Source: Ralstonia sp. SET104
Lineage (GTDB): Bacteria > Pseudomonadota > Gammaproteobacteria > Burkholderiales > Burkholderiaceae
Direction of reading: 5' to 3'
Assembly (NCBI RefSeq): GCF_003851545.1
Contig: NZ_BHVX01000001.1
Span: 496,001 to 560,000 of the forward strand
DNA length: 64,000 nucleotides
Part shown: positions 1-64,000 of the stretch, one piece after another
How the letters are laid out: each line of letters starts with the position of its first letter
Position numbering within the stretch: the stretch's first letter is position 1
Notes under the pieces: generated by a model
The model's database searches: none
What the model saw: the letters and a program-made list of their open reading frames with translations, nothing else
What the model was told of the DNA's origin: nothing
Program-made: the position numbers and the translations under genes

Positions 1-535
1 CGGCGAGTACTACGTCACCACCGAAGACCTGATGCTGGTGACGGTGCTCGGCTCGTGCGTCTCGGCCTGCGTGCGTGACAAGACCCTCGGCATTGGCGGC
101 ATGAACCACTTCATGCTGCCCTCGCGCAGCGAGGGCGAATCGATCCTGTCGCCGTCCATGCGCTACGGCACGCACGCCATGGAAGTGCTGCTCAACCAGC
201 TCTACAAGGCGGGTGCCCGGCGCGAGCGCCTGGAGATCAAGGTGTTTGGTGGCGCCGCCGTGCTGGCCGGCATGAGCACGCTGGACGTGGGCGAACGCAA
301 CGGCAAGTTCGTGCTCGAATTCCTGCGCAACGAAGGGCTGACGGTGGCCGCCAAAGACCTCTTTGACGTGCATCCGCGCAAGGTGTATTTCGTACCGTCC
401 ACCGGCCAGATCATGGTGCGCAAGCTGCGCTCGCAAAATTCGGCGGCCGAGCTGGACAGCGAAGCCCAATACGCCAGCAAGCTGTCGAAATCCATCACGA
501 CGAAACCCGCTTCGCGCCTGCAACTGTTCACGTAA
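1..535 (+). CDS. cheD: CheD, chemoreceptor glutamine deamidase (5' partial)
   Basis: Converts Gln side chains of methyl-accepting chemotaxis proteins to Glu, tuning adaptation together with CheB. The frame is open from base 2 (reading GEYYVTTEDLMLVTVLGSC), so the start codon lies before the window; 177 residues are visible. The catalytic Cys sits in GSCVSACVRD and the catalytic His in GGMNHFMLP, followed by the family stretch KVFGGA. It is followed 38 bp later by cheB on the same strand, the usual order in betaproteobacterial che operons. Confidence 0.95.
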   Translation, partial: GEYYVTTEDLMLVTVLGSCVSACVRDKTLGIGGMNHFMLPSRSEGESILSPSMRYGTHAMEVLLNQLYKAGARRERLEIKVFGGAAVLAGMSTLDVGERNGKFVLEFLRNEGLTVAAKDLFDVHPRKVYFVPSTGQIMVRKLRSQNSAAELDSEAQYASKLSKSITTKPASRLQLFT

Positions 536-573
536 TCCCGCAATCCCCGTAATTCCTGACACTTGCTTCCAAC

Positions 574-1695
574 ATGAACGACAAACGCAAGATTCAGGTG
601 CTGTGCATCGACGATTCCGCACTGATCCGCAGCATCCTGAAGGAGATCATCAACAGCCAGCCGGACATGGAAGTGGTGGGTGTGGCGCCCGACCCGATCA
701 TCGCGCGCGAGCTCATCAAGCAGACCAATCCGGACGTGCTCACGCTGGATGTCGAAATGCCGAAGATGGACGGCCTCGACTTTCTGGAAAAACTCATGCG
801 CCTGCGCCCGACGCCGGTGGTCATGATTTCCTCGCTCACGGAGCGCGGCTCGGAAGCCACGCTGCGCGCGCTGGAGCTGGGCGCGGTGGATTTTGTCGCC
901 AAGCCCAAGCTGGGCATGCGCGACGGCATGAACGAATACGCCGATCAGATTGCCGACAAGATTCGTGCGGCTGCCCGCGCCAAGCTGCGTCCGCGCGCGG
1001 CAGCCCCCGCGGCTGCGCCCGTGTCGGCATCGGCGCCCGGCGCACACGTTCGCGCAGATCATGCACCGGCCGCGCCGGCTCCGGCCCGTACCCATTTCTC
1101 GTCGACGGAAAAGCTCATCATCGTGGGCGCCTCCACCGGCGGCACGGAGGCCATCAAGGATTTCCTGCTGGAAATGCCGCCCGACTGCCCCGGCATCCTG
1201 ATCGTGCAGCACATGCCGGCGGGCTTCACCACGTCGTTTGCCAAGCGGCTGGACGGCCTGTGCCGCATCCGCGTGAAAGAAGCCGTGCACGGTGAACGTG
1301 TGCTGCCTGGCCACGCCTACATCGCCCCGGGCGACATGCACCTGTCGCTGGGCCGCAGCGGCGCCAACTACGTCACCGAGCTGGATCAGGGCCCGCCGGT
1401 CAACCGTCATCGCCCGGCGGTGGATGTGCTGTTCCGCTCGGCCGCGCGCAACGCCGGGGCCAACGCCCTGGGCGTGATCCTGACCGGCATGGGCCGCGAC
1501 GGCGCGGTCGGCATGCTGGAAATGCGCAACGCGGGCGCCTACAACGTCGCCCAGGACGAGGCGTCCTGTGTGGTCTACGGCATGCCCAAAGAGGCCGTGG
1601 CCCATGGCGGCGTGCACGAAGTCCTGCCGCTGTCGCAGATCGGCCCGCATGTTCTGGCCAGGTTGTCAGCCCATGGCCGCGTGACGCGCGTGTAA
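574..1695 (+). CDS. cheB: CheB, protein-glutamate methylesterase/glutamine deamidase
   Basis: Phosphorylation-activated methylesterase that removes receptor methyl groups and resets chemotaxis signalling. An N-terminal receiver domain (about residues 1-125) has its phospho-acceptor Asp59 in [10 protein letters not shown]. An Ala/Pro-rich linker spans about 130-178. The C-terminal catalytic domain shows Ser187 ([10 protein letters not shown]), His213 (QHMPAGFT) and Asp309 (GMGRDGA). The length, 373 residues, is normal. It begins with ATG 38 bp after cheD; about 150 bp carrying a sigma-28-type promoter separate it from cheY. Confidence 0.97.
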
Positions 1696-1761
1696 CGCTT
1701 ACCTTTGCGGGTACATTGGTTGCGGGGCGCAGCAGTCAGGCGCCCCGAAGCGTTACGGCGC

Positions 1762-1788
1762 TCAAGAAACAGCCTGGGACGCCGATAA
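1762..1788 (+). promoter_or_regulatory. Candidate FliA (sigma-28) promoter of cheYZ
   Basis: TCAAGAAA at 1762-1769, then 11 bases, then GCCGATAA at 1781-1788. The -10 element equals the enterobacterial FliA consensus exactly and the spacer is the canonical 11. The -35 keeps T-AAG of TAAAGTTT. A start near 1795 would leave a leader of about 50 nt before cheY. The sigma factor itself is encoded at 9633-10394. Confidence 0.75.
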
Positions 1789-1845
1789 CACTGCCAAGGT
1801 AGTCCCGAAACCCCCCATTTCAGTTAGTTTGCGGAGATTGTGTCC

Positions 1846-2247
1846 ATGGACAAGAGCCAGTACCGATTCCTCGTCGTCGACGATTTCCCGACGATGCGCC
1901 GGATCGTGCGTAACCTGCTCAAGGAACTCGGTTTTGCCAACGTCGACGAGGCCGAAGACGGCGCCGCCGGCCTGGCCAAGGTCAAGGAAGGCCGGTTCGA
2001 TTTCGTGATCTCGGACTGGAACATGCCCAACATGGATGGCTTGCAGATGCTGCAGAGCATCCGTGGAGACGCCAATCCGGTCATCAGCAAGCTGCCCGTG
2101 CTGATGGTCACGGCCGAAGCCAAGAAGGAAAACATCATTGCCGCTGCCCAGGCAGGTGCCAACGGCTACGTGGTCAAGCCCTTTACGGCAGCCACGCTGG
2201 ACGAGAAGCTGGGCAAGATTTTCGAGAAGCTCGAAAAGGGGGCGTGA
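1846..2247 (+). CDS. cheY: CheY, chemotaxis response regulator
   Basis: Single-domain receiver that, when phosphorylated by CheA, binds the flagellar switch. It has 133 residues from ATG 1846, chosen because GGAG at 1833-1836 lies 9 nt upstream; an in-frame GTG at 1840 is too close to it. All receiver landmarks are present: acidic pair VDD (11-13), phospho-acceptor Asp57 ([10 protein letters not shown]), Thr89 (MVTAEA) and Lys111 (VVKPF). It is translationally coupled to cheZ through a TGATG junction and lies behind the sigma-28-type promoter. Confidence 0.97.
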
Positions 2248-2915
2248 TGAGCGAGATGCACGATGGCGCCCAGGTGCAGGCCGCAGAAGGCGCAGACCAC
2301 GGTGACATGCCGGAAATGCTCCAGCGCATCGGTCACCTCACGCGGATGCTGCGTGAAAGCATGCGTGAACTCGGCTTGGACAAGAGTGTGGAGCGCGCGG
2401 CATCGGCCATTCCCGACGCACGCGACCGCCTGAACTACATTGCCAACATGACCGAGCAGGCAGCCACCCGTGTGCTCAACGCCATTGACGCCGCCCGTCC
2501 GGTGCAGGACGCGCTGGAGTCCGACGCCGAGGCGCTGGTCAACCGCTGGCAGTCGTGGATGGACCGCCAACTGGGCGATGACGAGATCCGCGATCTGGTC
2601 GGCCAGACCAACGGCTTCCTGCGCAGCGTCCCGGAAAAGACGCGTGACACGAACCAGCAGCTTATGGAAATCCTGATGGCTCAGGACTTTCAGGACTTGA
2701 CTGGCCAGGTGATCAAGAAGGTGCTGGATGTCGTCCAACTGATCGAAAGCCAGCTTGTTGGCATCCTGCTCGACAACGCGCCAGAACACCTGCGCGTGGA
2801 AGCTGCGCAAGTTGCATCCACGCTGCTCAACGGCCCGCAGATCAATCCGGACCATCCGGACGTGGTTGCCAACCAGGAGCAGGTGGACGACCTGCTGGAA
2901 AGTCTGGGGTTCTGA
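2247..2915 (+). CDS. cheZ: CheZ, CheY-P phosphatase
   Basis: Removes the phosphate from CheY-P. It has 222 residues from ATG 2247, overlapping the cheY stop by one base (TGATG); a GTG at 2244 is a possible alternative. It is predicted mostly helical. The catalytic Gln lies in AQDFQDLTGQ (about 145-154) and the C-terminal CheY-binding peptide QVDDLLESLGF is intact at the very end. A strong terminator follows within 30 bp, so cheYZ probably ends a transcription unit here. Confidence 0.96.
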   Translation: MSEMHDGAQVQAAEGADHGDMPEMLQRIGHLTRMLRESMRELGLDKSVERAASAIPDARDRLNYIANMTEQAATRVLNAIDAARPVQDALESDAEALVNRWQSWMDRQLGDDEIRDLVGQTNGFLRSVPEKTRDTNQQLMEILMAQDFQDLTGQVIKKVLDVVQLIESQLVGILLDNAPEHLRVEAAQVASTLLNGPQINPDHPDVVANQEQVDDLLESLGF

Positions 2916-2942
2916 AGCGCTGAACCGTCTGCACGCTCCCTG

Positions 2943-2972
2943 AAACGCCCGCCTTCCGGTGGGCGTTTTCGT
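2943..2972 (+). terminator. Rho-independent terminator after cheZ
   Basis: Arms AAACGCCC (2943-2950) and GGGCGTTT (2961-2968) are perfect inverted repeats around a 10-nt loop, and the run TTTTCGTTT follows. It lies 27 bp after the cheZ stop. Confidence 0.85.
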
Positions 2973-2993
2973 TTGTGACGCAGGCGGTCATTT

Positions 2994-3029
2994 CACGGAA
3001 AAAGCGGGCTCGGGCGGGCTTTTTCCGTG
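2994..3029. repeat. Perfect 12-bp inverted repeat between cheZ and flhB
   Basis: CACGGAAAAAGC (2994-3005) and GCTTTTTCCGTG (3018-3029) pair perfectly around a 12-nt GC-rich loop. The A-run and T-run lie inside the arms, so it could act as a second, bidirectional terminator or as a protein-binding site. It is 95 bp upstream of flhB. Confidence 0.6.
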
Positions 3030-3123
3030 CTTCGGCTGGACAGTGCTGCGGGAATAATGCAACGGTCGGCCATGGGGCCGATGGTGTCCATTTACCCTCG
3101 CCAGCCCACCTTTCTCGTCCGGC

Positions 3124-4287
3124 ATGTCCGAAGAAAGCGATCTCGAAAAAACTGAAGCCGCCTCTCCGAGGCGCCTCGAGCAGGCGCGCGAGGAAGGCGA
3201 CGTTCCCAGATCAAGGGAACTGGCTTCGTTCGCCCTGACCGCGGTGTCTGCGGGCGGTTTATGGGTCATGGGCGATTCGATCGTGCGGGCCGCGTCGTCT
3301 TTTCTGGCGCGCTGCCTGGAGTTTCACCGCTACAACTACACAAGCGGGCAGGACCAGTGGAACTATGTGAGCGGCCAGTTCATGCCGCTGGCCATGGCGC
3401 TGGGCGCTCTGATGCTGATGCTGGTGATTGCCGCGCTGTCGCCGCTGGCGCTCACGCGCGGGGCCATCTCGTTCAAGCCGCTGGCGCCTGATATCTCGCG
3501 CCTGTTCAAGCTGCAGGGCCTGACGCGCATGTTCTCGCTCGAGGGGCTGATGGAGCTGCCTCGCCTGCTGATCAAACTGTTCCTGATTGCCGGCGTGGGC
3601 TGGCTGCTGGTCCGTCACTACCGTGGCGACCTGATCGAGCTGCCGCAGCAAGACCTGGGCGTTGCCATGCGCGACACCCTGCATGTGGCCGGTGTGGCCT
3701 TCCTGTGCATGGCGGCCGTGATGATGCTGGTGGCAGCGGTGGATGTGCCGCTGTCATTGTGGCAATACGCGCGCAAGCACCGCATGACCAAGGAAGAAGT
3801 ACGCAAGGAGCACCGCGAGTCCGAGGGCGACCCGCACGTCAAGGGCCGCATCCGCAACCTGCAGCGTCAGGCCGCCCAGCGCCGCATGATGGCCGACGTG
3901 CCCAAGGCCGACGTGATCGTCACCAACCCGACGCACTACGCCGTGGCGCTGCGCTATTCCGAGAAGGAAGGCGGCGCGCCGCGCGTGTTGGCCAAGGGCG
4001 CCGACATGGTGGCCGCCAAGATCCGCGAGCTGGGCACGGAGCACAAAATCCCCATCCTGGAAGCGCCCCCGCTGGCGCGCGCGCTGTATCGCCATACCGA
4101 GATCGGCCACCAGATTCCAGAAGCGCTTTACGCCGCCGTGGCAGAAGTGCTGGCTTACGTCTACCAACTGCGCCGTCTGCATCAGGTGGGTGGCCGCGCG
4201 CCGGTACGCCCGACCGACCTGCCAGTGCCCGCCGATATGGACCCAGGGCCGCAACCCGGCCCCGACGACGAGCCCGACGACGCATAA
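3124..4287 (+). CDS. flhB: FlhB, flagellar type III export switch protein
   Basis: Inner-membrane component of the flagellar export gate that switches substrate class from rod/hook to filament. It has 387 residues. The N-terminus is charged, four hydrophobic segments lie in about residues 30-215, and a cytoplasmic domain holds the autocleavage site Asn268-Pro-Thr-His in VTNPTHYAVAL. The C-terminal tail (after about 360) is Pro/Asp-rich, as in related bacteria. ATG 3124 gives the typical family N-terminus. It is separated from cheZ by two hairpins and from flhA by about 470 bp. Confidence 0.97.
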   Translation: MSEESDLEKTEAASPRRLEQAREEGDVPRSRELASFALTAVSAGGLWVMGDSIVRAASSFLARCLEFHRYNYTSGQDQWNYVSGQFMPLAMALGALMLMLVIAALSPLALTRGAISFKPLAPDISRLFKLQGLTRMFSLEGLMELPRLLIKLFLIAGVGWLLVRHYRGDLIELPQQDLGVAMRDTLHVAGVAFLCMAAVMMLVAAVDVPLSLWQYARKHRMTKEEVRKEHRESEGDPHVKGRIRNLQRQAAQRRMMADVPKADVIVTNPTHYAVALRYSEKEGGAPRVLAKGADMVAAKIRELGTEHKIPILEAPPLARALYRHTEIGHQIPEALYAAVAEVLAYVYQLRRLHQVGGRAPVRPTDLPVPADMDPGPQPGPDDEPDDA

Positions 4288-4657
4288 GACGTCATGGATT
4301 TGCGCACGGTTTTTATGATCCGCATCCTGGTCGAGCCAGCGTGGGCCGGCATTCCAGCGGGCGTCTGCAATGTGTGCGCCTCGCACTCACCCCATCGACC
4401 CTGACACAGATTGGTTCCGCGCCCGTGGCGAGAACAATGCCGATTGGGAAGGGCGATGCGGTTTCTCAGCGCCGACGCTACTGCCTCGTGCAACTGACAT
4501 AGGACTTCGTGCAGGCCGCCGCTTTGCGGCTTCGCATGCGCCCTCTGTGTGACATAAGTGGCACTTGTAGCACTTGTATTTGCGGCCCGCGGTAGGTGGC
4601 ACCGTGGCGGCGGCGTCTTCCGCTTCCGCACCCCTCGGTGGGAGGGTATTTCAAAGA
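4288..4657. other. Long flhB-flhA spacer without a recognisable gene
   Basis: This stretch has short open frames on both strands, none with a ribosome site or a family match. A 9-bp tandem duplication (GCACTTGTA twice) lies at 4561-4578. I found no clear sigma-28 or sigma-54 promoter. An in-frame extension of flhA reaches back to 4558, but it crosses the terminator hairpin and is not a plausible protein. Confidence 0.5.
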
Positions 4658-4684
4658 AAAGCCGCCTTTTGGGCGGCTTTCTCA
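4658..4684 (+). terminator. Rho-independent terminator upstream of flhA
   Basis: AAAGCCGCC (4658-4666) pairs with GGCGGCTTT (4672-4680) around a 5-nt loop, followed by CTC. The arms also have an A-run on the left, so it could work on either strand. It probably closes the flhB transcript, leaving about 70 bp for a flhA leader. Confidence 0.75.
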
Positions 4685-4755
4685 CGTCTTCAATTTGGCG
4701 GCGCCCCCGGCAAGATGGCATCCATCGAAAAAGCCCCCTGCTGCACGCCCCGCCA

Positions 4756-6882
4756 ATGAACGCCGCACTGCTCCGAGTCACCGACATCCTGCGCAAGGGC
4801 GACTTCCGCTCCGCCGCGGGCCCGGTGCTCATCATCCTGATCCTGGCGATGATGGTGCTGCCGTTGCCGCCGTTCATCCTGGACTTGCTGTTCACCTTCA
4901 ACATCGCGCTGTCGATCATTGTGCTGCTGATCAGCATGCACACGCTCACGCCGCTGGATTTCTCGTCATTCCCCAGCATCCTGCTGATCACCACGCTGAT
5001 GCGGCTGTCGCTCAACGTCGCCTCCACCCGCGTGGTGCTGATGGAAGGCCACACCGGCCCGGACGCCGCCGGCAAGGTCATCGAAGCCTTCGGCCACTTC
5101 CTGGTGGGCGGCAACTACACCGTTGGCATCGTGCTGTTCGTCATCCTGGTCATCATCAACTTCATGGTGATCAGCAAGGGCGCGGGGCGCATTGCCGAAG
5201 TCAGCGCGCGCTTCACGCTCGATGCGATGCCCGGCAAGCAGATGGCCATCGACGCCGACCTGAACGCCGGTCTGATCCGTGAAGACGAAGCCCGCAAGCG
5301 CCGCACGGCCATCGCCCAGGAAGCCGAATTCTTCGGCTCCATGGACGGTGCCAGCAAGTTCGTGCGCGGCGATTCAGTGGCGGGTATCGCCATTTTGCTG
5401 ATCAACATCATTGGTGGTCTGGCCGTGGGTGTGCTCCAGCACAACATGGACATTGGCCACGCGGCTACCAACTACACGCTGCTGACCATTGGCGACGGCC
5501 TGGTCGCGCAGATTCCTGCGCTGGTGATCTCCACCGCGGCGGGCATCATGGTCAGCCGCGTTTCGACTGACAAGAACGTCGGCCAGCAACTGTCGAGCGA
5601 GCTGTTTGCCATGCCGATGGTGCTGATGACCACCGCCGGTGTGCTGGGCCTGCTGGGCATGGTGCCGGGCATGCCGCACATCCCGTTCATCCTGTTTGGC
5701 GGCGGTCTGGGCTATCTGGGCTGGTATCTCAAGAAGAAGCGCGAAGTGCCCGAAGTCGAGCCGGTACTGCAAGCCATTGCCCCGGTCGATACGCCCGAAG
5801 CGAGCTGGGACGATGTGTCGTGGGTCGACGTGCTGGGCCTGGAGATCGGCTACCGCCTGATCCCGCTGGTCGATAAGAGCCAGGACGGCGAGCTGCTGCG
5901 CCGGATCAAGGGCATCCGCAAGAAGTTCACGCAAGACATGGGTTTTCTGGCGCCGGTTGTGCATATTCGCGACAACCTGGAGCTGGGCCCGTCGTCGTAC
6001 CGCATCACGCTCAAGGGCGTGGAAATCGGCCACGGCGAGGTGCAGCAGGGCAAGTTCCTCGCCATCAACCCCGGTGGCCAGGATGGCGTTGGCGGCTTTG
6101 GTGCCAATGGCGGCCAGGGTGGGCGCTTGGGCACGCAACTGCCCGGCACCCCCACCGTGGACCCAACCTTTGGCCTGCCGGCCATGTGGATCACCGCCGA
6201 TGTGCGCGATCGCGCGCAGGCCGAAGGCTATACCGTGGTCGATTGCAGCACGGTCATCGCCACCCACGTCAATCAGTTGATTTACACCCATAGCACCGAG
6301 CTTCTCGGCCGTTTGGAAGTCCAGCAGTTGCTCGATCATTTGGGCAAGGAAGCACCGAAGCTGGTCGAAGACGTTGTGCCCAAGCTGTTGCCCGTCGCGA
6401 CCGTGCAGAAGGTGCTGCAGAACCTGCTGGACGAAGGCCTGCATATCCGCGATATCCGCACCATCGTCGAGACGCTGGCGGAACACGGCGGCAGGACGCA
6501 AGACCCCGCTGAACTCACCGCCGCCGTGCGTGTGGCGCTGGGCCGGGCGATTGCCCAGCAGCTCTTTCCCAACAAGACCGAAATGCAGGTCGTCACGCTT
6601 GACCCGAATCTGGAGAACATCTTGCTGCAAAGCGTTGTTGGCTCTAACGCCGGCCCGATCGAACCGCAACTGGCAGATTCGCTCATGCAAGCGGCCGCCG
6701 ATTCGTCGCGCCAGCACGAGCAGATGGGCCAGACGGGCGTCCTGCTGGTGCCGCCCGCACTGCGCCCGATGCTTGCCCGCCTGTTCAAGCGTGCCGCACC
6801 CGGCCTGCGCGTGCTCTCGCACGCAGAAATTCCAGATCACAGAACGATTAAGGTTGTCGCCATGCTTGGAGGCCGCGCATGA
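4756..6882 (+). CDS. flhA: FlhA, flagellar export gate protein
   Basis: Nonameric membrane protein of the flagellar type III export apparatus that couples proton flow to export and docks chaperone-substrate complexes. It has 708 residues from ATG 4756 (MNAALLRVTDIL); the open frame extends further upstream, but across a terminator. Eight hydrophobic segments occupy about residues 20-330. The FHIPEP signature region is visible as RIAEVSARFTLDAMPGKQ, and a large cytoplasmic domain follows to the end. It overlaps flhF by 4 bp (ATGA), so translation is coupled. Confidence 0.96.
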   Translation: MNAALLRVTDILRKGDFRSAAGPVLIILILAMMVLPLPPFILDLLFTFNIALSIIVLLISMHTLTPLDFSSFPSILLITTLMRLSLNVASTRVVLMEGHTGPDAAGKVIEAFGHFLVGGNYTVGIVLFVILVIINFMVISKGAGRIAEVSARFTLDAMPGKQMAIDADLNAGLIREDEARKRRTAIAQEAEFFGSMDGASKFVRGDSVAGIAILLINIIGGLAVGVLQHNMDIGHAATNYTLLTIGDGLVAQIPALVISTAAGIMVSRVSTDKNVGQQLSSELFAMPMVLMTTAGVLGLLGMVPGMPHIPFILFGGGLGYLGWYLKKKREVPEVEPVLQAIAPVDTPEASWDDVSWVDVLGLEIGYRLIPLVDKSQDGELLRRIKGIRKKFTQDMGFLAPVVHIRDNLELGPSSYRITLKGVEIGHGEVQQGKFLAINPGGQDGVGGFGANGGQGGRLGTQLPGTPTVDPTFGLPAMWITADVRDRAQAEGYTVVDCSTVIATHVNQLIYTHSTELLGRLEVQQLLDHLGKEAPKLVEDVVPKLLPVATVQKVLQNLLDEGLHIRDIRTIVETLAEHGGRTQDPAELTAAVRVALGRAIAQQLFPNKTEMQVVTLDPNLENILLQSVVGSNAGPIEPQLADSLMQAAADSSRQHEQMGQTGVLLVPPALRPMLARLFKRAAPGLRVLSHAEIPDHRTIKVVAMLGGRA

Positions 6883-8813
6883 AGATGCATCGATTCACCG
6901 GACTGACGTCGCGCGACGTCCTGCGCAAAGTCCGCGATCAACTCGGCGATGGCGCTCTGATTCTGTCGAACCGCGCCGTGCCGGGCGGCATTGAGATCAT
7001 CGCCGCGTCGGATACGCACGTGGACGCGTTGGTGGACACGCAGTCGTCGGCGCCCAAGACGGCACAGCGCCGTCCGATGGCACCGGCACCGATTCCCGAG
7101 CCCGCACCGATTGCCGCTGCAACCGCAGCCGTCGTTGCCGCTCAGGCACCGGCTGAAGCGTCCCTCCAGGCGGAAGCCCCGGCACCCAACGCGCTGGCCC
7201 GTCTGCGTAACCGCTTTATTGCTTCGCGCCGTGCCCCTGCGCAGGAAGACGCGCCGGTGGCCCCGGTGGCCGCTGCCCAGGCGAAGCCGGCTGGCCGCAC
7301 GCTGCAAACGCGCGTGGATGATGACGTGGCCTTTGGCGAAGAAGATGCGCTGGTGGCGTCCACCCGCATGCTGGCCGGCCTGTCGCTGGATCGCGCCAAC
7401 CTCGACGTTGCCCAGTCTGCCGCACAGGCTTTGGCCAGCACCGCTCAGTTCATCGCCCGCCGCACCACGGTGGAAGACGACGCGCCGGAGATGGAATCGA
7501 CCGCTCGCTTTGCCGCCAGCCGTCAGCCCGCTCGTGAACAGGCACGCGAGCAGGACGAGCGCCCGGCCACGCTGCGCAGCTTTGCAGAGCGCGTGGAAGC
7601 CCAGGCCCGCTCCCTCCGTGCAGAGCAGAAGATGGACGCGCCGGTGAAGGCGCGTGTCGAGGCGCAAGCCGATGCCCACATTGATGCCCGCAAATCGTCC
7701 GACATTTTCGTCCGTGTGGAAGACACGATGGCCAAGCCCGAAGCTCCGCGTGAAGACCTGAGCCTGCAGCGTTCGGCCATCCAGGCCGACGTGAAGGAAA
7801 GCATTCGTGCCGAGACCGACGTGATGACCCGCCGCATGGTCAGCGAGATCGACGTGCTCAAGAGCACGCTGAACGACGCCATGTCCAGCCTCGCCTCGCT
7901 GGGCGTGAAGCTGGGCGATCCGGTGCGCACGCGCCTGTTCCAGACCATGCTCAACGCAGGGTTCTCGGCACAGCTCACGCGCTACGTGCTGGAGAACATG
8001 CCGCAGCACGACACGTATGAAGGCGCGCTGGATTTCGTGCAGCGCGCGATTGAAAAGAACCTGAGCACCGTGTCGGATGAAAACAGCCTGCTCGACCAGG
8101 GCGGCGTGTTTGCCCTGATGGGCCCGACGGGTGTGGGCAAGACCACCACCACCGCCAAGCTGGCTGCGCGCTTCGTGCTGCGCCATGGCGCATCGCGTGT
8201 GGCACTGCTCTCGACCGACAGCTACCGGATCGGCGGGCATGAGCAACTGCGCATCTACGGCAAGATCCTGGGCGTCTCTGTGCATGCCGTGAAAGACGCG
8301 CAAGACCTGAGCCTGGCGCTGAACGATCTGCGCGAGAAGCACGTGGTGCTGATCGACACCATCGGCATGAGCCAGCGTGACCGCGCCGTGTCTGAGCAGA
8401 TGGCGATGCTGCACGCCGTGGGCCCGTCGATCAAGCGCCTGCTGCTGCTGAACGCTGCAAGCAACGGCAAGACGCTCGACGAAGTGGTGAGCGCGTATTG
8501 CAATGCCCACCAAGGCGACGCCAATCTGGCCGGCTGCATCCTGACCAAGATCGACGAGGCCGCCTCGGTTGGCCACGCGATGGACGTCATGATCCGCCGC
8601 CGCCTGCCGCTGCACTACGTGTCGTACGGCCAGCGCGTGCCGGAAGACATTGCGGTGCCGAACAAGAAGCTGCTGATCCACCGCTCATTCCGGGCCGGTG
8701 CCGAGCAGTCGTCGTTCACGCTGGATTCGGATGAATCGTTGCTGGTGGCGCAAGGCTCTGCACATGGCGTCGCCAAGCGCGAACCCGGCCTGGCCGCTTT
8801 CGATTTCGCCTGA
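6879..8813 (+). CDS. flhF: FlhF, SRP-family GTPase for flagellar placement
   Basis: Signal-recognition-type GTPase that recruits early flagellar parts and helps set flagellar site and number. It has 644 residues. The N-terminal basic domain begins MKMHRFTGLTSRDVLRKV. A long low-complexity Ala/Pro/Arg linker (about 70-260) precedes helical N- and catalytic G-domains. The P-loop is GPTGVGKTTTTAKL at about residues 414-427, and STDSYRIGGHEQL and the LTKIDEA G4 motif follow. The linker is long compared with gammaproteobacterial FlhF. It overlaps flhA by 4 bp. Confidence 0.95.
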   Translation: MKMHRFTGLTSRDVLRKVRDQLGDGALILSNRAVPGGIEIIAASDTHVDALVDTQSSAPKTAQRRPMAPAPIPEPAPIAAATAAVVAAQAPAEASLQAEAPAPNALARLRNRFIASRRAPAQEDAPVAPVAAAQAKPAGRTLQTRVDDDVAFGEEDALVASTRMLAGLSLDRANLDVAQSAAQALASTAQFIARRTTVEDDAPEMESTARFAASRQPAREQAREQDERPATLRSFAERVEAQARSLRAEQKMDAPVKARVEAQADAHIDARKSSDIFVRVEDTMAKPEAPREDLSLQRSAIQADVKESIRAETDVMTRRMVSEIDVLKSTLNDAMSSLASLGVKLGDPVRTRLFQTMLNAGFSAQLTRYVLENMPQHDTYEGALDFVQRAIEKNLSTVSDENSLLDQGGVFALMGPTGVGKTTTTAKLAARFVLRHGASRVALLSTDSYRIGGHEQLRIYGKILGVSVHAVKDAQDLSLALNDLREKHVVLIDTIGMSQRDRAVSEQMAMLHAVGPSIKRLLLLNAASNGKTLDEVVSAYCNAHQGDANLAGCILTKIDEAASVGHAMDVMIRRRLPLHYVSYGQRVPEDIAVPNKKLLIHRSFRAGAEQSSFTLDSDESLLVAQGSAHGVAKREPGLAAFDFA

Positions 8814-8826
8814 CAAGGGGGCGACC

Positions 8827-9624
8827 ATGACAACGCCATTCGCCAAGGATCAAGCCGCAGGGCTGCGGCGCATGCTGGGTCATGCCGCTGCCCGCCGCGT
8901 GCTGGTGATCGGCGCGGAAGAGCAGGTCGATGACTTTGTCGACAACCTGCGCATTGCGCTGTCCGCCATGGGCCGCGACGCCGCCGTGGTGAGCGCCCAG
9001 ACCACGCTGGCCATGGCCGGTGTGCTGGAGCAGCACGACGAGACGGCGGATGTGACGCTGGTGGCCGCACATTTTGGCACCCGTGCGCTTGGCACCGTGG
9101 CCGAAGCCTGCGACGACGTGCTGCTGACCTTCTCCGATGGCCCGGACGGCATCAAGAGCGCGTACACGCTGCTCAAGAAAACCGCCGTGCTGCAAGGCAC
9201 GAATCGGCAAGGGCGTGGCATTCGCGCCGTGGTGTGCGGCGCGCATTCGGTGGACTCTGCTGTGCGCGTGTTCGGCAACCTGGCCAACACCGTGGGCCAG
9301 TACCTGAACACCCGTATCGATTTCGCCGGCTACCTCCCTGAGGACCGGCACGTAGAACTCGCGCTCTCGCTCGGCAAGCCCGTGGCGAGTGCGTTTCCCG
9401 CATCGCCTTCGGCCATGGCCTTCCGCCAGCTTGCCGAAGAGATGTTGAGCTGGGCCAGCGCCGAGGCCCAAGCCGGTGATGGCGGTGCGCCGTCGCGGGC
9501 GGTCATGTCGGCGCGGGCACCGGCACAGCCGGCAGATGAATCGGCGCAGGCAACGTCAATGTCGGCAGCAACATCGACTGCGACGCTCCGCGCCACCGCA
9601 CGCGCGGCCGAATTGGTTTATTGA
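8827..9624 (+). CDS. flhG: FlhG/FleN-like protein lacking the ATPase P-loop
   Basis: Positional homologue of the MinD-type ATPase that limits flagellar number through FlhF. It has 265 residues from ATG 8827, 13 bp after flhF. The N-terminus keeps DQAAGLRRML, matching the DQAxxLR helix known to stimulate FlhF GTPase activity. Where MinD-type proteins carry KGGxGKT there is only VLVIGAEEQVDDFVDN, with no Walker A. Later family features such as a GxxNLANTVGQYLN-like stretch and the LPEDRHVELALSLGKPV segment remain. The C-terminal about 50 residues are low-complexity Ala/Ser/Thr. ATP hydrolysis is therefore unlikely (inference). Confidence 0.8.
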   Translation: MTTPFAKDQAAGLRRMLGHAAARRVLVIGAEEQVDDFVDNLRIALSAMGRDAAVVSAQTTLAMAGVLEQHDETADVTLVAAHFGTRALGTVAEACDDVLLTFSDGPDGIKSAYTLLKKTAVLQGTNRQGRGIRAVVCGAHSVDSAVRVFGNLANTVGQYLNTRIDFAGYLPEDRHVELALSLGKPVASAFPASPSAMAFRQLAEEMLSWASAEAQAGDGGAPSRAVMSARAPAQPADESAQATSMSAATSTATLRATARAAELVY

Positions 9625-9632
9625 GGCGCAGC

Positions 9633-10394
9633 ATGAACGAAGCGTCAAAGGCAGGCATGGATATGTACACCGCAACCGGTCGCAAGACCAAGTCCGACGA
9701 AATGGCCACGTATGCCCCACTGGTACGTCGCATTGCCAACCAGATGATGGTCAAGCTGCCGGCCAGCGTTGAGTTGGACGACCTGATCCAGGCCGGCATG
9801 ATGGGCTTGCTCGACGCGCTGTCGCGCTATGAAGAAACGCAGGGCGTGCAGTTCGAGTTCTATGCGGCGCAGCGTATTCGCGGTGCGATTCTGGACGAAC
9901 TGCGCGGCTCGGATTGGCTGCCGCGCGGCCTGCGCCGCAACGCCCGCACGATCGAGCAGGCGATCCAGAAGCTGCAGCAGCAGAAGGGCCGCGCGCCCAC
10001 TGAAACCGAGATTGCCGCAGCGCTGGGCATGTCGCTGGCCGACTACCAGAAGCAACTGGTCGACCTGCAAGGCAGCCAACTGCTGTATTACGAAGATTTT
10101 GACCGCGAAGACGCTGACGCCTTCATCGAGAACCGCGCCCCCGAGAACGACGCGACGCCGCTGGACCAATTGCTGGACCACGACCTGCGTGAATCGGTGG
10201 TCGCCGCCATCGAGGCGCTGCCGGAGCGCGAAAAGCTCATGATGAGCCTCTACTACGAGCAGGACCTGAACCTGCGCGAAATCGGCGCCGTGATGGGCGT
10301 GTCGGAATCGCGCGTGTGCCAGATCCACAGCCAGGCGATTGCCCGCATCCGCTCGCGCCTGCGTGATCGCGCATGGTTGCCGACGCCGACCTGA
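9633..10394 (+). CDS. fliA: FliA, sigma-28 for late flagellar and chemotaxis genes
   Basis: Alternative sigma factor transcribing class-3 flagellar genes. It has 253 residues from ATG 9633; GAGG at 9623-9626 is 6 nt upstream, whereas an in-frame TTG at 9621 overlaps that site. Region 2 is visible as YAPLVRRIANQMMVKLPASV and DLIQAGMMGLLDALSRY. Region 3 contains ELRGSDWLPRGLRRNAR. Region 4 ends with an HTH (LREIGAVMGVSESRVCQIHS). It is the last gene of the flhA-flhF-flhG-fliA set, and a near-perfect target site lies in front of cheY. Confidence 0.96.
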   Translation: MNEASKAGMDMYTATGRKTKSDEMATYAPLVRRIANQMMVKLPASVELDDLIQAGMMGLLDALSRYEETQGVQFEFYAAQRIRGAILDELRGSDWLPRGLRRNARTIEQAIQKLQQQKGRAPTETEIAAALGMSLADYQKQLVDLQGSQLLYYEDFDREDADAFIENRAPENDATPLDQLLDHDLRESVVAAIEALPEREKLMMSLYYEQDLNLREIGAVMGVSESRVCQIHSQAIARIRSRLRDRAWLPTPT

Positions 10395-10433
10395 TCGGAT
10401 GCCGGCTTAACCTCAGCTTTACCTGCCAGTTTT

Positions 10434-11525
10434 TTACTGCGCGGCCTGCGAGTCATCTCGCGGCCGCGTTTTGTCTTTGGGCACTTCTGTGATGGTTGTG
10501 ACGAGGCGTTCGGTGGCGGCATCCCACACGCGGGTTTCGCCATGCCTGAAGAGGACAAAACGCTCGGCGGGCACGTTGGCCGCCTTTAATGCATTGGCCA
10601 GATCGGTGATGGGCTGGTCCAGCGCTTCGTCCGTCAGCGCGAACGTGCCCCAGTGGATGCCCACCGATTGCCGCGCGCCCACGTCGTGCATGACCTGCAC
10701 GGCTTCGGCCGGGTCGATGTGCTGCGTCTTCATGAACCAGCGCGGTTCGTAAGCGCCCACGGCAATGGCGGCCACATCAAAGTGGCCGAAGCGCGCACCA
10801 ATGTCTCGCGTGTCTTGCGAATACCCCAGATCGCCCGAGAACCAGAAGCGCAGGCGCGGATGCAGCAGCGCCCAACTGCCCCACAGCGTCCGGTTGCGGT
10901 CGTACAGGCCGCGCGCAGACCAGTGCTGCACGGCGCACAAGCGCGCTGTGAACGGGCCGAATTGCGTCTCGTCATCCCAGTCGAACGCGCGCACGTTGGG
11001 TTTGTCGCCGCCCAGGCGCGTGCCACGTACGTTGCGTGCAAACCAGCGATCAATGCCCAGCGGCACGAAGAACATCGGCGCGCCACCCGGCTGGCGCATC
11101 AGCGCCCGGACGCTGGCCTTGTCCAGATGGTCGTAGTGGTTGTGCGAGAGCAGCACCAGGTCGATATGCGGCAATTGCCTGAGCGACAGCCCTGGCGGCT
11201 GGTGCCGGCGTGGGCCCGCAAATGGCAGCGGCGACGCGCGCTTGGAGAACACGGGGTCGGTCAGTACGTTCAGCCCGTCGATTTGCAGCAGCAGCGTTTC
11301 GTGGCCAATCCAGGTGAGTTGCGGTACGTCGGGCGGCTGGTGCACGGCGCTCAGTTTGGGGGCAACGCAAGAGAGATCCTGGGTGGGCGGCTTGGGCAGC
11401 TTCAGGCGCCGGCGTTCGCGTTGCCACTGCCAGAAATCGCCGTCGGGACGTGGGTGGGGATAGCGGTTGCGGAATCCGTCCGGCGTGTGGTGGGGCTTGG
11501 CCGGATCGTAGTGGGGATTCTTCAT
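10434..11525 (-). CDS. MBL-fold metallo-hydrolase, NAPE-PLD-like
   Basis: Zinc-dependent hydrolase of the N-acylphosphatidylethanolamine phospholipase D / UlaG-like branch. It has 363 residues. The metal site is LSHNHYDHLD, preceded by GHETLLLQIDGLNVLTDPVF; further ligands are likely in FSGDLGYSQDT and GIHWGTFALTDE. No signal peptide is evident. It converges with fliA, ending 40 bp after it. The substrate cannot be read from sequence; phospholipid N-acylethanolamine cleavage is the activity of the characterised relatives only. Confidence 0.85.
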   Translation of the reverse strand: MKNPHYDPAKPHHTPDGFRNRYPHPRPDGDFWQWQRERRRLKLPKPPTQDLSCVAPKLSAVHQPPDVPQLTWIGHETLLLQIDGLNVLTDPVFSKRASPLPFAGPRRHQPPGLSLRQLPHIDLVLLSHNHYDHLDKASVRALMRQPGGAPMFFVPLGIDRWFARNVRGTRLGGDKPNVRAFDWDDETQFGPFTARLCAVQHWSARGLYDRNRTLWGSWALLHPRLRFWFSGDLGYSQDTRDIGARFGHFDVAAIAVGAYEPRWFMKTQHIDPAEAVQVMHDVGARQSVGIHWGTFALTDEALDQPITDLANALKAANVPAERFVLFRHGETRVWDAATERLVTTITEVPKDKTRPRDDSQAAQ

Positions 11526-11786
11526 GGCGTCGCAGGGCGTGGGCGAAACAGGCAGGTGAGGGAGGTGGCTGCAATATCAAGAAATATCAACTTGTGTTGG
11601 GTTCTGAACAATGGCGGCGGCGCTGGCTAGGCTGGAACGGCATCGCCGAGGCGTGCTGCCGCAGCCTATTTCTGCTCTGAGGGAGCCGCAGCAGCCAAAC
11701 CAACCCATACCGCCGTTCACCGTTCACCGCTCACCGTTCTCATAGCGCCATCATGCATCCACATCCTCACCTGGCCGGTCAGGCCG

Positions 11787-12623
11787 ATGACACGGACGTG
11801 CGGGACGTGCATAAAAAAGGGGGCTGCTAGCCACTTGATAGTCAGTCAAGAACATGGCCATGAACACCAGACAGCTGTACTTGCAGATGCCCGGTTTACT
11901 GCGTTTCCCATCGTTTCGACGCCTCCGTCGCTTGGCCGCCATCGCGCACCTCCGCGCTTTCTACTGGGCGATTCCACACGACAGATCAGCGGCAGTGCCA
12001 CTTGGCTGGCGCAATTGCCGTCAGGCGCGATTGTCGGCATCAACGACTACCGGCTGATTGGCGAGACAGCCGAACTGGCCGATTTTCATCGCCGGCAGGG
12101 CTATCTGCACGGGCGCTGGGCGCACGGCCTGGTCAGCCTTGGCGGTGGCAGTGCAGCCACATTGGCGGTGGGCGGTGAGGCCGGAGACAGCCACTATGCC
12201 GTCATTGAACAGGCGGAAACGCCGCTGCAGCAACAGACCGCGCTTGGGTGTCACGGCGTGTTCACTACGCCAACCATGGTGGGCGCAAGCGGCCCCGCAG
12301 GCCGGGTGAATGGCACGCTCGACATGGTCTGGCATGACGGCACCCTGCGTCTGATCGGCAACCTCGAGATCGAGGCCAACGGCGAGCGGGCGAGCCTGCC
12401 GGTTCGCAATTACCAGCCCGACATCGGCACCACATGCCGGGGCGGCAGCCCATTCGGCAACAGCAACTATGACCTCACGCCAGCGGTAACAGAGAACGGC
12501 ATGCTGCGCTGCGTCATCCTCTACCGGCGGCGCTTCGATTCGGGTGCGCTTTATCAGGGGGTGGCGATGTTTGAAGCGCACACGCATTTCAGAACGCAAA
12601 ATATGTACACAAAAAACGATTGA
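11787..12623 (+). CDS. Unrecognised protein (start uncertain)
   Basis: I do not recognise this family. The frame is 278 codons from ATG 11787, but no ribosome site precedes it. The first about 65 residues look unlike a protein N-terminus, and another frame (ATG 11854, MAMNTRQLYLQM) also opens there. From about residue 66 (STRQISGSATWLAQLPSG) codon use is typical of the region. The C-terminal half is rich in Gly, Asn and polar residues (GGSPFGNSNYDLTP), suggesting a beta-rich domain. A start codon slip or an old frameshift near 11950 is possible. Confidence 0.55.
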   Translation: MTRTCGTCIKKGAASHLIVSQEHGHEHQTAVLADARFTAFPIVSTPPSLGRHRAPPRFLLGDSTRQISGSATWLAQLPSGAIVGINDYRLIGETAELADFHRRQGYLHGRWAHGLVSLGGGSAATLAVGGEAGDSHYAVIEQAETPLQQQTALGCHGVFTTPTMVGASGPAGRVNGTLDMVWHDGTLRLIGNLEIEANGERASLPVRNYQPDIGTTCRGGSPFGNSNYDLTPAVTENGMLRCVILYRRRFDSGALYQGVAMFEAHTHFRTQNMYTKND

Positions 12624-12628
12624 AATTG

Positions 12629-12657
12629 TTGACAGAAAAATGGCAGGCCTCCAAGAT
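12629..12657 (+). promoter_or_regulatory. Candidate sigma-70 promoter of the purine permease
   Basis: A perfect -35 TTGACA (12629-12634), a 17-nt spacer and a weak -10 CAAGAT (12652-12657) lie about 110 bp before the start codon at 12770. Confidence 0.4.
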
Positions 12658-12769
12658 TCCGGCAAATACGCGGCATCACGCTGCATGAATGCTGGCGGAT
12701 AGATCCCACCCCCATCCGCCTAAAGCACGCTCCTGGCATTGACACGGGAGCGGCCACAGGAGACAAACC

Positions 12770-14209
12770 ATGCGCCAATCCCCCGGCCAACCCTCGCCTT
12801 CTTCGTCAACAATTGCTGACGCCGTTGTTGACCCCGTTGTTGACCCAGTCAACGAGCTGCTGCCGCTGCCGCGTTTGTTTGCCCTTGGCCTGCAACACCT
12901 GCTGGTGATGTATGCCGGTGCGATTGCCGTGCCCCTGATTGTTGGCAATGCGCTCGGCCTGTCGAAGAGCGATCTCTCGTATCTGGTCAACTGCGACTTG
13001 TTTGCGGCCGGTATCGGCACGCTCATTCAATCGCTCGGCTTCCTGATTTTCGGGATTCGCCTGCCGGTGATGATGGGGGTCACATTTGCTGCGGTTGCAC
13101 CCATGATCGCCATCGGCGTGGAGCCTGGCATGGGGCTGCCCGGCATCTTTGGCGCGTCTATTGTCTCGGGCGTCTTCGGGATTGCCATTGCGCCGCTCAT
13201 GGGCAGGCTCCTGGGCCTGTTCCCGCGCGTGGTGACGGGCACGGTCATCATGCTGATCGGCTTTTCGCTGTTGAGCGTGGGCATCAACTGGGCGGCCGGC
13301 GGTCAGCAGATGATTCCGCAGGTGGTGGACGGTGTGCGCCACATGGTGCCGAACCCCGCCTTTGGTGATCCGTTTGGCCTCGCCATTGCCGCGCTGGTGC
13401 TGGTAACGATCCTGCTGTTGACCAAGTTCGGTAACGCGCTGCTGTGCAACATCGCCGTGCTGCTGGGCATCGTGACGGGCACGCTGGTGGCTGCCGCCTT
13501 CGGCAAGGTGTCGCTGGCCGACGCGAGCGCCGCGCCGCTGATGACGCTTGTCACGCCGTTCCATTTCGGCATGCCCAAATTTGAGCTGTCAGCCATCATC
13601 TCCATGTGCATCGTGATTGTGATCACGCTGGTGGAATCGACGGGCATGTTCCTCGCCCTGTCGCACGTGGTAGGCAAGCCGATCTCGCGCAATGAACTGA
13701 CGAACGGCCTGCGTGCCGACGGCCTGGCGACGGTCGTGGCGGGCGTGTTCAACACGTTTCCGCATACATCGTTCTCGCAGAACATCGGGCTGGTGTCGAT
13801 CACGGGCGTGCGTTCGCGCTATGTGGCGGCCGCCGGGGGTGTGTTGCTGATTGTGCTGGGGTTGTTCCCGAAGCTGTCGTACGTGGTGGCATCGGTGCCG
13901 CAATACGTGCTGGGCGGCGCGGGGCTGGTGATGTTCGGCATGGTGGCCGCAGCCGGCATCCGCATGCTGGGCATGGTGGATTTTCAGCAGCAGCGCCATA
14001 ACCTGCTGATCATCGCGGTGTCGGTGGGGTTTGGCATGATGCCGACGCTGGCGCCGGCCTTCTTTCACCATTTCCCAGACTGGACGCACCCGATCACCCA
14101 CAGCGGCATCGTGCTGGGGACGCTGGTGGCGGTGGTGCTCAATGCCTGGTTCAACGGTATCCGAGGCGCGCAAGAAATCATGCATGGTGCAGCCGCTGCG
14201 GCGCACTGA
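12770..14209 (+). CDS. NCS2 nucleobase:cation symporter, xanthine/urate permease type
   Basis: Inner-membrane symporter of the NCS2 family, most like xanthine/uric-acid permeases. It has 479 residues with about 14 hydrophobic segments. Family signatures include QHLLVMYAGAIAVPLIVGN near the N-terminus, the mid-protein LVESTGMFLALSHVVGK and the QNIGLVSITGVRSRYV motif that governs purine recognition. The N-terminal cytoplasmic tail has a small repeat (VVDPVVDP) encoded by a short tandem DNA repeat. A strong terminator follows, so it is probably monocistronic. No purine-degradation gene is adjacent. Confidence 0.9.
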   Translation: MRQSPGQPSPSSSTIADAVVDPVVDPVNELLPLPRLFALGLQHLLVMYAGAIAVPLIVGNALGLSKSDLSYLVNCDLFAAGIGTLIQSLGFLIFGIRLPVMMGVTFAAVAPMIAIGVEPGMGLPGIFGASIVSGVFGIAIAPLMGRLLGLFPRVVTGTVIMLIGFSLLSVGINWAAGGQQMIPQVVDGVRHMVPNPAFGDPFGLAIAALVLVTILLLTKFGNALLCNIAVLLGIVTGTLVAAAFGKVSLADASAAPLMTLVTPFHFGMPKFELSAIISMCIVIVITLVESTGMFLALSHVVGKPISRNELTNGLRADGLATVVAGVFNTFPHTSFSQNIGLVSITGVRSRYVAAAGGVLLIVLGLFPKLSYVVASVPQYVLGGAGLVMFGMVAAAGIRMLGMVDFQQQRHNLLIIAVSVGFGMMPTLAPAFFHHFPDWTHPITHSGIVLGTLVAVVLNAWFNGIRGAQEIMHGAAAAAH

Positions 14210-14231
14210 TTAGCGCAATCTGCACACACGC

Positions 14232-14263
14232 AACACCCCGCGTCCGGCGGGGTGTTTTGCTTT
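14232..14263 (+). terminator. Rho-independent terminator after the purine permease
   Basis: AACACCCCGC (14232-14241) pairs perfectly with GCGGGGTGTT (14247-14256) around a 5-nt loop, followed by TTGCTTT. Confidence 0.85.
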
Positions 14264-14387
14264 GGCGACACCAACCCGCATGCCAAGCGTTTGCCATGCC
14301 ATTGCGCTGTGCAATTCGCGCGTTTTCACGGTTTTGCAAATAAAGCGTCTTAGGTTGAGCCGATCTTCGGGGGAAGAGAGGGAAGCC

Positions 14388-14933
14388 ATGCAAGAGCTAT
14401 CTGCACGATTCGAAAAAACAGATGCGGGGCGCCAAGAAATCGCCACGCGCAGCGGGGCGCTGAGCCGTTCAAGCCGCGCGCTGCTCATCATGGTGGATGG
14501 ACAGGTCACGGGAGAGGATCTGGCCATGCGTGCCGGCCAGCTTGGCCTGCAAGCGCAGGCCGTATTCGAGCTGGTGCAAGCGGGTTTGATTCAGCGCGCG
14601 GCCGATGCGGCCGGCGAGCCGACCTTCGTCCAGGTTGCGGAGCCGCAATCAGAGGCGCCCCAGCCCGCAGCGGCTAAGCCAGCAACAGCCAATCGCAAGC
14701 GCTCGCTGGCCGCCGCGCGCATGTACCTGATGGACATTGCCGCGCGCACGTTCACCTCGGCGGAGCACCCGATCCGCCAGCGCCTGGTCGAGGCCACCGA
14801 TCGCGCCTCGGTAGAGGGCGCATTCGATGCACTGATGGCGGCCTTGCGCGAGGCCACATCGGCATCAATGGTGGAGCAGGTTGAAATGTCGTTCCGCGGG
14901 TTCCTGCCGGCCGAAGACGGCGTGGTCAACTGA
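14388..14933 (+). CDS. Conserved-looking protein of unknown function
   Basis: It has 181 residues from ATG 14388, chosen because GGGAAGAGAGGGA directly upstream is a good ribosome site; the frame is open back to 14262 but with poor codons. The N-terminal half is helical with SRSSRALLIMVDGQVTGEDL, reminiscent of small regulatory modules seen at the start of many betaproteobacterial proteins. An Ala/Pro/Gln linker (about 90-108) leads to a second helical half (AARMYLMDIAARTF). It has no membrane segment or signal. The function is not assigned. Confidence 0.75.
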   Translation: MQELSARFEKTDAGRQEIATRSGALSRSSRALLIMVDGQVTGEDLAMRAGQLGLQAQAVFELVQAGLIQRAADAAGEPTFVQVAEPQSEAPQPAAAKPATANRKRSLAAARMYLMDIAARTFTSAEHPIRQRLVEATDRASVEGAFDALMAALREATSASMVEQVEMSFRGFLPAEDGVVN

Positions 14934-15098
14934 ACCAACCGCACGCATCACGCTGCCTGCTGCGCGACTCGCGGGGTTTGGCAGCGCGGTATCGCTGCGG
15001 CAGCATTTCAGCCGGACGTGTCACACGTCGCCCAGCGCCTACCGCGCCTTGTTTGCGCAAGCCTGAAAGTCAGAAGCGGCTGGTGAGCCGCCGTGGGG

Positions 15099-15281
15099 TT
15101 ACTTGCTCAACTCGTGGCCGATGACTGCGCCTGCGGCGGCGCCCCCGATCGTGCCGGCCGGGCTATGTGTCAACTCGTGGCCTGCCACACCGCCTGCCAC
15201 TGCGCCGCCTGCCGTACACGCCGTGAGCGTGGGAGCCAGCACCGCAATGGCGCACACCAGCGCTGTTTTCCATGCGTTCAT
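15099..15281 (-). CDS. Small glycine-zipper lipoprotein
   Basis: A 60-residue protein with a signal peptide and lipobox LTAC (Cys22), so it is probably lipid-anchored. The mature part is a glycine zipper (GGAVAGGVAGHELTH ... GGAAAGAVIGHELSK) with two near-identical GHEL segments. AGGAGG sits 7 nt before the ATG. It resembles the OsmB/YMGG-type glycine-zipper lipoproteins that affect envelope integrity. The precise role is unknown. Confidence 0.8.
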   Translation of the reverse strand: MNAWKTALVCAIAVLAPTLTACTAGGAVAGGVAGHELTHSPAGTIGGAAAGAVIGHELSK

Positions 15282-15352
15282 GATGCCCTCCTGAATTGCC
15301 GGCCAGAGCAGCAGCCGGCATATCCCTCAGTCGAGCAAGTCGCGTGCCGCAC

Positions 15353-15913
15353 TCACATAAACAGCGGCGAGAGCGACAGATGCGACAGTGCGATCACGAT
15401 CACCTGCGCAATCACCAGCAAGATCAGTGGAGACAGATCCAGCCGCCCGCCCAGCGGCGGCACCACACGTCGGATCGGGCGCAGCAGCGGGTCAACCAGC
15501 GTGTTGAGCACCGCGCCCATGGGCGATGCCGGCCCCATCCACGACAGCACGGCGGACGCAATGGTCACCCACACCAGCACGTTGAACGCCCATTTGAGCA
15601 CCGTGAAGAGCGCTGCCACAAAGCCCATCGGCAAAAACGCCACCGGGCTGATACCCACCGACGCCAGCAGCAGGAGCAGATATACGAGCGCCGTCGCATA
15701 AGCGGCCACCAGCGATGACCAATCGATATAACCCGTGGCCGGAATCACCCGGCGCAGCGGATGCACCAGCCAGCCGGTGAGCTGAAAGATTGCCTGCGAC
15801 AACGGATTGCGCGGTGACAGCCGCACCGCCTGCGTCCAGGCGCGCAGGAGCAGCGCGGCGCCAAAGAGCGTGAAGATCGTGTCGAGCAGAAAACGCGTGA
15901 TATCGCCGAACAT
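15353..15913 (-). CDS. YggT family membrane protein
   Basis: It has 186 residues with two copies of the YggT hairpin: hydrophobic segments near 10-30 and 65-85, then 100-125 and 155-180. After segments one and three come conserved stretches ending in HPLRRVIPATG and DPLLRPIRRVVPPLGG. YggT proteins are small inner-membrane proteins of uncertain role, linked in other bacteria to osmotic stress or division. It is encoded upstream of, and in the same direction as, the small lipoprotein gene. Confidence 0.92.
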   Translation of the reverse strand: MFGDITRFLLDTIFTLFGAALLLRAWTQAVRLSPRNPLSQAIFQLTGWLVHPLRRVIPATGYIDWSSLVAAYATALVYLLLLLASVGISPVAFLPMGFVAALFTVLKWAFNVLVWVTIASAVLSWMGPASPMGAVLNTLVDPLLRPIRRVVPPLGGRLDLSPLILLVIAQVIVIALSHLSLSPLFM

Positions 15914-16112
15914 GCGTCCGGTTCTCCTATGGTCAGGTCAGGCAAGAGTGCGCTGCAAACGCCGCGCGCTTGGGGCGCGGTATTGTCGCATGGCAATCTG
16001 CGCGTGGTCTGTACGGCGATGTGTCTGCGCACCGGCGTTGCATTGGCGTATTGTGGGGGCCGTTTGCTGCCGCTTTACTGCCACGTTGCCGTTCCTTGCC
16101 GGGAGACCTGCC

Positions 16113-16694
16113 TTGAAGTCACATCTGCTCCGCACGCTGTGCGCGTTGGCGTGCCTGTCTGCTGTGCCGCATGTGAATGCGCAGGCCGACACCACGTTCG
16201 CTGTCGAATCGCCCGCGTTTGCCGACAACGGCGTCATGGACCGCAAGTACGCTGGTAAGAATCCCGCGAACGCCAGTTGCACGGGCGAGAACGTCTCTCC
16301 GCCGCTGCGCTGGTCCAACGTGCCGGCCGGCACCGCCAGCCTGGCGCTGATCGTGACTGACCCGCAGGGCGGGGGTGGCCTGGGCGTGAACCACTGGATG
16401 GCCTACGGCATTCCGGCCACGCAGACGAGCCTGCCGGAGGGGGCCGGCGCAGGTGCAGGTGCAGGCACCGGCAGCGCAATGCGCATGGGCCAGAACGCCA
16501 TGGGCAAGCCGGCCTACCTCGGGCCGTGTCCGCCTAAAGGCACGGGCATGCACCACTACGTTTTTGTGCTGATCGCCACAGACCTGGCGCCAGACGCGCT
16601 GCCCAACGGCCTCACCCGCGCTGAACTGGATGCCGCGCTCAAGGGGCATATCAAGGGCGCCGCTGCCTGGATCGGCCGTTTCGGCAACTTCTGA
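16113..16694 (+). CDS. YbhB/YbcL-type PEBP-like protein, exported
   Basis: Phosphatidylethanolamine-binding-protein fold (Raf-kinase-inhibitor-like bacterial branch). It has 193 residues from a TTG at 16113, preceded 7 nt upstream by GGGAG. This start gives a clean signal peptide ending VPHVNAQA. The family signature is clear: SPAFADNG, CTGENVSPPLRWSNVPAGTAS, IVTDP and GPCPPKGTGMHHYVF. An Ala/Gly repeat (GAGAGAGAGTG, about residues 111-121) interrupts the core loop. A second, separate family member lies at 40187-40765. The ligand is unknown. Confidence 0.88.
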   Translation: MKSHLLRTLCALACLSAVPHVNAQADTTFAVESPAFADNGVMDRKYAGKNPANASCTGENVSPPLRWSNVPAGTASLALIVTDPQGGGGLGVNHWMAYGIPATQTSLPEGAGAGAGAGTGSAMRMGQNAMGKPAYLGPCPPKGTGMHHYVFVLIATDLAPDALPNGLTRAELDAALKGHIKGAAAWIGRFGNF

Positions 16695-16773
16695 CGTGAG
16701 TGGGCCGGCCCGCGCACTCAATGCGGTGCGGCCGGCTCCGTGCCTTTGCGTTTGAGCCGGGCGGGCGCAGACC

Positions 16774-17088
16774 TTAGTACGCGGTGCCCGCCATCTCGCC
16801 CGCCATGGCGGCGCTGGCAAGCGCGTTGAGATACGCCCACGGATAGATGCCGCGCGCATGCCCATCGCTGAAGACCAGTTGCACGCCGTAACCAGCGGGC
16901 TCAATGGCAGTGATGCGCACGTCGGGCGGCACGTTGATCGGCATGCCGTGATGGCGCCTGAACTGGCATTCAGCGCAGCGGCACGCCCCACGCAACGCAA
17001 CGTGGCCGAGCACCACAACGGCATCTGCCCTATGCAGCCGCAGCCGGCCTTGTGCGATGTCGTTGTCGATGCGCTCAGGGGGCAGCAC
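16774..17088 (-). CDS. DUF971 (GBBH-like N-terminal domain) protein
   Basis: It has 104 residues from GTG 17088, which overlaps the end of the HEAT gene by 14 bp, with GAGAG just upstream; the frame stays open far beyond, but as a shadow of that gene. The DUF971 pattern is clear: LRLHRADAVVVLGH, LRGACRCAECQF (a two-Cys metal site as in the gamma-butyrobetaine hydroxylase N-terminal domain), VRITAIEPAGYGVQLVFSDGH and GIYPWAYLNAL. Last gene of the regulator/flavoprotein/ferredoxin/HEAT operon. Such domains often accompany Fe-S or oxygenase systems; the role here is unknown. Confidence 0.75.
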   Translation of the reverse strand: MLPPERIDNDIAQGRLRLHRADAVVVLGHVALRGACRCAECQFRRHHGMPINVPPDVRITAIEPAGYGVQLVFSDGHARGIYPWAYLNALASAAMAGEMAGTAY

Positions 17089-18040
17089 GCGCGCTCTCGA
17101 TTTGTGCCAAGGCAATCCGCACGGCTTTGACGACTTCCGGGTCGCCATCGGTTTCTGCGCTGCGCAGGGCGGGCAGGGCCGCGGCTTCACCGGTTTCACC
17201 CAGCGCCAGCGCGGCTTCCTTGCGCAGGTTGCTGATGGGGTGCGTGAGCAACGCGGCAATCGCATCAACGGCATGCGCAGCGCGCCAGCGGCCAAGCGCC
17301 CTGGTGGCCTGCAGACGGACTTGCCAATACGCATCAGCCAGCGCGCCGGCCAACGCCTGCGTAACACGCGCCTCGGGCGCCAGCGCACGCAACTTGCCGA
17401 GCGTGCTTGCGCTTTCCTCTCGCACGCGCCAGGCGGGGTCGTGCAGCGCATCAAGCAGCGCGGGCAGCACAGCGGCATCGGTAGCAAGGCCGAGCGCGCC
17501 CACAGCCGCACGGCGCACTTGCACATCAGCGTCATGACGCGCGCGCTCCGCCAACGCAGGCAGCGCGCCCACATGCTTGCGCCAGCCGAGCACCGCCACG
17601 GCTTCGCGGCGCACGGCAGCATCGGCATCTTGCAAGGCGAGCAGCGCGGGCGCTTCGCTTTCCGGCACGCGCAGCTCACGCAAGCCACGCAACGCGGCGG
17701 CGCGCACAAAGGCGCTCGCGTGGTCAACATAAGGCAACAGCGCAGGCGCAGAGTCTGGCGATTTCAAATCTCCCAAGCCGATTGCCGCCGCATTCCGCAC
17801 GGCGGCATCGGTGTCTTCCAGCGCGCGGGCGAGTGCGGCCACCGTATCCGGTTGTTCCCAAGTCGCAACGATGCGCGCGGCTTCCAGCCGGACTTCAGGC
17901 GCCGGGTCACGCGCCAGCAGCGCAATCACCTCGGGCAACGCATCGGCGTCTTCCTCATCGGCAAGCTGCAGGAGCGCGACGTGGCGTGCGGCGGCATCAG
18001 CGTCGTACAGACGCGGCAGGTGTGTTGTCGTCATCGCCAC
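17075..18040 (-). CDS. HEAT-repeat protein (PBS-lyase type)
   Basis: It has 321 residues composed almost wholly of about ten 30-residue helical HEAT repeats (for example ALARALEDTDAAVRNAAAIG and VRRAAVGALGLATDAAVLP). No signal, membrane segment or catalytic motif is visible. Such Ala-rich repeats act as protein-binding scaffolds or cofactor-lyase-like partners. It starts 1 bp after the ferredoxin gene ends and is co-directional, so it is likely an assembly or docking partner of the flavoprotein-ferredoxin pair (inference). Confidence 0.85.
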   Translation of the reverse strand: MAMTTTHLPRLYDADAAARHVALLQLADEEDADALPEVIALLARDPAPEVRLEAARIVATWEQPDTVAALARALEDTDAAVRNAAAIGLGDLKSPDSAPALLPYVDHASAFVRAAALRGLRELRVPESEAPALLALQDADAAVRREAVAVLGWRKHVGALPALAERARHDADVQVRRAAVGALGLATDAAVLPALLDALHDPAWRVREESASTLGKLRALAPEARVTQALAGALADAYWQVRLQATRALGRWRAAHAVDAIAALLTHPISNLRKEAALALGETGEAAALPALRSAETDGDPEVVKAVRIALAQIESARAAP

Positions 18041-18041
18041 C

Positions 18042-18305
18042 TCAGCGCAGCAGATATGGGATGTCGACCTTGACCGCGCCGGTCGGGCAGTCCTGCTCGC
18101 AGGGCATGCAGTACCAGCACTCGTCGAACTGCATAAAGGCCTTGCCCTTGGTCAGATCAATAGCGAGCAGGTCGAGGGGGCAGACGTCTACGCACACCGT
18201 GCAGCCCTTGTCGGCAATGCACTTGGCTTCGTCGATGGTGACGGGCGCGCTGCTGCGCGAGGCAATGTCGTGAGGCGTCTGGGTTGCGGGGGTGGTGTTG
18301 AGCAT
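18042..18305 (-). CDS. AprB-like 2[4Fe-4S] ferredoxin
   Basis: An 87-residue electron carrier with two Cys clusters: CIADKGCTVCVDVCP (CX5CX2CX3C) and CWYCMPCEQDCP (CX2CX2CX3C), predicted to bind two [4Fe-4S] centres. The pattern resembles the beta subunit of adenylylsulfate reductase, without its long C-terminal tail. It is placed 2 bp after the flavoprotein gene, the natural redox partner. Confidence 0.88.
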   Translation of the reverse strand: MLNTTPATQTPHDIASRSSAPVTIDEAKCIADKGCTVCVDVCPLDLLAIDLTKGKAFMQFDECWYCMPCEQDCPTGAVKVDIPYLLR

Positions 18306-18307
18306 GG

Positions 18308-20032
18308 TCAGGCTGCCTTGGGGATGCGCATGTGCGCGTAGGAATCGGTGCCGCGCACATCGATGGGGACAACGTACGGCTCCACCGCCTGCTTGCGGCT
18401 GGCCATGGCGCCGTGTGTGTCTTTGTACAAGCGTGTGTGGCAGAACCAGTTGGCGTCGTCGCGCTGGGGGTAATCGGCGCGGTGGTGGTACAGGCCCCAG
18501 CGGCTTTCAGTGCGAAAGAGCGAGGCACGCGCGGCCATCTCCGCACAGTCGCGGATGAAGCTGACCTCCATTGCGCGCATCAGCTCGTGCGGGTTACGTG
18601 CGTGCAGGTGCGTGATGTCTTCGGCAATCTCGTCGAAGCGGCGGAGGCCGATTTCCATCTTGCGCGTCACCTTGGGTGGCTGCAGATAGTCGTTCACCAT
18701 GCGGCGCAGCTTGTATTCCACCTGCGCGGGCGCGAGGCCGTGATCACGTTGCAGCGGCGCAAAGATGCGTGCGCGCTCGCGGGCGATCTGTTCAGCATCC
18801 ACATGCCTTTCGCCTTGCTTGCCGGCAATGTAGTCCGCCGCGTTCTGCCCGGCAAACCAACCGTACGTGAACGCGCCCAGCATGTAGTTGTGCGGCACGG
18901 CGGCCATGTCGCCCGCGCTGTAGAGGCCGGGCACGGTGGTCTCGGCACGTGCATTCACGTACACGCCCGATGCACTGTGCCCGCTGCAGAAACCGATTTC
19001 CGAGATGTGCATCTCCACCATCTGCGTGCGGTAATCGGTGCCGCGCCCGACGTGGAAACGGCCACGGCTTGGGCGCTCGTTGGTGTGCAGGATGGTTTCG
19101 ATGGTCTGGATGGTTTCTTCAGCCAGGTGGTCGAGCTTGAGGAACACCGGCCCTTTGCCGCCCTGCAGCTCCTGATAGAACTCCCACATCATCTGGCCGC
19201 TCCAGTAATCGCACTGGATGAAGCGCTCGCCGCGCGCATTGGCGGTGTAGCCGCCCAGCGGGCCCGTTACATAGGCGCACGCGGGGCCGTTGTAATCCTT
19301 GATGAGCGGGTTGATCTGGAAGCATTCCAGGTTGGCGAGTTCCGCACCGGCGTGATACGCCATCGCATAGCCATCGCCCGCGTTGGTCGGGTTTTCGTAC
19401 GTGCCCATCAGGTAGCCCGATGACGGCAAACCGAGCCGCCCGGCCGCGCCGCAACTCAGCACCACGGCCTTTGCCCGCACGACAACACAATCCGCCGTGC
19501 GGCAATCGAAGCCGAGCACCCCGCACGCCGCACCATCCACGTCCGTCAGCACCCGCGTGACGACGATACGGTTGGTGATCTCCACCCGCGCGCGTTTGAG
19601 TTGCCGGTACATCACCTTCTTGATGTCGTGCCCCTCCGGCATCGGCAGCACGTAACTGCCCATGTGGTGCACTTTCTTGACGGCGTAGTCGCCCGTCTCG
19701 TCGCGCTCGAACTTCACGCCCCAGCGGTCGAGCTGTTCGATGGTGGCAAAGCTGTGCTGCGCATATGCATACACGGCCGATTGATCGACGATGCCATCGT
19801 TGGCCAGCGTGATCTCGCGCGTGTATTGCTCCGGTGTGGCATGCCCTGGAATGACCGCGTTGTTCAGTCCGTCCATGCCCATCGAGATGGCGCCGCTGCG
19901 CTTCACATGCGCCTTGTCGATCAACAGCACGCGCAGCGCGGGGTTGCGCTCCCGTGCCTTGATAGCCGCCATCGGGCCAGCGGTGCCGCCGCCCACGATG
20001 ACGAGGTCGTACTCCAGTTCCAGCGTGTTCAT
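18308..20032 (-). CDS. AprA/FrdA-like FAD flavoprotein
   Basis: It has 574 residues of the fumarate reductase/succinate dehydrogenase/adenylylsulfate-reductase-alpha superfamily. The FAD fold begins YDLVIVGGGTAGPMAAIKA. RSGAISMGMDGLNNAVIPG is closer to the AprA branch than to FrdA. GLYSAGDMAAVPHNYMLGAF is the second FAD contact. The C-terminal helical domain carries LRRMVNDYLQPPKVTRKMEIG. It overlaps the regulator gene by 4 bp and precedes the diferredoxin by 2 bp. No sulfate adenylyltransferase or membrane subunit is nearby, so a true APS reductase role is doubtful. The substrate is unknown. Confidence 0.85.
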   Translation of the reverse strand: MNTLELEYDLVIVGGGTAGPMAAIKARERNPALRVLLIDKAHVKRSGAISMGMDGLNNAVIPGHATPEQYTREITLANDGIVDQSAVYAYAQHSFATIEQLDRWGVKFERDETGDYAVKKVHHMGSYVLPMPEGHDIKKVMYRQLKRARVEITNRIVVTRVLTDVDGAACGVLGFDCRTADCVVVRAKAVVLSCGAAGRLGLPSSGYLMGTYENPTNAGDGYAMAYHAGAELANLECFQINPLIKDYNGPACAYVTGPLGGYTANARGERFIQCDYWSGQMMWEFYQELQGGKGPVFLKLDHLAEETIQTIETILHTNERPSRGRFHVGRGTDYRTQMVEMHISEIGFCSGHSASGVYVNARAETTVPGLYSAGDMAAVPHNYMLGAFTYGWFAGQNAADYIAGKQGERHVDAEQIARERARIFAPLQRDHGLAPAQVEYKLRRMVNDYLQPPKVTRKMEIGLRRFDEIAEDITHLHARNPHELMRAMEVSFIRDCAEMAARASLFRTESRWGLYHHRADYPQRDDANWFCHTRLYKDTHGAMASRKQAVEPYVVPIDVRGTDSYAHMRIPKAA

Positions 20033-20817
20033 ACGGTGCCTTGCAAGGGGAAGATGGATTGCGTGGCGGCAGCCACTTGCCGATCCAGCCGAAGCCGGTA
20101 CTGGAAAGCGTCGCCGCGAAAGTAGAGGCGTTCAAAGTCGATGGGCGCGCCCTGCGCATCGTGCGTCAGGCGTTCCACACGCAGCAGCGCTGCGCCTGCG
20201 CCCGTGTCGAGCGCGGCAGCAGTGGCGTGATCTGCCAATGCGGCGTCGATGGCCAGCGTGGCGTGGCCGAGCGCCACCCCTGCGTCCTGTTCCAGCACGA
20301 GAAACACATCGCGCGTCACAAGGTCTGCTCGGGCGACGATGTTGCCAAGTGCCTCCGGCAGCCATGTCACCTCAAGCGACACCGGTGATTGATCCAGCAA
20401 CCGCACACGCTGCAACGCCGTCACGGGCGTACCGGGCGCCAGTTGCAGCGCCTGCGCCACATCGGCCGGCGCGGGCGTTGTCTGCAGCTTCAGCACGCGG
20501 TTGTGAATGGCATGGCCTTGTGCCGACATCGCCTCGGCAAAGCCCTGCAGCGCCGTCACGTTCTGAAACGCCCTGGGCTGGCTCACAAACGTGCCCCGCC
20601 CATGGCGGCGGAAGATCAGCCCTTCGTTTTGCAGATCGGCCAATGCCTGACGCACGGTGATGCGGCTGGCGTTGAACTGCGCGCCCAGCGCCGCTTCCGA
20701 AGGCAGCAGCGACGCGGGCGCGTAGCGGCCGCTGAGAATGCCTTCGCGCAGCGTGCCCCGGATCCGCTCATAGAGCGGCGGGCCCGGCTGGCGAGGTGAG
20801 GAGGGAGGTGTCGTCAT
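20029..20817 (-). CDS. GntR/HutC-family transcriptional regulator
   Basis: It has 262 residues. An N-terminal winged HTH (LYERIRGTLREGILSGRY, LPSEAALGAQFNASRITVR) is joined to a UTRA effector domain (about 95-255), the HutC layout. First gene of the operon, overlapping the flavoprotein gene by 4 bp, so it probably autoregulates the cluster. An imperfect palindrome sits about 20 bp upstream of its start. The start has no good Shine-Dalgarno sequence. Confidence 0.92.
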   Translation of the reverse strand: MTTPPSSPRQPGPPLYERIRGTLREGILSGRYAPASLLPSEAALGAQFNASRITVRQALADLQNEGLIFRRHGRGTFVSQPRAFQNVTALQGFAEAMSAQGHAIHNRVLKLQTTPAPADVAQALQLAPGTPVTALQRVRLLDQSPVSLEVTWLPEALGNIVARADLVTRDVFLVLEQDAGVALGHATLAIDAALADHATAAALDTGAGAALLRVERLTHDAQGAPIDFERLYFRGDAFQYRLRLDRQVAAATQSIFPLQGTV

Positions 20818-20836
20818 CTTGGGGGCGCGGGTGTCA

Positions 20837-20852
20837 ACTCGTCATAACAAGT
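20837..20852. promoter_or_regulatory. Candidate operator of the HutC-type regulator
   Basis: ACTCGT (20837-20842), CATA, ACAAGT (20847-20852) form a palindrome with one mismatch, 20 bp upstream of the regulator start on the minus strand. The position suits autorepression. The match to known HutC half-sites (GT..AC type) is only loose. Confidence 0.35.
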
Positions 20853-20951
20853 CAGGTGCGCCCAGTCTAAAAAGCCCGCGTTCACGGGGGAACGAAGCTT
20901 TTTCGATATGGTTCTGCGATTTTTGTGCGGCCCGTGCTTGTTGGTTGATAT

Positions 20952-21107
20952 CAAAATGATGAAAACTACCCGAACACCTTCAAGGGCCTGGATGCCGCCC
21001 GCCACCTCTACGAATCATTCGGCTTTGTACTCACGCACAAAGAGGCCGGCACGCAGTGGGGCAGCACCGCGACCGAACAACAATTCCGCCGCCGCACCCA
21101 GGGCTGA
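20952..21107 (+). pseudogene. C-terminal stub of a (MarR-)GNAT acetyltransferase
   Basis: The frame ending at TGA 21105-21107 reads NTFKGLDAARHLYESFGF, then VLTHKEAGTQWGS and TEQQFRRR. This is the typical C-terminus of bifunctional HTH/GNAT acetyltransferases (TFKGLDAARHLYE.FGF ... G.QWG...TEQ.F.R). The frame is closed by TGA at 20946-20948, and nothing upstream on this strand continues the gene. It is a truncated relic sitting 38 bp before the arylamine acetyltransferase start. Confidence 0.7.
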
Positions 21108-21144
21108 GCCTGCCCAGCCCCCCAAGCGCATAAGGAGACCCCAC

Positions 21145-21954
21145 GTGACACCGCAACTCAATCTGGACGCCTACTTCAACCGCATCCAATGGGGCGGCAG
21201 CGTTCGCCCAAGCTACGACACGCTCGCGCAGTTGGTGCGCGCCCACATGCGGCACATCCCGTTCGAGAACCTCGACGTGCTGCTCGGGCGCGGCATCCGC
21301 ATTGATCTGGAGAGCATCCAGAACAAGCTCGTACGCGCACGCCGGGGCGGTTACTGCTTTGAACACGCCACCTTGTTTGCAGCCGTGCTGGAACAGCTCG
21401 GTTTTCAGCCGGTTCGCCACTCATCGCGCGTGATCATCCAGACCCCGCGGGTTGAAGCGCCGCGCACGCACATGTTCCTGACCGTGCCGCTGCCCGAAGG
21501 CACCTTCGTCGTCGACCCCGGCTTTGGCGGGCTGGCCCCGCGCGTGCCGGTGCCGCTGGACGGCACCCAGGCCAACATTGACGGCGAACTGCACTGGATG
21601 GTGCGCGACGAAACCCGCTGGGTGCTGCGCGCCCAGGTGCGCAGCGACACCCCCGTTGACGCCTGGGTCACCACGCTTGAGCAGGACTACCCGATCGATT
21701 TTGAAATGGCGAACTACTACACGTGCACGTATCCCGCATCGCCGTTCATGAACCGCATCCTGATGCGGTCATTGACCGACGAAGGGCGGGTGACGGTCAT
21801 GAATCGGGATGCGACGATCTGGCGGGGCAATACGCCGCACCGGATTGAACTGGAGGATCGGCGGGCATTGCGGGGGCTTCTGACCGAATACTTCGGTATC
21901 GATCTGCCGGAGGTGGAGCACATGCGTGTGCCTGGGGTTCCGGAGTGGGGGTGA
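21145..21954 (+). CDS. nat: Arylamine N-acetyltransferase
   Basis: Transfers acetyl from acetyl-CoA to arylamines and hydrazines. It has 269 residues from GTG 21145, with AAGGAG 7 nt upstream; the frame runs on upstream only through the relic region. The catalytic triad is visible as Cys in RGGYCFEHA, His in THMFLTVPL and Asp in VDPGFGGLAP. The family N-terminus LDAYFNRIQWGG and PFENLDVLLG are present. The length is normal (about 270-280). Confidence 0.93.
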   Translation: MTPQLNLDAYFNRIQWGGSVRPSYDTLAQLVRAHMRHIPFENLDVLLGRGIRIDLESIQNKLVRARRGGYCFEHATLFAAVLEQLGFQPVRHSSRVIIQTPRVEAPRTHMFLTVPLPEGTFVVDPGFGGLAPRVPVPLDGTQANIDGELHWMVRDETRWVLRAQVRSDTPVDAWVTTLEQDYPIDFEMANYYTCTYPASPFMNRILMRSLTDEGRVTVMNRDATIWRGNTPHRIELEDRRALRGLLTEYFGIDLPEVEHMRVPGVPEWG

Positions 21955-22038
21955 CACTGATGATTCGGAATCTTGGCGTGTTGCAGCAAGCTGGATAGCG
22001 AAATTCCCTGCCGTCTCGGGGAAAGTCACGACTTCTTC

Positions 22039-22314
22039 TTATTTACCCGGCCCCCGCACTAGGTCCTTCAACAACTCCCACCGATACAGCTCCACCAGCA
22101 CCCCCTCCAGCGTGGTGAGCACGTACGCTCCAATCCCATCCAAAAACCCGGCCTGATACTCGGCTGATTTATTGCGGACGTTGATCTGAAGCTCCCACCG
22201 CAGCATCTTCGGCTGATAGTGCCGATGCAGTTTCAAATCTATCTGTGTCCGCCGCAGAAACTCGCGTGCAGACACCGCGCCCTGCAGGTACTCACGTTTA
22301 TGTTTAAGCGTCAT
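22039..22314 (-). CDS. Small protein of unknown function
   Basis: It has 91 residues from ATG 22314 (MTLKHKREYLQGAVSAREF), chosen because GGAGG lies about 6 nt upstream; the open frame continues to 22479 with unlike codons. It is basic at the N-terminus, with no signal; a moderately hydrophobic C-terminal half reads YQAGFLDGIGAYVLTTLEGVLVELY. I do not recognise the family. It ends 84 bp after the convergent N-acetyltransferase gene. Confidence 0.6.
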   Translation of the reverse strand: MTLKHKREYLQGAVSAREFLRRTQIDLKLHRHYQPKMLRWELQINVRNKSAEYQAGFLDGIGAYVLTTLEGVLVELYRWELLKDLVRGPGK

Positions 22315-22799
22315 CGCGCACCTCCGCACGCGGCGTGGCGATCGATACAAGGCGGGGAGGGGAAATGCGCGGAGCGGCGTCCGCAAGCGGCGGGAACAGC
22401 GTGAATCAGTAATGCCATTGTCTTGCCCTCTAACTGGTTGAGTCGGGGGAGCCGCCCACCGGCAGGGGTGGGCGGGCACACGGCAAGGTCTGCAATACCG
22501 ATCAGAAACACCAAAGAACCGGCAGGGCCGAAGCCCTCCCTGCCGGGCCCGCCCATAGGGACGAACGACGGCGCGCGAGGGCTATAACGGCACTCACGGG
22601 TATTTCTGATGTCGGGATTGCAGGCCCGGCTGCGCTTTTTTTGCGCAAGCGGGGCAGAGTCTACCGGGCGCCCGGCAACGCGGGCAAGTTGGGGTTTGTG
22701 GCGGTCTGCGACTCAGACAGCATCCGCCGAGTCAAAAACGCCGATGGTCGAGTTCAAAACCCCACCCGCCAAGTCCACACCCTCGATCACGAGTCAAAA
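22315..22799. other. Spacer with hairpins, no gene recognised
   Basis: No frame here has a ribosome site plus plausible protein. CCGGCAGGG (22519-22527) and CCCTGCCGG (22538-22546) form a perfect 9-bp hairpin without a T-run. At 22720-22800 a degenerate motif GAGTyAAAAnC recurs three times at irregular spacing, just ahead of the minus-strand terminator. Confidence 0.4.
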
Positions 22800-22838
22800 A
22801 GCCCCGCGATCGGCTGTCAAAGCTCGACACGCGGGGCT
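22795..22838 (-). terminator. Rho-independent terminator of the OmdA-like gene
   Basis: Read on the minus strand, AGCCCCGCG (22838-22830) and CGCGGGGCT (22808-22800) pair perfectly around a 21-nt loop, and TTTTGA follows directly. It lies 29 bp after the stop codon. Confidence 0.75.
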
Positions 22839-22866
22839 CAAAGTGCGGCACCCGGTTTTGCGCACC

Positions 22867-23436
22867 CTATGGGTGAAGCTTCTCGCCCTTGTTCAGCATG
22901 TCAATGAACTGAGCGATTTTTCGTGCACGCGTTTCGGCCTTCTTGACGTTCTGGATTCTGAACAGAATGGCGTACCGGTTCTGGCTATTCAGGGCCGCGA
23001 AGAATTGCTTTGCCTTCGGGTTGGCGTCAAGGGCTTGCTGCAGATCATCAGGCACGGTGGACGTGCTCGCAGACGAATAGGCAGCTTCCCAACGCCCGTC
23101 GCGCTTGGCTTGATCGATTGCGCGCAACCCCGCGGGCCGCATCCTTCCGGCAGAGATCAACGCCGCGGCTTTTGCCTTGTTGATCCTGGACCAGATGCTT
23201 TTGGCCGTTCGGGGCGTAAATCGCTGCAGCCAGTAGTGCTCGTTCTCCGCCTGCTTTTGCCCATCAATCCACCCGTAACAAAGCGCGCCCTCAAGTGCCT
23301 GCGCATAAGAAACAGTGGCGTGTTCGGCAGAGCGCTTGGCTATGCGGAGCCAAACACCGGGCACAGCGTCTCCGTTGGCTTCAAGCCAGGCTTCCCAGGC
23401 TTCCGGGTTGGTGAGCGTGAGTGTTGGGCTGTGCAT
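22867..23436 (-). CDS. YdeI/OmpD-associated (OmdA) family protein
   Basis: It has 189 residues. The family hallmark is the N-terminal half: WEAWLEANGDAVPGVWLRIAK, SYAQALEGALCYGWIDGQ and RFTPRTAKSIWSRINKAKA. The C-terminal half has DLQQALDANPKAKQFFAAL and a basic tail. It is cytoplasmic. The biochemical role is unknown; relatives are linked to peptide-stress survival. It has its own terminator downstream. Confidence 0.9.
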   Translation of the reverse strand: MHSPTLTLTNPEAWEAWLEANGDAVPGVWLRIAKRSAEHATVSYAQALEGALCYGWIDGQKQAENEHYWLQRFTPRTAKSIWSRINKAKAAALISAGRMRPAGLRAIDQAKRDGRWEAAYSSASTSTVPDDLQQALDANPKAKQFFAALNSQNRYAILFRIQNVKKAETRARKIAQFIDMLNKGEKLHP

Positions 23437-23707
23437 TGCGCTAGGTCTTATGTGCGTGTTCAGTGGCGCAGGCAGGTGTTTGCCGGAATATTTGCCGGAA
23501 TAGGCGGTCGGGCGGAATTTAAATGCTCACGAATGCTTTTCGCTGTGGTATCGCAATCACTTTGCAAAGATGGTTGCTGATGGCTGGCCATGGCCGGCAT
23601 CCACTCCTGCATTTCGTTTTGTCCCCAAGGGTTGGCCGTAGGATGGCCGATTCCGAGCAAGCCCAAGCACATCGACACGTGGCTGAACCCGGCCCTTGCC
23701 CGATTCA

Positions 23708-23998
23708 TCATCCTTTGATGCGCCGAAGAAAAAACATGCTGGAAATTCCAGTAACGATTGAGGAGATGACTATCACCCTATAAGCGAGATAGTCCCTTCG
23801 CTCCTCTTGCGTCACGTAGTAGATTTTTCCTTTCAGCTCGATTTGTGCAACATGAACGTCGTCAGCTGCATGTCGCGCTGAGTACACGATGCGGCTATCG
23901 AGCGGCATCCAGGCAAATAGAGACAGCCCAACAGCTACGAGCGTTGAAGAGATTGCTACGCATTTCATGACCATTCGGGCCACAGACTGCAGAGACAT
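23708..23998 (-). CDS. Small two-helix membrane protein, unknown
   Basis: It has 96 residues. Hydrophobic segments at about 10-30 (CVAISSTLVAVGLSLFAWM) and 74-92 (VIVISSIVTGISSMFFL) flank a polar loop with VHVAQIELKGKIYYVTQEER, probably periplasmic. GGAGG lies 8 nt before the ATG. I know no family. Local GC is lower than in neighbours, hinting at later acquisition. Confidence 0.6.
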   Translation of the reverse strand: MSLQSVARMVMKCVAISSTLVAVGLSLFAWMPLDSRIVYSARHAADDVHVAQIELKGKIYYVTQEERRDYLAYRVIVISSIVTGISSMFFLRRIKG

Positions 23999-24251
23999 TT
24001 CTCACCTCCGAGGTACTGTGAATGCGCGCCATACCACCGCATGTCGGAATCGTTTGCGTGCGGAACGGATTGACCATAGCTCCGGCAAGCACCGGAATCA
24101 TTGGTTCGTTCTCTCTATCCCTCTTACGGAATTTCGCCTACTTGCTACTCCGTTTCCTATGGGTGGTCGCGAAACCGTTCGAATGGCTGCTTCTGGCCGA
24201 CTGCCGCCACTCCGGCGCGTTGCAGCCCCGACGCACTGCGTGGCCGCCAAA

Positions 24252-24716
24252 TTACCGTGCATCCTGCAGGGCTTTCTCCCATGCTGGGGCCGCATCGGTG
24301 AGTTCACGATAGCAATCGTCATTCGCCAATAGTCGACCACTTGAGAGGTCGACCAATATGCACGACAGGTTGAAGTGCAATGAGCCGGTCTGATAGGCAA
24401 CTTGCTTTCCGTTTTCCCGGAACATCCATTTCCATACAAATGGATCTCCCTTGATTCGACGGATAACATGCCCGCGCCGGGCGATAACGAGGGTGGTGGG
24501 GTAGCTCTGACCGTCTGGGAACCGATGGTTTTCGGTCCACCCCTCAAGACCGTTCGGCCCAGCTCGATGCGCCGACTCGATAGGCTTGTTTGGCTGCGAC
24601 GCCTGAGCCATTGCAGCGCCTGCCAACAGGAGCATGCCAATCATGGCCAGCCTTCTGCCAGCGCATCGCATGACCGACGAGAGGGGTTTCGGGCGAAAAA
24701 ACTTCACTAGCTTCAT
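24252..24716 (-). CDS. Exported protein of unknown function
   Basis: It has 154 residues from ATG 24716, chosen because AAGGAAG lies 6 nt upstream; the frame is open back to 24830. The N-terminal about 45 residues contain a signal-like core (RRLAMIGMLLLAGAAMAQA). The mature part is small and polar with WTENHRFPDGQSYPTTLVI, FVWKWMF and a Cys pair (LSCILVDL, NDDCYREL) that could form a disulfide. It is downstream of, and co-directional with, the RND efflux operon (141-bp gap), but a link is not shown. Confidence 0.65.
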   Translation of the reverse strand: MKLVKFFRPKPLSSVMRCAGRRLAMIGMLLLAGAAMAQASQPNKPIESAHRAGPNGLEGWTENHRFPDGQSYPTTLVIARRGHVIRRIKGDPFVWKWMFRENGKQVAYQTGSLHFNLSCILVDLSSGRLLANDDCYRELTDAAPAWEKALQDAR

Positions 24717-24856
24717 GTGTGGCTTCCTTGCATGCCCGAACGGGCAATGGCGTGCGCTGTTCGATATGTGCCGAACGGCCGCTCTAGCTGCGGATTCAGC
24801 CGGCCCCTTGCCACGCATCCCTCGCGTCAACTCCTCGCGGATATCTGCCCTGTGCT

Positions 24857-27800
24857 TTAGCGTATGGGCTGCATTGCGTGGCCTTGCATGCCTGTGTCGA
24901 ACCGTCCAAAGCGTAACGCCAGGGTCGGCAGCACGAGCAGGTTCAACACGGTTGACGTGATCAGCCCCCCCAGGATGACCACGGCCATTGGCCCTTCAAC
25001 TTCGTTGCCCGGCTCGCCGCTTTGCAAGGCCAATGGCAGCAGCCCAAGCCCTGTGACCAGCGCCGTCATCAGAATGGGCGCCAGCCGCTCTTTTGCCCCC
25101 AACGTTGCGGTCTCCATGTTCCAGGGGTGCCCCTCCACGTGCACCAGATGCTGGTAGTGCGAGATGAGCATGATGGAGTTGCGCAGCGTAATACCAAACA
25201 GGGTGACGAAACCCACCATGGAGCCCAGCGATAGCAGGCCGCCGGTGGCAAAGACAGTCAGCGCGCCGCCCACCAGCGCGAACGGCAGATTGGTCAGCAC
25301 GAGCAGCAACCCGCGCCAGCTACGCAGCGCAAGATAAACCAGCAAACAGATGATGACCGCGGCAATGCCAAAGTACATCGCCAAATCGCGCTGTGCGCTG
25401 GCCTGGGCCTGCGCCTCGCCCGAGAAGACGACGTAGTATCCCTTCGGCAACTTGATTTCGGTGTCGATGCGATGCTGGGCTTGCCTCACGAACTGACCAA
25501 CCGAGGGCCCGTTGACCTGCGCTGTCACCGTCTGCAAGCGCTGGCCGCCGCTGTGCTGGATGAGATACCGTCCATCGGTCTGGCCAATATCCGCAAGCCG
25601 GCTCAGCGGGACGATGAGGCCGTCAGCGTTGCGCAGCGGCAGTTCGCCAATCTGGGCAGGACCGCGCCGGGCACTGTCGGCCAGCACCACCGCAACGTTG
25701 GACACCGTGTTGGCTTCATAGACCTGGGAAACTTCAGCGCCTTGGTAGGCCGCCTGAATGGCTTCCATCACGTCCACCGGCGCAAAGCCCCAGCGGGCAA
25801 GCTGGTCTTGCCGCAGGCGGATGGACAACTGAGGCAGCGTTGGCGGCGCGGGCAGCGTGACACCAGAAGCGCCCGGCACTGAACCGAGTGTTGCCGATAC
25901 CTGCCGTGCCAGGCTGTCGAGCACATCCAGGTCAGGGCCGAATACGTTGATGATGACAGGGGCTGTGTATCCGGAAATGGTCTCCTGCACGCGCTCGGTC
26001 AGGAATGTCTCGGTGGTAAAGGTCAGGCCCGGAAACTCGCCCAGCTTTGCACGCAACTGCGCCAGCGTCTCCTCTTGGGCATCTGCCCCCAAGCCGGGCT
26101 TCAGGTCAATTTCGAACTCGCTGTATTGCGGCCCGAACACATCCACGCCACGCGCGGTTCGCCCAACGCGCTGGGCAACGGTGCGGACGTTGGGCACCGC
26201 AAGCAGGGCACGGCTGACGCGCTCGCCAACGCGCAAGGACTCTTGCAGTGACGTTCCGGGCACGGCTTGCATGTGCGTGATGAAGTGGCCCTCCCTCAGC
26301 TCCGGCAGAAATTGCAGGTGATAGAAGGGCAGGGTCGCAAGGGCTGCCAGAACGAGACCGGCGAACCCGCTCATCACCATGACCGAGTGCCGCTCCACAC
26401 GGGCGAGCATGGCCGTGTATCGCACGTGGAGCCATTGGTAGACGCGCGGCTCCTTCGTCTCACTGGTGGCCTGCCGCAACAGCGCGTAGCACAGCGCCGG
26501 GGTGAGCGTGAGCGCCACCGCAAGGGAAGACAGGATGGCCAGGATATAGGCCGTGCCCAACGGCGCAAACAGCTTGCCGGCCACGCCGGATAGCGTCAGC
26601 ACTGGCAAGAAAACAACGGCCACTGTAAAGGTGGCGTAAATCACCGCGCTGCGCACTTCGGTGGATGCATTGACAACGATTTGCAACGCAGACAGCGGGC
26701 TGCCTTTCAGCCGGTTCTCGTGCAGGCGGCGGTAGATGTTTTCCACGTCGATGATGGCGTCGTCCACTACCTCGCCCAATGCAATGGCCAGGCCGCCTAG
26801 CGTCATGGTGTTCAGCGGCACACCGAAGTGATGCAGCACGATGATGGCGGTCAGCAACGACAGCGGAATCGCCGTTGCTGAAATAAAGGCCGTCCGAACG
26901 TTGAACAAGAACAGAAACAGCACCACGACCACCAGTACGGCACCCACCAATAGCGCCGTACGCAAATGGTTGATGGATGCCGTGATGAAGTTGGCCGGCC
27001 GGAACAAGTCTGCATGGAGCTGAATGTCGTTTGCCGCCAGAACGGGCCGAAGCGCGGCCAGCGCCTCTTCAGCGTTCTTGGTGACGGAGACCGTATCCGC
27101 GCCGTACTGATTGCTCACCATGACGACGACACCGCGCTTGCCCTGAACATTTGCGCCGCTCACCGGCACCTCCTGGCCCACCACGACCTTGCCGATGTCC
27201 GCCAGCCTCACCACCGCACCGTTCTTTTGCAGGAGCGCGACTTGTCCTAGCTGCTCCGCCGTTGTGCTCTGCCCGACGGTGTTGAGCACGATGCGCTGGT
27301 TGTCGGTGTCCAGCACGCCAGCGCCACGGATGCCCGTCGCCCGCTGCGCCGCACCAACAACGTCATGAATGGACAAGCCCAGGCGAACCAGCTGTTGGGG
27401 GGCCACCTGGACTTGGTATTGCTTGACCTCGCCGCCGTAGATGCCGACGTCTGAAACTCCGGCACGGCTGAGCAGCCGTGGCTTGAGCGTCCACTCTGCA
27501 AAGCTGCGCAGATCCATCAGCGAGCGTGTGTTGGACGTGAGCCCGATGCCCAGCACCAGGTTGGTGGACGAACTCAGCGGCGTCATCTTGGGTGCGCGCA
27601 CACCCACAGGCAATTCGCCGGAGAGCGTTGCGAGTTGCTCCCCCACCAGTTGGCGCGCCCGCAGCACGTCGGTCTGTTCGCTGAATATCAGCGTGACGAC
27701 CGAAAGCCCCTGTATCGATTGGGACCGCATGGACTCAAGCCCGATGGCGCCGCCCAGTACGTTCTCAACGCGTTGGGTAACCAGTTGCTCGACCTGCTCG

Positions 27801-27973
27801 GAGGACAATCCGGGCGCTTCCGTTTGCACAGTCACCAGCGGCGGGGCGAATTCCGGGAAGACATCCAGCTTGGCGTGATACAGCGCGTAGAGGCCGTAGC
27901 CGAGCAAGAGAACGGCAAGGGCAAAGATGATGCCCCGCAGGCGGACGGAGAAATCGATGATGGACGTCAGCAT
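24857..27973 (-). CDS. HME-family RND heavy-metal efflux pump
   Basis: Proton-driven inner-membrane exporter, 1038 residues, with the 12-helix RND layout and two large periplasmic loops. The metal-specificity motif in helix 4 reads ALGEVVDDAIIDVENIYRRL. It has the DD...D..E pattern of divalent-cation HME pumps such as ZneA, not the CusA (Cu/Ag) pattern. The N-terminus LDVFPEFAPPLVTVQTEAPGL is typical. Last gene of an outer-membrane/adaptor/pump operon. The metal cannot be fixed from sequence; zinc or another divalent ion is the best guess. Confidence 0.9.
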   Translation of the reverse strand: MLTSIIDFSVRLRGIIFALAVLLLGYGLYALYHAKLDVFPEFAPPLVTVQTEAPGLSSEQVEQLVTQRVENVLGGAIGLESMRSQSIQGLSVVTLIFSEQTDVLRARQLVGEQLATLSGELPVGVRAPKMTPLSSSTNLVLGIGLTSNTRSLMDLRSFAEWTLKPRLLSRAGVSDVGIYGGEVKQYQVQVAPQQLVRLGLSIHDVVGAAQRATGIRGAGVLDTDNQRIVLNTVGQSTTAEQLGQVALLQKNGAVVRLADIGKVVVGQEVPVSGANVQGKRGVVVMVSNQYGADTVSVTKNAEEALAALRPVLAANDIQLHADLFRPANFITASINHLRTALLVGAVLVVVVLFLFLFNVRTAFISATAIPLSLLTAIIVLHHFGVPLNTMTLGGLAIALGEVVDDAIIDVENIYRRLHENRLKGSPLSALQIVVNASTEVRSAVIYATFTVAVVFLPVLTLSGVAGKLFAPLGTAYILAILSSLAVALTLTPALCYALLRQATSETKEPRVYQWLHVRYTAMLARVERHSVMVMSGFAGLVLAALATLPFYHLQFLPELREGHFITHMQAVPGTSLQESLRVGERVSRALLAVPNVRTVAQRVGRTARGVDVFGPQYSEFEIDLKPGLGADAQEETLAQLRAKLGEFPGLTFTTETFLTERVQETISGYTAPVIINVFGPDLDVLDSLARQVSATLGSVPGASGVTLPAPPTLPQLSIRLRQDQLARWGFAPVDVMEAIQAAYQGAEVSQVYEANTVSNVAVVLADSARRGPAQIGELPLRNADGLIVPLSRLADIGQTDGRYLIQHSGGQRLQTVTAQVNGPSVGQFVRQAQHRIDTEIKLPKGYYVVFSGEAQAQASAQRDLAMYFGIAAVIICLLVYLALRSWRGLLLVLTNLPFALVGGALTVFATGGLLSLGSMVGFVTLFGITLRNSIMLISHYQHLVHVEGHPWNMETATLGAKERLAPILMTALVTGLGLLPLALQSGEPGNEVEGPMAVVILGGLITSTVLNLLVLPTLALRFGRFDTGMQGHAMQPIR

Positions 27974-27994
27974 CGCTTGGCGGGCAGACGCCCG

Positions 27995-29050
27995 TTAATC
28001 GTTGTCAGGTTGGTTGCCGCCTTGGGCCCGGGACTCTTCCGAGAGCAGCAACTGTGCGCCACGCACGACAACGAGATCGCCGGGCTTGAATCCATCCGCC
28101 ACAAAGAAGTCTCCGTCTTGCGCAAACCGTGCATCGACGGCGCGGCGCTGGAAGGTGTGCTTGCCCGTGTGGACATACGCCCACGGTTGTCCGCCATACC
28201 AGACGATGGCGCCGGCCGGAACCAGGACGCCCGCTTTTGCGCTCGCCCCGGCAGGCGCTCTGGCGCTGATGCGTGCGCCCGCCCCGAGCTGCGTTGCCGC
28301 ACGGTAGTAGTAGGCCTGCCCCTGAATGCCGGGGTCCGCTTGTGGGGAGGCCGATACAAGCCGCGCCTCGAACGGCGCAACGCCGTCGCCGGTGGCTTTC
28401 AGCAAAGCAGGCGCCGCACCGCTTTGGCCGCCAGGAAACACAACACGCAGCAGAACGTCGCGCCGGTCCAGCAAACGCGCCAGATTGGCGGAGGCTGGCG
28501 ATGCGATCCACCCCGCGATGGTTGCGCCGTATTGCTGCCTGGCCGCCGTCACGGTGGCATCCAGACTGACCTGTGTTGACTTGATCTTGGCCGTTGCCGC
28601 GATGCTCGCGGAGCGCGCCGCCTGAAGCGTCTTTAACGAGGCGTTCTGAACATCGGCATACAGCGTTTGCGTCCGGTCAAGTTCTGCCCGTGCGGTGTCT
28701 GCCGCGACTTTTGCGGCGTCGAGGTCCGCCTTGGTGGCCGCGTACCGGCTTGAGAGGTCGGCCAGCGGCTGCAAGTCCATGACCGTGCCATAAACGGCGG
28801 CGCCAGCGGTGCTCTCGGTGGCGCTCAACGCGCGCACTTGGATGCCGCTGGCAGCTTGGGCGGCTGCATCCACTGTCAGCGTGACGAGGCCATCCTCAAG
28901 GGTGATGCGCACTGGGCTGTGCACCGCTGCCTCTTGTTCGGCTTCGCGCGCTTGCTCGCCTCGGCTCAGCATGAACCCGCCCACCGCCAAGGCGACCAGG
29001 ATGACCGGCGAGAAGAGCGCCACGCCTTTGAGTAAGGTGCGTTTTGACAT
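27995..29050 (-). CDS. RND efflux periplasmic adaptor (membrane fusion protein)
   Basis: It has 351 residues. An N-terminal membrane anchor (about 9-29) is followed by a coiled-coil hairpin (about 100-175, TKADLDAAKVAADTARAELD and partner helix) and a barrel-domain region (LARLLDRRDVLLRVVFPGG, ASAKAGVLVPAGAIVWYGG). The C-terminus DGFKPGDLVVVRGAQLLLSEE is characteristic. It lacks His/Met-rich metal-binding extensions. It is 2 bp after the outer-membrane gene and 21 bp before the pump gene. Confidence 0.88.
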   Translation of the reverse strand: MSKRTLLKGVALFSPVILVALAVGGFMLSRGEQAREAEQEAAVHSPVRITLEDGLVTLTVDAAAQAASGIQVRALSATESTAGAAVYGTVMDLQPLADLSSRYAATKADLDAAKVAADTARAELDRTQTLYADVQNASLKTLQAARSASIAATAKIKSTQVSLDATVTAARQQYGATIAGWIASPASANLARLLDRRDVLLRVVFPGGQSGAAPALLKATGDGVAPFEARLVSASPQADPGIQGQAYYYRAATQLGAGARISARAPAGASAKAGVLVPAGAIVWYGGQPWAYVHTGKHTFQRRAVDARFAQDGDFFVADGFKPGDLVVVRGAQLLLSEESRAQGGNQPDND

Positions 29051-29052
29051 GG

Positions 29053-30450
29053 TTATTTGAGTGGCATTGCGGTAAGAGGGCGCTGCATGGCGTCTTCCAT
29101 GCGCCCGACCGCCTGTTGCATCTGGAAGGTCGCATCAGTCAGGGCGAGCTGGGCTGTGAGCGCGCTTTTTTCTGCCAGCGTCAGCGTCAGACGGTCGGAC
29201 TGGCCAATCTCGAATGCGCGTTGCGCTGTGGTCAACTGGCGGGATTGCGCCGCAAGCTGCGCTTTGCTTTGCTGAACGATGTCTTGGGTGGCTTGGTAAG
29301 CGGCGATCGCGCCGTCGGTCTCGCCAAAGGCCTGGGCCTGCAACTGCTGCAGATGCGCTTGGGCTTCCAGGCGGCGGGCACGCGCCTGCGCAATGGGGCC
29401 TTCGTTGCGATTGAATATCGGCAGCACCAGACCGGCAAAGTCGAATCCGATCTTGCGGGCACCTTGGTCGAAGGTGTAACCGGGCCCAAGATGGATGTCC
29501 GGATACTGCTTGGCGACCTCTGATTGCAGAGCGGCTTGGCTGGCCTCGTATTGTTCAACGCCGGCCTGCACATCGGCCCGGTTCAGGAGTGCTTGCACCC
29601 GCAGGGTGTCCGCCGGTATTGCGGGATAGGCCCCGGCATATTCCGTGAGGTCCAGTTCGATGTTGTCGAGCGCGCTCGCTCGCAGCCCCAGCACAGTGGC
29701 GACTTGGACACGTGCCGCAGCGGCATCGCGTTGTGCTGTCAGCAGGTTGGTTCGTGCCTCCATGACGGCCAGCCGCTGCTGGTTGACCTCCCATGCGGAG
29801 GCGTCCCCAGCCGTCTGGCGATGCTCCAGCATGGCAGCGGTGCGCTGGTCCAGTGTCAGTTGCTGGCCCAGGCGTTCAGCTTTTTCTCGGGCAAGCCAGA
29901 GATTGAGCAACTGTGTCCGCAGTTGGCTGCGGACGCCCCACGCCGTGTTCGCAACCTGAAACCGGGCTGCGCCGGACAGGTGTGTCGCCTCACTGATGCG
30001 AGCGCTCCGCTTACCGGCAGTCTCAATAGGAATGTCCAGCGCCATACCGAGCGTCCAGGGGGAATCGCCATTCTTGGGGTTGAGCGTGCGCTGAAACGGC
30101 AACTGCAGCGTAGGGTTCGGCCGTTGCGCAGCCGTTGTGGTTGCCGCTTCCGCAGTTGCGAGCCTGGCGCGTGCGGCTTCCAGCGCCGGATTGAAATAGA
30201 ACGCGGCGAGTGTCAGGCTCTGCGGGTTCCATCGGCTGGGCGGCCAGGCTTCTGCGGCCTGCGGATCATGCTGACGAATGTACTCACGCAATTCCGGTGA
30301 TTGCAGGGAACGCGCCGTATAAGCATCTGCCACCGATGCCGCTGAAAGCGGCCGTGCGTCATAACGGTCAAAGGCACACGCGCTCAGGAGCAGAGCTGCA
30401 ATCGGCACGAACAGCGGCCAACGGAAGCGAATGGTGGTTGCAGTCTTCAT
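29053..30450 (-). CDS. TolC-family outer-membrane efflux lipoprotein
   Basis: It has 465 residues from ATG 30450, giving a lipoprotein signal with lipobox LLSAC; a GTG at 30489 is an alternative. Long helical hairpins with the TolC-like repeat structure follow (ALEAARARLATAEAATTTAA and the related later stretch). First gene of the tripartite efflux operon; the adaptor begins 2 bp later. Confidence 0.9.
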   Translation of the reverse strand: MKTATTIRFRWPLFVPIAALLLSACAFDRYDARPLSAASVADAYTARSLQSPELREYIRQHDPQAAEAWPPSRWNPQSLTLAAFYFNPALEAARARLATAEAATTTAAQRPNPTLQLPFQRTLNPKNGDSPWTLGMALDIPIETAGKRSARISEATHLSGAARFQVANTAWGVRSQLRTQLLNLWLAREKAERLGQQLTLDQRTAAMLEHRQTAGDASAWEVNQQRLAVMEARTNLLTAQRDAAAARVQVATVLGLRASALDNIELDLTEYAGAYPAIPADTLRVQALLNRADVQAGVEQYEASQAALQSEVAKQYPDIHLGPGYTFDQGARKIGFDFAGLVLPIFNRNEGPIAQARARRLEAQAHLQQLQAQAFGETDGAIAAYQATQDIVQQSKAQLAAQSRQLTTAQRAFEIGQSDRLTLTLAEKSALTAQLALTDATFQMQQAVGRMEDAMQRPLTAMPLK

Positions 30451-30557
30451 CGCTGGTTTTTTCTTTCTTTTGTCGAATGGAAACGCCACCGTTGGGCCAG
30501 TACAACCTGCCGTGCCCGGTAGTGGGCGCCAGGAGGTCAGGCGAAGGTAGAAGCCGA

Positions 30558-30581
30558 GACTTAGAGCGGACTTAGTGTATA
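30558..30581. promoter_or_regulatory. Direct repeats and -10-like box before the efflux operon
   Basis: GACTTAG occurs at 30558-30564 and again at 30569-30575, an exact 11-bp period typical of OmpR-type response-regulator sites. On the minus strand TATACA (30581-30576) is a -10-like hexamer without a matching -35, and a GACC-N4-GGTC palindrome (30583-30594) is adjacent. No regulator gene is nearby. Confidence 0.4.
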
Positions 30582-30594
30582 GGACCTTGGGGTC

Positions 30595-30817
30595 ACATAT
30601 CGCCTGGCGGCATCGTTACGTATCCGTTAAGTCTGGCAATGGCTTGCCCGTTGCCCGTTGCCCGTTGCCAGGCAGGCGTCGCTCCATCTCGACGGAGCAT
30701 CAGAGGGGATGGAGGTGTACCTGCATGATGCAGGCCGTTTCGAACGATTAGCCGCGCCGCTCCTTGCACCCGCGCCGCTGTGGTGACGAGCGCCATGATT
30801 CGCCCGCTGGCGCTGCG
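30595..30817. other. Spacer with a heptanucleotide tandem repeat
   Basis: No gene is seen. TTGCCCG is repeated three times plus a partial fourth copy at 30644-30669. Open frames here are short and lack ribosome sites. Confidence 0.6.
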
Positions 30818-31465
30818 CTATTGGCGCCGCAGCACGACATGTGTGGCCTTTTCCGATGCGACGGATTCAACGCATGCATAGCCCAGCGCCCGCAGGTCTA
30901 GCCCCGCGAACAGCGGTTCTCCGCGGCCGAGCAGTACTGGCGAGATCGCAATGTGCAGCTCATCGACCAAGCCCTCGCGAAGGTACTGCCGGATGGTGCC
31001 CGGCCCGCCGCCAATCCGCACGTCTTTTCCGTTGGCGGCCTCGCGTGCGCGGTCGAGCGCCTCGTGAATGCCGCCTGTGACGAAGTGGAATGTCGTGCCG
31101 CCTTCCATGTTGATGGGCGCGCGCGCGTGATGAGTCAGGACGAACGCGGGAACGTGATACGGCGGGTTGTCTCCCCACCAGCCTTTCCAGTTGTCGTCCG
31201 GCCAGTCCCCACGGATGGGGCCGAACATGTTGCGCCCAAGAATCCAGGCGCCGACATTCTGGAAGCCACGGGCGGCGAAGTCATCGTCAATGCCGGTGGT
31301 GCCGCCGTCCTTGCCGAACAGGTTGCGCTGGAACGTGCGTGTCGGGATCAACCACTGATGCAGCTCGGTCCCGCCAACGCCGAGCGGGTTGTTGATGTCC
31401 TGATCCGGGCCCGCTCCGTATCCGTCGAGCGAGAGGGTGCAGCCTTCAACGCGAATGCGTGTCAT
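30818..31465 (-). CDS. RibD C-terminal/dihydrofolate-reductase-fold protein
   Basis: It has 215 residues. The DHFR-like fold of the RibD-C superfamily begins RIRVEGCTLSLDGYGAG. WILGRNMFGPIRG and VRIGGGPGTIRQYLREGLVDELHIAISPVLLGRGEPLFAGL are the nucleotide-binding and C-terminal signatures. Probably an NADPH-dependent reductase of unknown substrate, not a true folate enzyme. It appears monocistronic. Confidence 0.9.
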   Translation of the reverse strand: MTRIRVEGCTLSLDGYGAGPDQDINNPLGVGGTELHQWLIPTRTFQRNLFGKDGGTTGIDDDFAARGFQNVGAWILGRNMFGPIRGDWPDDNWKGWWGDNPPYHVPAFVLTHHARAPINMEGGTTFHFVTGGIHEALDRAREAANGKDVRIGGGPGTIRQYLREGLVDELHIAISPVLLGRGEPLFAGLDLRALGYACVESVASEKATHVVLRRQ

Positions 31466-31686
31466 CGTTGCCTCCGGTTTGCCTGCGTTTCGACGCCCTG
31501 GGGGGCATCCATGGATGCCGGCGTCCGGACATGCATATTAGTACCGGGGCCAGCCGGTGACGCTTGATGTTGCTGGCCACACGCGCGGCGAGCCGGCCAA
31601 ACATGCCGCGCACGCCGCGCCGGACATCCGCCATTGGGAGGAGGCCGCCGCCATCCTTTAGAATCGCGCACTTTGCCCAGACTCCC

Positions 31687-32619
31687 ATGTGGTTCAAAAA
31701 CCTTCAGCTTCATCGCCTGCCCGCCCCGTGGGCCGTGACCCCGGATCAGCTTGAGACATGGCTGGCGCCGCACGCGTTTCAACCAGGCAACAGCGTCGAG
31801 AAGCAGACTTCGGGCTGGGCATCGCCGCGCGATGACGGCGCGCTCGTGTATGCCAACAACGGGCAGATGCTGCTCACGTTCCGCGCTGAAAAGAAGCTGC
31901 TACCGGCATCGGTCATCAATCAGGTGACCAAAGCCCGCGCGCTTGAGGCGGAGGAGCAACAGGGCTTCAAGCCCGGCCGCAAACAGATGCGCGAACTCAA
32001 GGAACAGGTGACCGACGAGCTGCTGCCGCGCGCGTTCAGCATTCGCCGCGATACCCGTGTGTGGATCGATACGGCAAACGGCTGGCTCGTGATCGATGCG
32101 GCTTCGCAGGCGGTGGCCGACGACATTCGCGGCCTGCTCGTGAAGTCGATCGACCAGTTGCCAATGACCAGCGTGCGCGTGGCGCATTCGCCGGTTGCCG
32201 CGATGACGGAGTGGCTGCTCTCCGGCGAGGCGCCGGGCGGTTTTACCGTGGACCAGGATGCCGAGTTGCGCTCGACCGGAGAAGGCGGCGCCACGGTGCG
32301 GTACGTCGGCCATGCGCTGGAAGCGGACGACATGCGGCGGCACATCGAAGCCGGCAAGCAATGCATGCGTCTGGCCATGACGTGGGACGACCGCGTGTCG
32401 TTCGTGCTGACGCCGTCGCTCATGATCAAGCGCGTTACGCCGCTCGACGTGATCAAGGAGGCGGAAGACCCCACCGCGCAGAACGACGACGAACGCTTTG
32501 ACTCCGATGTCGCACTGATGACCGGCGAGTTGGCGCGGATGCTGACGGATCTGGTCGACAGTCTGGGCGGCGACCAGCTCGACGCAATGCCACAGGCCAG
32601 AGCGGCCAGAGCGGCCTGA
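31687..32619 (+). CDS. rdgC: RdgC, recombination-associated DNA-binding protein
   Basis: Toroidal double-stranded-DNA-binding protein that modulates RecA. It has 310 residues from ATG 31687 ([11 protein letters not shown]); the frame is open earlier but without a start signal. Features are [21 protein letters not shown], the SGWASPR motif and [22 protein letters not shown]. The last codons and the stop lie inside a 9-bp tandem repeat. TAGAAT at 31659-31664 is a likely -10. Confidence 0.95.
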
Positions 32620-32639
32620 GCGGCCTGAGCGGCCAGAGC
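32595..32639. repeat. Five 9-bp tandem repeats across the rdgC stop codon
   Basis: GGCCAGAGC at 32595, 32604 and 32631, with GGCCTGAGC at 32613 and 32622. The A-to-T variant turns an AGA codon into the TGA stop of rdgC. Confidence 0.9.
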
Positions 32640-32722
32640 CCCTTCGTCTGCCAACACGGGGCGCGGGGCAGGTGGACGAGGCCGTGGTGGCTAACGGCGG
32701 ATCGTGCCGGTGGATGTCCCAG

Positions 32723-33580
32723 TCAGTCTGTCCGCCCGGCGCGCAAGTCGCTCTTGCGGATGAGTTGCAGCAGGGTTTGCGCAGGCTTGCTCAAGCGCCG
32801 TGCCGACAGTGTGATGAATTCGATTGCGGGCAGCGGCGGTAATGCGTCGCCATTGATTGGCGGCACCAGCCCGCCGCCGGCCAGGTTCTGCGCACGCACC
32901 GTAATCCCCAGCCCGCCACGCGCTGCGGCAATACACCCCGAATGGCTGCTGCTGGTGCAGACCACACGCCAAAGCCAGCCCGCCGCAGCCAGCGTGTCCA
33001 AAACAACGGAGCGGGTCACGCTAGGCTCGTTGACGAGGATGAGCGGTAGCGGCTGGCCCAAGTCCACCACGGTGCCAGGCCGGGCCAGCCATTCGAGTTG
33101 GCCGCGGAACAGCGGCACGCCACGGCGCTCGCCCTCGCGGCGCTTGCCGACGATCAGGTCGAGCGAGCCGTCTTCAATGCCCTCGTAAAGCTTGCTGGTC
33201 ATCCCCATCGTGATTTCGAGTTCGACGTCGGGGTGCGTGGCCCGGAACGCCGCCAGCAGATTGGGCAACGGTCCCTGGGCCAGATCTTCCGATGATCCCA
33301 ACCGAACGCGGCCCTGCAGCCGGGGCGCGCTGAACTGCAACTCGGCACGCGCCAGCGATTCGAGGATCAGCTTCGCGTGAACGAGTAGCGCTTCGCCATC
33401 GGGCGTGAGCGACAGCGAATGGGTGTCGCGCACAAACAGCCGCCGGTTCACGCTGTGTTCCAGCCGGCGGATGTGATCGCTGACGGATGATTGCGACAGG
33501 CCAAGCTGGCGCCCGGCATCTGTAAAGCTATGTGCCGCGGCCACGGTGGCGAAGGTTTGAATCCAGACGGGATTGAGCAT
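32723..33580 (-). CDS. LysR-family transcriptional regulator
   Basis: It has 285 residues from ATG 33580 (MLNPVWIQTFATVAAAHSF). The N-terminal HTH reads FTDAGRQLGLSQSSVSDHIRRLEHSV; a substrate-binding domain follows (about 90-285). It diverges from the MFS transporter at 33705 with 124 bp between them, the standard layout for a LysR regulator controlling its neighbour. The inducer is unknown. Confidence 0.92.
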   Translation of the reverse strand: MLNPVWIQTFATVAAAHSFTDAGRQLGLSQSSVSDHIRRLEHSVNRRLFVRDTHSLSLTPDGEALLVHAKLILESLARAELQFSAPRLQGRVRLGSSEDLAQGPLPNLLAAFRATHPDVELEITMGMTSKLYEGIEDGSLDLIVGKRREGERRGVPLFRGQLEWLARPGTVVDLGQPLPLILVNEPSVTRSVVLDTLAAAGWLWRVVCTSSSHSGCIAAARGGLGITVRAQNLAGGGLVPPINGDALPPLPAIEFITLSARRLSKPAQTLLQLIRKSDLRAGRTD

Positions 33581-33704
33581 GCGGGCATTGTCATCGGGGT
33601 TTCCGATAACAGTCAACGTCTCTAGAGGGGTTCCCGATTGGCTCGCCATGGGTAGCATTGCGGGTGGATGTCCGGCGCTTCCGGACAGGCATTCCAGGAT
33701 TCGC

Positions 33705-35114
33705 ATGCAGACCGCTTCAACTTCCGCCCCACAAGACGCCGCCCGGAAGGCCATGCTGTGGATCGTCTTTGCCGGCTTCTTCATGCAGGCGCTGGACACG
33801 ACGATCGTCAATACCGCGCTGCCATCGATGGCGCGCAGCCTGGGCGAAAAGCCGCTCGATCTGAAATCGGTGGTGGTGGCTTATACGCTGACCATGGCCA
33901 TGCTGACGCCGGCATCGGGATGGCTGGCAGACAAGTTCGGCACGCGGCGCGTCTATTTCAGCGCGATCCTGATCTTCGTTTTGGGCTCGGTGTTCTGCGC
34001 GATGGCGCACACGCTTGAGCAGTTGGTGATCGCGCGCGTGCTGCAGGGCATTGGGGGTTCCATGCTGTTGCCCATCGGCCGGCTGGCGATATTGCGCAAC
34101 ATCCCAGGCGAGCAGTACATCGCCGCATTGGCCTTCGTGTCGGTGGCCGGCCAGGTCGGCCCGCTTCTAGGCCCGGCGTTGGGCGGATGGCTGGTGCAGG
34201 ACGCTTCGTGGCACTGGATTTTCCTGATCAACGTGCCAGTGGGTTTCGTGGGTCTGTTCGCGGTACGGCGCTATCTGCCGCAGGACGCGGTGAGCGCGGT
34301 GGCGCCGTTCGACTGGGTGGGCTGCGGCCTGCTGTCGTTATGCATGGTGGCCTTTTCGCTGGCACTGGAAAACGGCGCGCATAGCCCGTGGAGCGCGGGG
34401 CTCATTGCCGTGAGCATCGTCAGCGCGCTGCTCTATATTCCGCACGCAAGGCGCCGCGCCGCGCCGTTGTTCCACCTTGCACTATTGCGCGAACCGAACT
34501 TCAGCGTTGGGCTGATCGGCAACCTGTTCTGCCGTATTGGTTCGGGCGCCGTGCCGTTTCTGCTGCCGTTGCTGTTTCAACTGCAGCTTGGGTATTCGCC
34601 GTTTCGTTCGGGGTTGCTGCTCTTGCCGATCGCCATTGCGGGCATGCTCGCCAAGCGCTGGGTCGTCCCCCTCGTGAACCGGTTTGGATACGACATGTTT
34701 CTGCAGATCAACACGTGGGTTGTCGGCATATCGATTGCCTCGTTTGCGGCCATGTCTCCGGGCTGGCCGTTGGTGCTGTCGATCCTGCAACTGTCGGTAT
34801 TCGGGTGGGCGAATTCGATGCAGTTCGCAGCCATGAACAGCATCACGCTCAAGGGTTTGTCGCACCAGGACGCTGGCGCGGGAAACAGCTTGTTCTCGAT
34901 GGTGCAGATGCTGGCAATTGGCCTGGGAGTCTCGATTGGGGGCGGGTTGGTCAGCCTGTTCTCGGTCAAGCTGGGTGTGGCTGCACCGGCGTACCGGCTG
35001 GCGTTCTTCACCATGGGCCTAGTGACTGTGCTGTCTGCGCTGATCTTCCGTCGGCTGGATGCCAAGCCGTTCCGAGCCAAAAACGTGGAGGCCGAGGCGG
35101 TGCAGGCGCGCTAG
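33705..35114 (+). CDS. MFS transporter, DHA2 (14-helix) drug efflux type
   Basis: It has 469 residues from ATG 33705, with AGGA 6 nt upstream; the frame extends back across the LysR promoter. Helix-1 motif LDTTIVNTALPSMARSLGE and motif C-like LLGPALGGWLVQ identify the DHA2 H+ antiporter group. About 13-14 hydrophobic segments are present. The paralogue at 45671-47113 shares the same landmarks. It is divergent from, and probably controlled by, the LysR regulator. Confidence 0.93.
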   Translation: MQTASTSAPQDAARKAMLWIVFAGFFMQALDTTIVNTALPSMARSLGEKPLDLKSVVVAYTLTMAMLTPASGWLADKFGTRRVYFSAILIFVLGSVFCAMAHTLEQLVIARVLQGIGGSMLLPIGRLAILRNIPGEQYIAALAFVSVAGQVGPLLGPALGGWLVQDASWHWIFLINVPVGFVGLFAVRRYLPQDAVSAVAPFDWVGCGLLSLCMVAFSLALENGAHSPWSAGLIAVSIVSALLYIPHARRRAAPLFHLALLREPNFSVGLIGNLFCRIGSGAVPFLLPLLFQLQLGYSPFRSGLLLLPIAIAGMLAKRWVVPLVNRFGYDMFLQINTWVVGISIASFAAMSPGWPLVLSILQLSVFGWANSMQFAAMNSITLKGLSHQDAGAGNSLFSMVQMLAIGLGVSIGGGLVSLFSVKLGVAAPAYRLAFFTMGLVTVLSALIFRRLDAKPFRAKNVEAEAVQAR

Positions 35115-35190
35115 GGATTGCTGCCCAGCGTGGAGCAGGTTCCGGTTCCAGCCCCACGCCAATCAGATGCCGCGCGAAAATGCCGGGGCA

Positions 35191-35622
35191 TCATCCGCGC
35201 ATGCGCAAAAGATCGGCGTACGAGACCAATTTGCGTTTTCCCGTTCCAAGCGTCTTGCGTTTTGAGGCGGGACGAGCGGGCTTGCTGCGCTCGAACTTGG
35301 CGGCCGCGCGTGCGTCTTCCTTCGCGTGGACGCTGGACGCCTTGGCTTCAGCCTTGACGCGTTCAGCTTCCAGTCGCGCGGCAACGCGTTCCTCGCGGGC
35401 AACTTCCTGAGCGGCCGAGAGGATTTCGGCCTTGAGTTGATCGCGTCGTTGCTTGGCGGCGGCCCGCGCGGCCTGGAGCTGTTCCTTCCGTTGCCGCAGC
35501 CAGTCTTTTCGATTCACCGGCGCGGGGCGGGCCTCTGGGGGCACGCTCATGCGCAAAGCCCGGCTGATGGTCACTTTCTCAGCGCGGATCTGGCGACGCG
35601 GATCGTGTTTCGCATCACTCAT
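35191..35622 (-). CDS. Charged coiled-coil protein, unknown
   Basis: It has 143 residues from ATG 35622; GTG 35634 and TTG 35631 are alternatives. It is very rich in Ala, Lys, Arg and Glu, with a long predicted helix (KEQLQAARAAAKQRRDQLKA through ARLEAERVKAEAKAS) and a basic C-terminus (KRKTLGTGKRKLVSYADLL). No signal or membrane segment. I recognise no family; a nucleic-acid-associated role is only a guess from charge. Confidence 0.6.
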   Translation of the reverse strand: MSDAKHDPRRQIRAEKVTISRALRMSVPPEARPAPVNRKDWLRQRKEQLQAARAAAKQRRDQLKAEILSAAQEVAREERVAARLEAERVKAEAKASSVHAKEDARAAAKFERSKPARPASKRKTLGTGKRKLVSYADLLRMRG

Positions 35623-35639
35623 GGTGCGCAACACTCCCC

Positions 35640-36092
35640 AGCGGCACCTCGGTGCAGCCGTGCATCAGCAGGAGATGGAAGGTCGTGGCGTTCATTGCGT
35701 CAACCGTACCATAGGGCTCCATGAATCGGAAACCGCCGGTACGCCCGGGCACTCGCCGGATGTCATCTCCATCATCCAGCGCCGCGCGGCCAGCGCGAAC
35801 ACCTACGCCAACCCGAGCGTAGTGCAGCACTGACGCCGCTGGTGCCCGCACAAGCGGTTGCGTTACTTCACAGGCATCAAGATCGGTGCGCCCTTGTTCT
35901 TGATGAAAAACACGATGAACTTGGCCGGCTGTGTCGCGCTGGCATTGCGCCCGACGGTATGCCCATCCAGGGGCTTTGTTTTCCGCCGCCTGCAATAACG
36001 TATGTGCGTGAATACGCAACCAAATTGCATCGCCATTGGCGCAAAATAGCGGTTTGGGCGTTTTTTGCGCCCTCGCACCCCATGGAGACGGT
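35640..36092. other. Gene-debris zone upstream of ilvE
   Basis: No intact gene is present. It holds the cupin stub at 35863-35970 and, on the minus strand around 35623-35722, a short frame with HGCTEVPLG that faintly recalls Asp/Glu racemase C-termini. The last about 100 bp should contain the ilvE promoter; GGAG at 36084-36087 is the ribosome site. Confidence 0.5.
35863..35970 (-). pseudogene. C-terminal stub of a cupin protein
   Basis: The minus-strand frame ending at 35863 reads DGHTVGRNASATQPAKFIVF then FIKNKGAPILMPVK. This matches the closing strands of small cupins (HTV.RNAS.T.PA.f..FFv...GAP...PV). Upstream of Leu the frame turns into unlike sequence (RYCRRRKTKP) with no metal-binding HxH motif. 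A truncated relic. Confidence 0.6.
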
Positions 36093-37193
36093 ATGAACAA
36101 CGTTGTCGAGTCGGCCCTTTCTATCGAGAAGCGCCCGAACCCTGTTCCGGCGGATGAGCGCGCGCGCCTGCTGGAAAACCCCGCTTTCGGCCGCGTGTTC
36201 ACCGACCACATGGCCACCATCCGCTACACCGAGGGCAAGGGCTGGCACGACGCCAAGATCGGCGCGCATGGCCCGATCCAGTGCGATCCGTCTACGCTGG
36301 TGCTGCACTACGCCCAGGAAATTTTCGAGGGCATGAAGGCCTACCGCCTGCCGGACGGCGGTGGTGCACTGTTCCGCCCGGACGCGAATGCGCGCCGGTT
36401 CCAGAATTCCGCCAAGCGTCTGGCCATGCCTGCCCTGCCGGAAGATCTGTTTCTGCAAGCCGTGCGCGAGCTGGTCAAGCTGGACCGCGACTGGATTCCG
36501 TCGGGCCAGGGCTCGGCGCTGTACCTGCGCCCGTTCATGATTGCCACCGAGGTGGTCCTGGGCGTGAAGCCGTCGGCTGAGTACCTGTTCTGCGTGATTG
36601 CCTGCCCGGTGGGCGCGTACTTCAAGGGCGACGCTTCGTCGGGCGTCACGATCTGGGTGTCGGACAACTACACGCGCGCCGCGCCCGGCGGCACCGGCGA
36701 GGCAAAGTGCGGCGGCAACTACGCCGCCAGCCTCGTCGCGCAGGCCGAGGCCACGCGAGAGGGCTGCGACCAGGTGGTCTTTCTCGATGCGGTGGAGCGC
36801 AAATGGATTGAAGAACTCGGCGGCATGAATGTGTTCTTCGTCTTTGACGACAACTCGCTGCAGACGCCGCCGCTCACCGGCACGATCTTGCCGGGCATCA
36901 CGCGCGATTCGCTGATCACCCTGGCGCGCGGCATGGGCCTGACCGTGCGCGAAGAGCCGTACTCCATCGACCAATGGCAAGCCGACGCTCAAAGCGGCCG
37001 CCTGCGCGAAGCCTTTGCCTGCGGCACGGCCGCCGTGGTCACGCCGATCGGCAAGGTCAAGGGTCACAAGCACAACTTCACCATCGGCAACGGCAGGGCA
37101 GGTGAGCTGACAACCAAGCTGAAGGCAGCGCTGGTTGAACTGCAGAACGGCCGCGCGCCGGATCCGCACAACTGGCTCGACCGCCTGTTCTGA
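36093..37193 (+). CDS. ilvE: Branched-chain amino-acid aminotransferase
   Basis: PLP enzyme that interconverts Leu/Ile/Val and their 2-oxoacids. It has 366 residues from ATG 36093, GGAG 5 nt upstream; an ATG at 36082 overlaps that site. The class-IV signature includes LHYAQEIFEGMKAYRLPDG, ALYLRPFMIATEVVLGVKPS, the Schiff-base Lys in GEAKCGGNYAAS and EELGGMNVFFV. It belongs to the longer (BCAT-2/eukaryote-like) branch. An alpha/beta hydrolase gene begins 7 bp later. Confidence 0.95.
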   Translation: MNNVVESALSIEKRPNPVPADERARLLENPAFGRVFTDHMATIRYTEGKGWHDAKIGAHGPIQCDPSTLVLHYAQEIFEGMKAYRLPDGGGALFRPDANARRFQNSAKRLAMPALPEDLFLQAVRELVKLDRDWIPSGQGSALYLRPFMIATEVVLGVKPSAEYLFCVIACPVGAYFKGDASSGVTIWVSDNYTRAAPGGTGEAKCGGNYAASLVAQAEATREGCDQVVFLDAVERKWIEELGGMNVFFVFDDNSLQTPPLTGTILPGITRDSLITLARGMGLTVREEPYSIDQWQADAQSGRLREAFACGTAAVVTPIGKVKGHKHNFTIGNGRAGELTTKLKAALVELQNGRAPDPHNWLDRLF

Positions 37194-37200
37194 GCCCGGG

Positions 37201-38013
37201 ATGGCTGAATCGCTTTCCCCGCTCTCCGTTGATGCTGCAGAGGTGTGGGTCACCACACCTGATGGCCGTCTCTATGCCAAGCAATGGGGCGGCCCGATGG
37301 ATGATGCCGCCAAGCCGCCTATCGTGCTGCTGCACGATTCGCTCGGCTGCGTTGAACTGTGGCGTGATTTTCCGCAGCGCCTGGCCCAGTCGACCGGGCA
37401 TGCGGTCATCGCTTACGACCGGCTCGGCTTTGGCCAATCCGATGCATTTCCGGGTCAGCTCGATCCGGGCTTCATCCAGCAGGAAGCGTATGGCGGTTTT
37501 GCCGCGCTGACCGAGCAGCTTGGCGTGGATCGCTTCATCGCTTTTGGCCACAGCGTGGGCGGTGGGATGGCGGTGTCGATTGCGGCAGCGTATCCGGGCC
37601 GCTGCGCGGGCTTGATCACCGAGGCGGCGCAGGCGTTTGTGGAAGAGCAGACGCGAGAAGGCATCCGTGTCGCCCGGAGGCAGTTTGCCGAGCCCGCCCA
37701 GATGAGCCGGCTGGAGCGGTACCACGGCACCAAGGCCCCATGGGTGCTGGATGCGTGGGTCAACACGTGGTTGTCTGCGGCGTTTGCGCAGTGGTGCCTG
37801 GACGATGCGCTGCTTGCGGTGCGCAGCCCCGTGCTGGCGCTGCATGGCACCGAAGACGAATACGGCTCGACCGCGCAGCCCGAGCGCATTGTCACGCTGG
37901 CTGGCGCACCCGCCACACTCAAGCTGGTACAGCGTTGCGGGCACGTGCCGCACCGGGAGCAGGAGACTGCCGTGCTTGATGCAGTCAACGCTTTCCTCAC
38001 CGCATCCATTTGA
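37201..38013 (+). CDS. Alpha/beta hydrolase
   Basis: It has 270 residues from ATG 37201, 7 bp after ilvE. The oxyanion region VLLHDSLGCVELWRDFP, nucleophile elbow GHSVGGG (Ser122), an acidic residue near LALHGTEDEYGS and His in CGHVPHREQ complete the triad. No signal peptide. Its position suggests cotranscription with ilvE, but the substrate is unknown. Confidence 0.9.
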   Translation: MAESLSPLSVDAAEVWVTTPDGRLYAKQWGGPMDDAAKPPIVLLHDSLGCVELWRDFPQRLAQSTGHAVIAYDRLGFGQSDAFPGQLDPGFIQQEAYGGFAALTEQLGVDRFIAFGHSVGGGMAVSIAAAYPGRCAGLITEAAQAFVEEQTREGIRVARRQFAEPAQMSRLERYHGTKAPWVLDAWVNTWLSAAFAQWCLDDALLAVRSPVLALHGTEDEYGSTAQPERIVTLAGAPATLKLVQRCGHVPHREQETAVLDAVNAFLTASI

Positions 38014-38096
38014 TCCGCATTGCCGGCCAGCGCCGTTCAGGTGCTGGCATCGACGCTTATTGCGAGCCTCGGTTCAGGTGCATCGCACCAAAATCG

Positions 38097-38121
38097 AACG
38101 ACCGTTTTTAAATCGGCCGTT
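38097..38121. promoter_or_regulatory. Candidate operator upstream of alkB
   Basis: AACGACCG (38097-38104), a 9-nt AT-rich centre, and CGGCCGTT (38114-38121) form a 7/8 inverted repeat in the 299-bp space before alkB. No regulator gene is adjacent. Confidence 0.35.
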
Positions 38122-38312
38122 TCAATCAACTGCTTTTTCCCCGCTGACAGAACGCTGCACAGCGGCGGCCTTGTTTGGAAGTTTGCCCCTAGCTTCGGGC
38201 GTTGGCCTCTTCTCCTCCCACGCCTATAACGCAGGTGTCGGGCATGACCCCGGCGGCGCACGCATGTGCGTACACAGCCAAGCCACCCAGCGGGGCAAAC
38301 AGGAGGAAGACA

Positions 38313-39476
38313 ATGGCAACACCCGGCATGGTCGCGTCCGTGGAGTGGACCGACGGCAAACGCTATCTCTGGATGCTCGGCGCGCTGACCATCACGCTGC
38401 CGATCATCGCAGCCGTTTCGGCGCTTGCGACGGGCTGGCATCCGCTCTGGTGGGCGGGGCCGTTCATCGTGTTCACGATCATCCCGCTACTCGATTACCT
38501 GATCGGGGACGACCGCGATAACCCGCCCGAGGAAGTCGTCCCGACGCTGGAAAAGCAACGCTACTACCGCCGCATCGTCTATCTGGCCACCACCGTGCTC
38601 TACGTGAGCTTTGCGGCGGCGATGTGGGTGCTGCGCACGTACGACCTTGCCTGGTACGACTACCTTGCGTTTGCGTTTTCAGTGGGCGTGGTGACGGGTA
38701 TCTCGATCAACACCGCGCACGAGCTGGGCCACAAGACCGATGGTTTCGAGCGCTGGTTGGCGAAGATCACGCTGGCGCCGGTGGCTTATGGCCACTTCTT
38801 TGTGGAGCACAACCGCGGCCACCACGTGCGCGTGGCCACGCCGGCCGACCCGGCAAGCGCGCGCTATGGCGAATCGTTCTGGTCGTTTCTGCCGCGCACC
38901 GTGGTGGGCAGCATCCAATCTGCCTGGGCACTGGAGAAGCGGCGGCTGGAGCTGCACGGCCATTCGGTCTGGTCCTGGCGTAACGACGTGCTCAACGCGT
39001 GGGCAATGACCGTGGTGCTATGGGGCGTGTGCATTGCGTTCGTCGGGCCCAAAGCCGTGCCGTTCCTGATCATCCAGGCCGTCTACGGCGCCTCGCTGCT
39101 GGAGGTGGTGAACTACCTGGAGCACTACGGGCTGTGCCGCCAGCAACTGCCCAGCGGCCGCTACGAGCGCTGCACGCCACAGCATTCGTGGAACAGCAAC
39201 CACGTGGTGACGAACCTGTTCCTGTACCAACTGCAACGACACGCCGATCACCATGCCAACCCGACGCGCTCGTTCCAGGCGCTGCGGCATTTCGAGCATT
39301 CCCCCCAACTGCCTGCCGGCTATGCGGCGATGATCCTGATCGCCTATGTGCCGCCGCTGTGGTTCCGTGTAATGAACCCGCGCGTGGTGGCGCATTACAA
39401 CGGCAACATGTCGTTGGCGAATATCAAGCCGTCGATCCGCGAGAAGGTGCTCGCACAGTATCCGGCGCGCGCCTGA
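38313..39476 (+). CDS. alkB: AlkB, alkane 1-monooxygenase (di-iron)
   Basis: Integral-membrane non-heme di-iron hydroxylase that oxidises the terminal carbon of medium-chain alkanes, needing rubredoxin and its reductase. It has 387 residues from ATG 38313 with AGGAGGA 5 nt upstream. The three His boxes are HELGH (about 136), HNRGHH (about 166) and HADHH (about 309); the extra NYLEHYGL box is intact. Six hydrophobic segments. No rubredoxin gene lies in the window, and no fused rubredoxin domain is present. Confidence 0.94.
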   Translation: MATPGMVASVEWTDGKRYLWMLGALTITLPIIAAVSALATGWHPLWWAGPFIVFTIIPLLDYLIGDDRDNPPEEVVPTLEKQRYYRRIVYLATTVLYVSFAAAMWVLRTYDLAWYDYLAFAFSVGVVTGISINTAHELGHKTDGFERWLAKITLAPVAYGHFFVEHNRGHHVRVATPADPASARYGESFWSFLPRTVVGSIQSAWALEKRRLELHGHSVWSWRNDVLNAWAMTVVLWGVCIAFVGPKAVPFLIIQAVYGASLLEVVNYLEHYGLCRQQLPSGRYERCTPQHSWNSNHVVTNLFLYQLQRHADHHANPTRSFQALRHFEHSPQLPAGYAAMILIAYVPPLWFRVMNPRVVAHYNGNMSLANIKPSIREKVLAQYPARA

Positions 39477-39535
39477 CCTGGCTTGGCCGCTCGCGGCGCA
39501 TGTGAAGCAGAGGTAGCGGGGGCGCCGTGGGGCTT

Positions 39536-39559
39536 CAGGGCGTCAAGGCGTCAGGGCGT
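39536..39559. repeat. 8-bp tandem repeat, three copies
   Basis: CAGGGCGT, CAAGGCGT, CAGGGCGT in tandem, in the 160-bp space between alkB and the next gene. Confidence 0.85.
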
Positions 39560-39636
39560 CTGGTTGGCACGGCACTTTGCGCCTATCCTTCGCAGCATTG
39601 CTCCAGCCGCCGCCCCGCGCGGGCGAGGAGGCCACC

Positions 39637-40161
39637 GTGACGATTCCCCCGTGCTGCCTTGCCCTGGCGCTGCTGCTGGCCGTGCCCGCTGTTCTTGCGC
39701 AGGACGACCTGCAAAACCGCGGTCACGATCCCTTCTTCCAGATTTCGTCTGGCGTTGCCAACTGCCCCGAGCCCGCCGGCCCGCGCATCAGCGAGGCTGA
39801 GTGGAAGCGCGATTCGCATCACCGCATCGAGCACGGCAACCACTGCTGGGTTGAGGGGCGCTGCCGTTTGCCCAACGCGTTTTCTTACGACGACGAAATT
39901 GCCGAGACGGCGAAGCGGCGCCTGCAGTGGATGTCGATCCACGTGCCCGGATGGCGCGATAAGACGAGCCTGTGGGTGACGGTCTGGCAGCGCTGGGTGC
40001 TCGTGCAGGGGTGCGTGGCGCCGGGGTATGCGTTTGCGCCGTTCATGGCGGCGCTGCGCGAGGTGCCGGATGTCGAGCGCTTCATCAACGAGACAACCGC
40101 ACACCCGGAGCGCGGCGTGCCCTACGCGCTGTTTCGCAAGGGCGCGGCCGCCAAGCCGTAA
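39637..40161 (+). CDS. Exported protein with a BON-like domain
   Basis: It has 174 residues from GTG 39637, with GAGGAGG 5 nt upstream. A signal peptide ends VPAVLAQ. The mature part has a Cys pair region (VANCPEP, GNHCWVEGRCRLPNA) and then a BON-type fold (AETAKRRLQWMSIHVPGWRD ... WVLVQGCVAPGY ... VPDVERFINET). It is probably a periplasmic binding or stress protein. The BON assignment rests on pattern only. Confidence 0.7.
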   Translation: MTIPPCCLALALLLAVPAVLAQDDLQNRGHDPFFQISSGVANCPEPAGPRISEAEWKRDSHHRIEHGNHCWVEGRCRLPNAFSYDDEIAETAKRRLQWMSIHVPGWRDKTSLWVTVWQRWVLVQGCVAPGYAFAPFMAALREVPDVERFINETTAHPERGVPYALFRKGAAAKP

Positions 40162-40186
40162 GCGTTGCGCCGAACGCGCGGTGGGT

Positions 40187-40765
40187 TCAGGGTTTGTGCT
40201 TCTGATACGTCCCGACGAGTTCCGCCTCTGCCAGCACATGGCCACGCATGGCGCGTTCCAGCTCGGCTTTGGTGGGGGCGCCAAGCTCCGGCAATTCCAC
40301 GTTCAGCGCATAGAGCTTGTGGTAGTAGCGGTGGCGCCCGATGGGTGGGCAGGGGCCGCCGTAGGCGGTGCGCTTCCAGTCGTTGTTGCCGGGGCGTGCG
40401 CCGGGCGGCAGCCCTTTGCGCGCGGCATCTTCGGCCAGCGCGGTCGTGCCGGCCGGGATGTTGTAGAGCACCCAGTGGACCCAGGTCATCTTCGGCGCTG
40501 CCGGGTCGGGTGCGTCCGGATCATCAATGATCAGGGCGAGGCTACGTGTACCGGCCGGCACGCCCGTCCATGCGAGCGGTGGCGATATATCGGCGCCTTC
40601 GCATGTGAGGTGCGCAGGCATTTCACCGCCGGGAGCAAAGGCCGGCGAGGTCAGGGTGAGCGTCATGGTGTTCCTCGCTTGAGCGGAGGCGGGCGAGCTG
40701 CACACAATCGCCAGCAATAACGTCAGCGCGCACGTTCTGCGCGTTCGACAACGCGTGGGCGACAT
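40187..40765 (-). CDS. YbhB/YbcL-type PEBP-like protein, exported
   Basis: It has 192 residues. A signal peptide (LLLAIVCSSPASAQA) leads to the PEBP core: SPAFAPGGEMPAHLTCEGAD, ISPPLAWTGVPAGTRSLAL, DPDAPDPAAPKMTWVHWVLY, YGGPCPPIGRHRYYHKLYAL. It is closer to the canonical E. coli YbhB layout than the relative at 16113. Ligand and role are unknown. It is convergent with the BON-like gene. Confidence 0.9.
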   Translation of the reverse strand: MSPTRCRTRRTCALTLLLAIVCSSPASAQARNTMTLTLTSPAFAPGGEMPAHLTCEGADISPPLAWTGVPAGTRSLALIIDDPDAPDPAAPKMTWVHWVLYNIPAGTTALAEDAARKGLPPGARPGNNDWKRTAYGGPCPPIGRHRYYHKLYALNVELPELGAPTKAELERAMRGHVLAEAELVGTYQKHKP

Positions 40766-40772
40766 GTGTGAA

Positions 40773-40837
40773 GTCCTGTTGGTCCTGTTGGTCCTATCGT
40801 CCTATCGGCCCTGTCAGCCCCATCGGTCCCACCGGCG
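40773..40837. repeat. Degenerate 8-9-bp tandem repeat
   Basis: GTCCTGTTG twice exactly (40773-40790), then decaying GTCCTATCG-type units to about 40837. On the minus strand one frame would read GPTGPTG, collagen-like, but there is no start codon and ribosome site. It lies just upstream of the PEBP gene start. Confidence 0.7.
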
Positions 40838-40949
40838 GGCGCACCGGTTGTGCAGGCCTTTCTGATTCCTTTCAAGCTAGTGCGCGACGGCAGTGCAGAC
40901 AAGCATCGCCGCCGTCGCATCAACGCACAGACGCGTACCGCTGCGCGCT

Positions 40950-41321
40950 TCAGGCAAACCACCCCAGCGCCAATGCCACCACCGCCGGCACCGTCTGCAC
41001 GAAGAGAATCCGCTTGTTGACCGTGATGGCGCCCCAGATGCCAGCCACCGCCACGCAGATCAGCCCGAACAATGCAAACGATGCGTTGACGGCGGGGTCC
41101 GGCGCTACCAGGCCGATCACCAGCGCCGCCACCAGAAAGCCGTTGTACAAGCCCTGGTTGGAAGCCATGGCCGCAGTCTCGGCGGCTTTCTCGGGCGTGA
41201 TGCGGAATACCTTGGGGCCGCGCGTCTTCCACAGCACCATTTCCAGCACGACGATGTAGACGTGGATCAGCAGCACGAGCAGATACACGAGCAGGGCGAG
41301 TGTTTTGATCATGGCGGTCAT
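40950..41321 (-). CDS. DUF1304 membrane protein
   Basis: It has 123 residues from ATG 41321; ATG 41312 or 41342 are possible. Four hydrophobic segments. The family pattern is clear: IHVYIVVLEMVLW, FRITPEKAAETAAMASNQGLYNGFLVAAL, then a closing helix pair. Function unknown. Confidence 0.85.
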   Translation of the reverse strand: MTAMIKTLALLVYLLVLLIHVYIVVLEMVLWKTRGPKVFRITPEKAAETAAMASNQGLYNGFLVAALVIGLVAPDPAVNASFALFGLICVAVAGIWGAITVNKRILFVQTVPAVVALALGWFA

Positions 41322-41385
41322 CGAAAGTGAGCTTGCCGCCATGATAGAGAGTTTGTGCCGGATGCCTGCCCCCGGTGAAGGGGGC

Positions 41386-41598
41386 TCAGAACGTGGTCAG
41401 CGCGCGGGCATCGCGAGCGCCTTCGCGGGCAATCAGGCCAATCTTCTCCAAGGCCAGCACGCGCCTGAGCACGGCGGGGCCGGGCAAGCCGAGTGGTTGC
41501 ACGCATTCCACAGAGCTGGCCTGGCACGCAGGCATGCAGGCCAGCCAATGTGTTCGAGTTTTGAGATATTGGCGTTTCAGTTCGCGTCGATCGGTCAT
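41386..41598 (-). CDS. Small putative regulator divergent from dienelactone hydrolase
   Basis: It has 70 residues (MTDRRELKRQYLKTRTHW...). Codon use is typical of the region. The C-terminal half, LGLPGPAVLRRVLALEKIGL then IAREGARDAR, looks like a helix-turn-helix with a short wing. The first 16 residues resemble the leader of GIY-YIG family proteins, but no GIY motif follows. It diverges from the hydrolase gene across twin palindromes. No strong ribosome site. Confidence 0.4.
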   Translation of the reverse strand: MTDRRELKRQYLKTRTHWLACMPACQASSVECVQPLGLPGPAVLRRVLALEKIGLIAREGARDARALTTF

Positions 41599-41651
41599 GG
41601 TCGGCCCTTGCGTGATGCGGTCGTGTCGAAGGCAAATGCTGATGGCGATTA

Positions 41652-41692
41652 TTACCCGGGTATAAATGGCATCTCAATAATACCCGGGTTAA
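41652..41692. promoter_or_regulatory. Twin ACCCGGGT palindromes
   Basis: Two 8-bp palindromes ACCCGGGT at 41654-41661 and 41682-41689, both with AT-rich flanks, centres exactly 28 bp apart. They lie between a minus-strand small ORF (start 41598) and the hydrolase (start 41805). They probably form the operator of a dimeric repressor; the two flanks mirror each other (TATTACCCGGGTATA and AATACCCGGGTTAA). Confidence 0.6.
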
Positions 41693-41804
41693 ATTGAATG
41701 AAAGGCGTGCGTCTGAGAGCGCTTCCTCGCTGGAGGCGCGGCTGCAAATTTCACCGCCGAGGGCTATGCTGTGCGCTTTCGTTTCACGCAGAGGAGCTTT
41801 TCGT

Positions 41805-42521
41805 ATGACTGCACCGCATGGATCCATGATCTCGTTCAAGCGCCCGGATGGGCAGGAACTCCAGGGCTATCTGGCCAAGCCGGCCAAGGCAGAGGGCGCG
41901 CCGGGGGTGGTTGTCATCCAGGAGTGGTGGGGCCTGAACGACCAGATTCGCGGCGTGGCTGACCGCCTGGCGCGCGCCGGTTACGTGGCACTGGTGCCCG
42001 ACCTTTACCGCGGCACCATGACGGTGGAAGAGGAGGAGGCCCACCACCTCATGAGCAACCTGAACTTTGGCGACGCGGCCACGCAGGATGTTCGCGGTGC
42101 CGTGCAATACCTGAAGCAAAGCTGCGACCGCGTGGGCGTGACGGGCTACTGCATGGGCGGCGCACTGACGCTGCTGGCGCTGTGCAACGTGCCCGAAGCC
42201 GCAGCCGGTGTGGTGTGGTACGGCTTCCCGCCGCTGGAATACATCGATGCCTCGAAGATCAAGGTGCCGGTGCAGGGCCATTGGGGCACGCAAGACAACG
42301 CCTTCAAGATCGAAACGGTCGATGCGCTGGAGAAGAAGCTGGTCGATGCCGGCGTGGACGTCGAGTTCCACCGTTATCTCGCGCATCACGCCTTTGCCAA
42401 CGAGACCGCCGTCGGCCCGAACCGTATCGCCATCACGCAGTACGACCCGGTGTGGGCCGAGCATGCGTGGGACCGGGCGCTGACGTTCTTCGGCCGCACG
42501 CTCTGGTCGCGTCAGGGGTAA
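41805..42521 (+). CDS. Dienelactone hydrolase family protein
   Basis: It has 238 residues from ATG 41805, GAGGAG 8 nt upstream. The triad is Cys in VTGYCMGGAL, Asp in WGTQDNAF and His in AHHAFAN. EWWGLNDQIRGVADRLARAG is the family N-terminal signature. Characterised relatives hydrolyse dienelactones from chloroaromatics, but most chromosomal homologues have unknown substrates. No aromatic-degradation genes are nearby. Confidence 0.92.
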   Translation: MTAPHGSMISFKRPDGQELQGYLAKPAKAEGAPGVVVIQEWWGLNDQIRGVADRLARAGYVALVPDLYRGTMTVEEEEAHHLMSNLNFGDAATQDVRGAVQYLKQSCDRVGVTGYCMGGALTLLALCNVPEAAAGVVWYGFPPLEYIDASKIKVPVQGHWGTQDNAFKIETVDALEKKLVDAGVDVEFHRYLAHHAFANETAVGPNRIAITQYDPVWAEHAWDRALTFFGRTLWSRQG

Positions 42522-42665
42522 GCGCAGCACGACAGGCGGGTTTGGCGGTAAGGCGCGCTCACGAAATGCTGTAATTGGGCGCGTCGGCCAGGCTACCGCC
42601 GCCGCTATGATTCACGGCGCTGCCGCACCAACGGCAGCTGGGGGGCCGGCCGCGCCGCCGGGAAC

Positions 42666-42908
42666 TCAGCCGCCCAGAATGCGCCGCGCCGCGCGATCAC
42701 CCCACCACGCAGCCTCTTCAACGACCGAGTCGCCGGACAGATCCGCACGCGCGTAGTGGATCGGCCCGGCGCTCTCACGCAGGCGCGCAATGCCCGGCCG
42801 TGAGAGGAAGCCCGGTGTGGGAATTGCCATCGCGTGCCCGCGTAGCGTCAGGTCTGCGCAGCGGATCTGCGTGCGCAAGCGGATGCCATACACCGTAACG
42901 TGCGCGTC
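42666..42908 (-). pseudogene. C-terminal stub of an FAD-dependent (amine) oxidoreductase
   Basis: The frame ending at 42666 reads LRGHAMAIPTPGFLSRPGI, then GPIHYARADLSGDSVVEEAA and WWGDRAARRIL. This matches the closing segment of flavin amine-oxidase-like proteins (GHAM..P.PGF ... P..fAh.DlSG.s.fEEA..wG..AA..iL). The FAD-binding N-terminus is missing, and the frame runs into the end of the GGDEF gene. GTG 42893 has no ribosome site. Confidence 0.65.
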
Positions 42909-42942
42909 GCCCCGCGCGGTGGTGCGCCCGCACCGAACTGAT

Positions 42943-43989
42943 CTACACCGTCTGGCCGTCGCATATCACGCGATTGCGCCCCAACCGTTTGGCGGCAAGC
43001 AGTGCGGCATCGGCGCGCATGATGAGGTCCGTGGGGGTGCACAGGTCCAGGCCGGGCTTGCAACTCGCCAGGCCAAGGCTGATGGTGCAACGGATGGCGG
43101 CCTCCGGCGTGGCAATCTCCGAGGCCTCCACCGCGCTGCGCAGTCGCTCGGCGATGGTGGCGGCCTGCACGGTGGTCTTATCGGGCAGCACCACCAGGAA
43201 TTCTTCGCCGCCGTAGCGGCCCACCGTATCGATGGGGCGCGAATTCACCCGCAGCGTGCGTGCAATCTCAACCAATACCGCATCGCCCACGGGGTGGCCG
43301 TAGGTATCGTTCACGCGCTTGAAGTGGTCAACGTCCACCACCAGCAGTGAAAGCGGCTGCTCGTGCAGCGTTGCGTGGCCGCATTCGCGTGTGAGCAGTT
43401 CCATGGCAGCGCGCCGGTTCCAGATGCTCAGCATCGGGTCGGTCAGGCTCTCATGCCGCGCGACCTGCAGCTCGGTCAGGATGGACCGCTGCGTTTCACT
43501 CAGTTCGCGCTCGCGAAAACCCGATTCCACCCAACTGGCCAGATCGTCGAGTAATTTGCGCTCGGTCTGATCAAACGCGCGCGGCTTCTGGTCAATCACG
43601 CAGAGCGTGCCGACGGCGTAGCCCGCGAGGTTCTTGACGGGGCGCCCTGCATAGAAGCGGATGTGCGGCGCGCCGGTCACGAGCGGGTTGTCGGCAAAGC
43701 GCGGGTCGGCCATGGTGTCAGGAATGACCAGCATCTGGTCTGCGGCCACGGCATGGCCGCAGAATGAGATGTCGCGCGGGGTCTCACGCGCACCCAGGCC
43801 AACGCACGACTTGAACCACTGCCGCTGCGCGTCAATGAGCGACACCAGCACGATCGGCGCATCGAACACGCGCTTGGTCGTGCGCGTGACACGGTCAAAC
43901 AGTTCCTCATCCGGCGTGGACAGCAATAGCATGTCCTGCAGCGAGGCCAGACGTTCTGCTTCGTTATGTGGAATCGGGGCGGGTTTCAT
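42943..43989 (-). CDS. GAF-GGDEF diguanylate cyclase
   Basis: It has 348 residues from ATG 43989. A GAF domain (about 15-165: LFDRVTRTTKRVFDAPIVLVSLID, FCGHAVA, AGYAVGTLCVIDQKPR) precedes a GGDEF domain with an intact active site GRYGGEEF. An RxxD product-inhibition site (RPID) lies exactly five residues before it. It should make cyclic di-GMP under feedback control. No membrane helix, so it probably senses a soluble ligand. Relevant to the motility genes in the window. Confidence 0.93.
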   Translation of the reverse strand: MKPAPIPHNEAERLASLQDMLLLSTPDEELFDRVTRTTKRVFDAPIVLVSLIDAQRQWFKSCVGLGARETPRDISFCGHAVAADQMLVIPDTMADPRFADNPLVTGAPHIRFYAGRPVKNLAGYAVGTLCVIDQKPRAFDQTERKLLDDLASWVESGFRERELSETQRSILTELQVARHESLTDPMLSIWNRRAAMELLTRECGHATLHEQPLSLLVVDVDHFKRVNDTYGHPVGDAVLVEIARTLRVNSRPIDTVGRYGGEEFLVVLPDKTTVQAATIAERLRSAVEASEIATPEAAIRCTISLGLASCKPGLDLCTPTDLIMRADAALLAAKRLGRNRVICDGQTV

Positions 43990-44088
43990 GCGCAAGAGGG
44001 CGCCGGTCGGGCCGGCGCGCTTGAAACGGGCGAAAAAGATAAAGATAACTCACGCGCAGTAAGCTGCGGGGCAAGAACATACAACGAC

Positions 44089-45474
44089 TTAACGGCCGAC
44101 CATATTCTCCGGCCGCACCCACGCGTCGAACTGTTCTGGTGTGACATAGCCCAGCGCCAGGGCGGCTTCGCGCAGGCTCGTACCTTCCTTGTGCGCCTTC
44201 TTGGCGATCTGCGCTGACTTGTCGTAGCCGATGTGCGGGTTGAGCGCCGTCACCAGCATCAGCGAGCGCTGTACCAGCTCGTCGATGCGGCTGCGGTTGG
44301 GCTCGATGCCCGCGGCGCAGTGGTCGTTGAAGCTGCGCATGCCGTCGGCCAGCAGGCGCACGCTGTGCAGGAAGTTGTAGGCAATCATCGGGCGGAACAC
44401 GTTCAGTTCGAAGTTGCCCGACGCGCCGCCCATGTTGACGGCGACATCGTTGCCGAACACCTGCGCGCACAGCATCGTCACGGCTTCGCTCTGCGTGGGG
44501 TTGACCTTGCCCGGCATGATGGACGAGCCCGGCTCGTTCTCGGGGATGGCGATTTCGCCCAGGCCGCTGCGCGGGCCGCTGGCCAGCCAGCGGATGTCGT
44601 TGGCGATCTTGGTGAGACTGGCGGCCAGCGTTTTCAACGCGCCGTGCGCATGCACCAGGCCATCAGCCGAGGCCATGGTCTCGAACTTGTTCGGCGAGGT
44701 AATGAAAGGCAGGCCGGTCAGTTGGGCCAGCTCTGCGGCCACCTGTTCGGCGTATCCGGCCGGTGCGTTGAGGCCCGTGCCGACAGCCGTGCCGCCCAGT
44801 GCCAGCTCGCACAAGTGCGGCAGGGCGGCGTTGAGGTGCGTTTCGTTGTGCTGCAGTTGGGCAACGTAGCCGGAGAACTCCTGGCCGAGCGTGAGCGGCG
44901 TTGCATCTTGCAGATGCGTGCGGCCAATCTTGATGATGTCGTTGAAGTCCGACGCCTTCCTGGCGAGCGTTTCGCGCAAGGTGCGCAGCGAGGGCAGCAG
45001 ATGTTGCGTGATGGCTGTCACCGCAGCCACGTGCATCGCTGTGGGGAACACGTCGTTGGACGACTGGCTGCGGTTGACATCATCGTTCGGATGCACGAGA
45101 CGCGCTTCGCCGCGCTCGCCGCCGAGCAGTTCGCTGGCGCGGTTGGCGAGCACCTCGTTCATGTTCATGTTGGTCTGCGTGCCCGAACCCGTTTGCCAGA
45201 CCACCAGCGGGAATTCGTTCGGGTGTTTGCCGGCAATGACTTCGTCGGCCGCGCTCACAATGGCGTTGGCCTTGTCAGCGGGCAGCAGCCCGAGGCGATG
45301 GTTGACGGCGGCGCTGGCACGTTTGATGCGCGCGAGCGCGTCGATCAACTCGCGCGGCATGCGGTCTCCGGCAATGTCGAAGTTCTGCAGCGAGCGTTGC
45401 GTTTGCGCACCCCACAGGTGATCGGCAGGGACTTCAATGGGGCCAAAGGTGTCGCGTTCAGTACGGGTGGTCAT
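44089..45474 (-). CDS. fumC: Class II fumarate hydratase
   Basis: Iron-independent fumarase of the citric acid cycle. It has 461 residues from ATG 45474 ([22 protein letters not shown]); the open frame continues upstream without signals. The superfamily signature [13 protein letters not shown], substrate site [12 protein letters not shown] and [19 protein letters not shown] are intact. No Shine-Dalgarno sequence is obvious. Confidence 0.96.
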
Positions 45475-45670
45475 GGCAGAAAGAAGGGCGCGAGGTGACT
45501 GGGACGAACACTCCAGTATAGGCAGAGCCCAGTGCCCATGCTGGCGATAGGGCAGATGGGGGAGCGCACGGTTTTGCCGGGTACACCGTTTGCGGGCCCA
45601 GGCCAGGCACGCCACAATGACGGCTCCGCCGCGCGCTCTGCCGTTTTTGCCGCCCCCGCCCTATCGCCCT

Positions 45671-47113
45671 ATGTCCACCACGCATTCCGCTTCCCTCGAC
45701 AAGTCGCTTCAGCCGCTGCTCTGGCTGGTGGCGATGGGTCTGTTCATGCAGACGCTCGATTCCACCATCGTCAACACGGCGTTGCCGGCCATGGCGCGCA
45801 GCCTGTCGGAAAGCCCGCTGAAGATGCAGTCGGTCATCATCGCCTACACGTTGACGACTGCCATGCTGATGCCTGCCTCCGGCTGGCTGGCCGATCGCTT
45901 TGGCACGCGCAAGATGTTTTTTGCAGCCATCTTCCTGTTCACCATCGGCTCGTTGCTGTGCGCAGAATCACGCAGCCTCGACATGCTGATCATCTCGCGC
46001 GTGGTGCAGGGTGTGGGTGGCGCGCTGCTGATGCCGGTGGGGCGGCTGACGGTGCTGCGCGTGGTGCCGCGCGAGCAGTTTCTGCCGGCCATGAGTTTTG
46101 TCACCATCCCGGGGCTGATCGGCCCGCTGATCGGCCCGACGCTGGGTGGCTGGCTGGTGCAGGCGGTGTCGTGGCACTGGATCTTCCTGATCAACATTCC
46201 TGTGGGTGTGATCGGCGCGCTGGTCACACTCAAGGTGATGCCCGATGTGCGCGCGGAGGAAGACGCCCGCTTCGACTGGTCGGGCTATCTGATGCTGGCC
46301 TTTGGCATGGCGGCAGTGTCGTTCTCCCTTGATGGTTTGTCCGAACTGGGCTTTCAGCATGCAACGGTGCTGGTGCTGCTGATCTTCGGGCTGGCAGCGC
46401 TCACTGCGTACTGGCTGCACGCGGGGCGCGTGAATGAGCGCGGATCGGGGCCGCTGTTTCCGCGTTCGCTGTTCGGTATTCCGAGTTTTTCGATTGGTGT
46501 GCTGGGCAACCTGTTTGCGCGCATCGGCAGCGGCGGCATGCCGTTCCTGATCCCGCTGCTGTTGCAGGTGAGCCTGGGGTATACGCCGCTGCAGGCCGGG
46601 CTGATGATGGTGCCAGTGGCCGCTGCCGGCATGGCTGCCAAGCCGCTGGGCACGTGGGCCATCAAGCGCTACGGCTATCGCCGCATGCTGTCTGCCAACA
46701 CGGTGATGGTCGGGCTGATGATGGCCAGCTTTGCCGTGATGACGCCTGATCGCCCGCTGTGGCTGCGCATCGTGCAGTTGGCGCTGTTCGGCACCTTCAA
46801 CTCGATGCAGTTCACGGCCATGAACACGCTCACGCTCAAAGACCTGACCGGCCCGCTGGCCAGCGCGGGCAACAGCATGCTCTCCATGGTGATGATGCTG
46901 TCGATGAGCCTGGGCGTGGCTGCGGCCGGGGCGTTGCTCACCGGCTTTACCGACTTTACCGCCGGGCCGGAAGGGCGCGACACGCTGGCGGCGTTCCACA
47001 AGACCTTCGTCTGCGTGGGCGTGATGACCTGCGCGGCGGCGTGGATCTTCGCGCAGCTCTCGCGCTTCGAGTCAACGCAGGTGATCAAACGGCCCGAGAT
47101 GGAAGTGCATTGA
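45671..47113 (+). CDS. MFS transporter, DHA2 type (paralogue)
   Basis: It has 480 residues from ATG 45671. LDSTIVNTALPAMARSLSES, RVVQGVGGALLMPVGRLTVLR, LIGPTLGGWLVQAVSWHWIFL and the MQFTAMNTLTLKDL stretch align with the transporter at 33705, so the two are paralogues. About 14 helices. No divergent regulator here; it diverges from fumC with about 200 bp between and converges on the helicase gene. Confidence 0.93.
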   Translation: MSTTHSASLDKSLQPLLWLVAMGLFMQTLDSTIVNTALPAMARSLSESPLKMQSVIIAYTLTTAMLMPASGWLADRFGTRKMFFAAIFLFTIGSLLCAESRSLDMLIISRVVQGVGGALLMPVGRLTVLRVVPREQFLPAMSFVTIPGLIGPLIGPTLGGWLVQAVSWHWIFLINIPVGVIGALVTLKVMPDVRAEEDARFDWSGYLMLAFGMAAVSFSLDGLSELGFQHATVLVLLIFGLAALTAYWLHAGRVNERGSGPLFPRSLFGIPSFSIGVLGNLFARIGSGGMPFLIPLLLQVSLGYTPLQAGLMMVPVAAAGMAAKPLGTWAIKRYGYRRMLSANTVMVGLMMASFAVMTPDRPLWLRIVQLALFGTFNSMQFTAMNTLTLKDLTGPLASAGNSMLSMVMMLSMSLGVAAAGALLTGFTDFTAGPEGRDTLAAFHKTFVCVGVMTCAAAWIFAQLSRFESTQVIKRPEMEVH

Positions 47114-47123
47114 CTGCGCTCGG

Positions 47124-49274
47124 CTACTTCTTCCAGTAGCCACGCATCTTCTTGCTGAGGTCGACCTTGGCTGCCGAGCGCGCTTCTGCCGCCGGGTCTG
47201 CGCCGGGCACTGGTGTTGGCCATGCGCAGGCCTCGAACAGCGGCAGCAACGCAGGCGGAATAAAACGCGTGCGCGATGCATAGATGTGCCGATCGCCATT
47301 GGGCGTTTGCTGCGTAACGTAGAACCGCTGTGGTACGAGGATGTCCAGATGCTCGCGAGCGCGCGTCATCGCCACGTAAAGCAAGCGGCGCTCTTCCTCC
47401 AGCTCGTCATGCGAGCCGGCACCCAGGTCGGCCGGCATGCAGCCATCCACGGCGTTGAGCACATACACCGCCTTCCACTCCTGGCCTTTCGATGAATGAA
47501 TGGTGGACAGGATCAGATAGTCCTCATCGCGGTACGGGTCGCCCGATTCATCACTGGTCAGCTCGGGCGGGTCGAGCGTCATTTCTGTCAGGAAGCGCTC
47601 GCGCGTGGCATAGGTGGCGGCCATGCGGGCAAGCTGCTCCAGATCACCCTGGCGCACGGCAGCATCGTCGTGCAGGCGTTCCATGTGCGGCATGTACCAG
47701 GCGCCGACGGCTTCGAGTTCGCCGGCCCATTCCAGGCTGTCTTTGGGTATGCGCAGCGTCTGCATCAGCGTCATCAGCGTGGCCCAGTCACCCGCCAGGC
47801 GTGCGGGCGGCTCGTAAGCGAGCAGCGCGGCAATCGGGTCCGCCGCCTCGGCCATTGCGTCAAGCACGCGTGCGGCGGTGGCGGGGCCTGCGCCCGGCAG
47901 CAGTTGGATCACGCGAAACCCGGCGATGCGGTTGCGCGGGTTCTCGGCCCAGCGCAGCACCGAGAGCACGTCCTTCACGTGCGCGGCTTCCAGAAACTTC
48001 AGACCGCCGTATTTCACAAACGGGATGTTGCGGCGGGTGAGTTCGATTTCCAGCGGCGCGCTGTGGCTCGCCGTGCGAAACAGCACCGCTTGCGATTTCA
48101 ACGCCAACCCGCCTTCACGCTGATGCAGCACCTGTTCGGCCACGCAGCGCGCCTGCTCGGCTTCGTCGCGTACCGAGATCAGGCGCGGGCGATGCGTCGA
48201 TGTCCGATCCGTCCACAGCGTCTTGGCGAAGCGCTCGGTGGCAAAGCGCATCACGCCGTTGGACGCATCCAGGATCGGCTGTGTCGAGCGGTAATTGCGC
48301 TCCAGCAGCACCGTGTGTGCCGGGCGGGAAAAATGGCGCGGAAAGTCGAGGATGTTGCGCACCGTCGCCGCACGAAACGCGTAGATCGACTGCGCATCGT
48401 CGCCCACCACCGTTACGCCGCGGCCATCCGGGCGCAGCGCACGCAGGATGGACGATTGCAGCCGGTTCGTGTCCTGATATTCGTCGACGAGGATGTGGTC
48501 GAAGCGCGCGCCGATCTCGGCCACCAGCTCGGTGTCGGACACCATCGCGTGCCAGTAGAGCAGCAGGTCGTCGTAGTCGAGCACGTGCTGCGCCTGCTTG
48601 GCTTCGGTATATGCGTCGAACAGCGTGCGCAACTGCGCTTCCCACATCGCGCACCACGGGAAGTGGTGCTTGAGCACGGCGTTCAGTGGGCTTTCGGCGT
48701 TGATGGCGCGCGAGTAGATTGCGATGCACGTCTGCTTGAGCGGAAAACGTCGTTCTTTGGTCGACAGGTTCAGTTCGTGGCGCACGACGTTGAGCAGGTC
48801 GGCTGAATCGCTGCGGTCGTGGATGGTGAAATCGGGCGCGAGGCCGACGCGCTCGGCGTACTCGCGCAAGAGCCGCGCGCCGATACCGTGGAAGGTGCCG
48901 GCCCAGGGCAGGGTGGTTTTGTACGACGTGCCAGCGCAATTCAGCGCGCTGTTTGTTCGCGCGCCCTGCATGGCACGCGCCAGCAGGTGGCCGGCGCGGT
49001 TGGACAACTCACTCGCCGCCCGGCGCGAGAACGTCAGCAGCAGAATGCGTTGCGGATCAGCCCCGTTGGCCACCAGATGCGCGACGCGCCAGCCCAGCGT
49101 GTGCGTTTTGCCTGACCCAGCACCGGCCAGCACGAGTAGCGGGCCGGTTTGCGCCGCATCTGCCCCCGAAATGCCGAACTCAACCGCCTGGCGTTGCTGG
49201 TCGTTCAGTTGTGCCAGGTAATCCGGGGTAACCGGATCATTGGCGATGTCTGGGTTGGGAGAAGCGGAGAGCAC
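47124..49274 (-). CDS. UvrD/Rep-type superfamily 1 helicase, LexA-controlled
   Basis: ATP-dependent 3'-5' DNA helicase, 716 residues from GTG 49274. Motif I is VLAGAGSGKTHTL, Ia LLLTFSRRAASEL, II LVDEYQDTN, III VVGDDAQSIYAFRAA, IV ERNYRST, V STIHSSKGQEWKAV, VI RLLYVAMTRAREH. The C-terminus is short and basic. A perfect SOS box lies 23 bp upstream of the start, so it is probably induced by DNA damage, as uvrD is in E. coli. Confidence 0.94.
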   Translation of the reverse strand: MLSASPNPDIANDPVTPDYLAQLNDQQRQAVEFGISGADAAQTGPLLVLAGAGSGKTHTLGWRVAHLVANGADPQRILLLTFSRRAASELSNRAGHLLARAMQGARTNSALNCAGTSYKTTLPWAGTFHGIGARLLREYAERVGLAPDFTIHDRSDSADLLNVVRHELNLSTKERRFPLKQTCIAIYSRAINAESPLNAVLKHHFPWCAMWEAQLRTLFDAYTEAKQAQHVLDYDDLLLYWHAMVSDTELVAEIGARFDHILVDEYQDTNRLQSSILRALRPDGRGVTVVGDDAQSIYAFRAATVRNILDFPRHFSRPAHTVLLERNYRSTQPILDASNGVMRFATERFAKTLWTDRTSTHRPRLISVRDEAEQARCVAEQVLHQREGGLALKSQAVLFRTASHSAPLEIELTRRNIPFVKYGGLKFLEAAHVKDVLSVLRWAENPRNRIAGFRVIQLLPGAGPATAARVLDAMAEAADPIAALLAYEPPARLAGDWATLMTLMQTLRIPKDSLEWAGELEAVGAWYMPHMERLHDDAAVRQGDLEQLARMAATYATRERFLTEMTLDPPELTSDESGDPYRDEDYLILSTIHSSKGQEWKAVYVLNAVDGCMPADLGAGSHDELEEERRLLYVAMTRAREHLDILVPQRFYVTQQTPNGDRHIYASRTRFIPPALLPLFEACAWPTPVPGADPAAEARSAAKVDLSKKMRGYWKK

Positions 49275-49296
49275 GGCAGGGCGTCACAAAAAATAA

Positions 49297-49312
49297 CTGT
49301 ATAAATATACAG
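49297..49312. promoter_or_regulatory. LexA (SOS) box upstream of the helicase
   Basis: CTGTATAAATATACAG, a full CTGT-N8-ACAG palindrome with an AT-only centre, 23 bp before the helicase start. It agrees with the enterobacterial/betaproteobacterial LexA consensus. Confidence 0.85.
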
Positions 49313-49365
49313 CACTGCGTTGCCTGCCCGGGGAACGTGAGCAAGGTGGATGACGAACCCCGCGA

Positions 49366-49683
49366 TCAGATCCCGTCCCGCAGCTTCTTCGCAAAGTCCT
49401 GGGGCGAGGACCGCTGGTTGATGGCATCCACCAGATCCGCCAGGAACCAGGGCAGCACGAGTTGCGTGCCCGGATCGCTCAAACCGACGCGCAGCCTGTT
49501 CGTGGATGCGGTTTCGGTGGGGTGGGTCTGCTGAGCGGGCACAGGGGGCTGGCTGTGGGCGAGCATCCCTTGCAGGTCCTGATCGGTGAAGGTGAAGGTT
49601 GACGTGGTCAGGGCCGAGGCGGTCATGGCTGCCGACATCAAGGTCGACGCCACGACAAGGTGCTTGAGGGTGTTGGCAGGCAT
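49366..49683 (-). CDS. Small exported protein, possibly DUF1439-like
   Basis: It has 105 residues from ATG 49683, the second of two adjacent ATGs, 5 nt after GGAGG. A signal peptide ends SAAMTASAL. The mature part has FTFTDQDLQGMLAHSQPPVP, then NRLRVGLSDPGTQLVLPWFL. The strand pattern recalls the beginning of DUF1439 (YceB-like) proteins, but it is short and the resemblance is weak. Confidence 0.6.
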   Translation of the reverse strand: MPANTLKHLVVASTLMSAAMTASALTTSTFTFTDQDLQGMLAHSQPPVPAQQTHPTETASTNRLRVGLSDPGTQLVLPWFLADLVDAINQRSSPQDFAKKLRDGI

Positions 49684-49838
49684 CATGGCCTCCAGAACAA
49701 AACGGTTGGATGATCGTTGGATGCGTGGGCGGCCGGCGCGCAGCGCGGTGGCCGGCAGCAATGACCCTCCTTCCGATCACAGCGGCGGCTTAGGGTTCCG
49801 TTTCTCTCAGGAAAGCCTAAATATCGCGCGCAACTCGG

Positions 49839-50171
49839 TCAGCTGGCCTGCGGCTGCAGGGCGATCACGGCCATCCCCGCCAACGCGATGGCCGCGCCGC
49901 CGATGTCCCAGCGCGTGAGCGTAACGCCGTCGACCAAGCGCAGCCATACCAGCGCCACGGCGATGTAGACGCCGCCATACGCGGCATAGGTGCGCCCGGC
50001 AGCAGCCGGATGCAGCGTCAGCAGCCACGCAAACAGCGCCAGCGAGGCCGCTGCCGGCAGCAACAGCCAGATCGGTTTGCCTTGCCGCAGCACGAGCCAC
50101 GGCAGGTAGCAACCGACGATTTCTGCCACGGCGGTGACGGCAAACAGCATGGCAACACGAAGCAGTTCCAA
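49839..50171 (-). CDS. YnfA/UPF0060 small multidrug-resistance-like membrane protein
   Basis: It has 110 residues with four hydrophobic helices. The family signature is clear: [42 protein letters not shown] and a final helix. A TTG at 50171 preceded by GGGG gives the normal family length; ATG 50147 or TTG 50192 are alternatives. YnfA proteins belong to the drug/metabolite transporter superfamily. Confidence 0.85.
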
Positions 50172-50320
50172 AGCGGGCCCCAGTGCAATCAAAACGCAAA
50201 CCGCACGGATTGTGACCGATGAAACGTGCGCGCAGTGGATTCAGGCTGCAATGGACTGAACTCACCACACCGAGGACACAATGCTCGAACTTCGCCCGAC
50301 CTGCGAACACTGCACAAGGG

Positions 50321-51337
50321 CTAGTGCGGAGCCGGCGCTGGCAACACCGGCGTGACCTTGTACCCGCGTGCCGCCAGCAGCGCGGGAATCCCTTCAGGCC
50401 CGATCATGTGCAGCGCGCCAACCGCGCCAAACACGCGCTGGCCACTGGCGTGCACGCGTGCAATGTTCTCGGCCATGGCACGATTGCGGTTCGTCACCAG
50501 GCGTTGGAAGGCACGCTTATCCGATGCCGTTTTCATGCAATCGCACCACTGTGGGTAGTGCTCCAGCGTACTGATGTCGCTGTCGGCCCAGGCGTTGGCG
50601 AGTGTGAGCGTCTGCGTGCGCGCCTCGCCGGATTCAATCGCATCCAGCACGGTATCGAACTGCTGCACGACTTCGTTCTTCGGCACGATCTCATTGAGCA
50701 CGCGCACCTGCTGCGCCAGCGTTTCGAGCGGCACGATGGGCAGATGCATGCTCTTGGCGTAGGTCGTGAGGAACAGGTCGATGCCGAAATCGGGATAGAG
50801 CCCGTCGGTGCGCACGCCCAGGACGGCCAGCGAGGCCAACTGCATGGTCGGCTGGAACTTGCGGATCTGCGTGAGTGCCGTGTCAGGCAGACAGGCCGCA
50901 GAGAGCAGCTTGTTGAGGCGCTCACCGCGCCGGCCGGTCATCAGGCGGCGGTCTTCGCTGGTGTTGGGCGCGGTGAGCGGCTTGCGGTTGGTGTCTGTGT
51001 CGAGCAGGTCGAGTTCGAGCGCGATGCTGTCAACCTGCCCAAGCGCATTGCGCACGGCGGGGCCGGGCAGCATCCAGTCGGCCCGCGCGACGTGGATCGT
51101 GCCGTAGAGCCACGATGTATGGCCTTTTTTTTCGATGCGCCAGAGCAGGCCGTGGTCGGTTGCGCGTTGGGCGGCAGCGGCCCAGCCGTCCTTGGGGATG
51201 AAGCTGGCAGCCGGGGGCGGGCAGTTCGTGGTTGGTGTCTGTGCAGCCGTCGGCTCTTGCGCGACAGCGGCGTCGATGCCCGCCAACAGGCAGAGCGCGG
51301 CCGTGAGCGTGCGCCACATGGTGCGATTGCGTGCCAT
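50321..51337 (-). CDS. TraB/GumN family protein, exported
   Basis: It has 338 residues from ATG 51337, GGGGAG 8 nt upstream. A signal peptide ends IDAAVAQ. The family core has GLLWRIEKKGHTSWLYGTIH, where GTxH is the putative metal/protease motif, then FQPTMQLASLAVL, YPDFGIDLFLTTYAK and the closing NRNRAMAENIARV and VFGAVGALHMIGPEGIPALL, whose GxxH motif is also intact. Thought to be metalloprotease-like (Tiki-related). Substrate unknown. Confidence 0.9.
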   Translation of the reverse strand: MARNRTMWRTLTAALCLLAGIDAAVAQEPTAAQTPTTNCPPPAASFIPKDGWAAAAQRATDHGLLWRIEKKGHTSWLYGTIHVARADWMLPGPAVRNALGQVDSIALELDLLDTDTNRKPLTAPNTSEDRRLMTGRRGERLNKLLSAACLPDTALTQIRKFQPTMQLASLAVLGVRTDGLYPDFGIDLFLTTYAKSMHLPIVPLETLAQQVRVLNEIVPKNEVVQQFDTVLDAIESGEARTQTLTLANAWADSDISTLEHYPQWCDCMKTASDKRAFQRLVTNRNRAMAENIARVHASGQRVFGAVGALHMIGPEGIPALLAARGYKVTPVLPAPAPH

Positions 51338-51421
51338 TTGGCCGCTCCCCGAAATGTTGTTGTGGTCGTTCGTACAGTGTAGCGAGCGCGGGTTATCGCG
51401 CAATCGACGGGCGGCGCGCGC

Positions 51422-52603
51422 CTATTTGCTTAAACGCGACGGCACGGCATGCGCGCCCCGCGTTTCACGAAACCACAGCGCCAAGCTTTCGTCCTCCAGC
51501 GCATAGGCACCGCGCGACTCCTTCCAGATCAGGTTTTTGTCGCGCAGCGCATCCAGCGCCGCCTGCACTGTGGCGGTGGAAAATTCGCTGTGGCCAAGCT
51601 TGGCCGCATACGCCTTCATCGAGTCTTCCGAGAACGGCGAATAGCCTTGCCCGCGCTCGATCAGCACGGCCAGCACTGCACGCTGGATTTCGGTCAGTGC
51701 GCTGTAATCGCTTTCGATCTCGCCCCAGATGCGGTCCCGAAACCCCTGCGCGCCGCGCTTGAGCAGTTCGCCCAGGCTGGCGGCTTCGCCCAGTTCCAGC
51801 GCGATCTCGCTGACAATGCCCTTGAGCATCTCCGGCCGGTGCCCGACCAGTTGGAAGGCGGCAAACATATCGTCTTCTTTGAACTGGTTGTTGGGCGCCA
51901 GGTGCTGGTTGACCCATGCCGTGTACGCCAACACATACGGCCGCCCCAGCAGCGGGAAGTTGGTCACGCGCGAGCCGAAGAACGGCTGCGTGCGATTGAG
52001 CAGCAGGTTGGCGAGCTTGTCGCGGTTCGAGCCGGTGAACACCAGGAACAAGCGGGGGTCTTCCACGCCCTGGTTCATCTGATCGCGTGCGGCCTTGAGC
52101 GCGAACATCGCGTTGGTGCCGGCCTCGGTGGACAGCGCGTGCTGCGCCTCGTCGATGATCAGCACAACGGGCTGCCGGACCGCCTTGTAGAGCACATCCA
52201 GCGCATCGGCCAACGTGATGCCCGGCGGCAGCCCGATCTTGCCGAGGTTGAAGGTGAAGGTGCGCAGCACGTCGACCTTCTCCATGCCGGCCTGCTTGGC
52301 CAGTTTGGCGATCGGCCCGTCGAACTGGGCGAGCTTCGATTTGATGGCGTCGGCGATCAGCAGGCCAGGGTCGCGGGCGCGGTCGGCCCACAAGTCCACG
52401 TAGATGGCGATCCACTTGCGACGCTCCACCTCCGGCACGAGGTCTTCACGCAGAAATGTGCTTTTGCCGGTGCGCCGGGGCGCGGCCAGGAACAGGCCGG
52501 AGCGCGCGTCGGCCAAGCCCTTGCCCTCCAGGCTGTTGCACAGCGTGTTGGCGAGGTCCTGGCGGTGGAAGTTAAAGCGGCCGGTGTCGGTGTCTTGGTC
52601 CAT
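51422..52603 (-). CDS. Orphan AAA/STAND-type ATP-binding protein
   Basis: It has 393 residues. Walker A is APRRTGKSTFL (about residues 41-51), Walker B VVLIIDEAQHAL, sensor-like LVFTGSNRDKLANLL. The C-terminal about 100 residues are a winged-helix-like module (LTEIQRAVLAVLIERGQGYS ... TVQAALDALRDKNLIWKES). The layout resembles archaeal-type MCM-like/STAND ATPases with unknown partners. It stands alone, transcribed divergently from the TonB operon, behind an AT-rich promoter. Confidence 0.75.
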   Translation of the reverse strand: MDQDTDTGRFNFHRQDLANTLCNSLEGKGLADARSGLFLAAPRRTGKSTFLREDLVPEVERRKWIAIYVDLWADRARDPGLLIADAIKSKLAQFDGPIAKLAKQAGMEKVDVLRTFTFNLGKIGLPPGITLADALDVLYKAVRQPVVLIIDEAQHALSTEAGTNAMFALKAARDQMNQGVEDPRLFLVFTGSNRDKLANLLLNRTQPFFGSRVTNFPLLGRPYVLAYTAWVNQHLAPNNQFKEDDMFAAFQLVGHRPEMLKGIVSEIALELGEAASLGELLKRGAQGFRDRIWGEIESDYSALTEIQRAVLAVLIERGQGYSPFSEDSMKAYAAKLGHSEFSTATVQAALDALRDKNLIWKESRGAYALEDESLALWFRETRGAHAVPSRLSK

Positions 52604-52643
52604 TGGAAGCCTGGTTTAGGGCTGATTATGGGGGTTGGTATAA

Positions 52644-52649
52644 ATTATA
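52644..52649 (-). promoter_or_regulatory. -10 element of the AAA ATPase gene
   Basis: A perfect TATAAT on the minus strand, 41 bp before the start codon, inside a 35-bp AT-rich island (52639-52676) in otherwise GC-rich DNA. No good -35 at 17 nt. Confidence 0.5.
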
Positions 52650-52691
52650 GCCAATCCAATAATTAAGGCTAATTCTGATCGGGTTGCCAGT

Positions 52692-52730
52692 CGATTTCCG
52701 CCGATTTCCCCTTACGCGGCACTGTGCCGC
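52692..52730. promoter_or_regulatory. Direct repeat and palindrome between divergent promoters
   Basis: CGATTTCC at 52692-52699 and 52702-52709 (10-bp period), then the perfect palindrome GCGGCAC-T-GTGCCGC at 52716-52730. They lie between the ATPase promoter and the -10 of the DUF2946-TonB operon, ending 30 bp before that -10, so they cover its -35 area. Confidence 0.45.
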
Positions 52731-52759
52731 AGGCAATTCGAGGGAACTATGTGCAGCGC

Positions 52760-52765
52760 TATACT
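52760..52765 (+). promoter_or_regulatory. -10 element of the DUF2946-TonB operon
   Basis: TATACT, 25 bp before the start codon at 52791. The -35 region is poor (TTCGAG), which would suit control by an activator or by the adjacent palindrome. Confidence 0.5.
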
Positions 52766-52790
52766 CCACACATTCTGACGTTTCATCTCT

Positions 52791-53204
52791 ATGTTCCACC
52801 GCCGTTGGCTTTTCCTCGTCTGGCTTGCGATCGTACTGAACGTACTGTCGCCGGTGCTCGCTGCCGCGCGCGCGGCAGCCACGGGCACGCTTGCCATCGA
52901 ACTGTGCAGCGCAACGGCACGGCATGACGGAACAGCGGGCAGGACCGTCCGGATTGCCGTTGACCTGCAAGGCAATGGCTCCGCCGATGGGTCGGCAGCC
53001 CACCACAGCGTGGCGCACTGCCTGTATTGCCCGGGGTTTGCTGCCGGGTTTGCGTTGGCATCCGTGCCGGCGCTGGATGTGCCTTCCGCCCATTTCGTCT
53101 ATCGCGTACGGCAGCCGGCCAGCCCGGCGCCCGTGTACGCGCGCAGCGCGCTGCGTGTGGCCGAGTCGCGCGCGCCGCCTGTGTCTCCGACGTTGTCGAT
53201 CTGA
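52791..53204 (+). CDS. DUF2946 protein, exported
   Basis: It has 137 residues. Signal peptide FLVWLAIVLNVLSPVLAAARA. The DUF2946 hallmarks are IELCSATARHDG and a C-terminal HCLYCPG (HCxYC) motif, likely metal-binding, with a further His cluster (AAHHSVAHC). First gene of the TonB operon. DUF2946 proteins are often found beside copper-linked outer-membrane receptors, which is the basis for suspecting a metal role here. Confidence 0.8.
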   Translation: MFHRRWLFLVWLAIVLNVLSPVLAAARAAATGTLAIELCSATARHDGTAGRTVRIAVDLQGNGSADGSAAHHSVAHCLYCPGFAAGFALASVPALDVPSAHFVYRVRQPASPAPVYARSALRVAESRAPPVSPTLSI

Positions 53205-53288
53205 CGCGCCTGCGGGAGTAAGTCTCGCGGCGCCTTCGCGCTGGGCTGCAGTTGCGGCCCGCGCCATCGCAATCCGGAGACCTTTCCG

Positions 53289-55601
53289 ATGTCATCCCAC
53301 AAGCGCACAGGGGCCGCCTGCCCCAGGCGCACGCTGGTGTGCTGCGCGGTGCTCGCGTTGAGCACGGCGGCACCGCTGTCTGCCTTCGCCGCTGACGATG
53401 CGGCACCCATGCCCGTCACCCAGGAACTCGCGCCCACCGTGGTGCGCGCCAGCGCCAACCCCACGCCGTTCGCCCGCAACACGCCCGCCGTTGTGCAAAG
53501 CGTGACGGCCGACCAACTTGCCGACCGCAACGTCGTCACCACCGAAGACGCGGTCAAATACCAACCGAACGTGATGGTGCGCCGCCGTTTCATTGGCGAC
53601 CGCAACTCCATCTTTGCCGGCCGCGACTTCAACGAGATCCAGAGCGCGCGCGGCCTGCTGTATGCCGATGGCATCCTGCTCTCGAATTTGCTCGGTTCCA
53701 GCTACAGCTATCCGCCGCGCTGGTCGATGGTCGGGCCGGATGATCTGGCGCGCGTCGATATCCTGTACGGGCCGTTCTCGGCGCTGCTGCCGGGCAACTC
53801 GATGGGCACGACCATCGCGATGACGCTGCGCCGCCCCGAGAAATTCGAGGCCGCCGCGCAGACACAACTGATGCGCCAGCATTACAACGATGCGTATGGC
53901 TTCTCGCGCAACGTCACCGGCAACCACGAGAGCGCATCGCTGGGCGACCGCATCGGCAAGTTCTGGTATGCGCTGTCGGTCGACCGGCTGGAGAACGACA
54001 GCCAGCCGATGCAATATGCCACGCCCAATTCGAAGTTCACGGCCGGTGGTACGCCGGTACCGGTGACGGGCGCGCGGCAAGATCTCGGCCTCAACGGCCA
54101 GCCGCGCGTGATTCTCGGCCCGCAGATGCTGGAGCGCACCCAGCAACTGCAGGAAACGCTACGCCTGGGCTATATCTTCAGCGACAGCCTGGAGGCGTCG
54201 CTCACACTGGGGCATTGGGAAAACCATTTCGCCGATCAGGCGGTCAGCTTCCTTCGCGATGCTGCCGGCAACGTTGTCACGGGCGGCAATGTGCTGATCA
54301 ACGGCACGCCCTACACGATTGCCCAAAATGCCTTCGCCCCACAGAACGGCGATCAGGAAAACTGGCTCTACGGCGTGGGCGTCAGGGCCGCGGTCGGAGG
54401 CTGGAAGATTGACACCAACGCTTCGGCCTACAACGTCACGCGCGACATTTTGCGTGCATCCAACACGGCCGCCGGCAGTGGCCCGGGCACCGTGTTCTAC
54501 GGCGATGGCACGGGCTGGTCCAACTTCGATATCAAGGCAACGTCGCCCACGGTGTCCGGCCACACGTTCACGACCGGTTACCACTACGACCAGTACCACC
54601 TGCGCAACCAGACCTTCAATGCCACAGACTGGGCGGCGCAAACCCTTTCCACACTCAAATCCAGCTACCAGGGCGACACGCAAACACAAGCCGTCTTCCT
54701 GCAGGACGCCTGGGCCTTTGCGCCGCGCTGGCTGGCAACGCTGGGCCTGCGCTATGAGAGCTGGCGGGCTTACAACGGCCAGCTTGGCAACAACAGCAGC
54801 ACGCTCGGTTACGCCAGCCGCACCGAAGACGCGTTCAGCCCCAAGGCGGCAATCCAATGGCAGGCCACGCGGGATACGTTGCTGCGCTTGTCATACGGCC
54901 GTGCGGTGCGCTTCCCCACCGTGGCAGAGTTGTTCCAGGGCACGATCAGCGGCAACACCATCGTCAACAACGATCCGCACCTCAAGCCGGAGCGCGCCAA
55001 TGATCTCGACTTCACCGTCGAGCAGGCTGTGCCGTACGGCGTGCTGCGCACCAGCCTGTTCCAGAGCGACGTGCGTGACAGCATTTACACGCAGACGAAC
55101 ATCACCGTTACGCCCAACGTGACGAACGTGCAGAACGTGGACCGCGTGCGCACGCGCGGCATTGAACTGGCGTATTCCGGGCAGGACGTTTTGCAAGATG
55201 CTGGTGTGCGCGGTGTGGATGTCGAGGCCAACGTTGCCTTGACGCAATCGAAAACGCTGGCCGACGCCGCCAACCCCAACTACGTCGACAAGACCTGGCC
55301 GCGCATGCCGCGCGTGCGCGCCAACCTGTTTGCCAGTTGGCACGCTACGCAGGATTGGACGGTGGGCGCGGGTGTGCGCTATTCCGGTCGGCAATACGGC
55401 ACGCTCGACAACACGGATGTGCTGCCCAACGTCTACGGTGGCACCAGCAGCTTTGTCACCGTGGATCTGAAAGCGAGCTATCGCATCGACAAGCACGTCA
55501 CGCTGGCGCTGGGGGTCGATAACCTGACCGATCGGCGGTACTTCGTGTACCACCCGTATCCGTCGCGCACTTTCTATGGACAACTGAAATGGCGTCTGTA
55601 A
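53289..55601 (+). CDS. TonB-dependent outer-membrane receptor
   Basis: It has 770 residues. Signal peptide ending SAFAADDA; a TonB-box-like start (ELAPTVVRA); plug domain with TEDAVKYQPNVMVRRRF and VDILYGPFSALLPGNSMG; 22-strand barrel ending with the aromatic LKWRL. Barrel-closing signature VDNLTDRRYFVYHPYPSRTF. It has no siderophore-synthesis or Fur-box context. Operon mates carry His/Cys metal motifs, so metal (perhaps copper) import is the favoured reading. Confidence 0.92.
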   Translation: MSSHKRTGAACPRRTLVCCAVLALSTAAPLSAFAADDAAPMPVTQELAPTVVRASANPTPFARNTPAVVQSVTADQLADRNVVTTEDAVKYQPNVMVRRRFIGDRNSIFAGRDFNEIQSARGLLYADGILLSNLLGSSYSYPPRWSMVGPDDLARVDILYGPFSALLPGNSMGTTIAMTLRRPEKFEAAAQTQLMRQHYNDAYGFSRNVTGNHESASLGDRIGKFWYALSVDRLENDSQPMQYATPNSKFTAGGTPVPVTGARQDLGLNGQPRVILGPQMLERTQQLQETLRLGYIFSDSLEASLTLGHWENHFADQAVSFLRDAAGNVVTGGNVLINGTPYTIAQNAFAPQNGDQENWLYGVGVRAAVGGWKIDTNASAYNVTRDILRASNTAAGSGPGTVFYGDGTGWSNFDIKATSPTVSGHTFTTGYHYDQYHLRNQTFNATDWAAQTLSTLKSSYQGDTQTQAVFLQDAWAFAPRWLATLGLRYESWRAYNGQLGNNSSTLGYASRTEDAFSPKAAIQWQATRDTLLRLSYGRAVRFPTVAELFQGTISGNTIVNNDPHLKPERANDLDFTVEQAVPYGVLRTSLFQSDVRDSIYTQTNITVTPNVTNVQNVDRVRTRGIELAYSGQDVLQDAGVRGVDVEANVALTQSKTLADAANPNYVDKTWPRMPRVRANLFASWHATQDWTVGAGVRYSGRQYGTLDNTDVLPNVYGGTSSFVTVDLKASYRIDKHVTLALGVDNLTDRRYFVYHPYPSRTFYGQLKWRL

Positions 55602-56863
55602 TGCACTCGATTCCTCGGTGGATAGCCGGTGCGTTGCTGGCCTTGGCCGCAACGTTGAGCGCAGCGCACGAAGGCCACGATCATGGCGCCATGGCGGGCA
55701 AAGCTGCCGCCCAGCCACAACGCGCGCAGCTCGCCACGACAGCCGCGTTCGACAAAGCAGGGCGTTTGTGGGTGACGTGGGCCGAAGGGCAGCACGTGGT
55801 GGTTGCCTCGTCCGACGATCTTGGCAAGACGCTCTCCAAGCCGCAGCGGGTGAACCCGCAACCCGAGCCGGTCTACACCGACGGCGAGAACCGCCCGAAA
55901 ATCGTCGCCAGCCCGGACGGCGCGCTGTACATCAGTTGGTCGCGGCCGCTCGATGCGCCATACACGGGTTTCGTGCGGTTTTCGCGCTCGCTTGACGGCG
56001 GCAAGACGTGGGCCGCGCCGGTGACTGTCCATGACGACCGCCAGCCGATCACGCACCGCTTCGATTCGATTGCTGTGGACAGCGCAGGCCGCATCTTCGT
56101 CACGTGGATCGACAAGCGCGACCTGCTGCGCGCGCAGGCGGCCAAACAGCCGTATGACGGCGCAGCGCTCTACTACACCGTATCGACCGACCGCGGTGCT
56201 ACCTTCGCGCCCGAGCGCAAGGTCATTGACCAGACTTGTGAGTGCTGCCGCATCGCACTTGCCCCCGACGCTGACGGCCACATGCTCGCGCTGTGGCGCA
56301 ACGTGTTTGCGGGGCAGATTCGTGATCACGCATTGGCGACTTTGCCGATCGATAGCACGCCGCTTGCCGTCACGCGCGCGACGTTTTCGGAGTGGCGCGT
56401 TGATGCGTGTCCGCACCATGGCCCCGCGCTGGCTGTGACGGCCGACGGCGTGCGGCACATGGCGTGGTTCTCGGTGCTGCAGGACAAGCCCGGCCTGTTC
56501 TACAGCCGACTCTCGGCCGATGGCAAACCGATCGGCGGCGCATGGGCCTTTGCGGGCTCTGCACAAGCCGGCACGCAGGCAGCGCATCCGGCGCTGCTGG
56601 CGGCCGGCGGCGCGCTGTGGCTGGCGTGGAAGCAGTTTGCCGACGATCGCATGCAGATCCTGCTGCGTAAATCGACCGACGGCGGCGCGCACTGGACGGC
56701 CCCGGTCAGCCTGGCGAGCACGGAGGGCGGCAATGACCACCCGCAACTGCTCGCGCGCGATGGCCATGTCTACCTGTCGTGGCGCACGCAGGCAGAGGGC
56801 TATCGGTTCATTGACGTGACCGGCGCTGTTCCGGCCAACGCAACACTGGAGGCATCGCAATGA
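55601..56863 (+). CDS. BNR/sialidase-fold protein with His/Cys metal motifs
   Basis: It has 420 residues from ATG 55601, which overlaps the receptor stop (TAATG); ATG 55589 is an alternative. Signal peptide, then HEGHDHG right at the mature N-terminus. Several Asp-box-like motifs (SRSLDGGKTWAAP, STDRGATFAPE, STDGGAHWTAP) indicate a six-bladed propeller. The conserved TCECCRIAL (about 211-219) and DACPHHGPAL (about 268-277) are probable metal ligands. Sialidase activity is unlikely; a periplasmic metal-binding partner of the receptor is inferred. Confidence 0.75.
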   Translation: MHSIPRWIAGALLALAATLSAAHEGHDHGAMAGKAAAQPQRAQLATTAAFDKAGRLWVTWAEGQHVVVASSDDLGKTLSKPQRVNPQPEPVYTDGENRPKIVASPDGALYISWSRPLDAPYTGFVRFSRSLDGGKTWAAPVTVHDDRQPITHRFDSIAVDSAGRIFVTWIDKRDLLRAQAAKQPYDGAALYYTVSTDRGATFAPERKVIDQTCECCRIALAPDADGHMLALWRNVFAGQIRDHALATLPIDSTPLAVTRATFSEWRVDACPHHGPALAVTADGVRHMAWFSVLQDKPGLFYSRLSADGKPIGGAWAFAGSAQAGTQAAHPALLAAGGALWLAWKQFADDRMQILLRKSTDGGAHWTAPVSLASTEGGNDHPQLLARDGHVYLSWRTQAEGYRFIDVTGAVPANATLEASQ

Positions 56864-57366
56864 ACATTCGATGGAAGTCGCTGGCGATGGGTGTGGCGCT
56901 GTCTGCCGCCGCCTTCGCTGCGCAGGCGGCCGGGGTACTGCCGTTCCAGCCGTTGCATGCCCGCGATGTGCCGGCGCTGCTGCAGACACAGCATGCGCGC
57001 CCGCTCATCGTCGAGATCTGGTCGCTGGAATGCAGCTACTGCCGAGAGAACATCGCGCGCATTGCGCAGTGGCGTCGCACTGTCAGGCAGAACGTGGATG
57101 TGGTGATGGTGTCGATGGACGGCCCCGACCAAGCCGAGATGCTGAACCGCGCGCTGGCGCCACTGGCGCGCGACAGCAAGATTGGGCTTGCGCGCGTGCC
57201 GCAGTACGCCAATGCCGAAGACATGCCGGAGCGCCTGCGCGCCGCGCTCGACCCCGGCTGGCAGGGCGAGATGCCGCGCACGATCATCTTGCGCCCCGAC
57301 GGCAGTCGCCATGCATCGAGCGGTTTGCTGACGCCGCAGACGCTGGATGCAGCGCTCAAGGATTAG
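56860..57366 (+). CDS. Thioredoxin-like periplasmic protein (TlpA type)
   Basis: It has 168 residues. Signal peptide ending FAAQAAG; thioredoxin fold with active-site C58SYC61 in VEIWSLECSYCRENI, and the cis-Pro region at EMPRTIILRPDG. It overlaps the previous gene by 4 bp (ATGA). Last gene of the operon. It would act as thiol reductase or metallochaperone for the Cys-rich partner (inference). Confidence 0.85.
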   Translation: MNIRWKSLAMGVALSAAAFAAQAAGVLPFQPLHARDVPALLQTQHARPLIVEIWSLECSYCRENIARIAQWRRTVRQNVDVVMVSMDGPDQAEMLNRALAPLARDSKIGLARVPQYANAEDMPERLRAALDPGWQGEMPRTIILRPDGSRHASSGLLTPQTLDAALKD

Positions 57367-57420
57367 CGTTGGCTTACGCGCGGCGCTGCATACATTCCGA
57401 GTATGAACAGTCCTTAAAAA

Positions 57421-57453
57421 ACGATGCGGAAACGACGCGGAAACGATGCAGAC
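57421..57453. repeat. Phased 11-bp repeats upstream of the small RNA
   Basis: ACGATGCGGAA, ACGACGCGGAA and ACGATGCAGAC follow one another with an exact 11-bp period, 41-73 bp upstream of the TATAAT at 57494. One helical turn per unit suits an activator that binds one face of the DNA. Confidence 0.7.
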
Positions 57454-57493
57454 CCCCCTCGTTGTTGGGGTATGTCGGGAGGCGGGCAATTTT

Positions 57494-57499
57494 TATAAT
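57494..57499 (+). promoter_or_regulatory. -10 element of the candidate small RNA
   Basis: A perfect TATAAT preceded by TTT. No -35 hexamer is found at 16-18 nt. Transcription would start at about 57506, the first base of stem 1. Confidence 0.65.
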
Positions 57500-57505
57500 G
57501 GCGAC

Positions 57506-57617
57506 GCTTTGTGAATTCCGGCGCATTGCTCGTTCACAAAGCACACCCGACCATCTTTCGTCGTCAAAGGCTGAAGATGTTAAGCCCGCCCGCCCCCCGG
57601 CCCGCGGGCTTTTTCTT
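57506..57617 (+). ncRNA. Candidate novel structured small RNA, about 110 nt
   Basis: Three stems in a row. Stem 1 is GCTTTGTGAA (57506-57515) with TTCACAAAGC (57533-57542), 10 perfect pairs. Stem 2 is CATCTT (57552-57557) with AAGATG (57574-57579). Stem 3, the terminator, is AAGCCCGC (57582-57589) with GCGGGCTT (57604-57611), followed by TTTCTTT. The terminator loop (57590-57603) is all C and G, mainly C, suited to pairing with G-rich ribosome sites. A consensus -10 lies 7 nt upstream of stem 1. I match it to no known family. Confidence 0.65.
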
Positions 57618-57671
57618 TGCCTCGCGCTTGTCCAAGCTGGCCCGCATCGCGGGGCGGATGGTCGCTGGCTT

Positions 57672-57950
57672 TCAGCGCGTTGTCGTTTGCGTTGAAGTGG
57701 GGTATGCCGCAGACGGTCGCTGCGTCTCGTCAGATACCGCGCCCAAGCTGACAGCCATTGCGGCCAGCAGAACCGCAACGCCTCGCGCGACGTAAAACAC
57801 CGTTTGTGCGCCGGCGATTTCCGGCTCACGAGATCCGGCTTGAGCAGCTTGGGTGTGCCAGACACTGCGCGCCGTGTGGCGCGGCACCGCATCGCGATAG
57901 GCGCGCGGCGCGCGGTGTGTCGGATGCGGCTGCATGGGCGGGTGAGACAT
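57672..57950 (-). CDS. Small single-helix membrane protein
   Basis: It has 92 residues from ATG 57950, with GAGGAGG 9 nt upstream; the frame continues back into the exporter gene as a shadow. A basic His/Arg/Pro-rich N-terminus is followed by one hydrophobic helix (VFYVARGVAVLLAAMAVSLG) and a polar tail. It lies 20 bp after the TSUP exporter gene and is co-directional with it. Unknown function. Confidence 0.6.
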   Translation of the reverse strand: MSHPPMQPHPTHRAPRAYRDAVPRHTARSVWHTQAAQAGSREPEIAGAQTVFYVARGVAVLLAAMAVSLGAVSDETQRPSAAYPTSTQTTTR

Positions 57951-57970
57951 GGCGGCGATCCTCCTCATGC

Positions 57971-58729
57971 TCAAGCGTGCGACCACGCGCGCCAGAACAG
58001 CAGCGCCGTCATCGAAAAACCGAAGGTGGAAATCAACGCCCGCACCACCGGCACGGGCAGGCGCTTGCTGACGTGCGCGCCCAGATAGCCGCCCAGCGCG
58101 GCAGCCACCAGCATGACCAGCGTCTGCGGCCACCACACCATCTTCGCCAATGCAAAACACAGCACGGCCACGAGGTTGGTCGCGCCCACCAGCAGCGTGC
58201 GCGACGCGTTCAGTGCCTTGATGTTGTCATGGCCGAACAGTGCCCAGACGGCCATCATCATGATCCCCACCGCGCCGCCAAAGTAGCCGCCATAAATGGC
58301 CAGCCCGCCTTGCGTGACCAGCAGCGTCGTCCGGCCAATCTGTACGCGCCGGCGCAGCCACACGCCCGCCTGTTTGCCGAACGTAAACGCCAGCGAGCCG
58401 ATCAACAGCAGCCACGGCACGATGAAATCAAACGCGCGTGAAGACGTATTCATCAGCAACAACGCGCCAAGCAGGCCGCCCGCCAGGCTGATCCCCACCA
58501 TGGCGCGCATCGAAACCTGCTCGAACCCGCGATAGTCGCAGCGGTACGCCCATGCCGACGTGGCCGCACCGGGCAGCAGCGCCACCGTGCTCGACGCATT
58601 GGCAAACACTGACGGCACGCCAGCAAACATGAGTGCGGGCAGGGTGACAAACGAGCCGCCGCCGGCCAGCGCATTCATCGTGCCGGCGAGCAGGCCCGCG
58701 CCAAAGAGCAGCAGCGTGGCGGATTCCAT
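57971..58729 (-). CDS. TSUP (TauE/SafE) family exporter
   Basis: It has 252 residues and eight hydrophobic segments. The two family repeats begin GLLAGTMNALAGGGSFVTLP and GGLAIYGGYFGGAVGIMMMA. Relatives export sulfite, sulfoacetate or other organosulfur anions. It is divergent from a LysR regulator 130 bp away. Confidence 0.9.
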   Translation of the reverse strand: MESATLLLFGAGLLAGTMNALAGGGSFVTLPALMFAGVPSVFANASSTVALLPGAATSAWAYRCDYRGFEQVSMRAMVGISLAGGLLGALLLMNTSSRAFDFIVPWLLLIGSLAFTFGKQAGVWLRRRVQIGRTTLLVTQGGLAIYGGYFGGAVGIMMMAVWALFGHDNIKALNASRTLLVGATNLVAVLCFALAKMVWWPQTLVMLVAAALGGYLGAHVSKRLPVPVVRALISTFGFSMTALLFWRAWSHA

Positions 58730-58763
58730 TGGGGGCGAGGTTGGGGTGGTGTGTTGTGAGATG

Positions 58764-58835
58764 CCTCAGTTTCTGCCACTGGTGGCAATGCCGCAATCTG
58801 CGATACATTGACTGAGCCTTAGGCTGAAACTGAGG
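58764..58835. promoter_or_regulatory. LysR-type operator region
   Basis: CCTCAGTTTCTGCC (58764-58777) and GGCTGAAACTGAGG (58822-58835) are inverted repeats with 13/14 match, 44 bp apart. A TGCCAC-TG-GTGGCA palindrome (58774-58787) lies inside. This is the intergenic space between the exporter and its divergent LysR gene. Confidence 0.55.
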
Positions 58836-58859
58836 CTCACGCCAATCTTGAGACGAATC

Positions 58860-59744
58860 GTGCGCTTTGATCTGACTGACCTGCGGCTCTTCCTTTACAC
58901 CGCTGAGGCCGGCAGCATCACCGCCGGCGCCGAGCGTTCGCACTTGACGTTGGCTTCGGCCAGCGCGCGTATCCGCGGCATGGAAGACACCCTGGGCGTG
59001 CCGTTGCTGACGCGCAACCGGCGCGGTGTGGAAACCACCGCCGCTGGCCGCACGCTCTTGCATCATGCGCGCGTCGTCCTGCAGCAGATGGATCGCATGC
59101 GCGGCGAGTTGGGCGAATACGCGCGGGGCCTGAAAGGCTACGTGCGGCTGCTGTCCAATACAGCCGCGATGACGGAATTTCTGCCCGAAACGCTCAGCGC
59201 TTTCTTGGCTGCGCATCCTGAAATTGATGTCGATTTGGAGGAGTTGGTCAGCCACGAGATTGTCGAGGCGATCGCGCAGGGGCGGGCAGACATTGGCATC
59301 GTGAATGACGCGGTGGACTTGTCGGGGCTGGAGACCTTCCCGTTCCGGCACGACCGTCTGGTGCTCGTGACTGCGCGCGACCACCCGCTGGCCGAGCGCC
59401 GCGAACTGGCATTTGTCGACACCTTGCAGGAAGACTTCGTTGGCCTGACGGGGGACAACGCGTTGCAGGCGTATCTGGCCGGGCATGCCGCGCGAGCGGG
59501 GTATCGGCTCAAATACCGCGTGCGGTTGCGCAGCTTCGATGCGGTGTGCCGCATGGTCGAGCGCAACGTGGGGGTTGGCGTCATCCCCGAGCATGCGGCG
59601 ATCCGGTTGCAGCGCTCCATGGGCATACGCCGTGTGCGCCTGACCGACGCCTGGGCGACACGCCTGTTACGCATCTGCGTGCGTCATTTCGACGACTTGC
59701 CCGTCTTTGCGCGCCAGTTGATCGAGCATTTGCGCGAGGCCTGA
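58860..59744 (+). CDS. LysR-family transcriptional regulator
   Basis: It has 294 residues from GTG 58860, GAGA 6 nt upstream; TTG 58848 adds four residues. The N-terminal HTH reads MRFDLTDLRLFLYTAEAGSI then GAERSHLTLASASARIRGME. A substrate-binding domain follows. It probably regulates the divergent TSUP exporter through the inverted repeats between them. Confidence 0.92.
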   Translation: MRFDLTDLRLFLYTAEAGSITAGAERSHLTLASASARIRGMEDTLGVPLLTRNRRGVETTAAGRTLLHHARVVLQQMDRMRGELGEYARGLKGYVRLLSNTAAMTEFLPETLSAFLAAHPEIDVDLEELVSHEIVEAIAQGRADIGIVNDAVDLSGLETFPFRHDRLVLVTARDHPLAERRELAFVDTLQEDFVGLTGDNALQAYLAGHAARAGYRLKYRVRLRSFDAVCRMVERNVGVGVIPEHAAIRLQRSMGIRRVRLTDAWATRLLRICVRHFDDLPVFARQLIEHLREA

Positions 59745-59889
59745 GCACGGTGCGCGTCCTTCATTTGGCGGAGGCATGCTGTTTGAACTCGCGCGCGTGA
59801 AAACGCGTCGGTACACTGCAAACAGTTGCGGATCGTCCAGCGCTACAGACGTGCGGCGCCGCACCAACCTCCCGCTTATGGAGCACATC

Positions 59890-60411
59890 ATGGCGTCTGC
59901 CGGTGTTCCCCCTGATGTTCCCCCGATCGGCCTGCTGCACGCCGCGCGTGCGCTGCGCATTTATCGGCGCCACGAGATCAATGCGCTGGCGTGGATTGCG
60001 CTGGGCGTGTGCTTGCGCAGCCCCGCACCCATGGTGGCCATCAGTGTTGCGTTGCTTATCGTGTGCGCGTGGTCGCTCGCGCGGCACATTCAATATCTCA
60101 GGCCCCTGTATGAATTGCCCGTGTTCAGCCGCTTGTTGGCACACAGCGGCATGGCGTTCGCAGCCATCAATGCGGCGCTGCTGGCGGTAGAGCTGGCCAC
60201 GGGTGCCGGACGCGGCGCATGGTTTGACGCAGATGGCTGGCTTGCGCCCGTCTGGCCGCAAATCCTGCCGGACATGGCAGGTACCGTTGAGCTGATGCTG
60301 GTCAGCGCCCAATGGATCGTCGTGCTGGGTGTCGTGGTTGCAGCAGGGGCTTGGGCGTGGTTGAGCCTGGGCGGCGGCCGATCGCTACGTTTTCCGCCGC
60401 GCTCGCAATGA
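59890..60411 (+). CDS. Membrane protein, unknown
   Basis: It has 173 residues from ATG 59890, GGAG 6 nt upstream (59880-59883); other in-frame ATGs at 59776 and 59878 lack a site. About four hydrophobic segments (INALAWIALGVCL, MVAISVALLIVCAWSLA, GMAFAAINAALLAVELA, SAQWIVVLGVVVAAGAWAWL). I recognise no family. Confidence 0.65.
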   Translation: MASAGVPPDVPPIGLLHAARALRIYRRHEINALAWIALGVCLRSPAPMVAISVALLIVCAWSLARHIQYLRPLYELPVFSRLLAHSGMAFAAINAALLAVELATGAGRGAWFDADGWLAPVWPQILPDMAGTVELMLVSAQWIVVLGVVVAAGAWAWLSLGGGRSLRFPPRSQ

Positions 60412-60555
60412 GCGTATGGCTCGGGTGATTCCGGGCTGGTCTGGCGGACAAAATCCTCCTATAAGTGGCGATGTCGGTTGGCAGGGGCAACAGACCCCAT
60501 GCGTTTTACGTGGCGCCCGGACGAGGCGCATGCAGTCAAAACCCAGGAGACAGGC

Positions 60556-62265
60556 ATGACATCGCTGGACGCCTTCCTGCGGTGCCGCGACTTTCTGCTC
60601 GCGCACCGTGAGGATTACGACACCGCCGTGCGCGATTTTGCGTGGCCCGAATTGGATCGCTTCAACTGGGCGCTCGATTACTTCGACACCATGGCGCGTG
60701 GCAACGACAGCATCGCCCTGTGGGTGGTCGACGACCAGGGCCACGAGACACGCCTGTCATTCGCGCAAATGGCCGAGCGCTCTGCGCGCGTTGCCAACCA
60801 TCTGCGTGCGCTTGGCGTGCAACGGGGTGACCGCATCCTGCTCATGCTCGGCAACGTGCCGGGGCTCTGGGATGTGATGCTCGCCAGCATCAAGATCGGC
60901 GCGGTCATCATCCCCGCCACGACATTGCTCACGGCCGAAGACCTGCGCGAACGCATTGCCATGGGTGAGGTGAGCCATGTGGTGGTGGGTGCGGCGGATT
61001 GCGCCAAGCTCGACGCCGTATCGGGCACGTTCACACGCATTGCTGTTGGTACAGACAAAGCGCCAGCAGGCTGGCACCGCTTTGAAGACGCCTACGATGC
61101 GCGCGCCGAATTCACCCCCGACGCGCCAACACAGGCCAGCGATCCGCTGCTGCTGTATTTCACGTCCGGCACCACGTCCAAACCCAAGCTTGTGATGCAC
61201 ACGCATGCCAGCTATCCGGTGGGGCATCTGTCCACGCTGTACTGGATCGGCCTGGCGCCGGGCGACGTGCACTGGAACATCAGTTCACCCGGCTGGGCCA
61301 AGCACGCGTGGAGCTGCTTATTCGCGCCGTGGAATGCTGGCGCTACCATCTTCATCTACAACTACGCGCGCTTCGAGCCCAAGACGGCGCTCGACGTGCT
61401 CTGCCGCGCCAAGGTGACGACGCTGTGCGCGCCGCCCACGGTGTGGCGCATGTTGATCCAGGAAGACCTGGCCGCCTGGAAGCCCGCGCTGCGAGAACTC
61501 GTGGGCGCTGGCGAGCCGCTCAACCCCGAGGTGATCGAACGCGTACGCGCTGCCTGGGGCATCACCATCCGCGATGGCTACGGCCAGACTGAAACCACCT
61601 GCCAGATCGGCAACAGCCCAGGGCAACCGGTCAAGGCCGGCTCGATGGGCCGGCCGCTGCCGGGCTACCGCATCACCCTGCGCGACCCCGATGGCAACGA
61701 GGCAGAAGAAGGCGAGATCTGCATCGAATTGAGTTCACGCCAGGGTGGCCGCCCAACCGGCCTGATGGAAGGCTACGCCGGCAACGCCGATAAAACCGCC
61801 GAAGCCATGCGCGGCGGCGTGTATCACACCTCCGACATTGCCGCGCGCGATGCCAGCGGTTATCTGACTTACGTCGGGCGCGCCGATGACGTGTTCAAGG
61901 CGTCGGACTACCGTGTCAGCCCGTTCGAGCTGGAGAGCGTGCTGATCGAGCACCCGGCCATTGCGGAGGCCGCCGTCGTGCCAAGCCCTGACCCAGTACG
62001 CCTGGCCGTGCCGAAAGCCTTCCTGGCGCTGCGTGCAGGGTACGAAGCCGGCCCGGAACTGGCGCGCGACGTCCTCCGGTTTTGCCGCAACCGATTGGCT
62101 TCGTACAAACGCGTACGGCGCATCGAGTTTGCCGATCTGCCCAAAACCATTTCGGGCAAGATCCGGCGCGTCGAACTGCGCTTGCGTGAAGCCGCGCGCA
62201 GCGAAAGCGCCGCGGGCGTGCGCAATATGCAGGAGTATTGGGAAGAGGATTTTCCGGCCGATTGA
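60556..62265 (+). CDS. Acyl-CoA synthetase, medium-chain (ACSM) type
   Basis: ANL-superfamily adenylate-forming ligase, 569 residues from ATG 60556, AGGAGA 6 nt upstream. ATP-binding P-loop YFTSGTTSKPKLVMHTH; A5 motif DGYGQTETTCQIGN; A7 hinge YHTSDIAARDASGYLTYVGR then DDVFKASDYRVSPFE; catalytic Lys in PKTISGKIRRVELR. SSPGWAKHAWSCLFAPWNAG is typical of the ACSM branch. Substrate is probably a medium-chain or aromatic carboxylate. Confidence 0.9.
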   Translation: MTSLDAFLRCRDFLLAHREDYDTAVRDFAWPELDRFNWALDYFDTMARGNDSIALWVVDDQGHETRLSFAQMAERSARVANHLRALGVQRGDRILLMLGNVPGLWDVMLASIKIGAVIIPATTLLTAEDLRERIAMGEVSHVVVGAADCAKLDAVSGTFTRIAVGTDKAPAGWHRFEDAYDARAEFTPDAPTQASDPLLLYFTSGTTSKPKLVMHTHASYPVGHLSTLYWIGLAPGDVHWNISSPGWAKHAWSCLFAPWNAGATIFIYNYARFEPKTALDVLCRAKVTTLCAPPTVWRMLIQEDLAAWKPALRELVGAGEPLNPEVIERVRAAWGITIRDGYGQTETTCQIGNSPGQPVKAGSMGRPLPGYRITLRDPDGNEAEEGEICIELSSRQGGRPTGLMEGYAGNADKTAEAMRGGVYHTSDIAARDASGYLTYVGRADDVFKASDYRVSPFELESVLIEHPAIAEAAVVPSPDPVRLAVPKAFLALRAGYEAGPELARDVLRFCRNRLASYKRVRRIEFADLPKTISGKIRRVELRLREAARSESAAGVRNMQEYWEEDFPAD

Positions 62266-62342
62266 TCTGCGCGCAGTGCTTTGGCACTCACAGAACGTGC
62301 GGCCCTCGACCGCACATTCCGCTGTGCCAGCACTGATCGATA

Positions 62343-62684
62343 TCAGCGCGACGAGCGTGGGACCAGGCGCAATTGACGCGCGCGATCCAAGTCGTAGGCC
62401 GGCACGCCACCGTGCGGCAGCGATGCGCGTGAAGCGGCAAGGTCACGGCCGCGCACGATCACCGGGGCGAGCGTGCCTGCCCGGATCAGGTCTGACGCAG
62501 CCAGTTCGATCCAATCGCGGTAATTGCGATAGACCTCTTCCGCCGTGATCTTCTGATGTGCGCAATCGCAGAGCGACAGCGCTTCGGACGTGACGAAACA
62601 GCTCACAACCTTGCCGTCGACGATGGCTTGGAAGAACAGGTCGCCCACGGACCTGAAAGTCTTGCCGGTGAATGAGATGTTCAT
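62343..62684 (-). CDS. DUF1488-like small protein
   Basis: It has 113 residues from ATG 62684, GGGGGAG 6 nt upstream; the frame extends back to 62825. MNISFTGKTFRSVGDLFF then AIVDGKVVSCFVTSEAL recalls DUF1488 (small cytoplasmic proteins of unknown role). A helical middle (ITAEEVYRNYRDWIELAASD) and an Arg-rich tail follow. It converges with the acyl-CoA synthetase gene. Confidence 0.65.
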   Translation of the reverse strand: MNISFTGKTFRSVGDLFFQAIVDGKVVSCFVTSEALSLCDCAHQKITAEEVYRNYRDWIELAASDLIRAGTLAPVIVRGRDLAASRASLPHGGVPAYDLDRARQLRLVPRSSR

Positions 62685-62954
62685 GATGCTCCCCCATTGA
62701 TCAGGCGTGCCGGTTGAGCGGCGTGCCGCACATGCCGCTTTCGCGGCGCAGTGATCACATGCGGGAGCGTGGTTTCCGAATGGAGGGATGACGATGCTCC
62801 AGATGTTAAATCCATCCGGATGCAATTGACCCAGTAAAGCGGGTCGGACTATCCCTCGGTGCCGTTATGCGGTCTGTCAATCCGGTGACTGATTGCGGGT
62901 TTGCTCTCGCGCTGCGACCTTCCCCGTACAAAATTCAGTTATAGGTTTTTTGGG

Positions 62955-63155
62955 TTACCACAATCGATGCAACATCCCGACGCCAACGGCAATCGAGATA
63001 GCAAACAGCCAGAGCAAAACGGTGGATGCGCGCGTCGCCGGAAGGCGTGTTTGAAAAAGACGCCGACGCGTTGGAATCACCTGCCAATTGGCAGGGTGAT
63101 GCCCCCACCCCCGACGGGCACTCAGGCCCGCTATTCCCCGTTTGATCGTTCCCAT
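62955..63155 (-). CDS. Small C-tail-anchored membrane protein
   Basis: It has 66 residues from ATG 63155; AGGAG lies 7 nt upstream. A strongly basic N-terminal part (many Arg, RRGWGHHPANWQVIPTRRR) ends in one hydrophobic helix (TVLLWLFAISIAVGVGML) at the extreme C-terminus. Unknown family. It is preceded by an AT-rich stretch (63185-63225) that could hold its promoter. Confidence 0.55.
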   Translation of the reverse strand: MGTIKRGIAGLSARRGWGHHPANWQVIPTRRRLFQTRLPATRASTVLLWLFAISIAVGVGMLHRLW

Positions 63156-63573
63156 GGCCCGCTCCTGCAAGCTCGCTGTGGCGGCGAATTTAATGTTATT
63201 TAATTCTCTTTTTCTTCGGTTGCATTCTAGGCCACTCTGCGCAGACCGCTAGCGTGCCTTGGCATGATCCTTATCCTCCATTTGGCTCATAAACGGGAGG
63301 TTTAGGACATATTGGGGGTGCGAATATGAAACGGCTTTCATGATCTGCGAGGACAATTAACCGAAGTGCAAACGATTACGTTGAAACGCGTGCCGATCGC
63401 ACCTCGCAATCTGCCTGCAAGGTGTCGCCGATACAGTCATGCGCTTTTCGTGGGTCGGGTGTTGCAAGACTGCACAGAAGTGGGCGTCCCACCGCAAAAC
63501 AGCGAAATGCCACGCACGCTGCGGTACAGTGCCGCCGGGCTGGCAAGGCATCTGAGAACGAGCAGGACACGAT
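63156..63573. other. Spacer with AT-rich promoter-like DNA, no gene
   Basis: AT-rich stretch at 63185-63225. An ATGAAA-CGGC-TTTCAT palindrome lies at 63326-63341. GCGGTACAGT near 63520 could be a -10 for the following gene. The open frames seen here (for example 63366-63995 on +) overlap the serine-hydrolase frame and are shadows. Confidence 0.45.
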
Positions 63574-64000
63574 ATGACGCAAGCAAGACGCGCCCGGAGC
63601 ACCAGGGCGCTCGCAGGGCTGGGGCGAGGGGGAATTGCCGCCGCGTTGGCGGCGTCGGCAGTATTGGCGGCAACGGCCGCCGCGCACGCTGCCGAGCCGA
63701 GCCTGGCAGCACGCCGCGCCGCAGTGGAATCGACACTGGCGCACGCCGGCAGTTGCCAGCGCATGGGCGATTACTACTGGGAAATCGGCGACGCCCATGG
63801 CGCGTTGATGCACGGACAGCAGGGCAAGCGTGTGGGTGCCAACAAAACGGTGCGCCTGGCGTCCGCGTCCAAATGGGTTTTTGGTGCATACGTGGTCGAG
63901 CGCACGCACGGCAAGCCCACCCCCGCCGAGATCGATGCGCTCACCATGCGCTCTGGCTACGACGGGCTCAATCCGCTGCTGTGCAATCGCAATGACACCG
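63574..64000 (+). CDS. Exported serine-hydrolase/beta-lactamase-like protein (3' partial)
   Basis: The frame opens at ATG 63574 (AGGA 8 nt upstream) and runs off the window after 142 codons. Arg-rich start plus hydrophobic core (AAALAASAVLAATAAAHAAE) is a signal peptide. The mature part has CQRMGDYYWEIGDAHGALM and LASASKWVFGAYVVE, in which SASK fits the SxxK motif of penicillin-recognising serine hydrolases. The rest of the catalytic domain lies beyond the window. Confidence 0.75.
   Translation, partial: MTQARRARSTRALAGLGRGGIAAALAASAVLAATAAAHAAEPSLAARRAAVESTLAHAGSCQRMGDYYWEIGDAHGALMHGQQGKRVGANKTVRLASASKWVFGAYVVERTHGKPTPAEIDALTMRSGYDGLNPLLCNRNDT

Follow-up and report, generated by a model that had tools for sequence, protein, structure and literature searches.

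A conserved structured small RNA gene beside a putative copper-uptake operon in Ralstonia

The 64-kb window, that is, the whole stretch of Ralstonia DNA analysed here, contains a CruR-like copper operon of four genes, which lies upstream of the RNA described below.

52791..57366, plus strand: CruR-like copper operon
52791-53204, plus strand: DUF2946 protein with CLYC and RAPP motifs
53289-55601, plus strand: TonB receptor
55589-56863, plus strand: BNR/sialidase-like gene
56860-57366, plus strand: TlpA-like gene (the AhpC/TSA match is just below the Pfam cut-off, and 'TlpA-like' is our own label)

In the DUF2946 protein, the CLYC motif (residues 77-80) is separated from the RAPP motif (residues 127-130) by 46 residues. 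CruR, encoded by an upstream reading frame in the bfrG operon of Bordetella, is described as sensing copper, and its CXXC and RAPP motifs are 45 residues apart (PMC9426467). The operon in the window resembles the B. pertussis CruR (DUF2946)-bfrG operon in that a CXXC/RAPP uORF protein accompanies a TonB receptor, but it has the sialidase-like and TlpA-like genes in place of the PepSY_TM gene (PMC9426467). Control of the B. pertussis operon by the uORF and Rho is described, and no sRNA is described for it in the portion of that paper available to us (PMC9426467). Copper-repressed copper uptake is the likely function of 52791-57366.

On the other side of the RNA, a small, poorly conserved ORF (57672-57944, minus strand; the start at 57944 is our choice) is convergent with it. 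This ORF is matched in 13 of the 15 relatives at 43-63% identity and has no match in L015 and L016. Elsewhere in the window, positions 22464-22560 on the minus strand match the Rfam C4 antisense RNA at 55.3 bits, which points to a phage or satellite element of the P4/P1 type.

The region 57506-57618 on the plus strand is a genuine intergenic RNA gene. The gene and the elements that precede it are as follows.

57419..57451, plus strand: three tandem 11-bp repeats, AAACGAYGCRG, real and not conserved in relatives
57452..57474, plus strand: conserved promoter box ACCCCCCTCGTTGTTGGGGTATG, putative activator site (17 of 23 columns invariant, 16 genomes)
57490..57502, plus strand: TTTTTATAATGGC block with the -10 hexamer TATAAT at 57494-57499 and no -35 element (13 of 13 columns invariant, 16 genomes)
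57506..57618, plus strand: structured small RNA, inferred transcript of ~113 nt (start placed from the -10 element and the edge of conservation)
57506..57542, plus strand: stem-loop 1, 11 pairs, with a small inner hairpin within the loop
57543..57551, plus strand: linker ACACCCGAC, single-stranded and invariant (unpaired in the fold; identity 1.000)
57552..57579, plus strand: stem-loop 2, 10 pairs (two pair-preserving changes in relative L015)
57582..57618, plus strand: intrinsic terminator, with an 8-pair stem, a 14-nt C/G loop and a T-rich tail

The RNA opens at its 5' end with an 11-pair hairpin, which a linker of 9 unpaired nucleotides separates from a second hairpin; the terminator, the loop of which is C-rich, comes last. 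Stem 1 is formed by GCTTTGTGAA and TTCACAAAGC (57506-57515 and 57533-57542) and is extended by an eleventh, U-G pair. The initial annotation reported 10 perfect pairs starting 7 nt after the -10 element, and re-reading of the sequence agrees with it. The terminator stem pairs AAGCCCGC with GCGGGCTT around the 14-nt loop CCGCCCCCCGGCCC (11 C and 3 G) and is followed by TTTTTCTTT; the earlier description of three successive stems ending in a terminator, with a 14-nt loop that is all C/G and mostly C, is thus correct. Since it allows loops of 8 at most, a simple terminator scan misses this terminator. The whole RNA folds at -47.6 kcal/mol, compared with a shuffle mean of -28.0 (z = -6.25). Besides the terminator, there are two further stems, each with a z below -4; folded together without the terminator, they give a z of -4.71, and 0 of 200 shuffles are equally good.

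The promoter region contains a perfect -10 hexamer. At spacers of 14-20, the match to TTGACA is 3 of 6 positions or fewer, and the promoter scan finds no sigma-70 pair at the RNA gene. The hexamer check and the scan both support the earlier observation of a perfect TATAAT without a -35 element. By count, TATAAT is unremarkable in the 64-kb window (2 found vs 1.6 expected), and the hexamer here carries weight because it is invariant in 16 of 16 genomes. The dinucleotide 57503-57504, positioned between the invariant -10 block and the conserved start of the RNA, is variable.

Phased 11-bp repeats 41-73 bp upstream had been proposed as the site of a dedicated activator. Three repeat units, AAACGATGCGG, AAACGACGCGG, and AAACGATGCAG, are indeed present, 43-75 bp upstream of the -10 element, and the triple is unique in the 64-kb window (successive units identical at 9 or more of 11 positions). 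However, relatives keep at most one unit-like stretch, and the repeats are therefore rejected as the activator site. An activator-type promoter is retained from the earlier proposal, since it is conserved in relatives, with the 23-bp box conserved instead of the repeats.

The box is an inverted repeat, ACCCC-N10-GGGGT (fuller pattern, ACCCC-N10-GGGGTATG), located between the repeats and the -10 element. Its centre is at about -44, ~44 bp before the inferred start, and we infer that, without a -35 element, this is where a class-II-type activator would bind. In a search of the 16 genomes with a mismatch limit of 3, 15 have one site per genome, at the RNA promoter (14 exact and 1 with one mismatch), and the reversed-pattern control gives 0 matches. 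In the 16th genome (G144/L017), the box is altered: the C run and GGGG lie two bases closer together. A wider scan of this genome with ACCCC-N10-GGGGTATG finds one other exact match besides the RNA promoter. This match (L068 1501-1523; G000:C1:274576-274598) lies between a lipoprotein-like ORF and a 316-aa ORF of unknown function, 170 bp before the latter. At up to 2 mismatches, the pattern occurs 44 times in this genome vs 46 times for the control. Since the box is not enriched over the control, no regulon is drawn.

The RNA is present as one copy per genome in all 16 Ralstonia genomes examined, our own included, and falls into six haplotypes. Across the 16 genomes, 109 of 114 alignment columns are invariant, in stems and loops alike. 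The mean pairwise identity is 0.989 for the RNA vs 0.571 upstream of the box and 0.600 downstream; each gap is scored as a difference, and the alignment of the flanks is poor. The corresponding values within the genus are 0.981 for 6S RNA and 0.997 for SRP RNA (15 genomes each, with one genome giving no match), so that the RNA exceeds the former and approaches the latter. For the neighbouring TauE gene, the mean at third codon positions is 0.742 (15 sequences, one partial). The invariance of 109 of 114 columns, set against the diverged flanks and the TauE third positions, indicates strong purifying selection on the RNA, which, judged by these identities, is constrained like a housekeeping RNA. 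The initial annotation proposed a new structured small RNA with a terminator; conservation in 16 of 16 genomes of the genus between diverged flanks substantiates that proposal.

The few changes within stems preserve pairing. Over the six haplotypes, 26 of the 29 base pairs are constant; in the other three, one side changes, and the switch is always between U-A and U-G. All 174 pair cells (29 pairs, six haplotypes) are paired, whereas the paired share falls to 34-52% when partners are slid by 1-3 columns; the structure was derived from the same sequences, and the pair test therefore favours itself. The pair-shuffling control is uninformative (500 of 500 shuffles equal). No two-sided covariation is found among the 29 pairs in the six haplotypes because the RNA hardly varies. 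The pair-preserving changes are thus consistent with the fold, yet they are not two-sided covariation. Missing compensatory changes together with unconserved stems had been named in advance as refuting the RNA: compensatory changes are absent, but the stems are conserved, and the RNA is not refuted on this point. In relative L016, a 1-nt deletion shortens the inner loop of hairpin 1, and the fold is kept.

Outside the genus, no convincing homologue is found by sequence searches. None of the 4227 families of Rfam 15 reaches its gathering score in the RNA region, where sub-threshold matches score 18, 17.6, 13.6, and 13 bits. This Rfam search, suggested in the initial annotation, is consistent with a new RNA. 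In a DNA search of 299 family genomes, the matches outside the genus are just terminator-sized (9 places in 8 genomes). The covariance model R1, searched against 398 family genomes with stricter filters and up to 9 candidates scored per genome, recovers the 16 Ralstonia genomes at 141-147 bits and 36 weaker matches, the best at 39.6 bits; one of the latter is a second place in a Ralstonia genome. For the 14 of 36 weaker matches inspected, no neighbour gene of the window is found within 1.5 kb. A linker-stem pattern searched in 399 order genomes returns our own genome and one match with 3 mismatches, compared with one match for the reversed control, and a plasmid search for the RNA gives no match. 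In three genomes of another genus (g3), the loci L055, L057, and L058 (match at ~1501-1593) contain a different three-stem RNA-like element, itself a candidate sRNA, composed of GTCATGAAGC..GCTTCATGAC, an ACAC linker, a hairpin, and a terminator. It is preceded by TTGACCCAGGTCAA, which is presumably an FNR-like box.

Within the text covered by our literature searches, there is no description of the RNA, no paper with its searched sequence strings, and no paper devoted to small RNAs of Ralstonia. The double-hairpin sRNAs ncS03, ncS05, ncS27, and ncS62 are associated in the literature with Bordetella S17 and the betaproteobacterial toxic sRNA family RF02278 (PMC11722255, PMC5688073). Like these, as they are described, our RNA is a short betaproteobacterial hairpin sRNA that exposes a pyrimidine-rich stretch and ends in an intrinsic terminator (PMC11722255, PMC5688073). 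However, it scores 13.6 bits against the 50-bit gathering score of RF02278, which rules out membership. Moreover, it is found in one genus, unlike S17, the sites of which are reported to be conserved across Betaproteobacteria (PMC11722255). NcS25 of Burkholderia cenocepacia is described as an 84-nt conserved intergenic sRNA that pairs with a Shine-Dalgarno sequence (PMC10117139). By that description it resembles our RNA in being a conserved intergenic sRNA in conserved synteny, but its synteny is with a porin gene and its range is Burkholderia, Paraburkholderia, and Pandoraea; the main text, in the portion available, does not mention Ralstonia for it (PMC10117139). In the copper transcriptome of C. 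metallidurans, 35 likely sRNAs are reported (PMC7563307). Judged against the Rfam families and the text covered by our literature searches, our verdict is that the RNA is a new family of a known kind.

Very probably, the locus is a real, independent small RNA gene. Its sequence points to a conserved promoter unit, a three-stem fold, an intrinsic terminator, purifying selection, and the lack of a conserved frame. We give a probability of about 0.6 to the whole reading, namely, that the gene would encode a trans-acting, activator-controlled, non-coding sRNA of ~113 nt specific to Ralstonia. According to this proposal, a dedicated activator would bind the 23-bp box (centre about -44), replacing a -35 element, and would recruit the sigma-70 polymerase to the perfect -10 element. 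The 5' hairpin and the U-rich 3' end would keep the RNA stable, probably together with Hfq. Distant mRNAs would be regulated by base-pairing with exposed stretches of the RNA, above all with the invariant linker ACACCCGAC, our candidate pairing region. Features of trans-encoded sRNAs are predicted at the locus: an own promoter, an intrinsic terminator, and a non-coding intergenic transcript. A conserved structure with an accessible stretch is found as well, the pair-preserving changes being single-sided. The RNA is probably of the Hfq type; of the features of that type, a U-rich 3' end is present.

The pairing mechanism has to be weighed against a protein-binding or structural role, as in 6S RNA or a protein-titrating RNA, in which the whole fold rather than a seed is selected. 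Conservation extends over the entire length of the RNA, beyond the unpaired seeds, which is more than pairing alone needs and counts against pairing. Stems and loops are equally invariant, at a level above 6S RNA and near SRP RNA, as a protein-binding role would predict, and complementarity has so far given no clear mRNA targets. In 36 tests of four exposed RNA segments against nine neighbouring start regions, no duplex beats shuffles, and the lowest p is 0.08. The linker has 141 complements no more than 14 nt away from an ATG, spread over all 16 genomes and including four on the antisense strand of the RNA itself; the reversed control has 48. The 14 sites inspected, including all 8 distinct ones in this genome, are not at an evident start of a long gene; two of them, L136 and L137, open short frames (45 and 55 codons) of doubtful standing. 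The excess may come from codon usage, and targets may lie among the remaining sites. The linker complement GTCGGGTGT near ATG is about threefold over the reversed pattern, and GTCGGGTGTCATG recurs in many genomes.

The initial annotation suggested the C-rich terminator loop as a seed that pairs with ribosome sites. This suggestion has no support in this genome, where exact complements of the loop 2-12 nt from an ATG number 0, and the loop is predicted to fold on itself. Over the genus, loop complements near ATG occur at 31 places in 12 of 16 genomes vs 9 for the reversed control, and one complement string, variable at a single base, is shared by 8 genomes. Against a protein-binding role, the RNA matches neither 6S RNA, SRP RNA nor any other Rfam family, and no repeated protein-binding motif is seen by eye in its sequence. 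We consider such a role rather unlikely as the explanation, and prefer the trans-acting sRNA.

It is also unlikely, in our judgement, that the RNA is mainly a 3'-UTR-derived sRNA that doubles as the terminator of the copper operon. In that case, RNase E would cut readthrough transcripts in the A/T-rich TTTTTATAAT, and the level of the RNA would thereby follow the CruR-controlled operon. The A/U-rich block is invariant, and the stretch that separates the TlpA-like gene from the RNA in the window has no terminator in the scan with loops of up to 8, which also misses the terminator of the RNA itself. The spacing fits such an origin in part: in 10 of 15 relatives, just 69-71 nt lie between the end of the TlpA-like gene and the RNA, compared with 139 nt in the window. 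For L016 and L017, the end of the TlpA-like match is some 140 and 190 nt upstream of the RNA. In 15 of 15 relatives the RNA follows the sialidase-like and TlpA-like genes, and all four genes are seen in order in 10 of 10 long loci.

However, the perfect -10 element is positioned 7 nt before the start of the RNA, with the variable dinucleotide 57503-57504 in between, and the conserved one-site box occupies the -35 position. In addition, an extra gene of 234 codons splits the operon from the RNA in 3 of 15 relatives (total gap, 896-932 nt), and the box and the -10 element stay with the RNA. The inserted gene starts with MSVLNKVESGYLQLM and is found in L013, L033 (= L014), and L034 (= L012). In R. 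soli, one of the relatives, the 5 kb examined contain neither of the downstream genes TauE and LysR. The box, the -10 element, and the RNA are kept together in all relatives despite the insertion or the missing downstream neighbours, which speaks for an independent gene rather than a processed 3' UTR. The sequence thus favours an own promoter over processing from the upstream mRNA.

That the RNA is a mere operon terminator with chance upstream stems is close to refuted: the intrinsic terminator is good, and an operon would presumably need one, but two more stems have a z below -4 each, and near-invariance extends over 114 nt plus the promoter. A small protein translated from the GTG at 57511 is very unlikely, given that the frame, though open through the terminator in 5 of 6 haplotypes, is shifted by the 1-nt deletion in L016 with the RNA fold intact, that a distance of 5 nt between the inferred start and the GTG leaves no room for a ribosome site, and that just 1 of 4 variable substitution columns is a third codon position.

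The trans-acting sRNA, our preferred reading, is not thereby tied to copper. From its place after the copper-uptake operon, a link to metals is possible. Of 398 family genomes, 123 have the sialidase-like gene of the operon, and 107 of these 123 lie outside Ralstonia. We examined operon loci in 26 of the 107 (14 returned loci and 12 downstream stretches). A TlpA-like match linked to the sialidase-like gene is found in 26 of 26, and the RNA in 0 of 26 (best 12.8 bits, E 0.36, filters off). On these sequences, the operon appears older than the RNA. Therefore, synteny within Ralstonia is weak evidence for a role in copper. Membership of the metal response, as put forward in the initial annotation, draws on synteny in 16 of 16 genomes of the genus, yet the 26 loci elsewhere are without the RNA, and the duplexes with the nine neighbouring genes are no better than shuffled controls; such membership is not supported.

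A doubtful scenario is that a genus-specific RNA was born beside an older copper-uptake operon in Ralstonia and became fixed at the constraint of a housekeeping RNA, under a promoter box with one site per genome. Since selection covers the entire fold, the RNA may act by protein binding rather than by a seed. Its single-copy presence in 16 of 16 genomes and its housekeeping-level constraint suggest that loss of the RNA would show a phenotype. The one-site promoter box could serve as bait for the regulator of the RNA, and the RNA itself offers an example in which to study how a new RNA under high constraint emerges within one genus.
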